A DNA stretch of 64,000 nt from Owenia fusiformis (Eukaryota > Annelida > Polychaeta > Sabellida > Oweniidae): the NCBI GenBank assembly GCA_903813345.2, contig CAIIXF020000012.1, forward strand, positions 27,666,684 through 27,730,683, in the 5' to 3' direction. How positions within the stretch are numbered: the first letter of the stretch is position 1; each line of letters begins with the position of its first letter. Position numbers and translations under genes: made by a program. This document shows, piece after piece, positions 1-64,000 of the stretch. The notes beneath the pieces were generated by a model. The model did not search any database. It had not been told where the DNA came from and worked only from the letters and a program-made list of their open reading frames with translations.

Positions 1-130
1 ATGTTACTCGTGTACTATCGTAAGAAGGTTGTGACACACCAGTGCACAAGTCAATTAAATATATGAACGCATACGCATAGAAACGTGTCACTGCCAAATA
101 CTCAGCGATGCACAAACTTGTCTCATGTTA

Positions 131-270
131 TGCCTGGGTCACATAGGCTCCGATCCATCGGCCGGCGCCTGGCCGATTGAGTGTTTTGTTCAATATTGTA
201 TTCAATTTTGAACAAAAAACTCAATCGGCCGGGCGCCGTCGTGAAAATCAGAGCAAATGTGACCAAGGCA
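131..270. mobile_element. MITE, TIR family TGCCTGGGTCACA, complete copy
   Basis: A 140-bp non-coding palindromic element begins TGCCTGGGTCACA and ends in the near inverse TGTGACCAAGGCA. Inside, CTCAATCGGCCGGGCGCC mirrors the other arm. It is flanked on both sides by TTA, which fits the 3-bp target duplication of PIF/Harbinger-type elements (inference). A second, left-truncated copy lies at about 13752-13867. Confidence 0.7.
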
Positions 271-856
271 TTATTTGAAAAAATCGTAGTTTTAGGACCG
301 AATGAAGCGTATGGGCTCTGGGCTTAAACAATGCCGTTACTGTAAATCAATTGCAAATTAAATTAGACCTTATGTAAAACGTGTAGTCTATCGTCTAATG
401 ATAAATGAAATAAACCTGAAAACCATTAAATGATGAATATTTGTCGAATATGCATTGGAATTTATCTAGAAATATTGCATGGTAAGTAATCAGTTTATCC
501 GCAAAAATAAACTTTGAAAATACATAATTACAGTATCGATTTACAGTAACCAAGTCGGTGTCGGGACTCTGTTGTCGAAGTCGGCGAGTTTGAAACAACT
601 CTAATAGTCGGGTTATACATCTTCGTTCACTCGGCTCTCGTCGGTCCTCATACTCTTCTCGTCATCGAAATTCTGATCACGGGTAAACATGCATTTTGCA
701 TTTGACATATAATACGATGAAAGACCGCGTTTTTACATGTATGAAGAAATAAAACATGTCCTTGGACCAACCATGCGTTGTCGATCAGGAATTTTGACAA
801 TATCAGATCATAATTTATTGTGGTGAATTCAAATTGTATATTTTAACGACTGTTTT
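271..856. other. No gene recognised
   Basis: AT-rich single-copy-looking sequence. Its open frames are short with no recognisable domain, and no RNA gene or repeat structure was seen. Confidence 0.5.
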
Positions 857-1261
857 ATAGCGGGATCAGATGTCCAGATATAACCCCCTTTTTGTTCGGC
901 TTTTTCAGGAAAGCAACAAACTTGGCACATTTGTAGAAACATATGATTTGAGTGGAAAATGATTTCAGGGCAAGTGGTTGGGGGTGGTCTTCATGGATTT
1001 TTTTACCTCTGACCCCCACCCCTATCAGGTGGGGAGGGGTGAATTATAAAAAATAAATAAAAATGGTTTTAAAGTATTTTTGTTTAAATGACTTCATTTG
1101 GTGATTGCTTTGAGCCTTGAAATGATGTAAAACTCATTTTAGAAGTGGTATTTAGTGAGGAAAATACATTTAAACCCAATTATCCAGGAAAAATTCATTA
1201 TTTAAAGGGCCAAATATGGGACGTCGATTACTGTATTTCAAGAATGTGATGACTAATAGCC

Positions 1262-2026
1262 TTAAGGTCTCATGGAAGTTAACAGGAAATGACAAAACAA
1301 AAAATGACTAAGCCATGCTGGATTTTGAAAATTTTTTGAACCAAGATAACAGAGTTCTGTTTGGACCTCCAGTCAGTTTAACTAGTTCCACATATCATTT
1401 ACATGACCGGGAACACAGTTGAAATGGTCAGAATGACCATAAACATGATAGAATAACCTTTTCAGCCCTCTGAAAATGTGACTAAAAAATAGCTTAGAGT
1501 AGGTGCTCAGGAAAGGTCACTGAACAGAATATTTTGACTTTTTCAGAAAATGTGCCCAATATATTGCTCTAAATGATACAATTCAAAAAAATTTGATATC
1601 ATTCTTAGAAAAAGAAAAAATTGAAAAAAACTTAATTGAAAATCGATCTATTTTCCTTTTTACTACAGCCATTATTGTTTCAGACGATTTTTTAAAATTT
1701 CAAAGATTGTGTCATTTAGAGCAATATATTGGACACATTTTCTGAAAAAATCAAAAGATTCTGTTCATTGACCTTTCCTGAGCACCTACTTTTAGCTATT
1801 TTTCAGTCACATTTTCAGAGGGCTAAAAAGGTTATTTTATCATGTTTATGGTCATTCTGACCATTTCAATTGTGTTCCTGGTCATGTAAATGATATTTGG
1901 AACTAGTTAAACTGACTGGAGGTCCAAACAGAACTCTGTTATCTTGGTTCAAAAATTTTTCAAAATCCAGCATGGCTTTGTCATTTTTTGTTTTGTCATT
2001 TCCTGTTAACTTCCATGAGACCTTAA
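1262..2026. mobile_element. Nested foldback MITE with TTAA at both ends (piggyBac-like)
   Basis: The 757-bp element starts GGTCTCATGGAAGTTAAC after TTAA (1262-1265) and ends with the inverse before TTAA (2023-2026). The arms are about 370 bp and mirror each other around position ~1640. The right arm of the enclosing 6-kb element lacks this insert at the matching place, so it arrived after that element formed. TTAA flanks are the hallmark of piggyBac-type insertion (known); the family assignment here is inference. The open frame on its minus strand is not a gene. Confidence 0.75.
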
Positions 2027-2139
2027 AGAAATTCACAGTAATAGAAGTATAAGTGTTTTTTGCAGATAGAAAATATTGCTTAGGTAGCTGATGTATTCTC
2101 AGAGAAAAAAAATATCGAAATTTCAATTTTTTGGTGCAT

Positions 2140-2870
2140 TTGGCTCAGGGGTAACCTTATCTTACCTCAATAATTTTTAAGATAGTCAATGTATGCATCT
2201 CATATGAGCTCAGAATGGTGCTTCTAGTCTTGTTTTGTCATATTATTGCTAATTAGATGTACAAAAAGATTGGAATAAAAAAAAAATTCAAATTTTCATT
2301 TTCGATTCTGAATGGCCAGGGGTAACCATATTGTACCTTAATAATTTTCAAAATATGTAATATATCCATCTCAAATGAGCTCAAAATGGTGCATCTAGTC
2401 TTGCTTTGTCATAATATTGCTAATTAGAAGAAAAAAAAGATTGGAATTTTTTTTTAATCTAATTTTCATTTTCGCTTCTGAAGGGCCAGGGGTAACCATA
2501 TTGTACCTTAATTATTTTTAAAAGACGTAATATATCTATCTCAAATGAGCTCAATATGGTGCATCTAGTCTTTTTTAATCATATTAACCCTAATAAGATG
2601 TAGAAAAATGATTGATAATTCTTAAAACTCTAAATTTTCATTTAAGCATCAGATGGTCCAGGGGTAACCATATTTTAGCATAATAATTTTCAAGATATGT
2701 AATATATGCATCTCAAATGAGCTCAAAATGGTGCAAAAAGTCTTGTTTTATCATACCCCAAATAAGATGTAGAAAAATTATTGGACATTTCTTAAAAATC
2801 TGAATTTTCTATTTGACCATATTTTCACATAATAATTACATATTATTACTTATTCCATAGTTAGCATGAT
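2140..2870. repeat. Diverged tandem repeats of ~160-190 bp
   Basis: Each unit contains an AGGGGTAACCATATT-like start, a TAATAATTTTCAAGATATG segment, ATGCATCTCAAATGAGCTC, and a T-rich end. Starts lie near 2148, 2331, 2490 and 2652, with further partial units at 3285-3345 and 3835-4090. The same unit appears reversed at 5880-6380, so these repeats belong to the arms of the 6-kb foldback element. Confidence 0.75.
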
Positions 2871-3099
2871 ATTCATAGGATAACATGTGAAAATAAAAAC
2901 GGTATTTTTGTAATCAGTGGTAAAATATGATATTTTGACAAATTTTCACTTAACCATAGCATACGGTTTTTTAGCCATGACATACGACGTCGTATGCGAT
3001 GGTTTATGGATTTTTGCTACTTCGGACTCAAAACGAGGCAAAGTGTCAACATCGCCCCGGATCGTTTGGAAAATTCGAATTAAATGACTTAATTTCCGA

Positions 3100-3490
3100 C
3101 GATTCTGATGATGACTTTAACTATGGAATAAAAAGAACATCCTATGATTTACTCGTGATATGATTTTAATCCACTCATGGTTATTGATATCTGCACTCTC
3201 TCGCTACGCTCGCTCGTGCAGATATCATATCCATTCGTGGATAAAAATCATATCACTCATAAATCATAGGATATCCTCTATATATGCATCTAAAATGAGC
3301 TCAAAGTGTACCAGAAGTCTTGTTATCATATTTCCCCTAATAATTATAGGATATCCTATGATTTTGAGGAATATCATTTTTATCTACGAGGTGATATTGA
3401 TATCTGCACGAGAGACCGAAGCGAACGAGTGCATATATCAATATCACCGAGTAGATTAAAATGATATTCTGAAAAAAATCATAGGATGTT
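3100..3490. repeat. Two adjacent long palindromes inside the 6-kb element
   Basis: The first hairpin (about 3138-3278) has CCTATGATTTACTCGTGATA mirrored at its end, with GATATCTGCACTCTCTCG facing GAGCGAGCGTAGCGAG-type sequence at the centre. The second (about 3345-3490) runs from CCTATGATTTTGAGGAATAT to its inverse and has a related centre. No protein is supported here. Confidence 0.6.
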
Positions 3491-3492
3491 CT

Positions 3493-3764
3493 TATTATCC
3501 TACACTTACAAGGAGTGTACTGAATGTATAATATCATTGTAAAATTAATTCCATGCCAAATAGAGTCAATTTGGCGGGAAATTAACAAGCGGAGTATATC
3601 GTCACAATATCCTCCGCATATTGGGTTTTCCGGAGTATATCGTCACGATATCCTCCGCCCGGAGTATATCGTTACGATATCCTCCGGATATTCATTTTGC
3701 CAATAAATATCAAATTTATTTTTTCATGTTATTATACATTTAGTACACTAAGTGTAGGATAATA
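3493..3764. mobile_element. Nested 272-bp MITE with three internal palindromes
   Basis: The terminal inverted repeats are TATTATCCTACACTTA (3493-3508) and TAAGTGTAGGATAATA (3749-3764). The similarity continues inward through the GTACTGAATGTATAAT block. Between the ends lie three tandem copies of CGGAGTATATCG...CGATATCCTCCG, each itself a palindrome (3591-3688). Confidence 0.65.
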
Positions 3765-4093
3765 TATAAAAACATAATTTGACATTTCTAAATATCTAAT
3801 ATCTAAAAATCTAAATTTTATATTTGAGCTTTTGACAGCCCAGGGGTAACCAATGGTTACTAACCATACTTAAGATAATAATCTTCAATGTATGTTACAT
3901 ATATGCATCTCAAATGAGCTTGAAATGGTGTATATAATCTTGTTTTGTCATATCATTTCTAAGGAGATGGAAAAAATGATCAGATTTTGATTTAGCTTTT
4001 GACTGGTTATAGGTGGCCTCATTTTACCATAATAATTTTCAAGATATGTCACATTTGCAACTTAAATAAGCTCAAAATTGCATCTTGTCATAT

Positions 4094-4327
4094 TCATATG
4101 TTCATATATTCATACTGAGATATAAAATGATAAATCAATGAAGTATTATATAAAGATATTAGGTTTAAGAACACTTGCATCACCTTTGGGTACACCTTCC
4201 ATTCCTCCAAATCAGATGATTTAGAATAGTAGTTAAATGCAGATGTGACATCGCATAGAATGATTGAATGAAAAATGGGGAGGACTAAACTTTGGTCATG
4301 GCCAATTGATCTTGCAATATCATGCAC
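4094..4327 (-). pseudogene. Decayed fragment of a transposon-associated protein (GHDQ/ALPIFH type)
   Basis: Read on the minus strand, a 77-codon open stretch contains IGHDQSLVLPIFHS, CDVTSAF and EEWKVYP. It resembles a recurring uncharacterised invertebrate protein segment with the pattern G-x-D-x-ALP-x-FHA-x-TGCD-T-S-F followed by W-x-x-[YF]P; this recall is from general familiarity and needs a search. It lies in the centre of the 6-kb foldback element and faces a second, inverted copy at 4618-4750. No complete gene remains. Confidence 0.4.
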
Positions 4328-4617
4328 AGATAGTTATTGAATGGATTTTCTTTTACCAAATGCAATCCAAGATGTAGTGGGAACAAGAGGGAGCTGTCCT
4401 CCTTCCAGGCATCAACACTGAAACCCTCAAGAACATGGCAAGATGATAGTGACCAAGTAATGCAATGTCTTAGGCGCCATCAAGGATATTTCTCCATACG
4501 AGAGACTGCTTCAATCATTGCCTAACAATTGATTTTGATGTAGTAAAACTGAAAATGTCAATTTGGATTGCATATGGTAAGGGGAAATCCTTCCAATATC
4601 TACCTGCCCACAATATT

Positions 4618-5040
4618 ACAAGACCACTTGGCCATGACCAAAGTTTAGCCCTCCCAATTTTTCATGCAATCAATGGATTTGATATGTCACCTTTGCATTC
4701 TACTACTTCTCTAAATCATCTGATTTGAAGGAATGGAAGGTGTATTCCAAGAGCTATTCAGTTGTTTTTAAACTTTGAATCTTTTTTAGAAACATTGCAG
4801 TTGTAGAGTCATTTGTTATTCTGATGCATTCTAACCCACAGTTTCTATCACCACATGAATGTGGTTGGACTACTCCCACTGCTGATACTGAGGCCACAAC
4901 ATATGAAAATGTAGGTCCTATGAGGCGGATATCTGTATAATAACAAAAGATGTTGCATCCGAGGCATGCAAAAAACTTGTTTGATGTTTAAGGAGTGTTG
5001 AGGGAACATATGCAAATGTTTGAAATCATATCTCATTTGC
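4618..5040 (+). pseudogene. Second, inverted decayed copy plus downstream remnants
   Basis: On the plus strand the stretch around 4625-4720 reads LGHDQSLALPIFHAINGFD before a stop. It is the inverse counterpart of 4094-4327. Further on (about 4856-4987) short frames read CGWTTPTADTEATTYE and VASEACKKLV. These could be later parts of the same protein family, but stops and frame changes interrupt them. The two copies form an inverted pair at the heart of the foldback element. Confidence 0.35.
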
Positions 5041-5417
5041 TCTGGGCTATGTAGCCGTAGGGGGGACTGTCAGAATCTATAAATCCTGACCTGTTTGATT
5101 ATGTTTTATGGATTTGGATTATATTTTCAAATAGAATCTTAACAATAATACTACTCAGTACAAACTGGACTGTCAAACATTTTCAAATCTTAGAAAAGTG
5201 CTCGATAAAACTATAGTACAGTATTGAGCTAGTGGTACTAAAAAGGAATAAATGGATGTTGCGATTCTTTATATAAATAAATAAATGGATGTGGATGTGA
5301 ATTTTTTCTTATTTCAGAAGGAATAAATGGCAAAACTTGACTATAATCAACATTTTGAGCTCGTTTGAGTAACAAGTGTGATATATCTTTATTTAAATTA
5401 TAACGGTAAAATGGCAT

Positions 5418-5868
5418 CAAAAGCTAAGGCCGTAAGAATTAGATTCTTTGTTTTGCTTCCCCTTGCTTGCATGATTTTGACCAAATCAGAAAAAAAACAA
5501 ACACATCCAAATAGCAACCACAAGGGTCTGAAAGTAACATCGCATTTCATTCAATCAGAATCAGACGAAATGGAGGATAAATTGATGTGCGTCAAAATTG
5601 ACAGTGTTATTGATTACTTAGGCATACATTTTTTTATTTTAACCCTTGAATAATACCTATATTTAAATATATTGTATAAACGTATAGATCTGTGTTTGTA
5701 TCACTGCAAATTGGTATGTCATTCCTTTTAATGCCCATAAAATGTATACATTTCACAGCAAACAAGTCTGTGCTTTTTTGAGTTTGTGTTTGTTTCCTTG
5801 TACCCTTGCATGATTTGGATTTTGCCAGGACGCAAACCAGAGAATCTAATTCTTATGGCCTAATATGA
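5418..5868. repeat. Inverted repeat pair ~35 bp, ~450 bp apart
   Basis: AAGGCCGTAAGAATTAGATT near 5427 is mirrored by AATCTAATTCTTATGGCC near 5845, and the GCATGATTTTG segments sit just inside. It is probably another nested small transposon within the 6-kb element. No coding content is supported. Confidence 0.5.
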
Positions 5869-5879
5869 AAATATCATTT

Positions 5880-6460
5880 TTTCAAGTTTCCAAACATTTT
5901 TTACATTCCCTAGAAATAATATATGACAAAAGAAGATTAAAAAACCCTTTAAAGCTCATTTGAGATGCATATGTCTTGTACTTTGAAAATTATTAAGGTA
6001 AAATATGGCTACCCATAGGCCACAATAAGCTAAAATGAAAATTTAGATTTTTAAGAAATGTAAAATCATTTTTCTTCATCTAATCAAGGGTAATCTGATA
6101 AAACAAAGCTATATGCACCATTTTGAGCTAATTTGAGATGCATATATTACATATCTTGAAAATCATTAAGGTAAAATATGGTTACCCCTGGCCTTTTAGA
6201 AGCGAAAATGAAAATTTGGATTTTTGAAAATTTTCCAATAATTTTTTTACATCTTATTAGGAATAATATGACAAAACAATACTCTATGCATCATTTTGAC
6301 CTCATATGAGATGCATACATTGCATATTTTAAAAATTATTAAGGTAAAATAAGGTTACCCCTGAGCTGCATGCACTTAAAAATTGAAATTTTGAGAATTT
6401 TTTTCTCAAAAAATACATGAGCCACCCGTGGTATATTTTCTATCTGTGATGAACACTTAA
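5880..6460. repeat. Reversed subrepeats of the 6-kb element's right arm
   Basis: About three ~160-bp units run in the opposite orientation to 2140-2870. Each carries GAGATGCATATATTACATAT-like sequence and ends in GGTTACCCCTG. They give the enclosing element its imperfect palindromic character. Confidence 0.65.
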
Positions 6461-6887
6461 ACCTCTACTACTATGAATTTTTTCAGGACTGTCAGACATC
6501 ACATTCTTGAAATACAGTACTGGATGTTCCGTATTTGATCCTTTAAACAACGAATTATTCTTAGATAATTGGGTTAAAATGAGTTTTTCTTGCTACAGAT
6601 CTAGACAACTTCTTAATTGGGTTTTACACAATTTCAAGGCTCAAAGCAATCACCAAATGAAGTCATTTAAAGAAAAATACTTTAAAACCATTTTTATTTA
6701 ATTTTAATAATATACCCCTCCCAGTCTGGTAGGGGTGGGGGGTCAGAGGCTAAAAAATCCATGAAGACCACCCCAAATCACTTGCCCTGAAATCATTTTT
6801 TACTCATATCATATGATTCTACAACTGTGCCAAGTTTGTTGCTTTCCTGAAAAAGCCGAACAAAAAAAGGACATCTGACCCCGCTAT

Positions 6888-7137
6888 TATCATTATTTGC
6901 GTTTGATCACATTAAAAACACATGACATGCATAATTTAATATCTTCAACTTAAACAGCAAAGAATCTGATATAATCACCATCGTGTGCTCTAGAAATACG
7001 ACGGTACTATTCTTTTTGGTTTTTAGACGTCGTGGCTCGCCTTTATAACTGCGTACTTTCATTGAAAATTGATGCGATCTCTACGTATAGGGTGTAACCG
7101 ATAAGCGTCTTTTAGGCCTACTCACAACACACAAATC
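6888..7137. other. Upstream region of sulfotransferase-like copy 1
   Basis: The last ~45 bp before the ATG (from TAACCGATAAGCG to ACAACACACAAATC) are shared with the sequence before the second copy at 13938. The duplication therefore included the 5' flank and is not a retrocopy starting at the message. No TATA box stands out. Confidence 0.5.
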
Positions 7138-7509
7138 ATGTGGAAGTTAAACGTAGCGGTTGCGTCAATAATGTTTGTATTATTGGTATATGGTTTCATC
7201 ATTAATTCCAAAGGCTATCAGCATATAAGAGAGACCAATAACAGGTTTAAGTTCTCCAAACAAAAGGATAAGTTAAGCCATATTGTGAACGAAGATGGGG
7301 AACAAATGCCGGAACAAATGATAACGCCCTTAAAGGAATCAACCATGCCGTTATTAGCATCGGGTGGTGCACGGAAAAGTCGCAAGCAGTCACTGTTATT
7401 TAGTCATTTCCCAAAAGCAGGTGGGTCGGAAATAAGGCATATATTAACTACAGTAGTTGGAGAGAGTATAAATGTTGACCAAAACAGGGGAATGTACAAA
7501 AATAACAGT
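7138..7509 (+). pseudogene. PAPS sulfotransferase-like gene, copy 1, truncated
   Basis: The start Met opens a short cytoplasmic stub (MWKLN) and then a hydrophobic signal-anchor (about residues 6-23), typical of type II Golgi enzymes. The stem region follows, and then SHFPKAGGSE (residues ~98-107), which matches the 5'-phosphosulfate-binding loop of PAPS-dependent sulfotransferases. Homology to the copy at 13938 stops abruptly at 7509; the frame then runs into minisatellite repeat and ends at 7614. The 3'-phosphate-binding motif and the rest of the catalytic domain are missing, and no splice donor leads out. It is most likely a truncated duplicate. The N-terminal frame is intact where copy 2 is shifted. 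Confidence 0.7.
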
Positions 7510-9000
7510 CTTTTTTCAACTTGCTTCAAATTGACTAAATTTTTTTTTCAAAATCATCTACATGTTCTCAGAAATTCAAATCTGACTTTAGATTTGACAT
7601 TTGACCTTCAATGACCTTCTCAAGGTCAAAAAAGGTCAAAAAGGTCTGTTTTCAACTTGCTTCAAATTGACTAAAAAAAAATTTCAAAATCATCTACGTG
7701 TTCTCAGAAATTCAAATCTGACTTTAGATTTGACTTAAGATTTGACATTTGACCTTCAATGACCTTCTCAAAGTCAAAAAAGGTCAAAAAGGTCTTTTTT
7801 CAACTTGCTTCAAATTGACTAATTTTTTTTTCAAAATCATCTACATGTTCTCAGAAATTCAAATCTGACTTTAGATTTGACATTTGACCTTCAATGACCT
7901 TCTCAATGTCAAAAAAGGTCAAAAAGGTCTTTTTTCATCTTGCTTCAAATTGACTAATTTTTTTTTTCAAAATCATCTACATGTTCTCAGAAATTCAAAT
8001 ATGACTTTAGATTTGACATTTGACCTTTAATGACCTTCTCAAGGTAAAAAAAGATCAAAAAGGTCTGTTTTCAACTTGCTTCAAATTGACCAATTTTTTT
8101 TTTCAAAATCATCTACATCTTTTCAGAAGTTCAAATTTGACTTTTACAAGTTCTCAGAAGTTCAAATCTCACTTTAGATTTGACCTTTGACCTTCAATGA
8201 CCTTCTCAAGGTCAAAAAGGTCTTTTTTCAACTTGCTTCAAATTGACTAATTTTTTTTTCAAAATCATCTACATGTTCTCAGAAGTTCAAATCTGACTTT
8301 AGATTTGACATTTGACTCTCAATGACCTTTTTAAGGTCAAAAAGGTCTTTTTTCAACTTGCTTCAAATTTACTTAATTTTTTTTTCAAAATCATCCACAT
8401 GTTCTCAGAAGTTCAAATCTGACTTGACATTTGACCTTCAATGACCTTCTCAATGTAAAAAAAGTCAAAGAGGTATTTTTTCAACTTGCTTCAAATTGAC
8501 GAATTTTTTTCAAAATCATCTACATGTTCTAAGAAGTTCAAATCAAACCTTCTTAATGTCAAAAGGTATTTTCCAACTTGCTTTAAATTGACCAAATTGT
8601 TTTAGGTGGTGACATTTTGTCATGCTAATGCCTTGTTTCATCTTGCTTCAAATTGACCAATTTTTTAAAAATCATCTACAAGTTATCAGAAGTTCAAATC
8701 TGACTTTAGATTTGAGATTAGACCTTCAATGACCATCTCAAGGTCAAAAAGGTCTTTTTCAACTTAATTCAAATTGATCAATTTTCTCAGAAAGTTCTCA
8801 GAAGTTCAAATCTTTCTTTAGACTTGAGATTTCACCTTCAATGACATTCTCAGGGTCAAAAAGGTTTTTTCTCTTTGCTTCAAATTGACCAATTTATTTT
8901 TTCAAAATCATCTACAAGTTCTCAGAAATTCAAATCTGACTTAAGATTGAACTAATGTGAGCAACTAGGTGGTGACATTTTGTCATGTTAATGCCTTGTT
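7510..9000 (-). mobile_element. Minisatellite-bearing Helentron/pearl-like element, copy A
   Basis: About a dozen ~125-150-bp units alternate CAACTTGCTTCAAATTGAC, a T-run, AAAATCATCTACATGTTCTC, ATTTGACATTTGACCTTC and AAGGTCAAAAAGGTC. The right end carries the family terminus GGTGGTGACATTTTGTCATG followed by TTAATGCCTTGTT (ending 9000). A second copy of that terminus sits inside at about 8604-8636, implying a nested or tandem insertion. The opposite, hairpin-bearing end is missing at the junction with the sulfotransferase gene. The same unit occurs in reverse complement at 44,754-46,469. Confidence 0.75.
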
Positions 9001-9409
9001 ATAAAATGGCATCGCATTTTAAATGCTTTTTGACAGCATGACAATACTGGGGGTTCCGCGTGACTCTGAGTCTTCTGTATATACTATTTTCCCATCTTTT
9101 TTTCAATAATAAATTACTCGAATTAAAGAATCTAGGTGTAACAATTACCTAGTAGAGCCAAGGTAAGGTAGATCAAGAGCGGTAATATATGAATATAATA
9201 TATCTAGGGACCGATCCCTAAGGCCGGGGACCGGGATGGACACAGGTTGCATTTATCCCAGTTCCCGGTTTTTTTTAAGACTGAGGAAATGCCTAGTCTA
9301 CATTGAGTATGTTTTTGAATTTTGAAACTTAATAAGGTAGACTTTACCTAGAACCTCAGTAGATATGGAATACATCTGCTATGTACGGTGGGTTTTGGAA
9401 ATTTGGATA

Positions 9410-9650
9410 CAGGGTTTATGCACCGGCCTCGGGAAATATGCACACGGGGAGTTATGTTATGGGAGGTTTAAGATATGGGGTATATCCCGAGGGAAATATT
9501 GATATCTTACCGAGGGTCCGGAGGGCTCGAGGTGAGATATCATATTTCCCGAGGGAAAAACTAATTTATCCTATGACAAGTGACTTTTATCTATGAGACA
9601 TTGATTATTATACTGTACCTGAAACCTCACTTGTCATAGGATAAAAACCT
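9410..9650. repeat. Palindromic repeat pair
   Basis: CCCGAGGGAAATATTGATAT is mirrored by GATATCATATTTCCCGAGGG (about 9487-9556). Outside it TTATCCTATGACAAGTGA (9556-9573) faces TCACTTGTCATAGGATAA (9628-9645). It is a probable small foldback element. The 71-codon open frame across it simply reads the palindrome and is not supported as a gene. Confidence 0.5.
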
Positions 9651-11065
9651 GCATCCAACCTCCCTGTACATAACCATTACTGGGATATAAAGCTGAATTG
9701 ATCATTCAGTGAAATTAAAGCTTCTCTGTAAATGAAGATTCATCTTTGAGCCTTTAGAAAATAATATTTAATATAGCCTATGATGGGCATTTATTGGTGT
9801 AACGTAGCCTGGTGGCCATTTATTGGTTGAACAAATTACATGAAACAACAATTGATTTTATGTTTATAATTTATTGTAAGAAGAAATGTGCTAACACTGC
9901 AATCGATCGATTTTTTGTAATTGGGCAACTTGACTTGACTCGAATCATGCAATTTCGACCTGTCTCATTCCTACTGGACAGTCAAGTATTTTTGGCTACC
10001 CAAGTATTCTAACTTCAATTTGTCATTCAATTCCATATTTTCTTCGAGAGATGACTGCTGAAAGTTAACAAAAACAATTAAACTGTTATATGTATACCGT
10101 ATATGGCTGCCTTATGCAAAAAAAAGTCCTTCCATTTATTCTTACAGGGCACCAGAATTCTGTGTAATACAATAACGTGCCACATCAGAAGTTCACTGTC
10201 CGGATATATGCCCTTTTGGTCCCTCAGTCAAATATATGTGAAATATGTTTTTATGACTGTCTTAGCTATATTTGATAAGTATATTTACTTTTTCACGAGT
10301 TTTGATGCATAATTAACCCCCTGCTGAGAGTCAGAATAAGTATCTTAACAGACAAAAAAATAGTCATTATCATAGAAAAACACCAATGGCAACATGTATG
10401 ACTTACAAAGAAGAAATAACTAAAGATCCATGAAGAATTAAAAAGAAAATCATATTTTTGAAATATATTTAAGGATTAAAAGTTTTTCAAATTTTTGAAT
10501 TTCCCGCCAGTTTAATTTGAAGGGGGAAAAACAAGATGGCTGCCATCTGATGTAAGAAATATCAGAAAAAAAGTTGCTTCACTTTTAGTTTTCACAATGA
10601 GCACAGTTTTCCGGTTTAGGTTTTTAACTGATTCTGACTCTTCATCACCAGGGTCATGTATAGAGATTATAAAATTGAATTTGACTGAAACATGTGCAAC
10701 TTCACCAACACAATTGAACTGGATGCTCAGTAACTCTGAGTTACTATAATCCCTTGATTACCCAGATAAACACCAATTCACTTATCCAGAAATACTGTAA
10801 CAAACTAGCCAATTTGTGGTGAGGGCTAGGTTACTTTGGGATTTCTTGGTACGCGTTAAATGTAGTTGTGTTTTACAGCAATTACAACACGACAAACAAT
10901 ATAAGTTTATTTCATATATATTATATCCTTAATTATTTACAAATAAATTTGAAATGTCCAAATAAACTTATACAATTGTTGAAAACTATAATCAAGCCTT
11001 GTTATTGTTGTTGTTGTCAATCCAAAGTTGTATACACCCACATTACTGTTCTTCAATAAATTTTG
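9651..11065. other. No gene recognised
   Basis: AT-rich sequence with short frames and no recognisable domain, splice-consistent exon or structured RNA. Confidence 0.5.
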
Positions 11066-11640
11066 CAGTTCCGATATTTCCTCAAATAAGCTATTACATT
11101 CATCCAGGTTGTCACACCTCAGCGGCTTATAACCACTTCAGCAAGCTAAATGAATTCAATAGTCAATGGTCAATCAACTATGTTCCCCAGATAGCAGAAA
11201 ACGTCTAAGTTTTGTAGTTCCTAAAAGTAACTAAGTCTTGTAGTTAGCAAAATGACTAAGTTTTGCGGTTCCGATATTTCCTCAAATAAGCCAATGAATT
11301 CATCCAGGTTGTCACACCAATGGCTTATAATCATCTATGGTTACATCATCAGGCTAAATGTAGTCAATGATCAATCAATCATCCCATGCAGCAAATCGAC
11401 TAAGTTCTTCAGATAGCAGAAAACGTCCGAGTTTTATAGTTCCTCAAAACAACAAAGTCTTGTAGTTAGCAAAATGACTAAGTATTGCAGTTACGTTATT
11501 TCTCCCAATAAGCCAATAAATTCATCCAGGTTGTCACATCAATGGCTTATAAACATCAATGGTTACTTCATCAGGCTAAATGAAGTCAATAGTCAATGGT
11601 CAGTCAACTATGTTCCCCAGATAGCAGATAGCAGAAATCT
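11066..11640. repeat. Three tandem copies of a ~200-220-bp repeat
   Basis: Copies begin near 11066, 11266 and 11488. Each has a CAGTTCCGATATTTC-like start, TTCATCCAGGTTGTCACA, GGCTTATAA, a TAGTCAATGGTCA segment and CAGATAGCAGAAA. The short frames in it are repeat read-through. Confidence 0.75.
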
Positions 11641-11951
11641 GCATTACCTATGTGATCATGACAAAAATAAAAATGGAATGCAAAAATGAAAAATTTAAAA
11701 ATGAAAAATTCGGTACAATACCATTCAATGTCTATACAAAGAAAGTAAGCAATGTCTTGGAGGATATGTTTCAAACTTTTTATATAAATAATTCATTTGA
11801 TATTTGCCATAGATTTTTTTTCAATTCTGACAAAGTGATACATGCCCGTAGCCAACTTTTTGTAAAAAAAAAATAAATAAAAATTCCCTATGCTAAACCA
11901 CGGGCTAGTTGAAAGCCCATGGCTAAACCAAGCCCCTTTGTTTTGTAAAGG

Positions 11952-12983
11952 ACAGTGGCGGATTCGGAGGCTAACAGGGGGGGGCACACTTCAAGTCAGG
12001 AAAAACTATCCGGAAAAACTGTCAGGAAAAACTTTTTAGGGCCCTAAAATCAAAATTTCGACCAAAAACTAGAAAATCTATGGCACGTTTTTTGAAAATT
12101 TGGCCTAATATTGAAAAAATAAGGCCCAAAAAGGTCAAGTAGTGCCCAAAAAGGCCCACTAAAGAGGCCCTACAATATATTTGGGGCAACATTTGGGCCA
12201 AAATCCTGAAAATTTATGGCCCGTTTTTGAAAATTTGGCCTTAAATTGAAAAAGATAAAGCCCAAAAAGGTCAATTAATGCCCAAAGAGGCCCACTAAAG
12301 AGGCCCTACAATATTTTTGGGCCAACATTTTTTCTTGGCCCATCCTATGGCTTCGCGGAAAACCTTTAAGGGCTCTAGAAGCAAAATTTGGGCCTAAGTT
12401 TTGAAGATTTTCGGTTCGTTTTTTGAAAATTTAGCCTAAATTTGAAAAAATAAGGCCAAAAAATGTCAAGTAAAAAGGTCGAATAAGGGCCAACTAAAGC
12501 GGCCCTACAATATTTTTGGCCCAACATTTTTTCTGGGCCCATCCTAGGGCCGCGCGTAAAAATTTTTAGGGCCCTAAAACCAAACTTCGGGCCAAAATTT
12601 TGAAAATTTATAGCCCGTTTTTGAAAATTGAAAAATTGAAAATTGAAAAAATAAGGCTCAAATAGGTCAAGTAATGCCCAAAAAGGCCCACTAAAGAGGC
12701 CATACAATATTTTAAGGCCAACATTTTTTCCGGGCCCATCCTTGGGGGGTCGGCCCCATGCCCCAAAACACAAAGGACGATCCTAAAAAAACACGAAAAA
12801 ATTGGGCCAAATTTTTATAAATAATGCCCAAATTCGACAAACAATGTACAGTAATGCCAGTTTTTTAATCTTAATTGCCCAGTGAATGTGGGGAAGAGCA
12901 AGTTTTTTTTCAAGGAAACAAAAAGGTAGGTCGGATATCAGAGGGGGGGTCGGACGAGCCCCCCCCCCCCTGGCTACGGGCCT
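11952..12983. mobile_element. Composite non-autonomous element with GGCCC-rich tandem units
   Basis: It begins CAGTGGCGGATTCGGAGG, a hAT-like terminal sequence. It then contains four diverged ~170-bp units, each with GGCCCACTAAAGAGGCCC, AATATTTTTGGGCCAAC and AGGGCCCTAAAA. The right part ends with a C-run and CTGGCTACGGGCCTG. A related unit style occurs at 52856-53262. The minus-strand open frames are repeat read-through. Whether this is one element or two abutting ones is uncertain. Confidence 0.55.
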
Positions 12984-13330
12984 GTGATATGCACTGTCTT
13001 TGATGCCAATATTCTTCATTAATTGTGATACAAATTGATGTTTTTGTAATCTCAGAACAAGAATAAGATATAGAAGTTTAATAATATGTGTGATTGAGTT
13101 GGTCAGACATTACAATTTTCAATATTTTCTAAGTCGATACCCAGACTCATTCCCAGACTCATCCTTTTGAATTTTTAAATTAAACGAAACGATAAAAAGT
13201 TGTAAATCTATGGTCTGATCTTGAAAATAACACAAAGAAGAACTGAACATTACAATAAAAAGTTACTTGAGGATCTCTGTATTATATGATACCGTAGTGA
13301 AATAGTTTGTAGATTTAATTCAGTCTCTTG
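12984..13330. other. No gene recognised
   Basis: AT-rich spacer between two hAT-like fragments, with nothing identifiable. Confidence 0.4.
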
Positions 13331-13540
13331 CAGGCCCGTAGCAAGGGGGAGTTCGCAGGGTTCGGGCGACCCCCCCCCCCCTGGCCAAAAATTCTTTCAA
13401 AATCATGCAATTTTTCACCATTTTGAGCACTTCTCAAGTGATTTTAGCCATATTTGGGCCAAAATTGTCAAATGTGAACTCTCCCCCGGAAATTTTTGAA
13501 AACTAACCCCCCCCCTTGGAAAATCCTGGCTACGGGCCTG
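13331..13540. mobile_element. hAT-like MITE with TIR CAGGCCCGTAGC
   Basis: A 210-bp element starts CAGGCCCGTAGCAAGGGGG and ends CTGGCTACGGGCCTG, its inverse. C-runs lie just inside both ends. I could not see a convincing 8-bp target duplication. Confidence 0.65.
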
Positions 13541-13751
13541 CTTGTTTCGTGTCTCATTATCGGCTAAGGCCACCGGGGTATTACATGACATGTGCATTGT
13601 GCACCAAGTACAATTAACATCTTGCCAAGTATAAAGTACACACATTGCCCAGCATGTGCACTGGTGATCCACTCGATCACGCTGGTAACCGAAACGACAC
13701 GGTGATTTTCTACAAATGCACGAGCCGATGAGCAACGGGGAGATACTTTGC

Positions 13752-13867
13752 TCCGATTTTCACTACTGCGCCCGTCCGATTGAGTATTTTGTTCAAAACC
13801 GAATACAATATTGAACAAAACACTCAATCGGCGCCGGTCGATCTGAGAAATGTGACCCAGGCATAAC
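13752..13867. mobile_element. MITE, TIR family TGCCTGGGTCACA, partial second copy
   Basis: It matches the reverse complement of 131-270 from TTTGCTCCGATTTTCAC through the ATTGAGTATTTTGTTC palindrome to the terminus TGTGACCCAGGCA. The outer part of the left terminal repeat is lost. It lies about 70 bp upstream of the second sulfotransferase-like copy. Confidence 0.65.
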
Positions 13868-13937
13868 CCCGGGGCATAACCGATAAGCGTTTTAGCGGGT
13901 AGGCCTGCTCACAACCACGGTTCACAACACACAAATC

Positions 13938-14910
13938 ATGTGGAAGTTAAATGTAGCGGTTGCGTCGATAATGCTTGTATTATTGGCATATGGTTTCATC
14001 ATTAATTTCAAAGACTATCAGCGTATAAGAGAGACCAATGTCAGGTTTAAGTTCAACAAACAAAAGGATAACTTAAGCCAGATTGTGAACGAAGATGGGG
14101 AACAAATGATAACGCCCTTAAAAGGAATTAGCCATGCCGTTACTAGCATCGGGTGGTGCACGGAAAAGTCGCAAGCAGTCACTGTTATTCAGTCATTTCC
14201 CAAAAGCAGGTGGGTCGGAAATAAAGCATATATTGTCTACAGTAGTTGGAGAGAGTATAAATATTGACCAAAACAGGGGAATGTACAAAAATAACAGTAC
14301 AATTCTTGAGGATAACTACTTTCTTCAAACAGAATTTGTACCACTGGAGCCATATCAAAAATCAAATTTTTTCGTCATTGGGCATGTACGTTCACCGTGT
14401 AATTATCTACTGTCATTATGGGCATTCGGCTCGGACGGAAAAGGCGCTTTTTACCATTTGACAAAGGATAAAAGTGTGTATGGGAATACGCCTCCGTATA
14501 ATAACAAAGATGACCTAAAGAGATTCACCATGTGGCTACAAGACTATAAAGAGACATATACATATAGACTTGTTCACAAGTATTTCAAAAATAGCATATG
14601 GAAAACAGACCCAACTTTGAGCAATGCGGACTGCTGGGTTCACTCCGAAATGTTAATTTACGACTTGGTGAATTGCTTAAAACGATATGAAAAACAGGGG
14701 GGAAAAGTAAAATGGGAGAAATTTCATAAGATAGAGGTGAACGAGAATCCTAGTACACATTCCAAATGTGAGGATTATTTCGGCGATGGCAGAAAAGCAT
14801 TGGTGATGAATTCCAATGGAAATATGACAAAATTATTTGGATACGAGACCTGTTGTACGGAAAACAATAAAACGTTACCAGCAGAATTTAAAAAGTTCTG
14901 GATCAATTAA
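13938..14910 (+). pseudogene. PAPS sulfotransferase-like gene, copy 2, with N-terminal frameshift
   Basis: This is an intronless gene for a type II membrane sulfotransferase-like protein. From 13938 it reads the same signal-anchor as copy 1 (MWKLNVAVASIMLVLLAYGF). At 14120-14123 it has four A where copy 1 has three, which throws the frame off. The downstream frame, open from Met 14134 to the stop at 14910 (258 codons), carries the 5'-phosphosulfate loop (FPKAGGSE), the 3'-phosphate motif (GHVRSPCNYLLSLW) and a conserved-looking tail with four late Cys. Members of this superfamily sulfate glycans in the Golgi; the substrate here is unknown. Starting at 14134 would lose the membrane anchor. Either it is a recent pseudogene or the extra A is a homopolymer sequencing error. 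Confidence 0.75.
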
Positions 14911-14934
14911 ACTACATTGCACTAGCTTATCATG

Positions 14935-15356
14935 TTAAGGTAACGGTGCATGATGGGAAATTTTCTACATCCCTCAATTGAGTCACATGTTATTTTTCAA
15001 ACAAGAATCACTCCTTCCCCACATTGTTTATATCTTCCAGTTTTGCACAAAGAGTGCACTTATGTGCCTAGAAAAGACTTGTGAGAAGAATGTTTTGATA
15101 AAGTGTATAAAAAACAAGAAAATTCAGTGAAAAATTTCAGAAAATTTTCAGAAATTTTTTCCACTGAATTTTCTCGTTTTTTGTAAATTTTAGAAAACAA
15201 ATCTTCTCACAGGTCTTCTCTAGGCACATAAGTGCACTTTTTGTGCAAACCTCGAAGATGTAGACAATATGGGGAAGGAGTGATTCTTGTTTGAAAAATA
15301 ACATGTGACTCAATTGAGGGATGCAGAAAATTTCCCATCATGCACCCTGACCTTAA
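14935..15356. mobile_element. Foldback MITE with TTAA flanks
   Basis: The element starts GGTAACGGTGCATGATGGG after TTAA (14935-14938) and ends CCCATCATGCACCCTGACC before TTAA (15353-15356). The arms are ~200 bp and mirror each other almost throughout, for example AAGTGCACTTTTTGTGCA against TGCACAAAGAGTGCACTT. It begins 25 bp after the stop codon of the sulfotransferase-like gene and could form a stable hairpin in its 3' UTR. It has the same TTAA and GGT end design as 1262-2026. Confidence 0.75.
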
Positions 15357-15463
15357 TGAAGAAAGGCTTGGTCATTTAAATGAGAATTTATGACGATCTT
15401 TTAGTGTACTGATAAAATCATGCTCATAGTAATTTGAGTAATGGCACATATTTCCTTATTCCC

Positions 15464-16003
15464 GACATAAGTTCAATAAGTATTGCTAATTTTGCTATAA
15501 CTTTTGTTCTGTTTGCTTTTCCTTCATGGAACTTTCACAATTCGCTTGGGCGAATACAGCAAAATCAAGTGGGACATTATCTGGGCAATATGCTGCACGG
15601 GGCAATGCTTCCATCCCAAGCTTTGGAATTGTATTTTGGACAATAGAGGATCTGTGAGCAGGCCATTATCCTTGTGAAACCTATAGGTCGATATTGCTTG
15701 GCAGGACAGCCTTTCTATCAGCCATTTTGTTTCAAGGGGGTATGACATCGTCATGCGATTATCATATACTCCTTGTTGCTCCGATTAATTTTCGGGAATA
15801 AAAGAAACCCTAAAGTTGCCCCGCGTACCCGTGACAATGGTTACTATAGTAACCATAACTTTGTCAATACTATGTCGCTTGTCCGGAAATTTAGACAGGA
15901 TAAGGTCAGATATGTGTTCCTTAGATAGTGCAAGTTTCATGAAGAAAAAAGCAAGATAACAAAAGTTATTACAAAATTAGCAATACTTATTGAACACCCT
16001 GTA
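15464..16003. mobile_element. Mariner-like MITE (decayed left end)
   Basis: The right end is CACCCTGTA, preceded by the inverse of AGTTCAATAAGTATTGCTAA, which is present near the left end (15470). The mirrored similarity continues through TTTTGTTCTGTTTGC and TTCATGGAAC. The left terminal CAGGGTG is mutated. Short frames within are not recognisable. Confidence 0.6.
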
Positions 16004-17911
16004 TATACACTAGATTAGCGATTGTTTTTCTTTGTAATATTTGTTCCATCCAAGACCAACATTTATTTATTTTTAAGCATTGTATATTTTGCTCAGAGAC
16101 AAACTGACAATCCGGTTTTACATATTATTTAGACTGATTGGTGTGGGAGGGGTGCTAGGTTGGAGATATGTTATGTACTCATTTCTGTTTCTTTGGATCT
16201 CTGTGGATGATATGTCTACCATATCTGTATTTTTCACAATATGTTTGTAGTTAATGAAAGTAAAATTCTTCTGTAACTTCACATTGCTTTGACATTATAT
16301 CGTATACACAACCCAATCCCAAAAGAGGTGAGTACTGAGGTGTATACAGATTCATGAATCTTACAATCTTCATAATACATGTATAATGTATAAAGATAAT
16401 TGGAAAATGTACTTTCACTTTCATTTTGTTGGATAGTGAAGTTTTTATTCTTCCAGTTTTATTCCCTATAATTTTATAAGTACTTGCTAATTATCTATTC
16501 CAGGCAAAATTATTTCAATTTGAAAATAACATTGATATAATGTATGTAGTCTATAGGCCAACAGAGTTCTACTTATCCTGCAAGATTAGAATCAAAATAA
16601 TTTAACATTATATTGGTGTTTATACATTCATAAGCTGTTTTTATTTATTTTCTTACAAATACAAAATCACAATTAAAAGCGTGTTTATTGCCACGTTTTT
16701 GTTGCTCACATACAATTTACAATCATCAGTAAATAACAATGATATTTCAATGAACCTATATTGTTTATTTTATTGTATATACTTATGGAACAAACAATCT
16801 CCGTAGCAAACCATGGCTTATTCGTTATTAAAACATTTAAAGTTAGCCTTGTCTGTAATATTATCGACAAGGCCGTATCATTGTTTGTATATACATAATA
16901 GCCTTAGTGGCATCACCTTGGCTGCTCAGGTAGAAATTAACGTCTAAACTTATTTTGCCCTGGCTATATATCCGTTCTTTTTCTGGACACAATGACACTA
17001 TAGTTAAACCTCGCAGCGTTGTTGAGATCTTCAATTAATGAAATAAATTCCAATAACAGTTTGGAAAGCTCTTTTTAAGCGGTAACCAACTTAAAAGTTT
17101 AAAAAGTCGTGTTAAGGTAACGACCCTCAACCACAGGGAGTAATTCAATGGATTATATAACAGTCTTTTTATAGCCTGTATTTTATCTGCCAACCATCTA
17201 TACATGAACTTGATTACACCATATTCACAATGAGATGATTCAGATGTAAACCATAAATGAAATTGGTATCTACAGTCTTGCCGATATCACTTTAAAACCG
17301 TATCATTTTGATAAATGCAGCATTTGACCATTTCTTTTATCTATTATACCTGTTCATACATTTGAAAATTGATACAGATGAGCTGACTGATTTTTCTGAA
17401 TAGGGTTGTTGCACAATGAATGAGCATTCAAATAGCATGACCACATGATATTATAATATTGAAATGTTAAAACCCATGTGTTTTTGAATTTGCTTATATT
17501 TTATTTTTGGATACCGCTCATATTTTTCTCAGTCTGATGTTCTATGTCACATTTTAATGCTCATAGACATCTAAAGAAACCTTTGTTCTTACGATGTTCA
17601 GAATTTGATTTCTATGTGTAAACTATCTGACCTAGAATTACACAATTAGAATAAATGTGCTATTTTATGTTTCACTAATTAATAAGAAATTTAAAAAGAT
17701 TGATTTCTTATGTAAGATCTGTTGCATTTCCATTCGTTGATTCATTGAACATCAATAAAACTACTGCATTAAAAAATCAGATGTATGCTAATAATGTGCA
17801 AAAACTCATTATACCAAAATAACAATACCCAAATCCATCTACTAAATGATAAAACATGATCTTACATCAAAACACAATCTTGCAAAGCCCGTCACACAAC
17901 AATCAAACACC
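16004..17911. other. No gene recognised
   Basis: About 1.9 kb of AT-rich sequence. Frames are short and without domains; no repeat or RNA structure stands out. Confidence 0.5.
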
Positions 17912-17913
17912 TA

Positions 17914-18417
17914 CAGGGTGAGTCAAGAAGGTAGCCCAAATAAAACTTAATAACTCGGTCATCCTGCATGGGTTAAGTGTCATACTTGGCACAATTAGGC
18001 CTTGTCCAATGTATTGTCATTCCACCAAGCTCTATCAATAGGTATATCTCTCGTGTTCACGATTTTTATGGCCATTTTACGAAACATGCCATAAAATATG
18101 GACATCGTGTCTGGAGGCCAACTTGAACGTATTTGGCGTAGTTGTTCACAACGAGAGCAATTAACATATTGTGTTATGGCTCTCACCTTCCTTCTTATCT
18201 CTCCGATAAAAATCTGTTGGGATTTACGTCCAGTCAGTGAGTTACATTTCGGCATTTCGACCATGTTTTGTAAATGGCCATAACATCGTGACTGTTAGAG
18301 ACCAATCACACTAAGTAGAATAAAAGAACATTAAACAGGGTTAATTGTACCATGCCCATGCTGAATGACTGAGTTATTAACATTCATTTGTTTGGGTTAC
18401 CTTTTTTGCTCACCCTG
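17914..18417. mobile_element. TA-flanked mariner-like element with unknown 89-codon frame
   Basis: A 504-bp element begins CAGGGTGAGTCAAGAAGG and ends CTTTTTTGCTCACCCTG, with TA on both sides (17912-17913, 18418-18419). The terminal repeats extend about 60 bp (AACTTAATAACTCGGTCA against the inverse near 18365). The minus strand of its middle is open from 18264 to 17995; the product has many Arg, Cys and Trp but I do not recognise it. It may be a transposase remnant or chance. Confidence 0.65.
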
Positions 18418-18419
18418 TA

Positions 18420-19730
18420 GATCAACCATGCGACACAATTGGGTGCATCCTGTGACCGAATGAATATAAAACCATCAGTAGTACACGTATACAAACACAA
18501 ACAGACCAATATGACACTTAACCAAAACATATTTTTCAAATCAACAACCCAAAGTCACATATCATTAGGTACACACGACCTAGAACACAATCATGGCCAA
18601 AAGTTTCAGCCAGGCACAACCTAAATCACCAATCACACAGCACAATGGGACACAACCCACTGTCAAATAACAATGCGCAGTTGGACATAACCCAGCACCA
18701 AACCACAGCAAAATAATACCTGGCACAACCCGAAACAAAATCAACAAATAACCAAACACATCCCATTGTCAAATTAACACAACGCAACCAGGGACAAGAC
18801 AACACAAAACGAACAAATGAATGAATGAAATGAAATAATATTAATTATTTTAAGTGCATGATTGATGGTAAAATAAAGATATTTAATTGACAAAATTCAT
18901 AATTATTCTAAGATACAGAATGATTAAATAAGTCATCCGATTTGAAATTCCCAAAACACAGAATATAGCTAGATAGATTTCACATTGCATACCGCAATAT
19001 AATACAAACTTATATGTACAAACTTTTTTTACTCTATTCATCTTGCAACCACCAGAGCAGAAATTTCCAGTTTAGTGATTTGCACTTACAAATCTAGAAT
19101 CGCTGAACCTGAGATAGCACTCAGAACCTAAATTTAGAAAACGTGTTTTGCAATGATACAAATTTATTGCTAGGGAAAACACCCTCGTTTTGTCAGCGTT
19201 TTTGGCTAGGATACATATCCTAGATGTAATGTTAGATAAAGTTACTAATAATACATACACAGATGTCCATGTTAGATATAGTTACTAATAATAAGTGTAC
19301 AGAAGTCTATGTTAAATATACAGTGCATTAGGTCAAACGTGTGAGTTAACTTGCACATTTTACAAAAAACGTTAAATCAACATTTGTGCATTACTATATT
19401 ATAGGTACAATATGCAGTGTACATAACATAATAGAATGCATTTATTGAAATAAAACTGGATTTTGTTAAATGAAAATAATTTGATATCGACGTAAGAACA
19501 TTTGTGAATTGAACTTTCTAAATGCGTATTACATTTCATAAAATAAATTTTCCCACAATGCAACTGAATCAAAATTCTACAATTTAATTACGCAAGCAAA
19601 GTTACAGCAAGGGCGAACGTAATACCCGGATCGTTCGCAAATTGACGTTCGGTTTTTTACCGCATCCGATTTGAATTAGCCAATAAATGATCGGGGTGTG
19701 ATACTGATAACTTGAAATTTTTTCTGACGA
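18420..19730. other. No gene recognised; CA-rich low-complexity stretch
   Basis: From about 18480 to 18800 the plus strand is rich in CACAACC/ACAAA words, a low-complexity stretch. The rest is AT-rich with no supported gene. Confidence 0.45.
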
Positions 19731-20007
19731 TGTGTCTTACCCCCCTTTGGACATAAAGTCCAGAGCTGAATATGTCAGCACATGTTGATGATTGGTAAGT
19801 AAAAACAATCTATCCTTATAACATAACCTATTTTCGATAGTCTAGTGAATAACGGTCACCAACCGTTCGGATAGGCCTACAACAGTTAAAACGAAGATTG
19901 TCCGCATCCGTTTTGATTGCGCTGACGAGAAACCAACGGGGTCTTCTCATTTGCATAATCAGGTCACCTTATACTGCGCTATAGAGCTGGTTAAGGGGGG
20001 TAAGACT
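19731..20007. repeat. Possible small TIR element
   Basis: GTCTTACCCCCCTT (about 19732) is mirrored by AAGGGGGGTAAGAC (about 19993). Only these ends are inverted; there is no coding content. Weak support. Confidence 0.35.
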
Positions 20008-21567
20008 GACTGACAGAAAACACAATCGCCACTTCAAGTACATTTTCCTGTTTATTCTGTTAGTGTTAACCCTTATTTACATATCATATATTTAAGTTAA
20101 TCAATTATGTAGCTAATGATGTGAACGGATTGCAATGCCATAGAGTAAAATAACCGCAAAACGGTACAGAAAAAGGTACCTAGGTCTGAGAAATCCTACC
20201 CCTTTATACACCATTGTCTAATGAAGACCAAACAAAGCCCCGGATGTCGTGTCGTTTCTCGTTTCGTTTGGTACACAACTATGCCCCGGGTATTAAATAA
20301 GCCCTTGGTTACAGGTCATCACACCTAACAATGGTACGTCATAATCCTAGTGTGATTGTTTCCGAGATCTACACCTTTAACAAAATTAGCATAATACCCA
20401 AGACCATCTTCAAATTCCAAGTGGTTATAATTATTTTATTTATTCAGAAAGACCCTCACATTAAAAATAATTTCAATAAATTAAATTAGGTCATTATTCG
20501 AAAAGAAGCATAATCCATTTATAAAAATATCAAACAATGTTTAATTTGTATCGATGTACTATTCAATTTCTAAACAATTGCCCTTACTCAAAATTAAGGA
20601 TTGAGCCAGACATTTAGCTAAGGTTAAATGTATGAAATTGTCATATTGTAGATGGTTTAGCTTTACATACCTTATTCTTTTGAAACATACGAAATACTAG
20701 TAATCAAATCATGTTCTTCACACATTTTTTTTACGTAAGACGTTCAATTGTATTGTGCACAAATAACCAATTGAAGTGGTTGGGTATCTTTGAATTGAAT
20801 TCAAAGGAGGTTATAACACAAGGTGAAGCGAATTAAACTTTGAAAATCAAGATGTCGGTTGGGTATTAGGTATGTAACATGCCAGAAAACTATATAGGGA
20901 TAGCAATATAATGACTGGGAGCTATATTATCAGAGTGAAGAAGGCTAGTTTTGGATAAATCATGCAATATTAAAAGTTGTATTTTTGTCACCTCTAACTT
21001 TTGACTTAATCATGTTAATTGTCTGTTTTCAACAAGAATTGCACGGATCTTGTGTACATTTTATGCAGCAAGCGTATTGCCACAATAATTGCTCTTAAAT
21101 AAGAAAAAGTACAAATGTCTTTATTTGGTTAAACGTATTACGATTATATCAAAATCACTCATCGGAAAATACCTTCTTAGAATATTCACATTTGATAGAT
21201 CGAGTATGAATGAAATGTGTATCATGAAGATCGCTCTATTTCAAGCACAATTTATGAATTTTTTAAAATGTTCACTGTCAGTGTCAATTTGTGGCAGTTT
21301 AATGTTTCCCGAATGTTTTGACGATGTGAGGAGCTCATTGGCAGGTGGATTATTAAAAATACGTTCATAGACGACAATATAAAACTACATATAGCTAATT
21401 TTTGAATAAAGATAAGAATTGTCATTCTCCGATCATAGGGCTTCAAAATCCAGTATATATTCTTTCTTTTTACCCCCTGCTAAGCAGTTAGCATTTTCCC
21501 CGATTAAGAACTCGCAATCTGATTGCCGGCTGTCGCAACCCTGCGACAGACATTATGTATAAGTCCA
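20008..21567. other. No gene recognised
   Basis: AT-rich spacer. The longest frames (about 90 codons) have no domain, codon bias or splice context I can support. Confidence 0.45.
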
Positions 21568-21789
21568 AGGAGGATTGGAAGCCAGGGTTCCAACTCGATA
21601 TTCTTTAATCTCCACGCATGCGTCATTTGCTATTCGTGTCTGTATAATTTGTACGACTGCATGGAGAATGACCCGATACTCTCCAACAAAGCTATCGCTA
21701 GGTGATTGTTTTGCAGAATATCGGTGTTGCATTCTGGGAGCCAATCCTTCTAACAATTTAAATGAGGAAAACTGGTGTGGGTGTGGTGG
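21568..21789. repeat. Flank of the Ngaro-like element sharing words with its other flank
   Basis: TGTTGCATTCTGGGAGCC plus AATCCT at 21724-21747 also follows the right terminal repeat directly (27853). CCAAGGAGGATTGG at about 21568 is the inverse of CCAATCCTCCTTGG at about 27874. The retroelement may therefore have inserted into an older repeat bearing these ends. Confidence 0.45.
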
Positions 21790-22221
21790 GTGAATCATTT
21801 CTGTAAAAAATGAATAGGTGTGAACACCTTGATGTTTGCTTACGTACTCATATCAAACAATATTCTTATTATACATAAATTGACATTCCGGAATAATGAA
21901 ATTTCTTTTTGGAAGAAAATTCAAAAAGTTTTACATCCATGTCTGAAGCAAGAAAATATATATTTGTACATTTTTAAATTACGTTCGTATTTGATATAAA
22001 GGGAAGTAAACGATTGAAATTCACTCTATTTGGTTACAAAAGAAAGATACAAAATTTCAAATTACTTTACCTGTAAAAAATGAATAGGTGTGAACACCTT
22101 GATGTTTGCTTACGTACTGACGATAAAAGAAAACCCGCCAAAGGAAGAAAATTTTGGCGGGAATTGATTTGATTGGCTGTTATAGAATTAAGCCATTTTA
22201 ACCTTGGGTAAAAATAGCCAC
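21790..22221 (-). repeat. Left terminal direct repeat of the Ngaro-like element (432 bp)
   Basis: It appears identical to 27421-27852. Inside, a ~47-bp subrepeat (core GGTGTGAACACCTTGATG, with a GGTGT/ACACC palindrome) occurs twice, at about 21805-21851 and 22073-22119. A CCCGCC...GGCGGG hairpin lies near 22134-22161. This end follows the recombinase frame and is the 3' repeat of the element. Confidence 0.85.
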
Positions 22222-22682
22222 AATTCATTTCACAACCTCACAAAGTAAATTCTACTTGAGAGACAATAAATTACCACATGAAAATGACACAATTATTATT
22301 TTATTTTTAACGTCTTTATTATTAGACATTTCATGATTTATTTATTTGTTAATGAAAGTAATCACCAACATAATATACAAACTTAAAATAACAACTTAAA
22401 ATACAAAACTTAAAATTACAAAAATAAAATAACTCTTATTCTAATAACATAATAAAATAAAATAAAATTTGGCGCTAGCTGTGATGCTCGTACACAATAG
22501 GTTACTGATGTTGAAAAATTGTGAAACTGAAATACCCAGCAGGGACATATTCCCTTAGCATGGAAAAGTAAAAGGTGTGAAACACCCATATCCTATGGTG
22601 TACGAGCTTCAATTTAACCGCCAAGCCGCCAAGTCAAGAACACATACATGTATTGCATAATAAAATAAGCCTATGCTAAATG
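22222..22682 (-). other. Non-coding 3' region of the Ngaro-like element
   Basis: AT-rich sequence between the recombinase stop and the 3' repeat. GCTCGTACACAATAGG (about 22487) faces CCTATGGTGTACGAGC (about 22594), a ~120-bp inverted pair that could be an RNA hairpin or a nested mini-element. Confidence 0.5.
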
Positions 22683-23678
22683 TTAAAATTCTTTTAACAT
22701 ACGTTGACTCACAGAAATTTTAGTTTCTAATGAAAAGTCTAAGTATTGTAAATAAGCATCTGACTTCCAATCGCCATGATTCTGTATCAATTCCCCTGGT
22801 ATATTGGCTCTAAATGCCCATGTTGCCCCTCCCCTCCTACAACTATGCCCACTATATAACCTTGGATTATATCCTAAACAAAGGAGTTTTTCTCTAAGTT
22901 TTTCTGTGAAAGAAGTAGTGGTGTAAGTTGTGAGCTTATTATTTCTACTGGGCAAAAGAAAGGCAGGATCATTTTCCGAGGTTTTGTACTTGACATTAAA
23001 ACTGTTCATATGCTTATGAGCTGCCAAAATATCAAGCGGGGAACCCGGTTTTGAAATTATCGGAATGGTCAAAATTCTTTCTGCATTTTGATTTGTTTTA
23101 GAATGTTTGAAAAATACAAAGATTCCATTTTCACCTATAAAAATATCATGTTTTTGTAAGTGCTTATTTCGACAAAATTGTTTTGCTGTCCTAGGCAATA
23201 TGTTTCCTACTCTAGTGAAAGTTAAGACTACTGTGATCAAAAGGCACCAAAAAGTTGAATCTTCATGGTTACTAAATTCAATAATTGAGAAAATATGTAA
23301 TAGAATTTCCGGTGTAATTGGTAATGCTTTTCTCACTGTATGTGGTTTGATTCTTTTTAAACCCCTGACAAGTAATTTGTATTCATGGCTTTCTTGTAAA
23401 TTAGGAAATTTGACATTATTAAACTGATGTAGCAATTTGACTCCTTGTACATAGTTTTTAATGCTATCTACAGATTTGAATGTTCTACTCAAAAATTGCA
23501 TATAAACCAACAAGGTATCTAGCTGTACTGGTAGAAAATTGTGACCATAGTACATGCAAAACAATAAAAAGGACCTGAATTGTGTCTTGATATTTTTCCA
23601 TGTACCACTCGCAAAGGCTTGTTTCATGGTTTCTTTAACTTCCTCTTCTAGTTCTAGTTTTTCACCTAAAATTACCAA
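22683..23678 (-). CDS. Tyrosine recombinase of the Ngaro-like element
   Basis: 331 codons. The enzyme would integrate the circular DNA copy by strand exchange without a target duplication. The catalytic signature is visible: the first Arg in LTFTRVGNILPR (about residue 156), the box HSCRRGGATWAF (about 278-289), HGDWKSDAYLQYLD with the probable nucleophile Tyr, and an N-terminal SAM-like helical core-binding part (KNIKTQFRSFLLFC). It overlaps the upstream RT-RNase H frame by 7 nt. Its length fits the family, and no stops or frameshifts are seen. It is followed by ~460 bp of non-coding sequence and the 3' repeat. Confidence 0.88.
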   Translation of the reverse strand: MVILGEKLELEEEVKETMKQAFASGTWKNIKTQFRSFLLFCMYYGHNFLPVQLDTLLVYMQFLSRTFKSVDSIKNYVQGVKLLHQFNNVKFPNLQESHEYKLLVRGLKRIKPHTVRKALPITPEILLHIFSIIEFSNHEDSTFWCLLITVVLTFTRVGNILPRTAKQFCRNKHLQKHDIFIGENGIFVFFKHSKTNQNAERILTIPIISKPGSPLDILAAHKHMNSFNVKYKTSENDPAFLLPSRNNKLTTYTTTSFTEKLREKLLCLGYNPRLYSGHSCRRGGATWAFRANIPGELIQNHGDWKSDAYLQYLDFSLETKISVSQRMLKEF

Positions 23679-25948
23679 AACTCATTAAGTTTGATTAAAT
23701 TATCAGAAACATATCTTCTTGTTCTATTACCTAGTAACTTGATTGCTGTGTTTCTATGTATTGGGGCTTCCCACCATCTAGACAAATGATCGGAAATTCT
23801 ATTGTTAACACCCTCAATATGTACAGCTCGGATTTGAAAATTGTTGCAAGCAGCTAGGAAACTGATTTCTCTCAAAATTTTGAGCATGATGGAATCTTTT
23901 GATTTTCCAGAATTTAATACATCTACCGAAGCCTGATTGTCGCAAAACACTTGTATTCTGTTTCTGTTCCACAGAGCTCCCCATAATTTGCATGCTAGAA
24001 GTATAGCTAAAAGTTCCAATGCATTAATATGCCAATTTTTGTCACATTGCATGTACTCAGGTATAACAGTAGTATAATACTCATGAGAAGTGTATCCTCC
24101 CATGCCTACAAGGCAACTGTCAGTGGATACTAACTGATCAGGTTTTCTCCATTCAGTTTCGGGGATGACTGTTACGCCGTTATATTGAACTAAGAATGTC
24201 TTCCACCAGTTTAAATCTTTTTTGAACTGTGTTGAAAGCCTAAATTTGTGATTGCGTCTTTCGAGCTTTCTAAGTTGCGCAAAGAGTCTATTCATAAAAA
24301 CTCTGCTACCCCTGACACATTTTGAAACATAGTTCAATTTTCCTAACAGTTGTTCTAGTTCATTCCTTGTAGCAGATTTTTTACTTAGCCAGAGCTTTAG
24401 AATTGCATCTATCTCAATTAACCTGTCTGGAGTTACTGACATAGTCATACTGGTAGAACTGAACAAAATTCCTATAAAGGTCATATTTGAGCTAGGAGAT
24501 ATAAACTTCTCCTCTGACTCTCGTAAGCCTAATCTTTTCAGAATTTCTTTGAGACTGGCTACAGCATCGTCTACTTGACCTGGGGTTTCTACTCCTCCGA
24601 AGTCGTCTAAATAGTTGCATGCTTGAAAACCTTGATTTTGAAATATATATCTAACTGCGTCCGTAACTCTTTGACACATCATTGCAGCTGATCTAAGACC
24701 AAACGGTACAACTCTGTCAAAGAATAATTGATCTCTCCACACATAAACTACCTTATCGTAATCTAAAGGGTCAATTGGGATTTGTCTATATGCTCGACTA
24801 AGGTCAATTTTGTACATAGAGCTGTTATTCTTGCCTAATTTGACTATTAAAGAACTGAAATTTTCAGAAGTTGGTAATTTGAGTTGAAATTCTTCATTCA
24901 AATAGGAATTTTTTTCAATTCCGTCGTTGATGCCTTTACCTGGTGGAAAACTCAAATCTACTATAGTTCTTCTATTTTTGGATTCTTTCTTCTCCGCAGT
25001 ATTTAGCGGAGATACGAGAACTTTATGGTCAAAAGGGTTTTCTTTGAAAGGACCTACAGTGGCTCCTAACTTAACCTCTTTAGAGATAAATTTGTCAATG
25101 TCATTAGGAAAGGAGTGTGCTTTGCCATGATTTGTAGGATTTGAGTTATGTTGTATAACTCCTTTATGCCCTAATGGCCATCCAAATTCCAAAAATTCAA
25201 CTATTTCCTTGTCATGATAATTAGTTAAACCTTCCCTCCATTCATGAATATTTAAAGGGGTATTGAGTGATTTCCTAGCCTCTATGTAATTGAATTGATT
25301 TGTCTGACTAACTTGTTTATGCATTTCTAAATACTCGTTAGCATTTTGACTTAACTGTGGTGGCCATTCTGGAATTGCCGACTTTAAGTCTGTGGGTGTG
25401 ATTGGGAATGGTATGTGGTTGTGAGGTTTTGATTCCTCTTGAAAATGTGTTATAATAAAATTGTGTTGCTTGTCATGCGTGTAGTTTGCCTTTTTATGAG
25501 ACAAATCATTGTGTACTATGTACTGAGGATTTCTTTCCTCTGTGGGATGTTGCCCTAAATTGCAACTATCTACTACACTGTCTTTGTGTTTTAAAAAATT
25601 GTGCGTTGTGTTGTGGTCAAAATTGTGACGTTTCTGACATTTAAAATCTAGTCGTGATGAGTGTTGTGTATCTGGCGTGGTTGTATGCATGTCTGTCTTA
25701 ATAAAACTGTGTGTAAAATCGTAACTAGTACTACTATCTGGTAGTGGATCTAACAAAGCATTGCTATGTTGTGATGAATGTTGTGTATCTTGTGTTGTTG
25801 TATGCATGTCTGTCTTAATAAAACTGTGTGTAAAATCGTCACTTGAACTACTATCTGGTAATGAATCTAACAAGACATTGCTATGTGTCTGGAACAAAGC
25901 CAAATCCGAATTTGCCCTACTTACTCGGATAATTTGTGTAAGACACAT
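23672..25948 (-). CDS. Reverse transcriptase-RNase H polyprotein of the Ngaro-like element
   Basis: 758 codons. The first ~120 residues contain two tandem copies of a ~41-residue Ser/Thr/His-rich unit (LPDSS...FTHSFIKTDMHTTT). The reverse transcriptase lies at about 330-500: YKIDLSRAYRQIPI, the VPFGLRSA block and the YLDD active-site box. RNase H follows: STDSCLVGMGGY (catalytic Asp), NALELLA (catalytic Glu), FCDNQASVDVLN (Asp) and ISDHLSRW (final Asp), which is the DIRS-type order. It overlaps the end of gag by 32 nt in another frame, so translation probably needs re-initiation or frameshifting. It copies the element's RNA into DNA. Confidence 0.92.
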   Translation of the reverse strand: MCLTQIIRVSRANSDLALFQTHSNVLLDSLPDSSSSDDFTHSFIKTDMHTTTQDTQHSSQHSNALLDPLPDSSTSYDFTHSFIKTDMHTTTPDTQHSSRLDFKCQKRHNFDHNTTHNFLKHKDSVVDSCNLGQHPTEERNPQYIVHNDLSHKKANYTHDKQHNFIITHFQEESKPHNHIPFPITPTDLKSAIPEWPPQLSQNANEYLEMHKQVSQTNQFNYIEARKSLNTPLNIHEWREGLTNYHDKEIVEFLEFGWPLGHKGVIQHNSNPTNHGKAHSFPNDIDKFISKEVKLGATVGPFKENPFDHKVLVSPLNTAEKKESKNRRTIVDLSFPPGKGINDGIEKNSYLNEEFQLKLPTSENFSSLIVKLGKNNSSMYKIDLSRAYRQIPIDPLDYDKVVYVWRDQLFFDRVVPFGLRSAAMMCQRVTDAVRYIFQNQGFQACNYLDDFGGVETPGQVDDAVASLKEILKRLGLRESEEKFISPSSNMTFIGILFSSTSMTMSVTPDRLIEIDAILKLWLSKKSATRNELEQLLGKLNYVSKCVRGSRVFMNRLFAQLRKLERRNHKFRLSTQFKKDLNWWKTFLVQYNGVTVIPETEWRKPDQLVSTDSCLVGMGGYTSHEYYTTVIPEYMQCDKNWHINALELLAILLACKLWGALWNRNRIQVFCDNQASVDVLNSGKSKDSIMLKILREISFLAACNNFQIRAVHIEGVNNRISDHLSRWWEAPIHRNTAIKLLGNRTRRYVSDNLIKLNEFW

Positions 25949-27326
25949 TAGGATGTGTACATTTTAATTTTGAATGATTGGATTTGGTTTTGTCCCGTAC
26001 ATAGCAGTTTGAACAAATATGTTCTAACAACCTTGTTTGTCCCTTTATTGGTAGTTTTGACATGTGTGCAGAACTTTCATTGCAATTATCTCTATTGTAC
26101 TCTACACAATACCAACTGATCCTTTGACCCGTGTGAACTGAAGTATTATTGCTGACTTGTTTTTTATTGACAGACAAATGGCTGAAAATGTGGGTGGTAT
26201 CATCACCCCATGTCATTTCACCTGCTTCAATTTCACTGAGTATATTTGCATGAAAGTTCCGCACCTGATGCCAAGGATATCCCCTTTTGTTGATATACAT
26301 CAGTTCAATAATATGTTTCAGTTGGACTAACAATTCTCTCTTTGAAATGCTATGATTCTCAATCTCTTTCACCAATAGATTCAAAGCTCCTGCTGTGAAA
26401 AGATTAATGTCTAAATCGTTATACTTAATTTTCATTCTTGAAAATTCGTATTTCAACCCAATGTGCGGGTACTTTTGTGGATTTTGGCATGAGTTAGATC
26501 TTGTCTGGTTTATGCCTGACTTGGATTTTTTCTTTTTCTTTTTGGATTTACTTTTGACCTTTTTTGAATCTTTGGAATGATTTGAACTGCAAGAACTAGA
26601 AGTGTCAGAATCAGATGATTTTGTTTCAAATTCTGATTCACTGGACTCTGATTCTGTGGTTGAAAGAGATTCAGATGATGTAAAAGATTTTTTACTTGAT
26701 TTACATTTATATGAAATGTTTTTACCTTTCTTGGAACCAATGTCTTTGACTTTTTGTTTCTTCTTTTCTTTATTCTTCTTGGTCTCGTCAGTCTTTGTGA
26801 GTTCTGATTGTTTCTGGAAACCTGGAGCGATCTGTACTAGTTTTTGGCTAACCTCATCTTGTAGTCGCTGCATACCTCTTAATGTTTGAATGTTCAATTG
26901 TCTCTGCTTAGTTGTATCACCTTTGGTTTTGTTGGAACTATTGTACTTTGTTGTAGGATTCCTATGTAGCCCCGGTGCTATTTCATTTCGTCTGGCTTTC
27001 TTGGTATCGGTATCGGTAGCCCCTTCGTTGGAATCAGATTCTTGTGTGTCTCTGGATGTCTGGTACGATTTTTGTATGTCTTCGTCAATTTGACTCGATT
27101 CTTCTTCGAGATTTTTTAGGATTTGTAATTTCTTCTTTTCGATTTCCCGTCTCTTTCTCGCTATTTGTTCGTCTAGCGTTTCTGGTAAAGGAGCGGGGAG
27201 ACCTGTAGTTGCAGTTGGTTCTTTATTTTCACCTTCTGTTACCGTTTTTACATCAGTTTCGTCTTTCCCTTGGGAATTGAGTTTTTTATAGTCTATCGGA
27301 TTGTTTCTTTCTCTGAGTGTGGCCAT
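25917..27326 (-). CDS. Gag-like protein of the Ngaro-like element
   Basis: 469 codons. The first half is charged and low-complexity: a coiled-coil-like KRREIEKKKLQILKNLEEE stretch, a Ser/Glu-rich tract and a long Lys/Ser tract ending in KSKKKKKKSKS. The second half is folded-looking and ends with a Cys/His zinc-binding pattern (WYCVEYNRDNC ... HICSNCYV ... HSKLKC), as in gag proteins of DIRS-order elements. It probably packages the element's RNA. The start is the first Met after the 5' terminal repeat. Nothing is broken. Confidence 0.75.
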   Translation of the reverse strand: MATLRERNNPIDYKKLNSQGKDETDVKTVTEGENKEPTATTGLPAPLPETLDEQIARKRREIEKKKLQILKNLEEESSQIDEDIQKSYQTSRDTQESDSNEGATDTDTKKARRNEIAPGLHRNPTTKYNSSNKTKGDTTKQRQLNIQTLRGMQRLQDEVSQKLVQIAPGFQKQSELTKTDETKKNKEKKKQKVKDIGSKKGKNISYKCKSSKKSFTSSESLSTTESESSESEFETKSSDSDTSSSCSSNHSKDSKKVKSKSKKKKKKSKSGINQTRSNSCQNPQKYPHIGLKYEFSRMKIKYNDLDINLFTAGALNLLVKEIENHSISKRELLVQLKHIIELMYINKRGYPWHQVRNFHANILSEIEAGEMTWGDDTTHIFSHLSVNKKQVSNNTSVHTGQRISWYCVEYNRDNCNESSAHMSKLPIKGQTRLLEHICSNCYVRDKTKSNHSKLKCTHPNVSYTNYPSK

Positions 27327-27420
27327 TTTTTTTGTGAATTAGTTTCGTATTTATGGCTCTAAATGTCAAACTCGATTATTTCGTCTTGCCGTCGTACCGC
27401 CGTCTTACCGTCGTACCAGT

Positions 27421-27852
27421 GTGAATCATTTCTGTAAAAAATGAATAGGTGTGAACACCTTGATGTTTGCTTACGTACTCATATCAAACAATATTCTTAT
27501 TATACATAAATTGACATTCCGGAATAATGAAATTTCTTTTTGGAAGAAAATTCAAAAAGTTTTACATCCATGTCTGAAGCAAGAAAATATATATTTGTAC
27601 ATTTTTAAATTACGTTCGTATTTGATATAAAGGGAAGTAAACGATTGAAATTCACTCTATTTGGTTACAAAAGAAAGATACAAAATTTCAAATTACTTTA
27701 CCTGTAAAAAATGAATAGGTGTGAACACCTTGATGTTTGCTTACGTACTGACGATAAAAGAAAACCCGCCAAAGGAAGAAAATTTTGGCGGGAATTGATT
27801 TGATTGGCTGTTATAGAATTAAGCCATTTTAACCTTGGGTAAAAATAGCCAC
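27421..27852 (-). repeat. Right terminal direct repeat of the Ngaro-like element (432 bp)
   Basis: The 5' repeat of the element, apparently identical to 21790-22221, with the same two GGTGTGAACACC subrepeats. It should contain the promoter of the element; a TATA box is not obvious. About 95 bp with CGTCGTACC/CGTCTTACC words separate it from the gag start. Confidence 0.85.
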
Positions 27853-28340
27853 TGTTGCATTCTGGGAGCCAATCCTCCTTGGTATAAGTCATTGCGCATA
27901 ATTAGATCACGTGATTCAGTTAAATCGGGCGCTTCCAAATTGGTTATAGCAGGGGGGGGGGGGGGAAGGAGGTACGAATTCTGGACACCTGCTTAGGAGG
28001 ATGCTAAATTGTATGGTTAAATCCATTAGCAGCACTGCGTTAGTTTCGATTTACGATCTGCCAGTCCGATTCAATCACAAAATCCGAACCATAAATCTGT
28101 GTTCAATATGAAAACTAACATGACTAAAGTAGATTCACACATAGCTAGACAAGGTGTGTCCAATTTCAGCTAATCCAGAGCTTAAATCCTTAAGCAATTT
28201 TGAGTTAACTTTAAAATCCTTTGTAAGTTATGACAAGAATGAAATCTCGGAACATTTTCATTAATCAAGTTCCATTCTAGGTTAAATTCTCATGGGCCGT
28301 CTATACTTTTGTACTATCTCAAAATATAAACATCTCAAAA
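27853..28340. other. Intergenic spacer, no gene
   Basis: It starts with TGTTGCATTCTGGGAGCC (shared with 21724) and holds a 15-bp G-run near 27951. Nothing coding is seen. It separates the retroelement from the 3' end of the FET gene. Confidence 0.5.
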
Positions 28341-28357
28341 CACAATTACTAGTTCGT

Positions 28358-28363
28358 TTTATT
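28358..28363 (-). terminator. Possible polyadenylation signal of the FET gene
   Basis: AATAAA on the minus strand, about 610 nt after the stop codon. A second AATAAA lies much closer to the stop, at 28923-28928. Either could be used. Confidence 0.35.
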
Positions 28364-28973
28364 ATAAAATCTATGTATTTCACTAAAACATGACAATATT
28401 ACAATTTTATACAATAAAACAGGGAAATGGCTGAACCGCATTATCTAAGGTACAAATAGGGGACGAAAAATTTACCGAAGTACATTTCAACAGAGAAAGT
28501 GAAAAATGACATTTTTATACACAGAATTATTAAGACTTAAAATTCACTGTTGTTAATAACATTTTAATGACTTGTTTTCAATAAGCACAATAAGAAGACA
28601 GTGGTATGTCAGTCCAGCATACATTACTCAAAGTTGAAGAATATATACAATATAAATAGAATCTGAATTGGAACTACTATCAAGAGAAATCATGAGTCAT
28701 ATTTTACAAAATGAGATACTTGCAAATACAAAAATAAAGTTAATCTCCCTTTTCTAATGACATTTCATAAAATTCTGTTTGGAATGACATGTTACATTCC
28801 TCTATTTTCAAAACTTCATCGACTGATATCCAAATTGTACTAATGATATAAGATAATCCCAGTGGGAGATAATGTTCATATCTTATTGAAGGGGAGAAGT
28901 CCATATCCAAAGCTGAGTGATATTTATTAAGAGTCTATGTACAATGTAGTATGTTTGTCAAGGTTGATTCCTT

Positions 28974-31900
28974 CTAATATGGTCCAGGTCGTCCACGTCC
29001 GCCACTGAAAAAGAAAAATGAATTTGATTTTTTTTTCAAAGATAGATTGATCAGGAAATGATCTGGGTAAATCCCACGATTGTATAAGATGTTCCACTTT
29101 GCTTTAAATTTTGACTAAATGAAGATCAATATGAAGTCCAACAGACTACAGTTTTCAAATTCACTTGAACCAACTGCCACCTATGTTGCAACTCATCATA
29201 AACCTTGTTGATATCAAAATTGAAACAATTACACAATTTCCCAGAAAAGCGTAATTTATTGGGAAAAATATGAGAGAAAATGGCTAATTCCTGCTGTTTA
29301 TCAGACACCGAGATCTCTAATGACAGATTGATTCATCAATTATAAACTTACCGTCCTCCTCTATCTCCACCAAATCCTCTACCACCTCCACGACCACCAC
29401 CTCGTCCTCCTGAAACAAGAAACACACATATAAGTAGATTGAAATATTTATGTCATTAATAAATACATTTGTTACTAAAAAACTTTGGTAGGATGCACAT
29501 GTATATAATACTTTTTATACGGTGTTCAATCTTCATGTTTATATGTATATAAAACTTTTTTAAAATTTGTGCATATTTTTAAACTTTTGTATGAGTGAAC
29601 ATGTATTTAGTGCTTTTGTAAGTTTACATGAACATAATACTTTTATATGAGTGTTCATGTACATAATACTTTTTAATGACTGGAGTGTACCTGCTAACAA
29701 TATAAGAAGTCAATAATATTCTATAGAATTTTTTGACAGATGGGGATTAAAAAAAATGTTGACAATATCAGAAACTTTTGTAAAATCTTACCAAAACCAC
29801 CACCTCTGCCTCCTCTATCTCCACGGAATCCACCGCCACCACGTCCACCTCTGTAGCCTGAAAGCAAATTAGATGTTTTTCTTATCAGTCCAGTTAACAT
29901 CTTGAATCCCTGGCTCTAAAATTTGCTTGAAACCCGAGAATGTTTCATTTTTTCATACAGAACAGGTGATCATTTCTACACATTTGAAAACATAAATATT
30001 TTAGAGAAATTTTTTTGTAACTAAATAATGCATTCTATAGATTTCTAAAAGTCTTGTTTTTCATAAAATATTTTACACATAACAAGTATAATTCACTTCA
30101 TATAATAGAACAATCTTATTTGTATGTTCAGGTTTTTACATGTAATCTTCACGTAACTTCATAATTCACTTCATATAATAGAACAATCTTATTTGTATGT
30201 TCAGGTTTTACATGTAATCTTCTCATACCTCCATCACCACCTCCTGCACCTCCTTCTTTGGGACATTTACACCTATTACATTCATTCCTCCAAGCAAAGT
30301 TGTTATTTCCACATTCTGGGTTGGAACAATCCCAATCTCCCTCTCTGCCACTTCCGCCGCCGCCACCACCACGACCGCCTCCTCTTCCGCCACGATCTCC
30401 ACCACGGAAACCACCACCACCGCCACCACGTCCTCCTCTGAAGCCACCACCGCCAAAGTTGTTGTTCATTTTACGCCTGGCAATCATCACACGGATTGTC
30501 TGTCCTCGGAAATCTTTGTCTGGAGTAGAGTATACAAATTAAAGATTATAGCTGTTGATCTAACTTCAGTAAAATTCCAGTCTAAATGCAGGATTCCTTT
30601 AGAATATCAACAATGAAATTCAACAGGATTCAACAATAACATTTTAATTAATTAGCTTATTTGCCTGCTTAAAAAAACAGCAGATTTTGTAAAGGCTTGG
30701 ATCTGAACTACTTTCTGGATGGTTCTGTTGACACCTTTATAATAGGACTAAGCTAAAACTCATGTTGGATTTTAATGGTGGTAACTTATTTAAACTTTTT
30801 ATTTGTAAGAAATTCATTATCCTTGAAGTGTCATTCGTTGAACTTAATGTTAGGGGTTACTTCATCCTGGAGCTTCTTTGACCTTGGGTTATATTTTCAA
30901 TTCACGAAGTTGCCATGATTGCTTTTGAAAATTAAAAAAATTGAAATCTCCCGACAATCTAAGATGAACAACCAACCACAGGCAATATGAATCACCAGCC
31001 ATGGTCGATACAATCCCATGGTCGATATAACCCATGGTCGATATAATCCCATGGTCGATATAATCCCATGGTTGATATAATCCCATGGTCGGATTAGCCC
31101 CATGATGAAGTAACATCAATTATCATAAGTTCAATCTCTCTTGGACTCTTAGGGGTTACTATATGCAGTGTCCTCAGCTCTCATAATCACAGCTTCATTG
31201 AACCCCAACACAACCTAATACCAAAGTTGAGTATATAGAAGGGATGGAATTAAGACGGTGAAAGGAGATAGAAGGGATGGGTTGAGCAGGTAGAAATAAG
31301 AACAGAATAACGCAACTAAAGGAAATCATAATTTACAAAAGCTTTTGAAAAGGTATTTGGTTGTGGCGGGTTCTTAGCATTTAGTTCACATCACTGGACA
31401 CAGAGGGCTCTGATCTCCACAGTATTGAAGCAAGGGGTGAGTAATAGAAGTAACACTTAATTCAACTATCATGTACAGCTCAATGAAACTAAACTGAATT
31501 CTGCAATGACAAGTGTCAATCCAATCCTTTATTTGAGCAATTTATTTTTGGAAAATTCTCTTGGAAGCAATTCTTTTGATGCAATTTAGCAAAATGAAAT
31601 ATTTCCCTGTACAATGCTGCCCCAGTTTTGCTACAAAGAGATCAATCATCAAAGGAGTCATTCTAATTACTTGCACGATACTTTTATTTGTACTGATGAG
31701 GGACATCTACCACACAGGTATTAACAAGGCATTAACATACAAAATGTCACCACCTGCCTTTTATTGACAATGCCCCTCTAACACGGACGGTTGTCCACAA
31801 AAAAGTTGGCAAATCTACAATATGTCATCACTTGTGGTGGTGACAAAATAACAATATGTCACCACTTGTGGTGGTGACGAAATAACAATATGTCACCACT

Positions 31901-34900
31901 TGTGGTGGTGACAAAATAACAATATGTCACCACTTGTGGTGGTGACGAAATCACAATACTTACTGTGGAACCAGTTAATAGCTGCATTTGCAGCCTCTTC
32001 ATCATCGTATGTGATGGTGGCCTCTCCCTTTTGCTTGCCTGTCTCTCTGTCCTTGTAAATGAAGATCTTTGGCTTATTCAACTTCTTGTCAGTCTACAAA
32101 TTACAAATCACACTTTTTAACATGATGCATATTCATTACTACACAAAAAGTGAATATATAGTAGATTCATGATTTTGTAAGTTGATCAAAATTGGCAAAA
32201 TGTTTACCCTACTAATTTTTAAACGTTTTACCACCTACAGTAAAGGGAAATATGACTTGAGCCATAATATTCTGGTTTTCTATTTAAATTAAGCCAAAGA
32301 GGTGTGTATTGTAAAGGTCTATAGTTTTTTCTGAATTGCTTTTTCAGTTTTAGAGGACCGTTGAGGCTTAAATGGTTCTCACAAATAATCTTAATGTTTA
32401 TCTATGTGTACCTTTATTGAGAGAGAGAGTTCATTTTATTTTGCAGATTTTTATTAGTTGTCAAACATACAAGGAGTGTGGAATTCTGAGACAACAGTTC
32501 TGATGAGAAAATGTTTGATCAAAGGATTACCCCTTACTAAAGAATGTAAACCATTCAAATACAGGGCGTCATTAAGTCAATTGCAATACAAATTTGTAAT
32601 GAAACTGTAGAGACTTTATGGACACCCTGTATATAAAACTACTCATATACGAGGGTTGTCCCAGAAGTAATGCACTGTATGCTCCACTTTCTTTAATATA
32701 CCTTAATGACTCCAATTTGGCCAAAGTGCTCTTCCAGCTGCTTCTCCGTAACATCTAATGGCAGGTTCTGACAGAACACTGTGTCTGGTTGTTGCACCAA
32801 CTCTGGTTTGTCATCCCCACCTCCACCTCCTAGCAACACAATACATACAACAACCATTAGTTTTCATCACCATGGAAATAGCGAAACATTGGACAATGTC
32901 ATAGTTGTATATGATGTCAAATATGAAATTTCATTTCATTTGAAAGATGATCGTCTAAATATTGTACTCGAGCCAAAAACGTGATATTATGATGACATCA
33001 TACTTGAAATTATAAAATTGTCCACCAAAATCAACACAATATTTCAATATATTGGACTTCTGTCCCATATAATTCCATACATGAGTCTTAAGTACCATTT
33101 ATTTCCATATATGGTCTTTAGTACCATATATTTCCATATATAGGCCTTCAGTCCAATATACTTCATAATGGTCCAGGTCTAGAATTTTGCTGAAGTTTTA
33201 CAAACAATTTATATAAAAGTCATACATGAGAGTAGTACTTAATAAAATAATTATTTTGAAACATGCAGGATCCAACAAAAGGTTCAACGGCAGACATTTA
33301 CAAACAAAATGTGCCAGTTGCTCCTTGTATTTGGCAATATGGTTAACAACCCCAGTATTATATCAAATACTTGATGTAAAAGTACACTAATTTTTGATCA
33401 ATACAAATCTACTTGTCATGATCAGTGTTGTAAATTTTACCCCAAAATAAGAGAAATTAGATGTCATACATTGGATTACTCTACCCAAAATGTATACTCG
33501 CGGGGTGGTCGGTAAAAGCAACATCTTTACCATTTTACGCTTTTTGCATTATTTACGATTTTTAGATTACCATTTTACGTTTCTTATATCATTTTACGGT
33601 TTTTTACGATCATTTACCATATACACTTTTTATATAATATACCATTTAATGTTTTCCATTGATGAATTGCAGTTGAATATTCTAAATAATATACTGATCA
33701 TTTAGTTCTTTAAGTCTAACGGCCTATAAATATCAATGATTAACATATTTTGATGGTATCACAACCACAAATTATAAGGAATAACCTATATCGTATCGTA
33801 AATTTGTAACCACAAAATTTAAAGAATTATGTACCTTTGTACATTTATATAGTTCTGATGATTCCTAGAACTACATTGTAACTGTCAACTTTTTCATGAA
33901 AGTTTTAGATATATTTCTTGTGGAGTTCCTATTTTTTTTATTGTAACCGCTAGCGGCTATAGATATTTTAATGAATTAAATACCTTGTTTATCTATACAA
34001 TTTAATGAATTCCCTTGTCATATATATATATATATATATCATAAGATATTTGGTTGAATCATGTATTATATATATTATCAGATTATAGATTACCCACATT
34101 TATATGAATCGTTCACCTTCATCCATTTATATAACTTTGAGGAATACATATATTATTTTTCACTGTCGCATTATAATGAATTACACATTTACATAGAACT
34201 TGATGAATTCCTTTATCATATTGAAACCAGAAAATCTTAATGAATCACATACCCTTAGTTTATACCTGTGCAACTTTTGATGAATTCCAATATTAAAATT
34301 AAAATTGTACCCTCACTTGTATTTACCACACACCTAAGTATATTTGTACAAGTCTTATGAATTCCTATATTATATCGTAACTGCCAAATTTTAATGAATT
34401 ACATGTACAAACACTTGTACTCAATTTAAATGGATTATGCATCACTTTTTTTGTACAAATTTAATGGATTCCTATTATAATGTACCCACGCTTTAAATGA
34501 ATTGCACACCTTGGACTATTTATTTAACGGTTTCTTATAGTATATTGTAACCATTGTATTTCGATGAAGTACCTTTATATATCTATACAACTGAATTAGT
34601 TAACCATTAGTATTATAGCACTTGTAATTATACTACTATATAGATGTATAATATTCAATTTTATCATGTAAATTTATTCATTTTGCATTGTTTAGGCTTT
34701 ATTCTTCATACATGCGTTTTCAGTTTCACCTTTATCTTTGTATTGTTTTACTTCATAATTTGACATAGAATTGTGTAAAGCTATTCTTCTAAGATTTACT
34801 CAATCCTGTGAATGAAACGATTTACTTTTTAGTCACTTTGCAGCTTAAAAAGGCTCTGATATTGCAAGTCACCTTGTAATGCCTGAATGGCCACATAGGA

Positions 34901-37900
34901 AGTATTATACTCTTTTGTTGCTGCAATTAGATATTAGCAAGGGAACAAGCTCGACTATGACCCATAATTTGATGAAACAAAGCTGAGATCTCAAAGCACA
35001 TCAATGTTCAATTCCTACCTATATTACCATGGCATCTCATGGATGATAAGAAATGAGATGTCATGGTTTACCATGATGCTAATGATATTTAAAATTGTTA
35101 TTTATCGTCCAGAGTAAATTCATACCTAAAACCTAATTTTATAGAAAAGGCATTGTTGATTACTCGTTTATAACTTTTTTACATCTACACCCTTTTAGCT
35201 GTTTTATAAATGATTTTTTTAATTATTATTTTTTTTATAAATGATTCTTTTTAAGATGTTGTATTTGAAAACCACCGTAGATTTTGGTTACATTCCTCCG
35301 GATTAATCCTATAATTTCAGAATTCACGACCATTTTTATGTTTCCCCAAACTGTGAATGTTGCCATAGTTACACAATTAACACTACATGGTACATTGCAT
35401 TCTGGGAGAGAGGATAACCTACCATCAATTTTATGTTACTATTTTTTTTACTGCTACACTGGTAACTTATCAAACATTTTCATCACATCTTCTGGAACAC
35501 CAATGTTTGTAATATCCGTAACACTATATAAGACACACTGATCTGAATAATTCAGAGATTTCATGTTGAATTGTCCCATTTCCCTCCTGTTTTGTATTTT
35601 ATTTACCATCAATTAGGTAACCAATACCTACCATATTTCGAAGCCATGAATAACATACACAGGAACTGGTCATATTGCACAGATTGGATCAGTATTAGCT
35701 AGTCAGTATCACCTACAGTTTCTAGTTTCTGGTCCCATGAACATTATTTTGGATATGACTGGCACGGAACCCCTTGTTCTTCTGTATACATAGTATCCAA
35801 TTGAACACCCCAATTTTCCTAGTCCATCGGGTAAAGTAGGTCTGAGTAAGTGCTCTACAGCATAGCTAATCCATACACATGTATTATAGAGTTGACTCAT
35901 TGTACTTGTACAAGGAGTTGACCAATCAAACTTTGTTATTTATGGTCATGTGACATTATTTGACCAATCTCAGTTCATTATTCTTGGTCATGTGACCTCA
36001 TTTATGGCCTCATTGTAGGTAAGGTGATCACCATAGAACATCTGACTTCTAGGTATATAATCATAGGCCATTTTACCATTTTCGAAAGATAACTCACGGC
36101 GAAAATTGTTCAACCTTGCTGTATCAAATTAATGATTAAGTGCAACCACTCAAATTCTGATATTGCAGATTACCTTGGTAACGGAGTCTTCATAATACTT
36201 CAAGTCCAAATGTATATTATTACTTGGTCGATGGGTTCCAGTATATAGCAATATATTTAGATTGTTTTTCTCTGTTCTATGTAGTCCTATGTTATACATA
36301 TGTTTTCATTTTTAGATGTTTCCGAAATAACCACTATTTACACTGTATCTTATATACACTCATTTTCATAACCACATGTCATGGTTAAACTCTTGGATCA
36401 ATCTTAAACCACTATGTTTATCTTTATATTCCTATTGATTCACATCAATTCTCCATTTTGAAGCACTTTACTTCCACATTTTTACTTTGTGACCTCTCTC
36501 CCAATGAATGCATTCAAATATATACAATATCAACACAGCTTTTTTAGCATACAAGGGCTGTTCAAGAAAAAGTAATAACTGTGTACCATGTTACACTGAC
36601 TTACCACCAAATTTGTTGTAGCCCCCTCGACCGCCACTGTAAATACACATTCATTAGTTTCATATACTCAATACAAGGGGTCTTAATTCAGGCCCCTTCA
36701 AAGGAACAATAACTGTCAAGTCTTATATCATTAGTTTACCATCTGTAAAAACTGAATCACTCAATGCAACCAAATATGGTCATTACCAAAGTGGCATACA
36801 TTACCATAGTTGGTCTTTATTGTCAAGTCATACAAAAATGAATCTATTTCATGTTTCAAAAAAAACCCAAAAAATATATTCATTTTTACGTTACTTAATA
36901 ATATTTGGCAGGTCTAAAATGTATGCACAACAAATATTGTATTCCTTTAAACTTTGATCAAACAGCTAGTAGCAGTAATTTTTAAAAGAAAATCTGAGCT
37001 TTCATTTTGTGGAATTCCATAATCGTTATTTGCACTAATTGGCCATTGAACACCATAACCAAGTTATTGCACTGCAAAACTTGGTCACAGAATTGCATAA
37101 TTCAATCATTACACTGCACAACTTGTACATTATACATTCACGATTCATTGTTTACAGATGCTAAAGTATTGAGTATGTGAAACTAGGAGTGTTTTGATTC
37201 TCAGGATAAACAAAGTTGCTGGTTTCTTCATTATCTTCTGTGTATTATGATGTCATCCTATGCATTATGAGGTCATCCATTTAACGACTTGGTACACCAC
37301 AACCTTTCAACTAAGACTGATTTGCAATTAAATGCATTGCATTGCGTTAATACATTCGAAACCATGCAAAACAGTTACATTCCCCTTTTTTCTATTTCCC
37401 TCTGCCAACTATAGTTTTTCAAGAGTTGTGTCACTTAATCGCACATCGACCCTTGTTTCTTTATAAGAAGAAAAATTGGTATCCCAAGAATAAAATCATC
37501 AAATGTTTTAATGAATGTGTCATCAACTTGAATTTTGTTGTTCCCAGAACTTCACTGCCGAAATGTGATCTCAACAAGCAAAGTTTCAGAATTTTCAAAA
37601 TCCTATACCCAACTTTTAAATATCCTATTGGCCTAATAATCATGTCTTTAAATATCCCCTCTATTTTTAAAATACGGTTCAATTTTGAATATGACCCATT
37701 CTAAGAATGCCCCCAAATATTTGATTTTTCTTATATTTAAAGAATCCTTAAAACACAGATGTTAACCTGTGCATCATTATTTGTTGTATCTGAGTCCTGT
37801 GAAGAAATAGAACCATTGGTAAATAACACATATAAATAGAGATATGATAATATATATATAATAACAACAAGTCATAATAAAAAGTAACTGTGTTAGAACT

Positions 37901-40900
37901 ATACACCTTTCTGTAGTTTTTGTATAATATGCCTAACTCCCCATTTCTTTTTTTAGATTCACATCTTACACTTTTATAAACCTTACAAGCATGGTACAGC
38001 ATTTTGAAAAGAACCAACCAATAAAACGCATTACTGTTTTTGTTTTAACACCTAGCTATTTCGTATCTTTACTTTGACAGTAAACAATATGCAATTATGT
38101 CGATGTAGTCACCATATTGTTTGTGGATTGTTAATTTTTTGTTATTACCTGTGTTAAATCCACATATGTTTAAATTTGCAGTAATATTATAGTGTCTCGT
38201 TGTTGTTTTCTAGTGTATTTTAATAGTTAGACACAAAAGTAAATTATAACTTTCACCATTAGTCGTATGAAAATCTATATCATTTTTAAATCTTCATTTA
38301 CACCAAATATATGTGATCAGATTAACATGCATACGTATAAAGGTATTCTAACACCATTATTTGTTCGACCTATACCCATGATATTCTCTTTATTGGAAAG
38401 CAAGTGTTTCATTTCAGCCAATTGCTTTGAACACTTCTATTGTTTGGCTAACACAAGTTCATTATTCAACCTACATGTAGATATAAATGCATAGGGTTTC
38501 GCTCTAGTGCTGTAAAGATGTATTTCTTTGCTTTTAATATGTTACTCATACCCATGTTAATCTTGAAGTTGGATTCTTTTTATGACACATTTGCTAATAG
38601 AAATATACCAGTGTTTCTCTACAGCAATACTGGGTGGTGAAAACACCACTCTGGTATAAGTTGAACCAATCAGCTTAGTTTAAGCACTGCCCAGATTGCA
38701 ATAATTTTACTTAGACACTCTTGCGTTTTTGTTGAAATAGTAGCAGATAAACTTTGTCTACCACTCATTAGGTATTTCCTAACAATAGCTATACCTGAAA
38801 TGATTAATGGTATCTATGTCTTTTTAATATTGACACCTCGAAGCGGCAACATGTTCTAGGATTTTTTGTAGGGAGGATTTTGCTGTCTTTTGAGACTGCC
38901 TTTTCAAATTTTGTGATTTTTGTGTAATATTTTAGTGTTTTATTTTCATTTATGGTGCGGCATAATAAGATTTGGCAAATTTCCATTCAACATTTTCAGG
39001 ATTTATGTTTTTGATTGAGGATTTTAGGGAGCACATAGAATTATTGGATGAGCATTTTTGTGTTATGGCTACACTTTAGAGATCACAATATGAGCATGTC
39101 CGTTCAGTTCCTTCAGAATGAAATTCCTAGAAATTACAACTTGACAAAAATTAATTTTTTGTTTTGTTGGCACAACTTCTATCAAGATTCAAGATGATGA
39201 CTATGATCAATACTTTGCAAAAGGCTACTTTATTTACTGACTTACATAGGGGAGAACAATATAACAAACCTTAAGTTAAATTGACAATAGAAAAAGAAAA
39301 TTATATCATAAATGTACCAGTGTTTGTATAAAGATCAATTTAATGGAATGATAAAAAAGTTGAAATGCTAACATTCATAAAAGATTGTAAGGACTGAAGT
39401 GAAGTCAGAAACAAGAATTTTTTTTGTTCAATAGGAAGGAAAAATAACTGAATGTGTCAGTTTCTAGTCTATCTACCCACATTGCTATCTAATTCAAATG
39501 TGGTAGGCACCAATGATTCGATGGCTACTCTGCACACTTCGTGCACAGTATTTTGATAGCAGTTTTCTTAGATCGCAGACCCAACCAAATGAAACAGCGA
39601 AAAATAACCATGAGGACGTGTCAGTCAACCAATCACCTTTAATATTATTTGTCCGTGACAAATGTAGCTACCTTAAACCAGAGGTTCTTTTCAAATTACC
39701 GTACCATGCTTTTTTACTCATAATATACCAAAAATGAAGTAAAGTCACAAAATTCTGGATTTAAAAGCTTTTTCCTCAGTACTTATCAACTAACCTGGTA
39801 TTTACCAAGTTTTCAATATAAATTTCAACTAAAATCAAAGTGATGCTTACCCTCCATAGCCACCACCGCCTCTTGATCCACCATCTCTACCACCATCACG
39901 GTTACCATAGCCACCACTTCCTCCACGGTAGCCACCACCACCGCCGCCACTTGATCCGTATCCACCGCCACTGCTTGACTGATCTGATGAGCCATAGCTG
40001 TTATAGCCGCCTTGTGACTGCTGCCCGTAGCTTCCGCCACCTGGAACAACATAACAATCAAGAAGGGTTAGACTTATGAACACTAGTTAAACTTACCCTA
40101 TCATTGTATGTTAAAGTTAATAAGCCCCAGCAATTTCCAAATAAAGCGCATGCACATATAGTCATATGCATTTACTGGTAAGTGCTATAAGGATTTAGGC
40201 AACCTATGATATATAGGTATCATCTTTTCTATACATTATATATATTTAGACAATTAATCTCGGTAAAAAAAATTTTTCAGAATTTTTTTTCAGATATGAT
40301 CTCAATCTCTCAGAAAATGGATATCTAGGGGGTTACATTGAAGTTTTCATTACCTAAATGTTCTTTTGTTTCAACTGCTATATAGTAAAAAATGATTCCA
40401 TCAACTTTGCCTTTTGATTTTTTATTTATTTTGAAAGTTCTAAATGAAAAAAAAACTTCTAATGAACCCCTGAATTTATTGACATGATATCAAGATACTT
40501 TGACTAAGTATACAACTGATGGTATTAAAATCCTTACAGCATTTTACATCATATTATTTTTCATATCACAATTTTGATCTCTGAAAAGGGCTGAAAATCA
40601 ATGTTACAATACAATCAAGAGCAACTCTCAAAACCAACTGTGAAATATCTAAATATAAGAAGATATCATTAGCTGTACATTTTTAACAAATTAACATTAT
40701 CACATATCTACATAAAACCAGCAATAGATGATGCAGTCGAGTTATTATTTGAAAAAATTGACATTTCTTCAACGGAACACTTTCTGAATTTAGAGCAATT
40801 GAAAAAGAAAATAACTTTTATTCACTTTAAGTACATTCCTTGAAAAATGGTTCATTTTTAAATCTGTGGAGTTTTCCGACGGAGTTCCAATGAATGCATC

Positions 40901-43900
40901 AACTAGAGCTTGATTTGTGCATTACATACAACTATACGTTAAATCATTACTTTGTTGCCCATAGCCACCCTGTTGTTGCCCGTAGCTACCACTCTGCTCA
41001 GCTGGTTGGCCGTAACTTTGCTGCCCATAGCCCTGGGAAGGAGCTTGGCCGTATTGACTCGTGGGCGGGGCTGTAAATAATACCCAGCAGAGGGGGTCAA
41101 TAATTGAGACAGGACATACTTCTTAATCTGTAGGGTTAAGAGTTATGAATGCCAAATGGAGGTTTAGAGATTGTATAGTTAGAATTACAGGAAAGGAACA
41201 TAAGTTACTTCGTAAAATATGGATTTTCTGGTGAATAGAAAATCAACATTTTCCAAATTCATTTATGAGGGACAGATGGGGTTTTAACCATTATTGTTCT
41301 CTGCCCAATCACATGTTATAAAATTAATGATTGAAAATTTTTTATACCAATCCAATTACTGGACTCCTTGCATGATACATGCCTACCTACCAAGTAAAGT
41401 TCATATTCTGAACCTAAGTTACACAAGTTCTTAATAAATATGACAAACCTCTGCTGTCTTATTCCTTCATTTTCACCTATTTTGAATGCATTAAACTTGA
41501 AATCAATAGTTGTTTATACTATGGATTGATTTCAAAGGTTAAACAGTTGTGAATGGATTTTGACATTTGAAAATGAACTTCTTCTGTCCGGAACTGTCAA
41601 GAACTGAAATTTTTTACAGCTTTAACACTGTTTTTCCACTGAGATTGTTGACATTTGAGCATAACACCCCCAAAAATATGACTATTGATTTCAAGAATTT
41701 TGTATACACAATACTTGAAGAAATCCCTTATAATTATATCTTACCTGAGGTTAAACAAGACAAATATAATATCTACAACATACAATAGTTTTAAATACCA
41801 AAATACTAGACAATGTAATTGATGGATAGTTCAACCTAGTGATGGACAGTATGCTCCATAATAGGCAAAAATGTGCAAAGATTTACAAGTGAAAATTTAG
41901 AACTAAGAACCGTCTAATATAATACAACCAATATAAAATATATATTCTACTGGTATCTATAATTTAATATTAATTTTCACTGTACAACAGCTTGTGGGAC
42001 GCCTAGAATGGTTGTTCCAAATGGAACAAGTATACATGCATTTACCTTGCGAATAAAAATCATCCCCTAAAATGAAGATTAGAGCTAGATTTTAAAATTC
42101 ACTCATATTTGATTCTCCTTTTTGCCAAACAGTCCTTCTCTGACTGAATAAATGACTTTTACAATATTTGTGTCTAATGTTTTTGCTTATAGCAGAGAAA
42201 TCTAAAAATTGACTCAGAAAAAATAATTTCTTAGAAAACTTGAAGGACTTAGGAGTGAGATATCCTACAAACCAGAACTTTGTTTAGTTTATCACTTTGA
42301 TTATTAATTCAACTGATGTTTTCAAAGCTAGAAAAGAATAAAATTGGATCATTATGACAGCCAATAATCACTTCTACATGTGTGATATTTAATACGAACA
42401 CCAGTAAAGACAAAATCAATCTCACAAATATAAGAACGTAGTCTTTATGCAAATAATGTAGGTCGCCTGACCATATTAGCCAATAACAAATGCTATCACA
42501 TTAAATGTGCATAAAAACTTGAATTATGATAAGTATGTTCCATAATCCCAAATTCATGAGTCTACTCACCGGACTGCTGTCCATATGAACCCCCGGATTG
42601 CTGTCCATAGCCTGATGCAGCCTGCTGTCCGTAACCAGCAGAAGACCCATTACTAGCTGGCTGTTGTCCATATCCTGCGGCTGGCGGTTGTGTCTGTGCA
42701 CTGTAGTCGTAACCACCTGTAGTTTGAGCTGGCTGTCCATAGCCACTTGCTGCTGGGGGAGCAGCCTGTAGGTACATGATAGAAGTTATTGTATTGCACT
42801 CTGATAATTGCACTTTTGTTTAGTTGCAATTTTACTTACGTCCGTTTTGTTCTTTTGAATGACTACTTTGTAAAAGTTTTATCTCTGATTTTTTGTCTAT
42901 AAGTTCTTTCAAGTGTATTTTGGAATTTGTTTAATTTGGAACAAAACTTCAATATCTTATATTTCCGCAGCTCTTATAAATGTAACATGTTCAGTCTCCC
43001 AGTTCCTTAGTTATACTGATTTCTAAATAAACAGATGTCATATTTAGCTTCCTTTGTTAGTTTGTAATAATTAAAATTGGCCAATTAGAGATGTATACTA
43101 AGGAAGCCAGGTAGCCAGCTACCTAATTATTACCCACTAAGAAGCTTATTATTCATAATATGCCAAACTGTTAGGAAAACATTGAATCAATCACAAATGA
43201 TAACAACTCCAAACATCTCTAATTGGCTGGATAGTAAAACCACAGTAATTCTACATTTTCACAAAAAGTTGTTAGCTTTTCATCAAAATATTTTGATTCT
43301 GAAATAGCTGCACAATTTGAACATGAAAATTAAAAAATATTGTCCATTTCATCAATTTGGAACAGGTAATTATAATCATGAAATTGACATAAAGAACATA
43401 TTTACACCAATGATTTACAGTAATATTTTACATGTTACTAACTTACCGTTTGCTGGCTGTATCCTCCTGCAGCAGGCTGCTGGTAAGATGCACTCTGATC
43501 TGCTGCTGGTTGTTGGCCATAGCCTGAATAACCCCCATACCTTTCAAAGAGAGAAGACCACATATAAAAGGGTATAAATAAGTTACAACTAAATTTAGCT
43601 GCCTAACAATTTTGATTTGTCCAAACCTGTATATTCACTGTATACTTATATTCATGAAATAAATGTATAGATTAATAAAAGTTTGATGATCGTCTGGACA
43701 TTAACAAGGATTCTTAAAACGGACATACCTCAAAGAACAAGGGGGAATTATCAGTACATTACAACAATATTCTCAGAGTAGATACTAACTAGGGGTACCG
43801 CGATACGAGAAATTGAATATCGATTCGTATCTATGATACTGACCTCACGATACAATACACTGATACAGCGTAAATTGAAGTAAAACTGAATTTTTCAAAC

Positions 43901-46900
43901 GTGTAAAGCCGGAAGTACTTCAGCCGAATTACGTTAATTTCACATCATGACAAATAAAGGTGTAAAATATGCTAACATCGATTAAGACATCTTAACAATG
44001 TGTGATATTCGGGAACTAGAGGGGCAAACGAAGGCGGCAAGCAAGATACGTAACTATGACTGTCTGTCATCTCTAAGCGCTGAGTTTTTCCCTTCCTTTG
44101 GGTAAGTAAGAAGGGACTTCCGGTCAAAAAACGATACGACCGATATTCATTTTATGTATCGATACAGCTCGTATCGGAGGTGAATTGCTCGAGTGCTCGT
44201 GGTACTCCTAATACTAACATGCCCCTTATCTATGATATTGATCAACAATTTGGTTGGTGAAAGGTATTTTAGGTGTTTCCTTCACTTTTATAATTGTTCA
44301 TACACAACAATGAGAAATTTGACAGGTTTTTACTATTCAAATGTTCAAGTCACTATCAAAAGGAACATGTATATTTCTACAACAGACACTGCCCCCAGGA
44401 TTCCGTGTTTGCAGAGCGCGGACGGAATTTGCCTCTGCCCGCGGAATTGCAGAATCAACTATTTTGGTCAATTTCCGCGGAATTTTCCGCAGAATCCATA
44501 TATTTTCCAAAAGTTTAAAAAGTCAGTCTTACCTGTAACAATTTGACACGTTTTCAGTCAAATCCCTTGCAGAAATAACCCAAATTATGCGAAGTGAAAA
44601 TTCTAAACGCCATCGTTTGATTTCTGCCGTTAGATGGCAGCATGTATGTAGTGACTGACTACCTGACTATCACGATATTTTCCCGTTTACTGGTTCGAAA
44701 ACCATTAGTTTTTCTTTCGGTTCTCGTCAGAAAGTTAAACAAAGACATAAATTAACAAGGCATTAACATGACAAAATGTCACCACCTAGTTGCTCACAAT
44801 ATTATGAGTTCAAACTTAAGTCAGATTTGAATTTCTGAGAACTTGTTAAGTCAAATTTGAACTTCTGAAAAGATGTAGATGATTTTGAAAAAAAAAAAAT
44901 TTGGTCAATTTGAAGCAAGTTGAAAACAGACCTTTTTGACCTTTTTTGACCTTGAGAAGGTCATTAAAGGTCAAATGTCAAATCTAAAGTCAGATTTGAA
45001 TTTCTGAGAACATGTAGATGATTTTGAAAAAAAAATTAGTCAATTTGAAGCAAGTTGAAAAAAGACCTTTTTGACCTTTTTTGACCTTGAGAAGGTAATT
45101 GAAGGTCAAATGTCAAATCTTAAGTCATATTTGAATTTCTGAGAACATGTAGATGATTTTGAAAATTTTTTTAGTCAATTTGAAGCAAGATGAAAAAATA
45201 CCTTTTTGACCTTTTTTGACATTGAGAAGGTCATTGAAGGTCAAATGTCAAATCTAAAGTCAGATTTGAATTTCTGAGAACATGTAGATGATTTTGAAAA
45301 AAAAATTTAGTCAATTTGAAGCAAGTTGAAAAAATACCTTTTTGACCTTTTTTGACTTTGAGAAGGTCATTGAAGGTCAAATGTCAAATTTTAAGTCAAA
45401 TCTAAAGTCAGATTTGAATTTCTGAGAACACGTAAATGATTTTGAAATTTTTTTTAGTCAATTTGAAGCAAGTTGAAAACAGACCTTTTTGACCTTTTTG
45501 ACCTTGAGAAGGTCATTAAAGGTCAAATGTCAAATCTAAAGTCAGATTTGAATTTCTGAGAACATGTAGATGATTTTGAAAAAAAAAATTAGTCAATTCG
45601 AAGCAAGTTGAAAAAAGACCTTTATGACCTTTTTTGACCTTGAGAAGGTCATTGAAGGTCAAATGTCAAATCTAAAGTCATATTTGAATTTCTGAGAACA
45701 TGTAGATGATTTTGAAAAAAAATTTAGTCAATTTGAAGCAAGTTGAAAAAAGACCTTTTTGACCTTTTTTGACTTTGAGAAGGTCATTGAAGGTCAAATG
45801 TCAAATCTTAAGTCAAATCTAAAGTCAGATTTGAATTTCTGAGAACACGTAGATGATTTTGAAAAAAAATTTTAGTCAATTTGAAGCAAGTTGAAAACAG
45901 ACCTTTTTGACCTTTTTTGACCTTGAGAAGGTCATTGAAGGTCAAATCCTAAGTCAAATCTTAAGTCAGATTTGAATTTCTGAGAACACGTAGATGATTT
46001 TGAAAAAAAAATTTAGTCAATTTGAAGCAAGTTGAAAACAGACCTTTTTGACCTTTTTTGACCTTGAGAAGGTCATTGAAGGTCAAATGTCAAATCTAAA
46101 GTCAGATTTGAAGGTCAAATCTCAAATCTTAAGTCAGATTTGAATTTCTGAGAACATGTAGATGATTTTGAAAAAAAAATTAGTCAATGTGAAACAAGTT
46201 GAAAAAAGACCTTTTTGACCTTGAGAAGGTCATTGAAGGTCAAATGTCAAATCTAAAGTCAGATTTGAACTTCTGAGAACATGTAGATGATTTAGAAAAA
46301 AATTGAAGTCAGTCTAAACAGTATTTGTTAAGTTATAGGAAGTTGTAAGAAATTGTTACAGACGCCAACCGCCGGACGCCAACCACCAACCACCAACCGC
46401 CGGACGCCGTCGCAAAAAAACGGAGACCATAACAATATTGTCACCACTTTTGGTGGTGACATAATAACAGTTATTTATATTATATAAAAAAATGCTGCGA
46501 ATATCCGCGGAATTTCTGCAGAATCAGCCCTTTCTTCTTGCAGAATTCACTAATTTCACTTGCAGAATTGAGCATTTTAACTTGCAGAAAACTGGGGGGA
46601 GTGAACAGAGCAGTCTACTCACCCCTGCTGTTGGGTTGCCCCAGCTGTCCCTCCGTAATTGTATTCTGGAAAAGAAACACACAATTCATTGTTATTTTTC
46701 CAAAGGAGAAAAAACTTGAAGAACAACATAAGGATCATTTGTCGATCGATCAAAAATCTGGAACAGGCACACTTTGTCCATTTCTAAAGAGGTAATCAAT
46801 AAAATCAAAATGTGGATCTCTTTCATGAGTCTCGCATGTAAAACAGTGAAAGTACATAATCTTTAGTTTATTAAGTCAGGACCATGGTCAAACAAAGTAC

Positions 46901-47491
46901 TTTATGTACAGGGGCAGTACCCCCATAAATTTGGGGTTGTAGGCTAATACAAAACTCAATAAATCTATTTCTAGACACATCATGCATGGCTACACCAATG
47001 ATGAGCGTAACCTGCCATTCAATAGATGAATTTCTCTACATCGAATAGAATAATTATCCAAACTATAACAATGAAATGTTTATTCCACACATGTTCAACT
47101 CGGGTAAAATCTAGGTCAAATTCAGATTAGAACAAGCAGTTTGAAAATTCAAACCAAAAAAGGAAAGAAAATGAATAAATAAAAAGTGCAACGAGTCCAA
47201 GTATTTGAGAAATCCATGTTTATAGTATATTTAATCGGTCAATGAAGGAGAAAATCTAAATTTGCGCACCGAACAAGACCACGCTTCTTTGTTCTGCCAG
47301 CCATTTTGAATTTTTTTTTCTTTATTGCACGGCAATATCTCGCTAAAGTATGGGTATATTTGAATAATTAGCACACTAATATTACCTTCGAAAGTGTATC
47401 ATTCAATAAAACATGATATTTGCATTGTTGTACGCTTACATTTTGTCTGAAATCAAATTTAAAACACAAAATTTTACTTACGATCTGCCAT
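28974..47491 (-). CDS. FET-family RNA-binding protein (FUS/EWSR1/TAF15 homologue), 13 coding exons, complete
   Basis: Coding exons in order: 47491-47482, 46665-46623, 43540-43447, 42765-42570, 41070-40951, 40040-39851, 36636-36605, 32829-32702, 32093-31964, 30519-30229, 29857-29792, 29409-29352, 29004-28974. All have GT/AG borders and matching phases, and total 1389 nt (462 residues plus stop). Order: Gln/Gly/Tyr/Ser low-complexity region (1-217), short RGG, RRM (about 245-330), RGG, RanBP2-type zinc finger (about 376-403), RGG, and the C-terminus GRGRPGPY, which resembles the PY nuclear localisation signal of FUS. FET proteins bind RNA and RNA polymerase II and act in transcription, splicing and condensates in the nucleus. 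It is the only FET gene here, so no one-to-one vertebrate name is given. Confidence 0.95.
30229..30519 (-). other. FET exon 10: RGG box and RanBP2-type zinc finger
   Basis: The exon ends the RRM, continues into FRGG/RGG repeats and then encodes [20 protein letters not shown] followed by NRC, a C-x4-C-x10-C-x2-C finger as in FUS and TAF15. Opposite-strand Pro/His-rich frames here are shadows. Confidence 0.93.
30999..31094. repeat. Six tandem copies of a ~16-bp repeat in a FET intron
   Basis: The unit is CCCATGGTCGATATAAT with small variations. CCATGG is itself a palindrome. It is a short minisatellite without coding meaning. Confidence 0.8.
31723..31950 (+). mobile_element. Helentron/pearl-like element, copy B, with hairpin end quadruplicated
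   Basis: It starts AACAAGGCATTAACATAC, then TGTCACCACCTG, and ends with four tandem 34-bp copies of a hairpin (TGTCACCACTTGTGGTGGTGAC plus AAAATAACAATA). A single hairpin is the usual end in the other copies. It lies in the FET intron directly downstream of exon 9. Confidence 0.7.
31964..32829 (-). other. RRM exons of the FET gene
   Basis: Exons 8 and 9 encode the RNA-recognition motif: [13 protein letters not shown] (RNP2 strand), a [14 protein letters not shown] segment with the paired Lys of the FET-specific KK loop, [17 protein letters not shown] (RNP1 region; FET proteins have KGEATV here) and AAINWF. The last strand ([11 protein letters not shown]) is in exon 10. The exon break before the KK loop falls between codons. 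Confidence 0.92.
32562..32635. mobile_element. Tiny mariner-like MITE (about 74 bp)
   Basis: TACAGGGCGTCATTAAGTC faces GACTTTATGGACACCCTGTA. The TA at each end fits a Tc1/mariner target site. It is located in the FET intron between exons 8 and 9. Confidence 0.6.
33760..34640. repeat. Degenerate ~110-bp tandem repeats in a FET intron
   Basis: Successive units share TTAATGAATTACAC, a TTTATATAGAACT-like segment, TGATGAATTCCT and ATATTGTAACC. They are strongly diverged. A run of alternating A and T lies at about 34020-34039. Flanking intron (34640-36600) shows nothing else that I can name. Confidence 0.6.
36637..39850 (-). other. FET intron 6, no embedded gene seen
   Basis: About 3.2 kb of AT-rich intron between exons 6 and 7. 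Short frames on both strands have no recognisable domain. It may contain small nested repeats, but none with clear ends. Confidence 0.45.
43079..43227. repeat. Short inverted repeat pair in a FET intron
   Basis: GCCAATTAGAGATG (about 43079) is mirrored by CATCTCTAATTGGC (about 43214). Probably a ~150-bp MITE. Confidence 0.45.
43782..44218. mobile_element. hAT-type MITE with perfect 8-bp target duplication
   Basis: The element (43790-44210) begins TAGGGGTACCGCGATACGAG and ends CTCGTGGTACTCCTA. Both sides carry ATACTAAC (43782-43789 and 44211-44218). Internal palindromic words around CGATACG/CGTATCG occur near both ends. An 8-bp duplication is the hAT hallmark (known). It sits in the intron between FET exons 2 and 3. 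Confidence 0.85.
44387..46601. mobile_element. Outer element with CACTGCCCCCAG ends, split by copy C of the Helentron-like family
   Basis: The left part begins CACTGCCCCCAGGATTCCG; the right part ends CTGGGGGGAGTG, an imperfect inverse. Both halves are rich in GCGGAATTTCCGCAGAAT-like words. The family copy at 44754-46469 interrupts it. The right end lies only 16 bp from the donor edge of FET exon 2. Confidence 0.5.
44754..46469 (+). mobile_element. Minisatellite-bearing Helentron/pearl-like element, copy C, complete
   Basis: It starts AACAAGGCATTAACATGACA then TGTCACCACC, and ends with a stem-loop TGTCACCACTTTTGGTGGTGAC followed by ATAATAACA. Between lie about ten ~140-bp units of the same minisatellite as 7510-9000 in reverse complement (GAAGCAAGTTGAAAA, CCTTTTTGACCTTTTTTGAC, GTCAGATTTGAATTTCTGAG), then a GCCGGACGCCAACC-rich tail. 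Subterminal inverted repeats, a 3' hairpin and an internal repeat array fit Helentron-derived elements such as DINE/pearl (inference). Confidence 0.75.
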
Positions 47492-47519
47492 GTTTTGTGA
47501 AGAAGCGGTAAAGAAATTG

Positions 47520-47544
47520 TCACGTGATGCCGAAAGTCACGTGA
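47520..47544 (-). promoter_or_regulatory. Paired E-boxes upstream of the FET gene
   Basis: Two identical copies of GTCACGTGAT (palindromic core TCACGTGA at 47520-47527 and 47537-47544) lie about 30-55 bp upstream of the start codon. This is the binding site type of bHLH-zip factors such as USF, MITF/TFE and MAX (known). They probably lie in the promoter or 5' UTR. Confidence 0.55.
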
Positions 47545-47559
47545 TTAATTATCTAAATT

Positions 47560-48530
47560 TACACTGCCATCTTTTTATCAAGGGTGAGTTTTAAACGAAA
47601 GTGAAATTAAAATTGTGATTCTTGTAAAAGCATGGGATTTCAACTTTCTAGTTGAAAGCCCATGGTAAGAGTAAATGAATGTTCAAAGGATATTCAGCAT
47701 TATGTCAATGGGGATTTAGCCCGACCTTTTTAGACAACTAGAAAGTGATTAGAATTTGAATAAAGGTAATTAACGATGCAAAACAAAGTTGTTTTGATAG
47801 AAAATTACACACAGAATTCATAAATGCCATCAAATAGAATAAAAGGTTAGTCTTTAATGGTTAAAAATGCAAATCTCCTAAAATTTCATTAAAAACGATC
47901 AAAGCTATATTGAAAATGTGGCGTGACGTCGTAGATCTGATGTCAATGTCAATTAAATTCCGGGTTACATGTTATTTACCTATAACATATACATGTACAA
48001 AGTATGGAATAAAGAATGTTATCTAGTTATGTCTCGTTCCATTGTGAGGTACACAAATCTGCTCATCAAGGTACATGTACTATGACTAAAGGAATACATT
48101 GGTTGCAAAGCATATTAATGTTAACATGAAAATATGTTAACATGCAAAGCTTGCACTCCCGCTTGCACTATCTCTTGTTGGAATTGGTCCTCAAGCATCA
48201 GATTTTTTCTAAAAATCCCAGTAGCGCATACTTTATTCGAGGAACCTAGACAATCTATAAATGTGATAACCCATAAGAATTCCACGCATACTTGAAAAAT
48301 TGAGCACTATGAACTTATGAAAACTTCACCTATTGTGGACTTTATTATGGGATATTATATTTGAGATGGTAAAGAATATTGGTACAATTGTACCTGTTGC
48401 TTTCAATTTTATGGCACCTTTTCCTAGCAAAATAATCTGGGGAACTCTATCACAAACAGATTGAAGTATTGAACTGTTGAATACAATCAATAAACCAGAA
48501 CAACGGCAACGCCAAAGCGTAGCGAATCCC
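47560..48530. other. Intergenic, no gene
   Basis: It contains one copy of TTTCTAGTTGAAAGCCCATGG (related to 11893-11925) near 47645. The rest is AT-rich and unassigned. Confidence 0.4.
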
Positions 48531-48539
48531 ATCGAACAT

Positions 48540-50215
48540 TTTTCAAAAGGGGCACCTTCTACCAAAAGTGTCATTAGACAGTGTGCCATGCTTATAATAT
48601 TCACATACCAAATATGAACAAAATCGCTCAACTAATTTTCGAGTTATAGTAAAATACGTTAAAATGGTGGCCATTTTGAAAAATGCCTTCAACCAAAAGT
48701 ATCATTAGACAGTGTGCCATGCTTATAGTATTCACATACCAAATATGAACAAAATCGCTCCACTACTTTTCGAGTTATAGTAAAATAAGTTAAAATGGCA
48801 GCCATTTTTCAAAATGTCCGCCATTTTTCAAAATGGCCACCTTCTACCAAAAGTGTCATTAGACAGTGTGCCATGCTTACAGTATTCACATACCGAATAT
48901 GAACAAAATCGCTCCACTACTTTTCGAGTTATAGTAAAAGAAAATACGTTAAAATGGCGGCCATTTTGAAAGGTAGAGATTAAAAGGTGGATTGGATCGA
49001 GTGGATTGGATTCATGTAAAAGGTGGACTGGATCGGGAATCTTCAAAATGTGGAATTTCTTTAAAAAAAATCTGTTGATCTCCCTCTAAACAATTTTCCT
49101 CTACAGTATTACAGGTCCCTTTTGAGAAATCAGAACAAAGCAATGACAAATACATACTCCAATTAGTTCATGGACACTCTTAAGTATTTAACCGCTTTCT
49201 GTAAATCAACTTTTGTAAGACATAGATCTTTAGAAAAAGAAAACCTGTCATTCAAATTAATGTGTGAATGTTCACAAAACATTTCTGGTATGTTCAGTTT
49301 GGATTGAAAACAGATGATATGGATCTTCAAACCAGTCTGCCTTATGATTTATGAAATGTCTCAAATTACACTTGGAATGAATAAGATCGTGTATCAGAAA
49401 GCGGGTACCAGGTCATCCTTCTAGCCCACCGAAGCAAAATAATATTACATCTATTATTTGACATTGTGCAAGTGAAGAGAGCACCAATCTTCCTAAAGGG
49501 AGATCAATAGAATTTTTTAAAGGAAAATCCATATTTTGAAGATAGCCAATCCAATCCACATTTTACATGAATCCAATCCACTCGATCCAATCCACCTTTT
49601 AATCTTTACCTTTTGAAAAATGACCGCCCTCTACCAAAAGTGTCATTAGACAGTATGCCATGCTTATACGTATTCACATACCAAATATGAACAAAATCGC
49701 TCCACTACTTTTCGAGTTATAGTAAAATACGTTAAATGGTGGCTATTTTTCAAAATGGCCGCCTTCTACCAAAAGTGTCATTAGACAGTGTGCCATGCTT
49801 ATAGTATTCACATACCAAATATGAACAAAATCGCTCTACTACTTTTCGAGTTACAGCAAAAATCGTAAAATAACGAGTAAAGGCCGCCATTTTTCAAGAT
49901 GGCTGCCATGTGCTTTTTTTAATATCTACATTTCTAGCTTTATTAATGTCCTATATAATTTTTTTTACATTTAAAACATATTGCTATTACAGTTTTACAT
50001 ATTGCACCTAAATTACTGTAAAATCGGCACTAAAATGGCCACCATTTTTAAATGAGCAGCCATTTTGAAAATCGACTTTCGAGCAGAACTTCTACCCCCA
50101 TAGGGTATATGTGTACAAAATATGAATACAATCGAGCCAACGATATTTGAGTTATTGCCCGGACGGACGGACGGAGGCGTTCTCTATATCCCTCCGAACT
50201 TCGTTCGATGGGATA
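48540..50215. repeat. Tandem ~145-bp repeat with GGACGGACGG end, interrupted by a MITE
   Basis: Five units (near 48557, 48697, 48850, 49638 and 49777) carry ACCAAAAGTGTCATTAGACA, GTGCCATGCTTA, ATACCAAATATGAACAAAAT and TTTTCGAGTTATAGTAAAAT, followed by TTTTCAAAATGGCCGCC. The block ends near 50160-50213 with CGGACGGACGGACGG and GAACTTCGTTCGATGGGATA. It looks like a non-autonomous transposon with internal tandem units. The small minus-strand frames are read-through. Confidence 0.65.
48970..49612. mobile_element. MITE nested inside the 145-bp tandem array
   Basis: The ends are AAGGTAGAGATTAAAAGGTG and its inverse CACCTTTTAATCTTTACCTT, and the mirrored sequence continues through GGATTGGATCGAGTGGATTG. 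Further in, TGTTGATCTCCCTC faces GGGAGATCAATAG. The tandem array resumes on both sides, so the insertion is later. Confidence 0.75.
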
Positions 50216-51073
50216 ATAAACAAGGGTTTTGGATTTCATTTTTGTTAAAGGGATAAACTCAAGATTTAGTGGAGCGGAAAGCGTAATTCTGAATGATCTA
50301 TAAAATTAAAAACAGAGTTTATGTAGGTCTTCTAGGCCCTTATTCTGGGAATTATTACTTTTGTGATTGAACTTCTTTTTGTCTTGCATTTCATCTTGTG
50401 AATTTTAAACCTCAAATATACAACCATGGACAAATGATTACAAGTTTTTGAATTTATTTTTAAGTCTTTTGTACCATCCATCACATCTAAGTGTAGCACA
50501 AATACATATCCATGAAAAATTGTATACATTTTTCTGATGTATACAATGTAAGTAAATATTAAGGAATAAATAATAGCCTTAACTATACATATTATAAGTA
50601 AAATAAATACTGCAACCTGATTGGTTCAAATCAAGATAGACTAACCAATCAGATTTAACATATTTATACATTCTCATTATGTGTATAGCAAAACTAATAT
50701 AATATCTTATACTAGTATATACTTATACTAGTAATATCTTGTATGTGTTGTACATATATTGAATTTAAAATATATTTACATATATGAGATGAATTATTTA
50801 CAGTCTTTCAATTGCAGATCTAAAAATGTACATACCATCACAAAAAATAAATAATAACATTTCATGAAGATGGGAATAAATTGGAAATTGCTGATTGTTT
50901 ATGATTCGCAAAAATGTGAAAATTAGACCTCAGTCATTTCAAATTCTGCAAATTATAAATCAATGGGATATGTCCAAATCATTCTTTTTTATATTATATT
51001 TAATGTGATGGCCTCTGATTACTCTGGCACCAAGTCTGTCCCCCTCCCTACTATGAGAATTGGGATGAGATGT

Positions 51074-52474
51074 TTATGCTAAGCTAGGAAACAGCTCTGA
51101 AAGACCAGTAAATGAGTCATCCCATACATTGTCTTCATTTAATACAGATGATGTGTCACTATGAGATGACATGCCGTCACTATGAGGAGACATAGCATCA
51201 CCATAGTCACTTGTTGTACTTGAATAACCAGATTCACTCATAGATACAGTTGAAAGTTTAGTTGCCTCAACTGCGCTCCATAGTTCAGAAACAGAGTCTA
51301 CAACATCAGGCGTATCAAGTACAGATGCTTTTCTCTTTCGAGAGTTTTTACTTTTCACATCTGTGGGGGCTACACTTTTGATTTCATAGATGTCATCATT
51401 AGACTTAGAAACAGTTTCTTCCATATCAGAGAGCAAGTCCAAATCATCTTTCATAAGGGCTTCTATGTCCTTGAGTTGAGACAGAGCCTCTTCTGAGAGG
51501 TCTAATGTTACATTTTCCATTGAAAGAACATTGTCAGTTTCCTGCTTTTTAGTGTTAATTTGTGGGGTCTCTTTTATGGGAGTTTCAGACTTGTAATATT
51601 CATGATCGAATTTTATAAGTTCATTGAGGGATTCCAACTCTTTTGCTGTGGTCCCCACCATATTGTTGGTGTCTTTTTGGATGGTGATGGTTTCAGGGGT
51701 CTCAGAGATTTGGTCAATCGCTTTGGGGTCTTCAATTTGGGCGAGGATGTCCAGCCATACGTCAGACTGAGTATCGCTAGTACCGAGATGAATGACATCG
51801 TCATCTTGTAAAGGGCCTGCACTCTGTCCTGCTGCGGAGGAGAGAGTACTGCTGACTCAGGGAGTACAGGCTCTTTCTTGATTTCGACATCGACATCACC
51901 AGTGACTTGCATACCCAGACGTTCGCGGAGCTGAGCATTTTCAAGCTTCAAATGCGACGTTTGTGTCTTCAAGCGATTGTTTTCGTTTACCAGTTGCTTG
52001 TTAAGAGTTTCCATGTCTGAAAGCTGTTGTTCCAGAGTGTCCATTCTCACTTTTTTTCGATCACGTGCAGTCTGAGCAGCAACTCTGTTTTTGAGCTTCC
52101 TGAAAATATACAATGAAACAATATTTTGTAATTCACATATATGACTGCTCTTATATCACAAAAAATGACTGATCACTTCAGTAATGTTTGAGGAAGTGAC
52201 ACACCCACTTCTGAGAAAATTCAAGAAAATTCTTTGAAATCCAATAGCTTTTTTTGTTAATTACCTTCATAGTAATGTAATTAAATTTTTACCTGCGCAT
52301 TATTTTTTCATCTGGTGTCAAATGTGTCAACCTTCGTCGTTTTTTCGGCTCCATATCGTGAAGAAGAGATTCGGCTTGTGAAAACTGAGTCGGCGAAAGA
52401 TTCAGAGATGCCAACGATGCCTGGGTCTTTTTACCCGGCATAGTGGTTACAAGGATTGTGTGTTGAGCTACCAT
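51074..52474 (-). CDS. XBP1: XBP1, IRE1-spliced isoform (XBP1s), 396 residues
   Basis: bZIP transcription factor of the unfolded protein response. Exon 1: 52474-52293; spliceosomal intron 52292-52100 (GT-AG); exon 2: 52099-51074, minus the 17-nt unconventional intron 51851-51835. Total 1191 nt, in frame. The basic region KLKNRVAAQTARDRKK (about 62-77) is as in human XBP1 and is followed by a Leu zipper to ~125. After the splice, XBP1s-like segments follow: ESAAGQSAGP, SDVWLDILAQIEDP, VGTTAKELESLNELIKFDHE, SGYSSTTSDYGDAMSP and the tail WDDSFTGLSELFPSLA, closely like the human activation domain. In the nucleus it switches on ER chaperone and ERAD genes. The start at 52474 has A at -3 and G at +4; Met 52441 is an alternative. 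Confidence 0.95.
51613..52474 (-). CDS. XBP1: XBP1, unspliced isoform (XBP1u), 222 residues
   Basis: Same exons without removal of the 17-nt segment: 52474-52293 joined to 52099-51613 (669 nt). After the bZIP the frame gives a hydrophobic stretch (MTMSFISVLAILSLTYGW), corresponding to the HR2 segment that brings the nascent chain and its mRNA to the ER membrane. The C-terminus, IWWGPQQKSWNPSMNL, resembles the translational-pausing peptide of human XBP1u (W-G-x-x-x-x-SW-x-P-x-MN). In vertebrates XBP1u is short-lived and restrains XBP1s (known). The conserved tail argues that the pausing mechanism works here too (inference). Confidence 0.88.
51835..51851 (-). other. Predicted 17-nt IRE1 intron of XBP1 mRNA
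   Basis: On the message the two cut loops read CAG^CAGU (stem GAGU/ACUC) and CCG^CAGC (stem UCCU/AGGA). Both are 7-nt loops with the CNG^CNGN pattern recognised by IRE1. The excised piece is CAGTACTCTCTCCTCCG, 17 nt. Removal shifts the frame by the same register as the 26-nt vertebrate and 23-nt worm and fly introns, and joins the two frames that match human XBP1s. The second stem can extend past a C-C mismatch into sequence shared with the first stem. Confidence 0.85.
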
Positions 52475-52635
52475 CGTGTTCCTTGGATATTCCTCATCAA
52501 AATGTCACAATCTGCAACAATTTTTGTTCCCTCAAATGGGAATAAATCGTGAAAATCTGGTCCGTCTTCTGATTTACATTTTCTTAGATCGTTCAGTATT
52601 TTATGTGATGAGTTGGAAGGTCGTGTCGATTTCTG

Positions 52636-52683
52636 ATTGGTCGCTAGAATAACATTGACGTCATATCCCAGGCATTTGATTGG
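52636..52683 (-). promoter_or_regulatory. Candidate XBP1 promoter: CRE/ATF site between two CCAAT boxes
   Basis: On the minus strand: CCAAT at 52683-52679, the palindrome TGACGTCA at 52663-52656, and CCAAT at 52640-52636. This is ~160-210 bp upstream of the start codon. CRE/UPRE-like sites plus CCAAT boxes are typical for ATF6/XBP1/NF-Y control of UPR genes (known), but the exact ERSE spacing CCAAT-N9-CCACG is not present. Confidence 0.5.
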
Positions 52684-52855
52684 CTTCTTTAAAATATGGA
52701 ATTTCCCGCATTTTCTGATGCAAGCCTTGTTGTCACTGCCAGGTTGGCAGAAATGACTGTACCAGCGTTGCATCAGCTATTGTGATTTTCAATTGTGTTA
52801 TTCAGGCACCATGCTATCAATACGTATCAAGTATAGCACATGATAAATAGTTAAT

Positions 52856-53262
52856 CACTGGCGGATCTGTGTGTGTGTGTGGGGGGGGGGGGGGGGGGGG
52901 GGGCAGGGGCCCGTCTCCCCCTTGGGTGGGCCCAGAAAAAAAAATTGGGCCTAAAATGTTGAGCCAAAAAAGGCTTTAAGGCCCCAAAATGTGGGCCTTG
53001 TAGGTCATAAATGGGCCTTTAAGGCCTGACTTTTTGATTTAGGCCATACAAATCATTTGAAGATTATTGGCCTCAAAATTTCAATAGTTGGGCCCACTTT
53101 TTTGTTTCAGGGGCCCAAATTTTGAAAAAGTAAGGCCCATTTTTGCTAAATTGGCCAAAAGGCGCATTTTTGAGCCCTTACAAAATTTTGAGGCCCTTAA
53201 AAATAAAACAAAAATCTGGGACCACTAAAGGGCGGGCCCCATGCGCCCCGGATCCGTCACTG
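52856..53262. mobile_element. hAT-like MITE rich in GGCCC words
   Basis: It begins CACTGGCGGATC and ends GGATCCGTCACTG. Near the left end lies a GT run and a G-run of about 27 bp. The body repeats TTGGGCCTAAAATG, AAGGCCC and GGGCCCA words as in 11952-12983. A target duplication is not clear. Confidence 0.6.
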
Positions 53263-53539
53263 AACTAGTAATTAGTGTTTAGACAATGATTTTATTTCAT
53301 TTGCGTAATACCAGAACCAGAATATGATACTTTCATATTATTAGCTTACAAGGATTAAACAGAGGCAGGATCAGATGGGGGTGACATTTATTACAAGCAA
53401 CATGTACAATTGACCTACCCATTGCAATCTATTCCTTATAATCTCAAATACAATATCTCCCAAAAGATTCACGATATGTTATAAATTGGTGAAGTTATAA
53501 GGGAGTCAAAGTGCAAAAATGGGTGAAAAATATATAGTT

Positions 53540-53620
53540 TGAATTCTGACTTAGATTGAACTCATAATATTTTGTGCAACTAGATAGGTGATGGCATTTT
53601 GTCATGTTAATGCCTTGTTA
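53540..53620 (-). mobile_element. Helentron/pearl-like element, terminal fragment (copy D)
   Basis: Only the end is present: GAATTCTGACTTAGATTGAA, CAACTAGATAGGTGATGG, CATTTTGTCATGTTAATGCC, TTGTTA. It matches the ends at 8935-9000 and, inverted, 44754-44830. Confidence 0.65.
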
Positions 53621-55256
53621 ATACATGTTCCCGGGCCCTATGCTACAGGGTGTCCCCGTATCCCAACGTCATCGAGTCAAACATAAAATTACTCTTAGCG
53701 TGATAAAGCAAATACTTTTTAGAATTTGTATAGAATAGACTTCTAAAACTTGCACTTGGTAACTCTGGACTTTTAGAGAAAACTTGTTTCCAAAAATGGG
53801 TGACAAAGATAAACATTCATAGTTTCATGAGGTAACTTTATTCATAGAAAAGCTTTTTTAGTATCAAATCACCATTGTCCATGTTTGGATTTACATTTGT
53901 CTGCATCAATGTTGTCAAGCTACAAGCCCGTGAGTTTTATTGGTGAAGTAAGAGGGAGGTCCACAGACGACGGTCTCATGAAGCAAGACTAGCATCACTC
54001 ATGATCATATGGCCAGTTGAAGCATCTAATAAGATGTCAAATATCGCAGATGCGAGTAGGTAGATACCAGTTTCACCACCAGGTGGCTCGTTCGAGTCAG
54101 ATAGCATGGCGGGTATAGTAGAAAGGTTCCCTTTAACTTAAATTACCGTGGCATCTGTTTTAGTGGTTCAATTTTCATATAACCCTCATATATCTAATAG
54201 TTATGCAAATCAAAATATGTCCAGTAAATGAAAATGTTATCTGACCAATGCAAAAAAATATATTTCACTTTTTGTGTTTTTGTAGCATGGGCTCTATGGA
54301 GAATTAACCCGAACTAGAAACGTTCAAAAATAATTAAATTTTCAAACTTGATAAACAATTTTCGAAACCATATTTCTCGATGTACTTTTACATCATGTAG
54401 ATTTCAAATACTATGTATAACATCGCGGCTTTGAGCCTTTGACTGAATTTTGACATCTAGTCTATTGTTGATTAGCCTTGTAATTTGCGTTCTCTTTATT
54501 TTATCAGTTGGAAAATGGATTTTCTTTATCATTTGCAAGTTTAGCTTTTATCGAAAAAAAGTTTTTGTTAATCCATTTTGGTATACTTTTAGACACATTT
54601 TCGGTACCATTTCAGCAAGTGCTTTTACGAAAACAAAGAATCCTACATAGAATTCCAACCGGCCATTGACCGAGACGCATTCTAGACGGGGGGGGGGGGG
54701 GGGGGTGATTAGCTTCGACTTTTAGTGATCTTAGAAACTTGAACTGGCCTTGCCAGACAATCATCATCGATAGCCGTGAAAAGGATCGATGTATCAAGAT
54801 TTAAGTAAATCAAACTTCAGTTATTGAATCTGTTGCCGGGATCCGTTGTCCTTGCGACTATGTTTTTGAAGCACATTGATACAAGAATCACATTTTATTT
54901 GAATCTTGGCGCCGGGGTGTGTTGTTTTCACTTTAGCTATTGGCTGTACGTCAATGACGATCATTAGGGCCAACGTTTAGGTTTAGGAATGTCAGCAGTC
55001 GGTATGTACAATCTAAAGGGTGTGACATTTGTCCTCAATGGTACTACATCTTGCTCGTTGTGACACGGCCTGTGCCGGTGACACATCTCAGTCGTAGATG
55101 TGTCATTGTGTTTTAACAGTCTCAACAGTTTTGAGCAGTGGTTGACATATCATAGAAGTGAGAGCTTCATAGACCACTCAACTACTCCCAATTAAACAAT
55201 TCCCAATTTGAACATTATTTCAGGACTCTCGGATCTTACTTTGCCATGAAGAATAT
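53621..55256. other. No gene recognised between XBP1 and MVP
   Basis: CTACAGGGTGTCCCCGTATC at 53650 looks like a lone mariner-type terminal repeat. A G-run lies at about 54690-54706. No coding exon is supported. Confidence 0.4.
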
Positions 55257-56554
55257 CACGGTGTATAACCCAAACGCTCCTACATGCACGACGGAGCGTT
55301 ACATTTACGCGGAAACGCTCCGGAGCGAAATAAAATGGCGGCTAATGAAGATTCTACTATGACCGTAATATTGTTTCTCTCGTTTCTCTTACATATCATA
55401 TGTCATGGTGAAATATTATGTACCATTCGATGAACAATACCGTGAGCAAAGATCTTATTTATTCAACTTTTGGTGGTAAACTGTTATTTGCTTGATCAAA
55501 GCTCCGTAGTGTAGATCGAACGAATCTGAAGATGACGATTTGACCACAAATTACGAATTAAAGTAGTATTTCTATGAAAACGTTAATCTTTCTGTTTAAG
55601 CAGTAGATCATAAACTCGTATATTCTCATTTCCTAAAATCCCAGTCCAAATCCATTACTTGTTCTCGAGAAATCGCTTGTTTTCCTCGTAACGCTCCGTC
55701 GATTTAGACCACAATTTTAGAAACGCTCTTACCATTTTGTTTTGATATCATTTTCAGATTATTAGAGAAGAGTTCCGAATCGAATCTATCTCTCAAAAAC
55801 GTGTTGTACTTGTTAGGCAAATTGAAACATCTGAACCTGGTGGTGCTAAACGTGCAACTAGCTGATTAAAGCCTATACATTAGATGATGTCATGCCTACA
55901 TATGTGCTAAATCATAAAACTATAGAAAAAAACGAAAAGTTATATGTGAATTAATCTTTCTTCTATTGATGCCAAGGGGTATAATAGATCTTTTCTTTCT
56001 CTTCCTGAAAAGGAAAGGCAAGCTATATATTTCCTTAACTGATCTAGACCACCGGAGCGTTTCCAATTCACTGTGTTAACCAGATCGGAGCGTTTCTTGA
56101 ATATGAGAATGTCATCATTTTTAAGACTGGATTTTCGGTCATCAAATCACTATTACGATAATGTATGGTGCGTTGAAGCATTGGAATTTGACTAAAATAT
56201 ACGTTGGTGCTCTAATCTTGGCTCAACTAATCACAAGTATCGACAAAAGGGGTTTTGACCGGTAGAATGACAAATGCGTTTTTGAATTTTGATAACTATA
56301 CTGCTTCGTACAGCTCTTCCTAATTGCTTCAAACGTCAACAGCCAGCCACGTACAACATGAATATCACACCCATCGAATGGTATACTCGAAATATGTAAC
56401 TCATACCTCTTATTCCCATTATTGGGGAAATTGTCAGACGGCTCATCATTCCCGCCAGACAGTTTTTCTACTCCGGAGCGTTTCTTTGTTTAATTTCAGT
56501 AATGGAACGCTCCGTCGTGCATGTAGGAGCGTTTGGGTTATACACCGTGAATAT
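55252..56554. mobile_element. 1.3-kb TIR element with 45-bp ends and AATAT target duplication
   Basis: The element spans 55257-56549. It begins CACGGTGTATAACCCAAACG and continues CTCCTACATGCACGACGGAG; the right end is the exact-looking inverse. AATAT flanks both sides (55252-55256 and 56550-56554). The motif GGAGCGTTTC, or its inverse, recurs inside at about 55310, 55690, 56053, 56095 and 56476. No transposase frame is seen, so it is non-autonomous; the superfamily is unknown. Confidence 0.75.
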
Positions 56555-56668
56555 GACCGGTCCCCAATTAAAGTGGGTCAATCACATGACGTCACTTTCG
56601 AGTACTTTGATTGGCTGCATTCTCAAAGGAGCCGACATCAGAAGAACCACTTGCGTCAGTTTTATCAG
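56555..56668 (+). promoter_or_regulatory. Possible MVP promoter and 5' UTR exon
   Basis: ATTGG (inverse CCAAT) at about 56610 is followed by an unexceptional stretch that ends TTTATCAG|GTAATT, a good splice donor at 56669. The MVP coding exon is preceded by a splice acceptor (TTTCCAG, 59333-59339), so an upstream non-coding exon must exist. This is the best candidate I can see, but it is only inference. Confidence 0.3.
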
Positions 56669-59339
56669 GTAATTACAGACAAACTATGTAACAACCGTCG
56701 ATGAAAACTAACTTTAAATTTTACCCTTATTATAGTGTACACTCTGCATAAGTCTCAATTGTTTTTGCAAAGGCATTAACGTATAAAATGGACGATAAAT
56801 GCATATCGAATATTTGGCAGCCATCTTTGAAGCCAAGCAAAGTAAACAACTTCCTGGTGATATCGATCCAAATTTTGACTAGATTTTACATACATATTTC
56901 ATGAATGTCATGTTCTAATGTTATATTATATCCATTGTTTAATATTTATTTTATCATTTTGAACAAACTTTGTAACTTTCTATTGAGCATTAATTGAGAT
57001 ATTATCATCTGAAGTGAGTGCATTTTCACATTTTTTAGCCCAATAGCCAGGTTACCTATTAAATACACTGTAATGATTGTGCAATCTAATTTTTGTAGTG
57101 GAGACTGAATACTGGTGTTTCTGCAAATTGCAGTGTTTAGATAATTGAATTTTTCATTATTCATTCAGATCATAGATCTAATATATTGTGGTACAGTTGC
57201 ACAACTATTTCAAGTTGTTTTCAAGCAATGACATCACTCGACTGACATCAGCAATATTTATAATCCAACCCATGTCAGCATTGTGAGTTTGAATCACCAT
57301 TGGCCACAAGTGTGTTGATGCAATTTCAGCTATAAGTGTATAGCCTATACCCAGCTAGCTGTTTGCATCAGCGTTTCTTGAATTGATAAAACTGGATGAT
57401 TCGTTGTGGTGAAATACTTCATAAACTACTAGCCATAAAGCTTGCAGTATATTCTAGAATTCATTTTAACATACAGCTGAGCGAGAAAGAACATGTCAAT
57501 AGTATAGAAGAAAAAAGCAGTAAAAAGTAGATAAAGATTTACTTTTTAGTAGAATCTCATAGATTTTTTAATGCTGGAATGCACAAAATAATTATTAGAT
57601 ATTCCATCATTAACTAAATATCGGAATAAGTAAAACTGAAACGGAAAAGTTGTGCAGCAGATCTGTTAACTGAAAGCAAATAGGTAAGATGACAAATAGG
57701 CAAGATGGCTAAAGGTAAAATGACAAATAACTAAATGGGTTACAGGGGCGTAGCCAGCTTTCAGTCAGGGGGGTGCGATTGCCCAAAAAAATTGGTTTTC
57801 AGTCAGGGGGGGGTGCAATAGTGGCATAAATAAGCCAAAAATAGGATTTATTTTTATTTTACAAAAATTGATGTAACTTCCTTGAAAATTAAGCTAGAAG
57901 CTTCAAATGAAAAGCATTTTAAAGCTCTTTTCCTCTTCTTCCTCATGGGTCTATTTTGATTGGTTATGGGGGTTTATGGGGCACCCATCGCACCCTGGCT
58001 ATGCCTATGGGTAAGAAGACATGGGGACCTTAACTCTTCCCTTGGCTTCAACCTATATGGTATATGTTGGCGTAAAGGTAAATGGATATGGGGTCAGTGT
58101 GACGTACTCCCCATTGGCAAATAGGCCAGCTAGAAATGTAATGTGATGTTGTCACCATTGAATAGAAACAAGTTGGTTGTAGGATTAGGGGGTGGGTAGA
58201 ATGAGGGGGCGTCTGTTTGAGGAAAGTTTTGCCAATTTTGATGCTTTCAAGCATGGCATAAAAGTATAGAATGATAAACAGTTGTGACCTGTATGATAAA
58301 AAACAACACAATTATTTTTAAGTTACAATTTTTTAATAAAACAATGGGGTAGAACAAAAAAATAAAACTAATTTACAAATTACTTGATTCGGAAAATGTT
58401 GGAAAACACAAATTGTAAAGGGTGTTTTCAAGTATTCATAAATCAGTTAACTCAAAACAAAATATGTACTCTCTAGTCATTTGATGCTTTTCATTTAGAG
58501 GTTTATTTTATCAAAGTTCAGCATGAATTTTATGAGATCTGTTTGTTTTAACATTGAAACGATCATTTACATTTCGTTTTGTATTTGTTTAAGCTATCGC
58601 AAAATTGAACTTTAATATTAACCAGCCAACGAGTTCAAATTACTTGGGAAACTTGGGAAAATTTTGGCATCCAAGTTATTTTCACATAAGCCTTCATAGG
58701 AGGTAAGCTCAGGAACATTTTCATTATTCCATTTTACCAAATCAATTGTCATTTTGATAGATATAATTACAAATGTAATATATAAAAGGACTAATACTAG
58801 ATATTAAAAATATTTTGAGATTCTAAAAGGAGAGACTGGTTCCCAAAATGACTTAACATGGTAAAAAAATGGTACGGCTCTTTGAATCTGAGCACTGTAC
58901 ATGCTTCCATTTAATCTATTGGTATATTTATATATGGAATCTATATCACATAACATTGGATAAGTTCACAGTATTGATCTTAGCGCATTAACCAAACAAT
59001 GTTAATACATATGCATCCTAGACTTGCTCACTATTACATAAATAGTAATGCTGACCATGTGATCTTTTGTGAGATTGCCAAACTGCAAAGCCAATATCAT
59101 TTCCATATGAACCTAAAATGGGAAGCTTTGGACTGTTTTATATTCCTTGCCTTACTTATTATAAGTTCATAGATCGCTAAGGAATTAAGTAAACAATTAA
59201 AAATGAATGCTGTATTCATTCTACATTTAAATTGTTAGGTACAGTACTCTTTGAAAGTGGTATGAGTAGAGAGAGAGAATTTACGCTAAGGCATTAAGCC
59301 TCTCTAAGCAAATCTAATAATGTTTATATCTGTTTCCAG
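56669..59339 (+). other. Presumed first MVP intron / upstream region
   Basis: No coding exon is visible. It contains the MITE at 57743-58008. The rest is AT-rich sequence with only short frames. Confidence 0.4.
57743..58008. mobile_element. hAT-like MITE with CAGGGGCGTAGCCAG end
   Basis: The left end CAGGGGCGTAGCCAGC is mirrored imperfectly by GCACCCTGGCTATGCCTATG. CAGTCAGGGGGGTGCGAT is partly duplicated near the left end. No coding content. Confidence 0.65.
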
Positions 59340-59349
59340 ATAATTAAAG

Positions 59350-62300
59350 ATGGCTAACCGAAAAGCTAGCGATGAAAGTCTGTTCCGTATTCCCCCATAT
59401 TACTATCTCCATGTACTGGACCAAAATACCAATGTTACAAGGCTCGAGATTGGCCCAAAGACATATATCCGACAGGATAATGAAAGGTGGGTAATCTGGT
59501 AGACCTGACAGAGGGGAGGGAGGGGGGGGGGTATGCCAATTTCATTTTTATGTCACCACCACAAGTGTTGATATATTGTTATAGTTACCAACTTTTTATT
59601 GATGGTGTTTGGCAATTGTTGTTTGGTGGTCAGCAGTTGTTGTTCAGCTTTCAGCATCTATAACAAATGGCAGGTGGTGACATTGTGCATGTTAATGCCG
59701 TGTTATTCTATGGGTTTGGCTAAATAAGTAATAGTCTTACATGTGCACCATTCTTTAATTGCTTTCATAGCTGAGAGACATCTCCATTCACTCTGCTCCT
59801 GATGAACGCAGTCAAGACTGAGCATGCGACACTAACTGAGAGTTGCTTTTTATTTTTGTTACGTATTCAGAATTTATTATGCACAAATATACTTTTCAAA
59901 ATGAGTGGTTCACTCCATAATTTCCTAAAGTCGCTGCTGCATTTTTACATTTTTAATATTTAGAGTTAATTTCACTCCAAATTCAACAGCTCTCATTTTC
60001 ATCAGCATAAAGTACAGAATATTTACTGAACATGTGTTTTGATTGCAAACAAATATATCTGCTGAAACAATATAGAACGATCGTAAACGCTATCCCCAGT
60101 ATTAACCTTTATTTGAAATTGCCATACAGGGTTGTATTTGGGCCAGAGAAAATGATAGTGGTTCCTCCAAGACACTACACAGTCATTGAGAACCCTATCA
60201 GTAAAGACAAAGATGGCAGGATCGTTTTTGATACAAGTGGACAGGCAAAGCTCCAGCATGCCGATCAAGAGATTAGACTCGCCCAGGACCCATTCCCGCT
60301 ATACCCTGGTGAAGTTCTGAAACAGGTTAGCATTCTTCCAGCCTTATTCAGTGGTAATATTACCTTTATTGGCTCAATTTTGAAATTTTCAGCTGAAAAT
60401 GCAAGAATTCTAAGAATTTTTTGTTTAAGACATATTGCCACCATGTTTAAGACATATTGCCACTTTGTAACACTTTTGAATATTGAAGTTTAAAGAACTT
60501 CAACCTAATAGTATTACTCAATTTCGATTGGTCAAAGGCTGGTCGATAGTTTTCTTTGTCCAATTTACAATGTCTTTAGGGGAGACATCAAAAGTTCGAT
60601 GTCGGATAGAAAACTAAATAAATCTAGTTAGGGGGGAGGGGGTTCAAACCCATTTCAGTTTGCTATCTGATAAATTTCAACATTTCAAATTTTTGGCAAT
60701 TTCAACTCAGAATGCCTTGGAATGGTTTAAAAATAAAGATTTTACCTGATGCTTTCTTCGTTAAGATCATTCCAATGGATTCTATTCTATCAATAGTTGT
60801 TAAAAGCCGCAAATTACGATAGGAATTAACAAAAACTAGATCGTGTTTAGCAATAATTTTTCAAATTCTCAAACTGGAAGTAAGCGATCAACTTTCACGG
60901 TATTTAGTTTTGGGGGGGAGGGGGGGGGGGTCTGAGTCAAAACTAGATTTATTTAGTTTCCGATCCGACATCGAACTTTTGATGCCTCCCCTTAACTTAT
61001 AATGTCAACAGTCAATTTCGAGAGAGGCCAATAAATATATCTTTATTATCAGAAAGAAAATGTGTTAAAATATTCTCAATTTTTCCAGGCTGTGTCCCCA
61101 TTGAAAGTTGTGATCGCTAATACGGCACTGCGATTGCGCTCCATCCTGGACTTTGAGGATGATGAAGGCAACAAACGAACTGCTGGTAGGTTGTTTGAGA
61201 TTTGATGTCAGGTCATAATATTCATTGAGATTTAATGTCAGGTCATATGATTCATTAAGACTTTATGTCAGGTCATATGATTCAATTTAGATTCAATTTT
61301 GTGTCAGGCCATTTACATTCGAGGAGACTTTTAGGCCATAGTAATCAATGAGACATGATGTCAAGTCATAATTTTCAGTGGATTTGATGTCAGGTTATTA
61401 TAGTATTGTTATCAAGCATATTTGATATTCAATCACAATATTTACAACTAACATTCAGTTGATATTCGAAAAAGCCACAAAAATTAAATTTGAGATCATA
61501 TGTCAAATTCTAAACATGTACAACTTATTCTCTCATATCCACTTGTAGGTGATGAATGGTTATTCGAGGGACCAGGGACATATATTCCTCGTAAAGAGGT
61601 CATGGTTGAAGAAACAATTAGAGCTACTATCGTTAAATCTAACCAGGCTATTAGACTACGGGCGAGAAAGGTATTTTTTATCCATCATTTTTTCAGTCAT
61701 ACAAATATTAATAATGTAGTACAAAATGTATTGAAGAGACCCCTTTCTTTTAGAAATTAATATGCCAATTGACAAACAATTTTGATGAATAAAATAATTG
61801 AAAAGTGAGACATTTTTCTTCATATTACACTGTAGGTCAGGGTAGGAGCTTTATAAATTCGAGGTGGACTTTAAAAGTGATCGGTGACAATATTGATTCC
61901 TAAAAAATGAAAAGTGACAAATATTGTATTCAAGGAGTACATAAACAAATCAGGGGAGGAGTGTGTGTGCATTTGACCCTGATCCCAAAATTGACACACA
62001 TGATCGCTAAAAAATTAAAAAGTTGCAAATTTTGTATTCCAGGAATGCGTAGACAGGTCAGGGGAAGACCGTGTAACTGGTGAGGAATGGCTATGGAAGA
62101 AAACAGGAGCCTACCTACCCGGAGCTTACGAGGAAGTAGTCGATATAAACGACGCATATGTACTCACAGAGAAGGTAAGAACACACAGATTGTGTTTTAA
62201 CTTTGGAAATTATTTTTATTTGAATGGAATATAATGGCTGAAAAAGAGATAAGTTTATTTTGACAAAATATCGGAGTCTCCGATGATTCTCAAAATTTTC

Positions 62301-63828
62301 AAAAATGTAATAAATGAATTATATTTGCAGAAAGCTTTACACTGGTATGCCATCAACACATTCAAACACAACGATGACTTCAGCATTCAATATTTGTAAT
62401 ATATCAATTAATTTTATATATCTTATTAATTATTATGTCACCACCACCACGACGAGGGGTGAATCGTTGTAGTCTCCAACTTTTTTGTGGCAGCTTTTGG
62501 TGTTTGATGGTTGGTGTTCAGCATCTGTAACAAATGACAGGTGGTGACATTCTGCATGTTAATGCCTTGTAGTTTATATTAAATGGTATAATAAATGTAT
62601 ATAAATATACAACTCATACCCTTATTTACCTTTTACAGAAAGCATTACACATGAGAGCCATCAAGACATTCAAGGATGACTTTGGCATCGAGCGAAAGAA
62701 TGGAGAAGAGTGGCTGATTAAGATGTCTGACACAGAGACACACATTCCAAATGTGTATGAAGAGGTGAGACATATAGACACACATGCTGGATATATATTT
62801 ATAAGCATTTATCATTTTGAAATATAAAGTAAAAAAAGGGACACTAATGAAAGCATGAATCTGACACCCAACAGCCCAAATGGCACAGTTTCAAATAATT
62901 AATTTATTAGGGTGAAAATCACAAAGTTTTGGTCAGATTTGCCAAATTAAAGATTTCAATTTTTCATTTTGCATAAACATATGCATATTTCAATATTTAT
63001 TGCTTTTTAGTACAATTTTGAAAAATCTCTAATTTCCAACACTCTTGAAAATTCTAAAATCTTACCCTTTTTAAGAAGAAATGGACTGTTGAATTGAATA
63101 TATTTTATTACTTTTAACTTTATATTTTTAGGTGGTTGGAGTTGTGAATATTACTACTCTAAACAACAGGCAATATTGTGTCATCTGCGATCCAGTGGAT
63201 GACAATGGTCGTCCACAACTAGGCAAAAAGAGATTAGTCAAGGTAAATACTCCAATATTCATTTCCATGTTAGATAAGGTCATTTTTAATTGAAATGCTT
63301 TAATAATGTATTATGTATGTATGTAAACAAACATTGGCCATGGATTGGCTATGATGATTAACCTCTGGAATCCAAGGCGTTAAAATCAGTTTGAAACTAG
63401 AGAATTTTTTAATTTTTTCAAGTTTTTGACATTTTACTACATACGCATACATATACAACAGGTGATGCTTTAATTTGGTGAAATAAGTCGGAAGAGATCC
63501 TTTTATCACATATTAAAACATTATTTATGCACATTTGATAAAGATTGTAAAAATTAGAGCAGTTTTAGTGAAACATTCCATGACAGATTATCTTGTCACC
63601 GTAGGTCTTAGAGTCATTTCTAATGTGACGAAAAATCTCGTCACTCTGTGTACTCAAGAGGTAAATTGGATGTATTTTAAATAATTTAAAATATGCTTAC
63701 AGGGTGAGAAATCATTCTTCCTCATGCCAGGAGAAAGGCTAGAGAAAGGAATACAAAACATGTACATTTTGGGAGAAGATGAAGGCCTCATTCTACGGGC
63801 TACAGAGGCATTCACAGACAAGGAACAG
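59350..63828 (+). CDS. MVP: Major vault protein, N-terminal 349 codons (8 coding exons; continues outside)
   Basis: Coding exons: 59350-59486, 60130-60325, 61089-61185, 61549-61670, 62043-62174, 62639-62764, 63132-63242, 63703-63828. All have GT/AG borders and consistent phases. MVP forms the barrel shell of the cytoplasmic vault ribonucleoprotein. Recognisable segments: [91 protein letters not shown] and [18 protein letters not shown], each in the same order as in human MVP. These are successive vault repeats (~55 residues each). Human MVP has 893 residues, so about 540 codons are expected to the right of the window. The exon 1 ATG follows a splice acceptor by 11 nt. Confidence 0.97.
59551..59705 (-). 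mobile_element. Short Helentron/pearl-like element, copy E, in MVP intron 1
   Basis: 155 bp from TGTCACCACCACAAGTG to GGTGGTGACATTGTGCATG and TTAATGCCGTGTT. It has the same ends as copy F at 62436 but no minisatellite. Confidence 0.7.
60576..60995. mobile_element. MITE in MVP intron 2
   Basis: TTAGGGGAGACATCAAAAGT at the left is mirrored at the right (AACTTTTGATGCCTCCCCTT), and the match runs inward over ~55 bp through CGATGTCGGAT and AAACTAAATAAATCTAG. G-runs lie just inside both arms. Confidence 0.75.
62331..62399 (+). pseudogene. Decayed duplicate of MVP exon 6
   Basis: After a good acceptor (ATATTTGCAG) the sequence reads [18 protein letters not shown] and then stops (TAA at 62397-62399). 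The real exon 6 at 62639 reads [16 protein letters not shown]. The copy matches about the first half of the exon and has no donor. It is a tandem partial exon duplication that has lost coding capacity; including it would truncate MVP. Confidence 0.8.
62436..62571 (-). mobile_element. Short Helentron/pearl-like element, copy F, in MVP intron 5
   Basis: 136 bp from TGTCACCACCACCACGACG to GGTGGTGACATTCTGCATG and TTAATGCCTTGT. It lies exactly between the decayed exon 6 copy and the real exon 6. Confidence 0.7.
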
Positions 63829-64000
63829 GTCAGTGTACTTATACTATCAGTGAGTTAAGGTTCCTGAAGTTTGCAGTCTCAAATGAATACTTTATTGTGA
63901 CTGCCTCACCCATCTCAGGTGTGCAGGCGTAGATGTCACATTCATGCGTCAATTGGATAGTTTGTTGTGATCGTTGGTTGCATATGCATTTAAAGCATAT

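What the first reader, a model, noticed from the sequence alone, without database searches (positions are those of the whole stretch)
51830..51865. XBP1 with a predicted 17-nt IRE1 intron, shorter than the textbook 23 or 26 nt
Seen: two 7-nt loops of CNG^CNGN type (CAG^CAGU, CCG^CAGC) on short stems, 17 nt apart, with 17 mod 3 = 2 as in the known cases. Removing 17 nt joins two long frames that match human XBP1s end to end. Known: 26 nt in vertebrates, 23 nt in C. elegans and Drosophila. The two hairpins compete for ACUC if the second stem extends (about 11 pairs around one C-C mismatch), so the RNA fold could itself be a switch.
Basis: partly seen in the sequence, partly recalled or inferred. 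Interest (0 to 1): 0.9.

Follow-up and report, generated by a model that had tools for sequence, protein, structure and literature searches.

The report
XBP1 with a 17-base IRE1 intron
This is an ordinary animal stress-response gene, XBP1, whose message is very probably cut by the enzyme IRE1 to remove 17 bases, a shorter piece than in humans or flies but a length already reported for moths and beetles.

Summary
On the minus strand lies an XBP1 gene with two 7-nt CNG^CNGN hairpins whose cut sites are 17 nt apart, 51851-51835. Removing these bases joins the bZIP frame to a long frame that aligns with human XBP1s. Rfam RF04247 matches at 37.1 bits, below its gathering score of 41; no other match is reported in the genome (75 of 6685 candidates scored). 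Shuffles gave no such pair, 0 of 5000 twice. IRE1-type RNase and RtcB exons exist.

The length is not new: PMC13027231 (passages) reports 17 nt for Lepidoptera and Coleoptera. The proposed fold switch is not supported: its outer pairs have probability about 0.01, a 10-bp outer clamp 0.98-1.0.

Added: the unspliced protein keeps an HR2-like stretch and 8 of 13 residues of the human arrest peptide's end, more than the overlapping frame forces (18 of 20,000 resamplings reach it). By arithmetic, 17 nt is the shortest frame-changing intron that leaves both hairpins 4-bp stems. Splicing was not observed; the organism is unidentified.

The parts
52293..52474 (-). XBP1 exon 1, coding part from the ATG at 52474 (182 nt)
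   Evidence: open frame and GT donor at 52292
52100..52292 (-). ordinary GT-AG intron inside the bZIP region (...IMRR|KLKNRVAAQ...)
   Evidence: GT at 52292, AG before 52099
51074..52099 (-). XBP1 exon 2, coding for the rest of both XBP1u and XBP1s
   Evidence: bZIP_1 1e-09 over the first 54 codons of the part scanned
51835..51851 (-). predicted IRE1 intron, 17 nt, phase 1
   Evidence: RF04247 match over 51811-51875
51844..51858 (-). 5' splice hairpin, loop CAG^CAGU, 4-bp stem GAGU/ACUC
51827..51841 (-). 3' splice hairpin, loop CCG^CAGC, 4-bp stem UCCU/AGGA
51862..51871 (-). 5' arm of outer clamp, GCCUGUACUC
   Evidence: coordinates; pair probabilities 0.98-1.0; an outer stem is also part of RF04247
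51815..51824 (-). 3' arm of outer clamp, GAGUGCAGGC
   Evidence: as above
51751..51798 (-). HR2-like hydrophobic stretch of XBP1u (MSFISVLAILSLTYGW), not in the XBP1s frame
   Evidence: best 15-residue Kyte-Doolittle mean in XBP1u 1.95 (from residue 160), against 1.86 for human HR2 taken from PMC6624018 and 0.65 for the best in XBP1s
51619..51657 (-). XBP1u C-terminus resembling the human arrest peptide (WGPQQKSWNPSMN)
   Evidence: 8 of 13 identical to human; 18 of 20,000 in the overlapping-frame null
51613..51615 (-). stop codon of XBP1u
51074..51076 (-). stop codon of XBP1s

Best explanation
This is the animal's XBP1. Under ER stress IRE1 cuts the two hairpin loops after CAG and CCG and releases 17 nt (51851-51835); the exon ends are joined, probably by RtcB. 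The loss shifts the reading frame: the joined message gives a 396-residue XBP1s with the XBP1s-type C-terminus, the uncut message a 222-residue XBP1u. A 10-bp clamp just outside the two hairpins holds both sites together. XBP1u's hydrophobic stretch and arrest-like C-terminus probably hold ribosome and message at the ER membrane. Shown from sequence: gene, frames, loops, predicted clamp, presence of enzyme exons. Inferred: that cutting, joining, pausing and stress induction happen.
For: RF04247 match 37.1 bits, E 1.2e-4 in 4001 bases, 8.8e-6 in 301 bases; only match reported in G000, E 0.0034, 75 of 6685 candidates scored. Chance tests 0 of 5000, 0 of 5000, 3 of 20,000. Post-junction frame scores 136 against human XBP1s, best of 1000 shuffles 65 (human letters recalled); with the human stretch printed in a paper 63, 0 of 500 shuffles reach it. 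Longest open stretch 256 codons in 771 nt, at most 141 in 1000 dinucleotide shuffles. Ribonuc_2-5A exons on C9 with TYKGSSVRDLLRAMRNK and KHHYRELP; RtcB exons on C5, 7 matches. One match to the XBP1s C-terminus in G000, at this place.
Against: RF04247 score is below the gathering score; at the loose limit used (E up to 10) the model also rings in 7 of 14 control genomes, in none over the cut-off. The minimum-energy fold (-26.4 kcal/mol with 35-nt flanks) lacks the two 7-nt hairpins; the twin-hairpin fold lies 1.8 kcal/mol higher, with mean pair probabilities 0.245 and 0.124. The recalled human stretch has a gap of 3.6, but its second hairpin has probability 0.978, much higher than here. A CAG^CAGG motif 3 nt further on would keep the frame with 20 nt. 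IRE1's kinase and luminal parts were not sought. No RNA data and no XBP1 DNA of a related species were available.
Confidence: 0.93

Rival explanations
1. IRE1 cuts the 3' site one codon later (CAG^CAGG), removing 20 nt; the frame is joined equally well and XBP1s is one residue shorter.
For: CNGCNG also occurs at coding position 450; 20 mod 3 is 2.
Against: No stem of 3 bp or more flanks that 7-nt loop; only the sites at 430 and 447 have one. The RF04247 alignment puts CCGCAGC in the loop.
Confidence: 0.04
2. The two hairpins and the extended 11-pair second stem form an RNA switch that turns splicing on or off.
For: The alternative 11 pairs around one C-C mismatch exist, helped by GUACUC occurring both outside and across the intron start; alone this hairpin folds at -14.0 kcal/mol.
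Against: In context its outer seven pairs have probability 0.007-0.018, while the outer clamp, which uses the same 3' GAGUGC, has 0.98-1.0; the fold forced to hold the extended stem is -22.9 against -26.4 kcal/mol. No comparative evidence.
Confidence: 0.04
3. The site is a decayed or unused relic and XBP1s is not made by splicing.
For: No expression evidence was available; RF04247 score below gathering.
Against: The post-junction frame stays open for 256 codons and aligns with XBP1s nearly to its last residue; loops and stems are intact.
Confidence: 0.02

Closest known systems
Human XBP1, 26-nt IRE1 intron (length and letters recalled, used)
   Same: 7-nt CNG^CNGN loops, frame change, bZIP, XBP1s C-terminus, HR2-like stretch and arrest-like C-terminus
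   Different: here 9 nt (three codons) shorter between the cuts; stems of 4 bp with a 2-nt linker, against 6-bp stems drawn for the recalled human stretch
XBP1 of Lepidoptera and Coleoptera, 17 nt (PMC13027231, passages read)
   Same: same predicted intron length and CNG^CNG motif
   Different: their letters were not seen, so any closer likeness or kinship is untested
XBP1 of Diaphorina citri, 23 nt, confirmed there by cloning and sequencing (PMC13027231)
   Same: mechanism, CNG^CNG loops
   Different: 6 nt longer
Rfam RF04247, bZIP non canonical Hac1/Xbp1 intron
   Same: outer stem plus two hairpins align from model position 1 to 72
   Different: score 37.1 under the gathering score of 41; deletions before the first hairpin, between the hairpins and in the second hairpin's stem

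Membership tests
IRE1-spliced XBP1 | XBP1-type bZIP domain | tested here: met
   bZIP_1 1e-09; KLKNRVAAQTARDRKK shared with human XBP1 (human letters recalled)
IRE1-spliced XBP1 | two 7-nt CNG^CNGN loops on stems | tested here: met
   but these hairpins are not in the minimum-energy fold
IRE1-spliced XBP1 | intron length 2 mod 3 that joins two long frames, the second matching XBP1s | tested here: met
   17 nt; 396-aa product
IRE1-spliced XBP1 | IRE1 RNase and a ligase in the same genome | tested here: met
   Ribonuc_2-5A exons, RtcB exons; whole gene models not built, kinase and luminal domains not sought
IRE1-spliced XBP1 | stress-induced removal of the intron from mRNA | not testable with these tools
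   no RNA data
Rfam RF04247 (automatic membership) | score at or above the gathering score of 41 bits | tested here: not met
   37.1 bits; so not filed as an Rfam member by threshold, although E is 8.8e-6 locally
XBP1u arrest peptide | residues optimal for arrest in human: Y241, P244, W249 to H252, W256, P258 (PMC6624018, passages) | tested here: inconclusive
   4 of 8 kept (W249, G250, W256, P258); R251 is P, among the natural variants named in the paper; H252 is Q; Y241 and P244 are S and T in the ungapped alignment (sequence). L246, needed together with W256 (PMC4138184, passages), is T.

The most novel reading that the evidence does not exclude
17 nt is a floor: with 7-nt loops cut after the third base, the length is 7 + the two stems + linker, so with 4-bp stems and a length of 2 mod 3 nothing shorter than 17 is possible. 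This animal and the reported moths and beetles would have reached the floor separately, with an outer clamp making up for the short stems, while XBP1u's arrest peptide was kept in the overlapping frame.
Probability: 0.35. Interest if true: 0.45.

Novelty: new member of a known kind. Interest (0 to 1): 0.3.

Why it matters
It would be a natural, nearly minimal substrate for testing what IRE1 needs: two 4-bp hairpins two bases apart, held by an outer clamp. It suggests that the textbook lengths 23 and 26 are points in a series 17, 20, 23, 26 set by frame and stem length, and it adds one more animal in which the ribosome-pausing C-terminus of XBP1u may be kept. None of this changes the picture of the pathway.

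Tried and rejected
Plus-strand fold: the gene is on the minus strand, so dropped. 20-nt intron: kept as a weak rival. A local alignment of the whole unspliced tail with human is weak, 4 of 500 shuffles reach it; the last 13 residues carry the signal, and I chose them after seeing the tryptophans line up. A PDB search with 162 residues of the unspliced protein gave 17 matches up to E 1, 14 of them other bZIP proteins and 3 weak unrelated chains, none named XBP1.

Organism: no COX1 match in G000; no Bindin match, with no control ringing either; the SSU rRNA search gave a machine error twice. Because of the 498 Mb and large contigs numbered up to C12 I tested the annelid Owenia fusiformis against a paper (PMC9539403, passages and section 6). 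For: Forkhead matches fall on 9 contigs, all within C1-C12, with two tandem clusters (on C8 and C10), where the paper has 9 of 12 chromosomes and two chromosomes with tandem foxQ2 genes; I did not test that these clusters are foxQ2. Against: the numbers of the chromosomes differ (another assembly could explain that), the long Forkhead open frame on C5 shows by eye no RING or RAWUL domain, and the 3 RAWUL matches, none over the cut-off, are not near Forkhead matches. The organism is left unidentified. That insects lack major vault protein is recalled, and is my only reason to doubt that this is an insect.

Print: 10 paper searches, several with capped lists (one search showed 20 of 35, 30 of 246, 15 of 4,479). 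I opened six papers. By term I looked for 17 nt or 17 nucleotides in two: PMC13027231 (found for XBP1) and PMC7356129 (found for another subject). The passages that I saw of the other four (PMC4891664, PMC6624018, PMC4138184, PMC9539403) do not mention it. The survey by Hooks and Griffiths-Jones (2011) is not held, so lengths printed there are unknown to me.

Full report
What is there. The minus strand of the window carries an XBP1 gene: start at 52474, a GT-AG intron 52292-52100, and a second exon with both alternative tails. The bZIP region is clear (bZIP_1 1e-09). The unspliced frame ends at 51613 after 222 residues. A second frame runs to 51074.

The splice site. Read on the minus strand, the RNA is GAGU CAG^CAGU ACUC, two bases, UCCU CCG^CAGC AGGA. 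The cuts bound 51851 to 51835, 17 nt. Taking the 17 nt out joins the frames into a 396-residue protein. Its post-junction part scores 136 against the human XBP1s tail, best of 1000 shuffles 65 (human letters recalled). With the human stretch printed in PMC6624018 (section 15 read) the score is 63 and 0 of 500 shuffles reach it, the best being 55. The first 41 residues do not align locally with the human protein, and several gaps are needed.

Chance. Such a pair of hairpins (4-bp stems, 10-60 nt apart, 2 mod 3) occurs in 0 of 5000 dinucleotide shuffles of the coding region, in 0 of 5000 of the local stretch, and in 3 of 20,000 synonymous permutations of the unspliced frame; it is the only pair at 10-60 nt on either strand of the window. 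Rfam RF04247 matches 51811-51875 with 37.1 bits, below its gathering score of 41: E 1.2e-4 in 4001 bases, 8.8e-6 in 301 bases. Over G000 it is the only match reported, E 0.0034, but only 75 of 6685 candidates were scored, and at the loose limit of E 10 the model also rings in 7 of 14 control genomes, in none over the cut-off.

Fold. With 35-nt flanks the outer clamp, 51871-51862 with 51824-51815 (one of its ten pairs is U-G), has pair probabilities of 0.98-1.0. The twin hairpins lie 1.8 kcal/mol above the minimum in each flank tried (25, 35, 60, 120 nt), with mean probabilities 0.245 and 0.124. The recalled human stretch also lacks the twin hairpins in its minimum (gap 3.6), though its second hairpin is strongly predicted, 0.978, unlike here. 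So the fold test neither proves nor excludes splicing. The 75-nt and 201-nt stretches fold better than most shuffles: 3 of 200 and 1 of 200 do as well.

Machinery. G000 has Ribonuc_2-5A exons on C9 with the motifs TYKGSSVRDLLRAMRNK and KHHYRELP; that these hold IRE1 catalytic residues is recalled. A third, weak match with a stop inside lies on C10 and was not followed. IRE1's other domains were not sought. RtcB exons lie on C5. One match to the XBP1s tail is reported in G000; gaps in the assembly could hide another.

The unspliced tail. XBP1u has a hydrophobic stretch as strong as human HR2 and ends in WGPQQKSWNPSMN-L. The human peptide is WGRHQPSWKPLMN: 8 of 13 identical. When the overlapping spliced frame is resampled with synonymous codons, the mean is 3.3 and 18 of 20,000 reach 8; the five residues W249, G250, S255, W256, P258 together are kept in 0 of 20,000; the unspliced frame stays open in 332 of 20,000. 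Against it: Y241, P244 and L246 are not kept (sequence), and the tail as a whole aligns weakly, 4 of 500 shuffles reaching its score. PMC4138184 (passages) already argues that HR2 and the pausing region are shared with Drosophila, so this is an extension, not a discovery.

What is known. PMC13027231 (passages) confirms 23 nt in Diaphorina citri by cloning and sequencing and reports, by alignment, 23 nt in most of the species it compares and 17 nt in Lepidoptera and Coleoptera. So the length has been printed before. That vertebrates have 26 nt is recalled and agrees with the recalled human stretch.

Verdict. An XBP1 with a short IRE1-type intron: clear in sequence, new only as a member. The arithmetic floor of 17 nt and the strong predicted outer clamp are the parts worth a test.

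Noticed in passing
window 51619-51657 (-): XBP1u C-terminus resembles the human ribosome-arrest peptide beyond what the overlapping XBP1s frame forces.
   Followed up: yes
window 52622-52663 (-): Upstream of the start codon: CCAAT-N9-ACACG, one base off the ER stress element (consensus recalled; the pattern was loosened after seeing the sequence), and TGACGTCA; possible self-activation of XBP1.
   Followed up: partly
window 51862-51867 and 51844-51849 (-): GUACUC occurs twice, in the outer clamp and in the 5' splice hairpin; it is why an alternative second stem can be drawn.
   Followed up: yes
window 22683-27338 (-): Three adjoining long open frames, by eye a recombinase-like, a reverse-transcriptase-like and a gag-like frame, resembling a DIRS-type retroelement; not searched.
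   Followed up: no
window 7105-7614 and 13896-14910 (+): Much alike frames that look like neighbouring carbohydrate sulfotransferase copies (by eye).
   Followed up: no
window 60011-60490 (+): Major vault protein exon (Vault_2, 1e-23).
   Followed up: partly
window 30152-30538 (-): RanBP-type zinc finger with RGG-like repeats (PF00641, 1.3e-08), FET-protein-like by eye.
   Followed up: partly
window 52881-52903: Poly-G run after a TG repeat, about 0.4 kb upstream of the XBP1 start codon.
   Followed up: no
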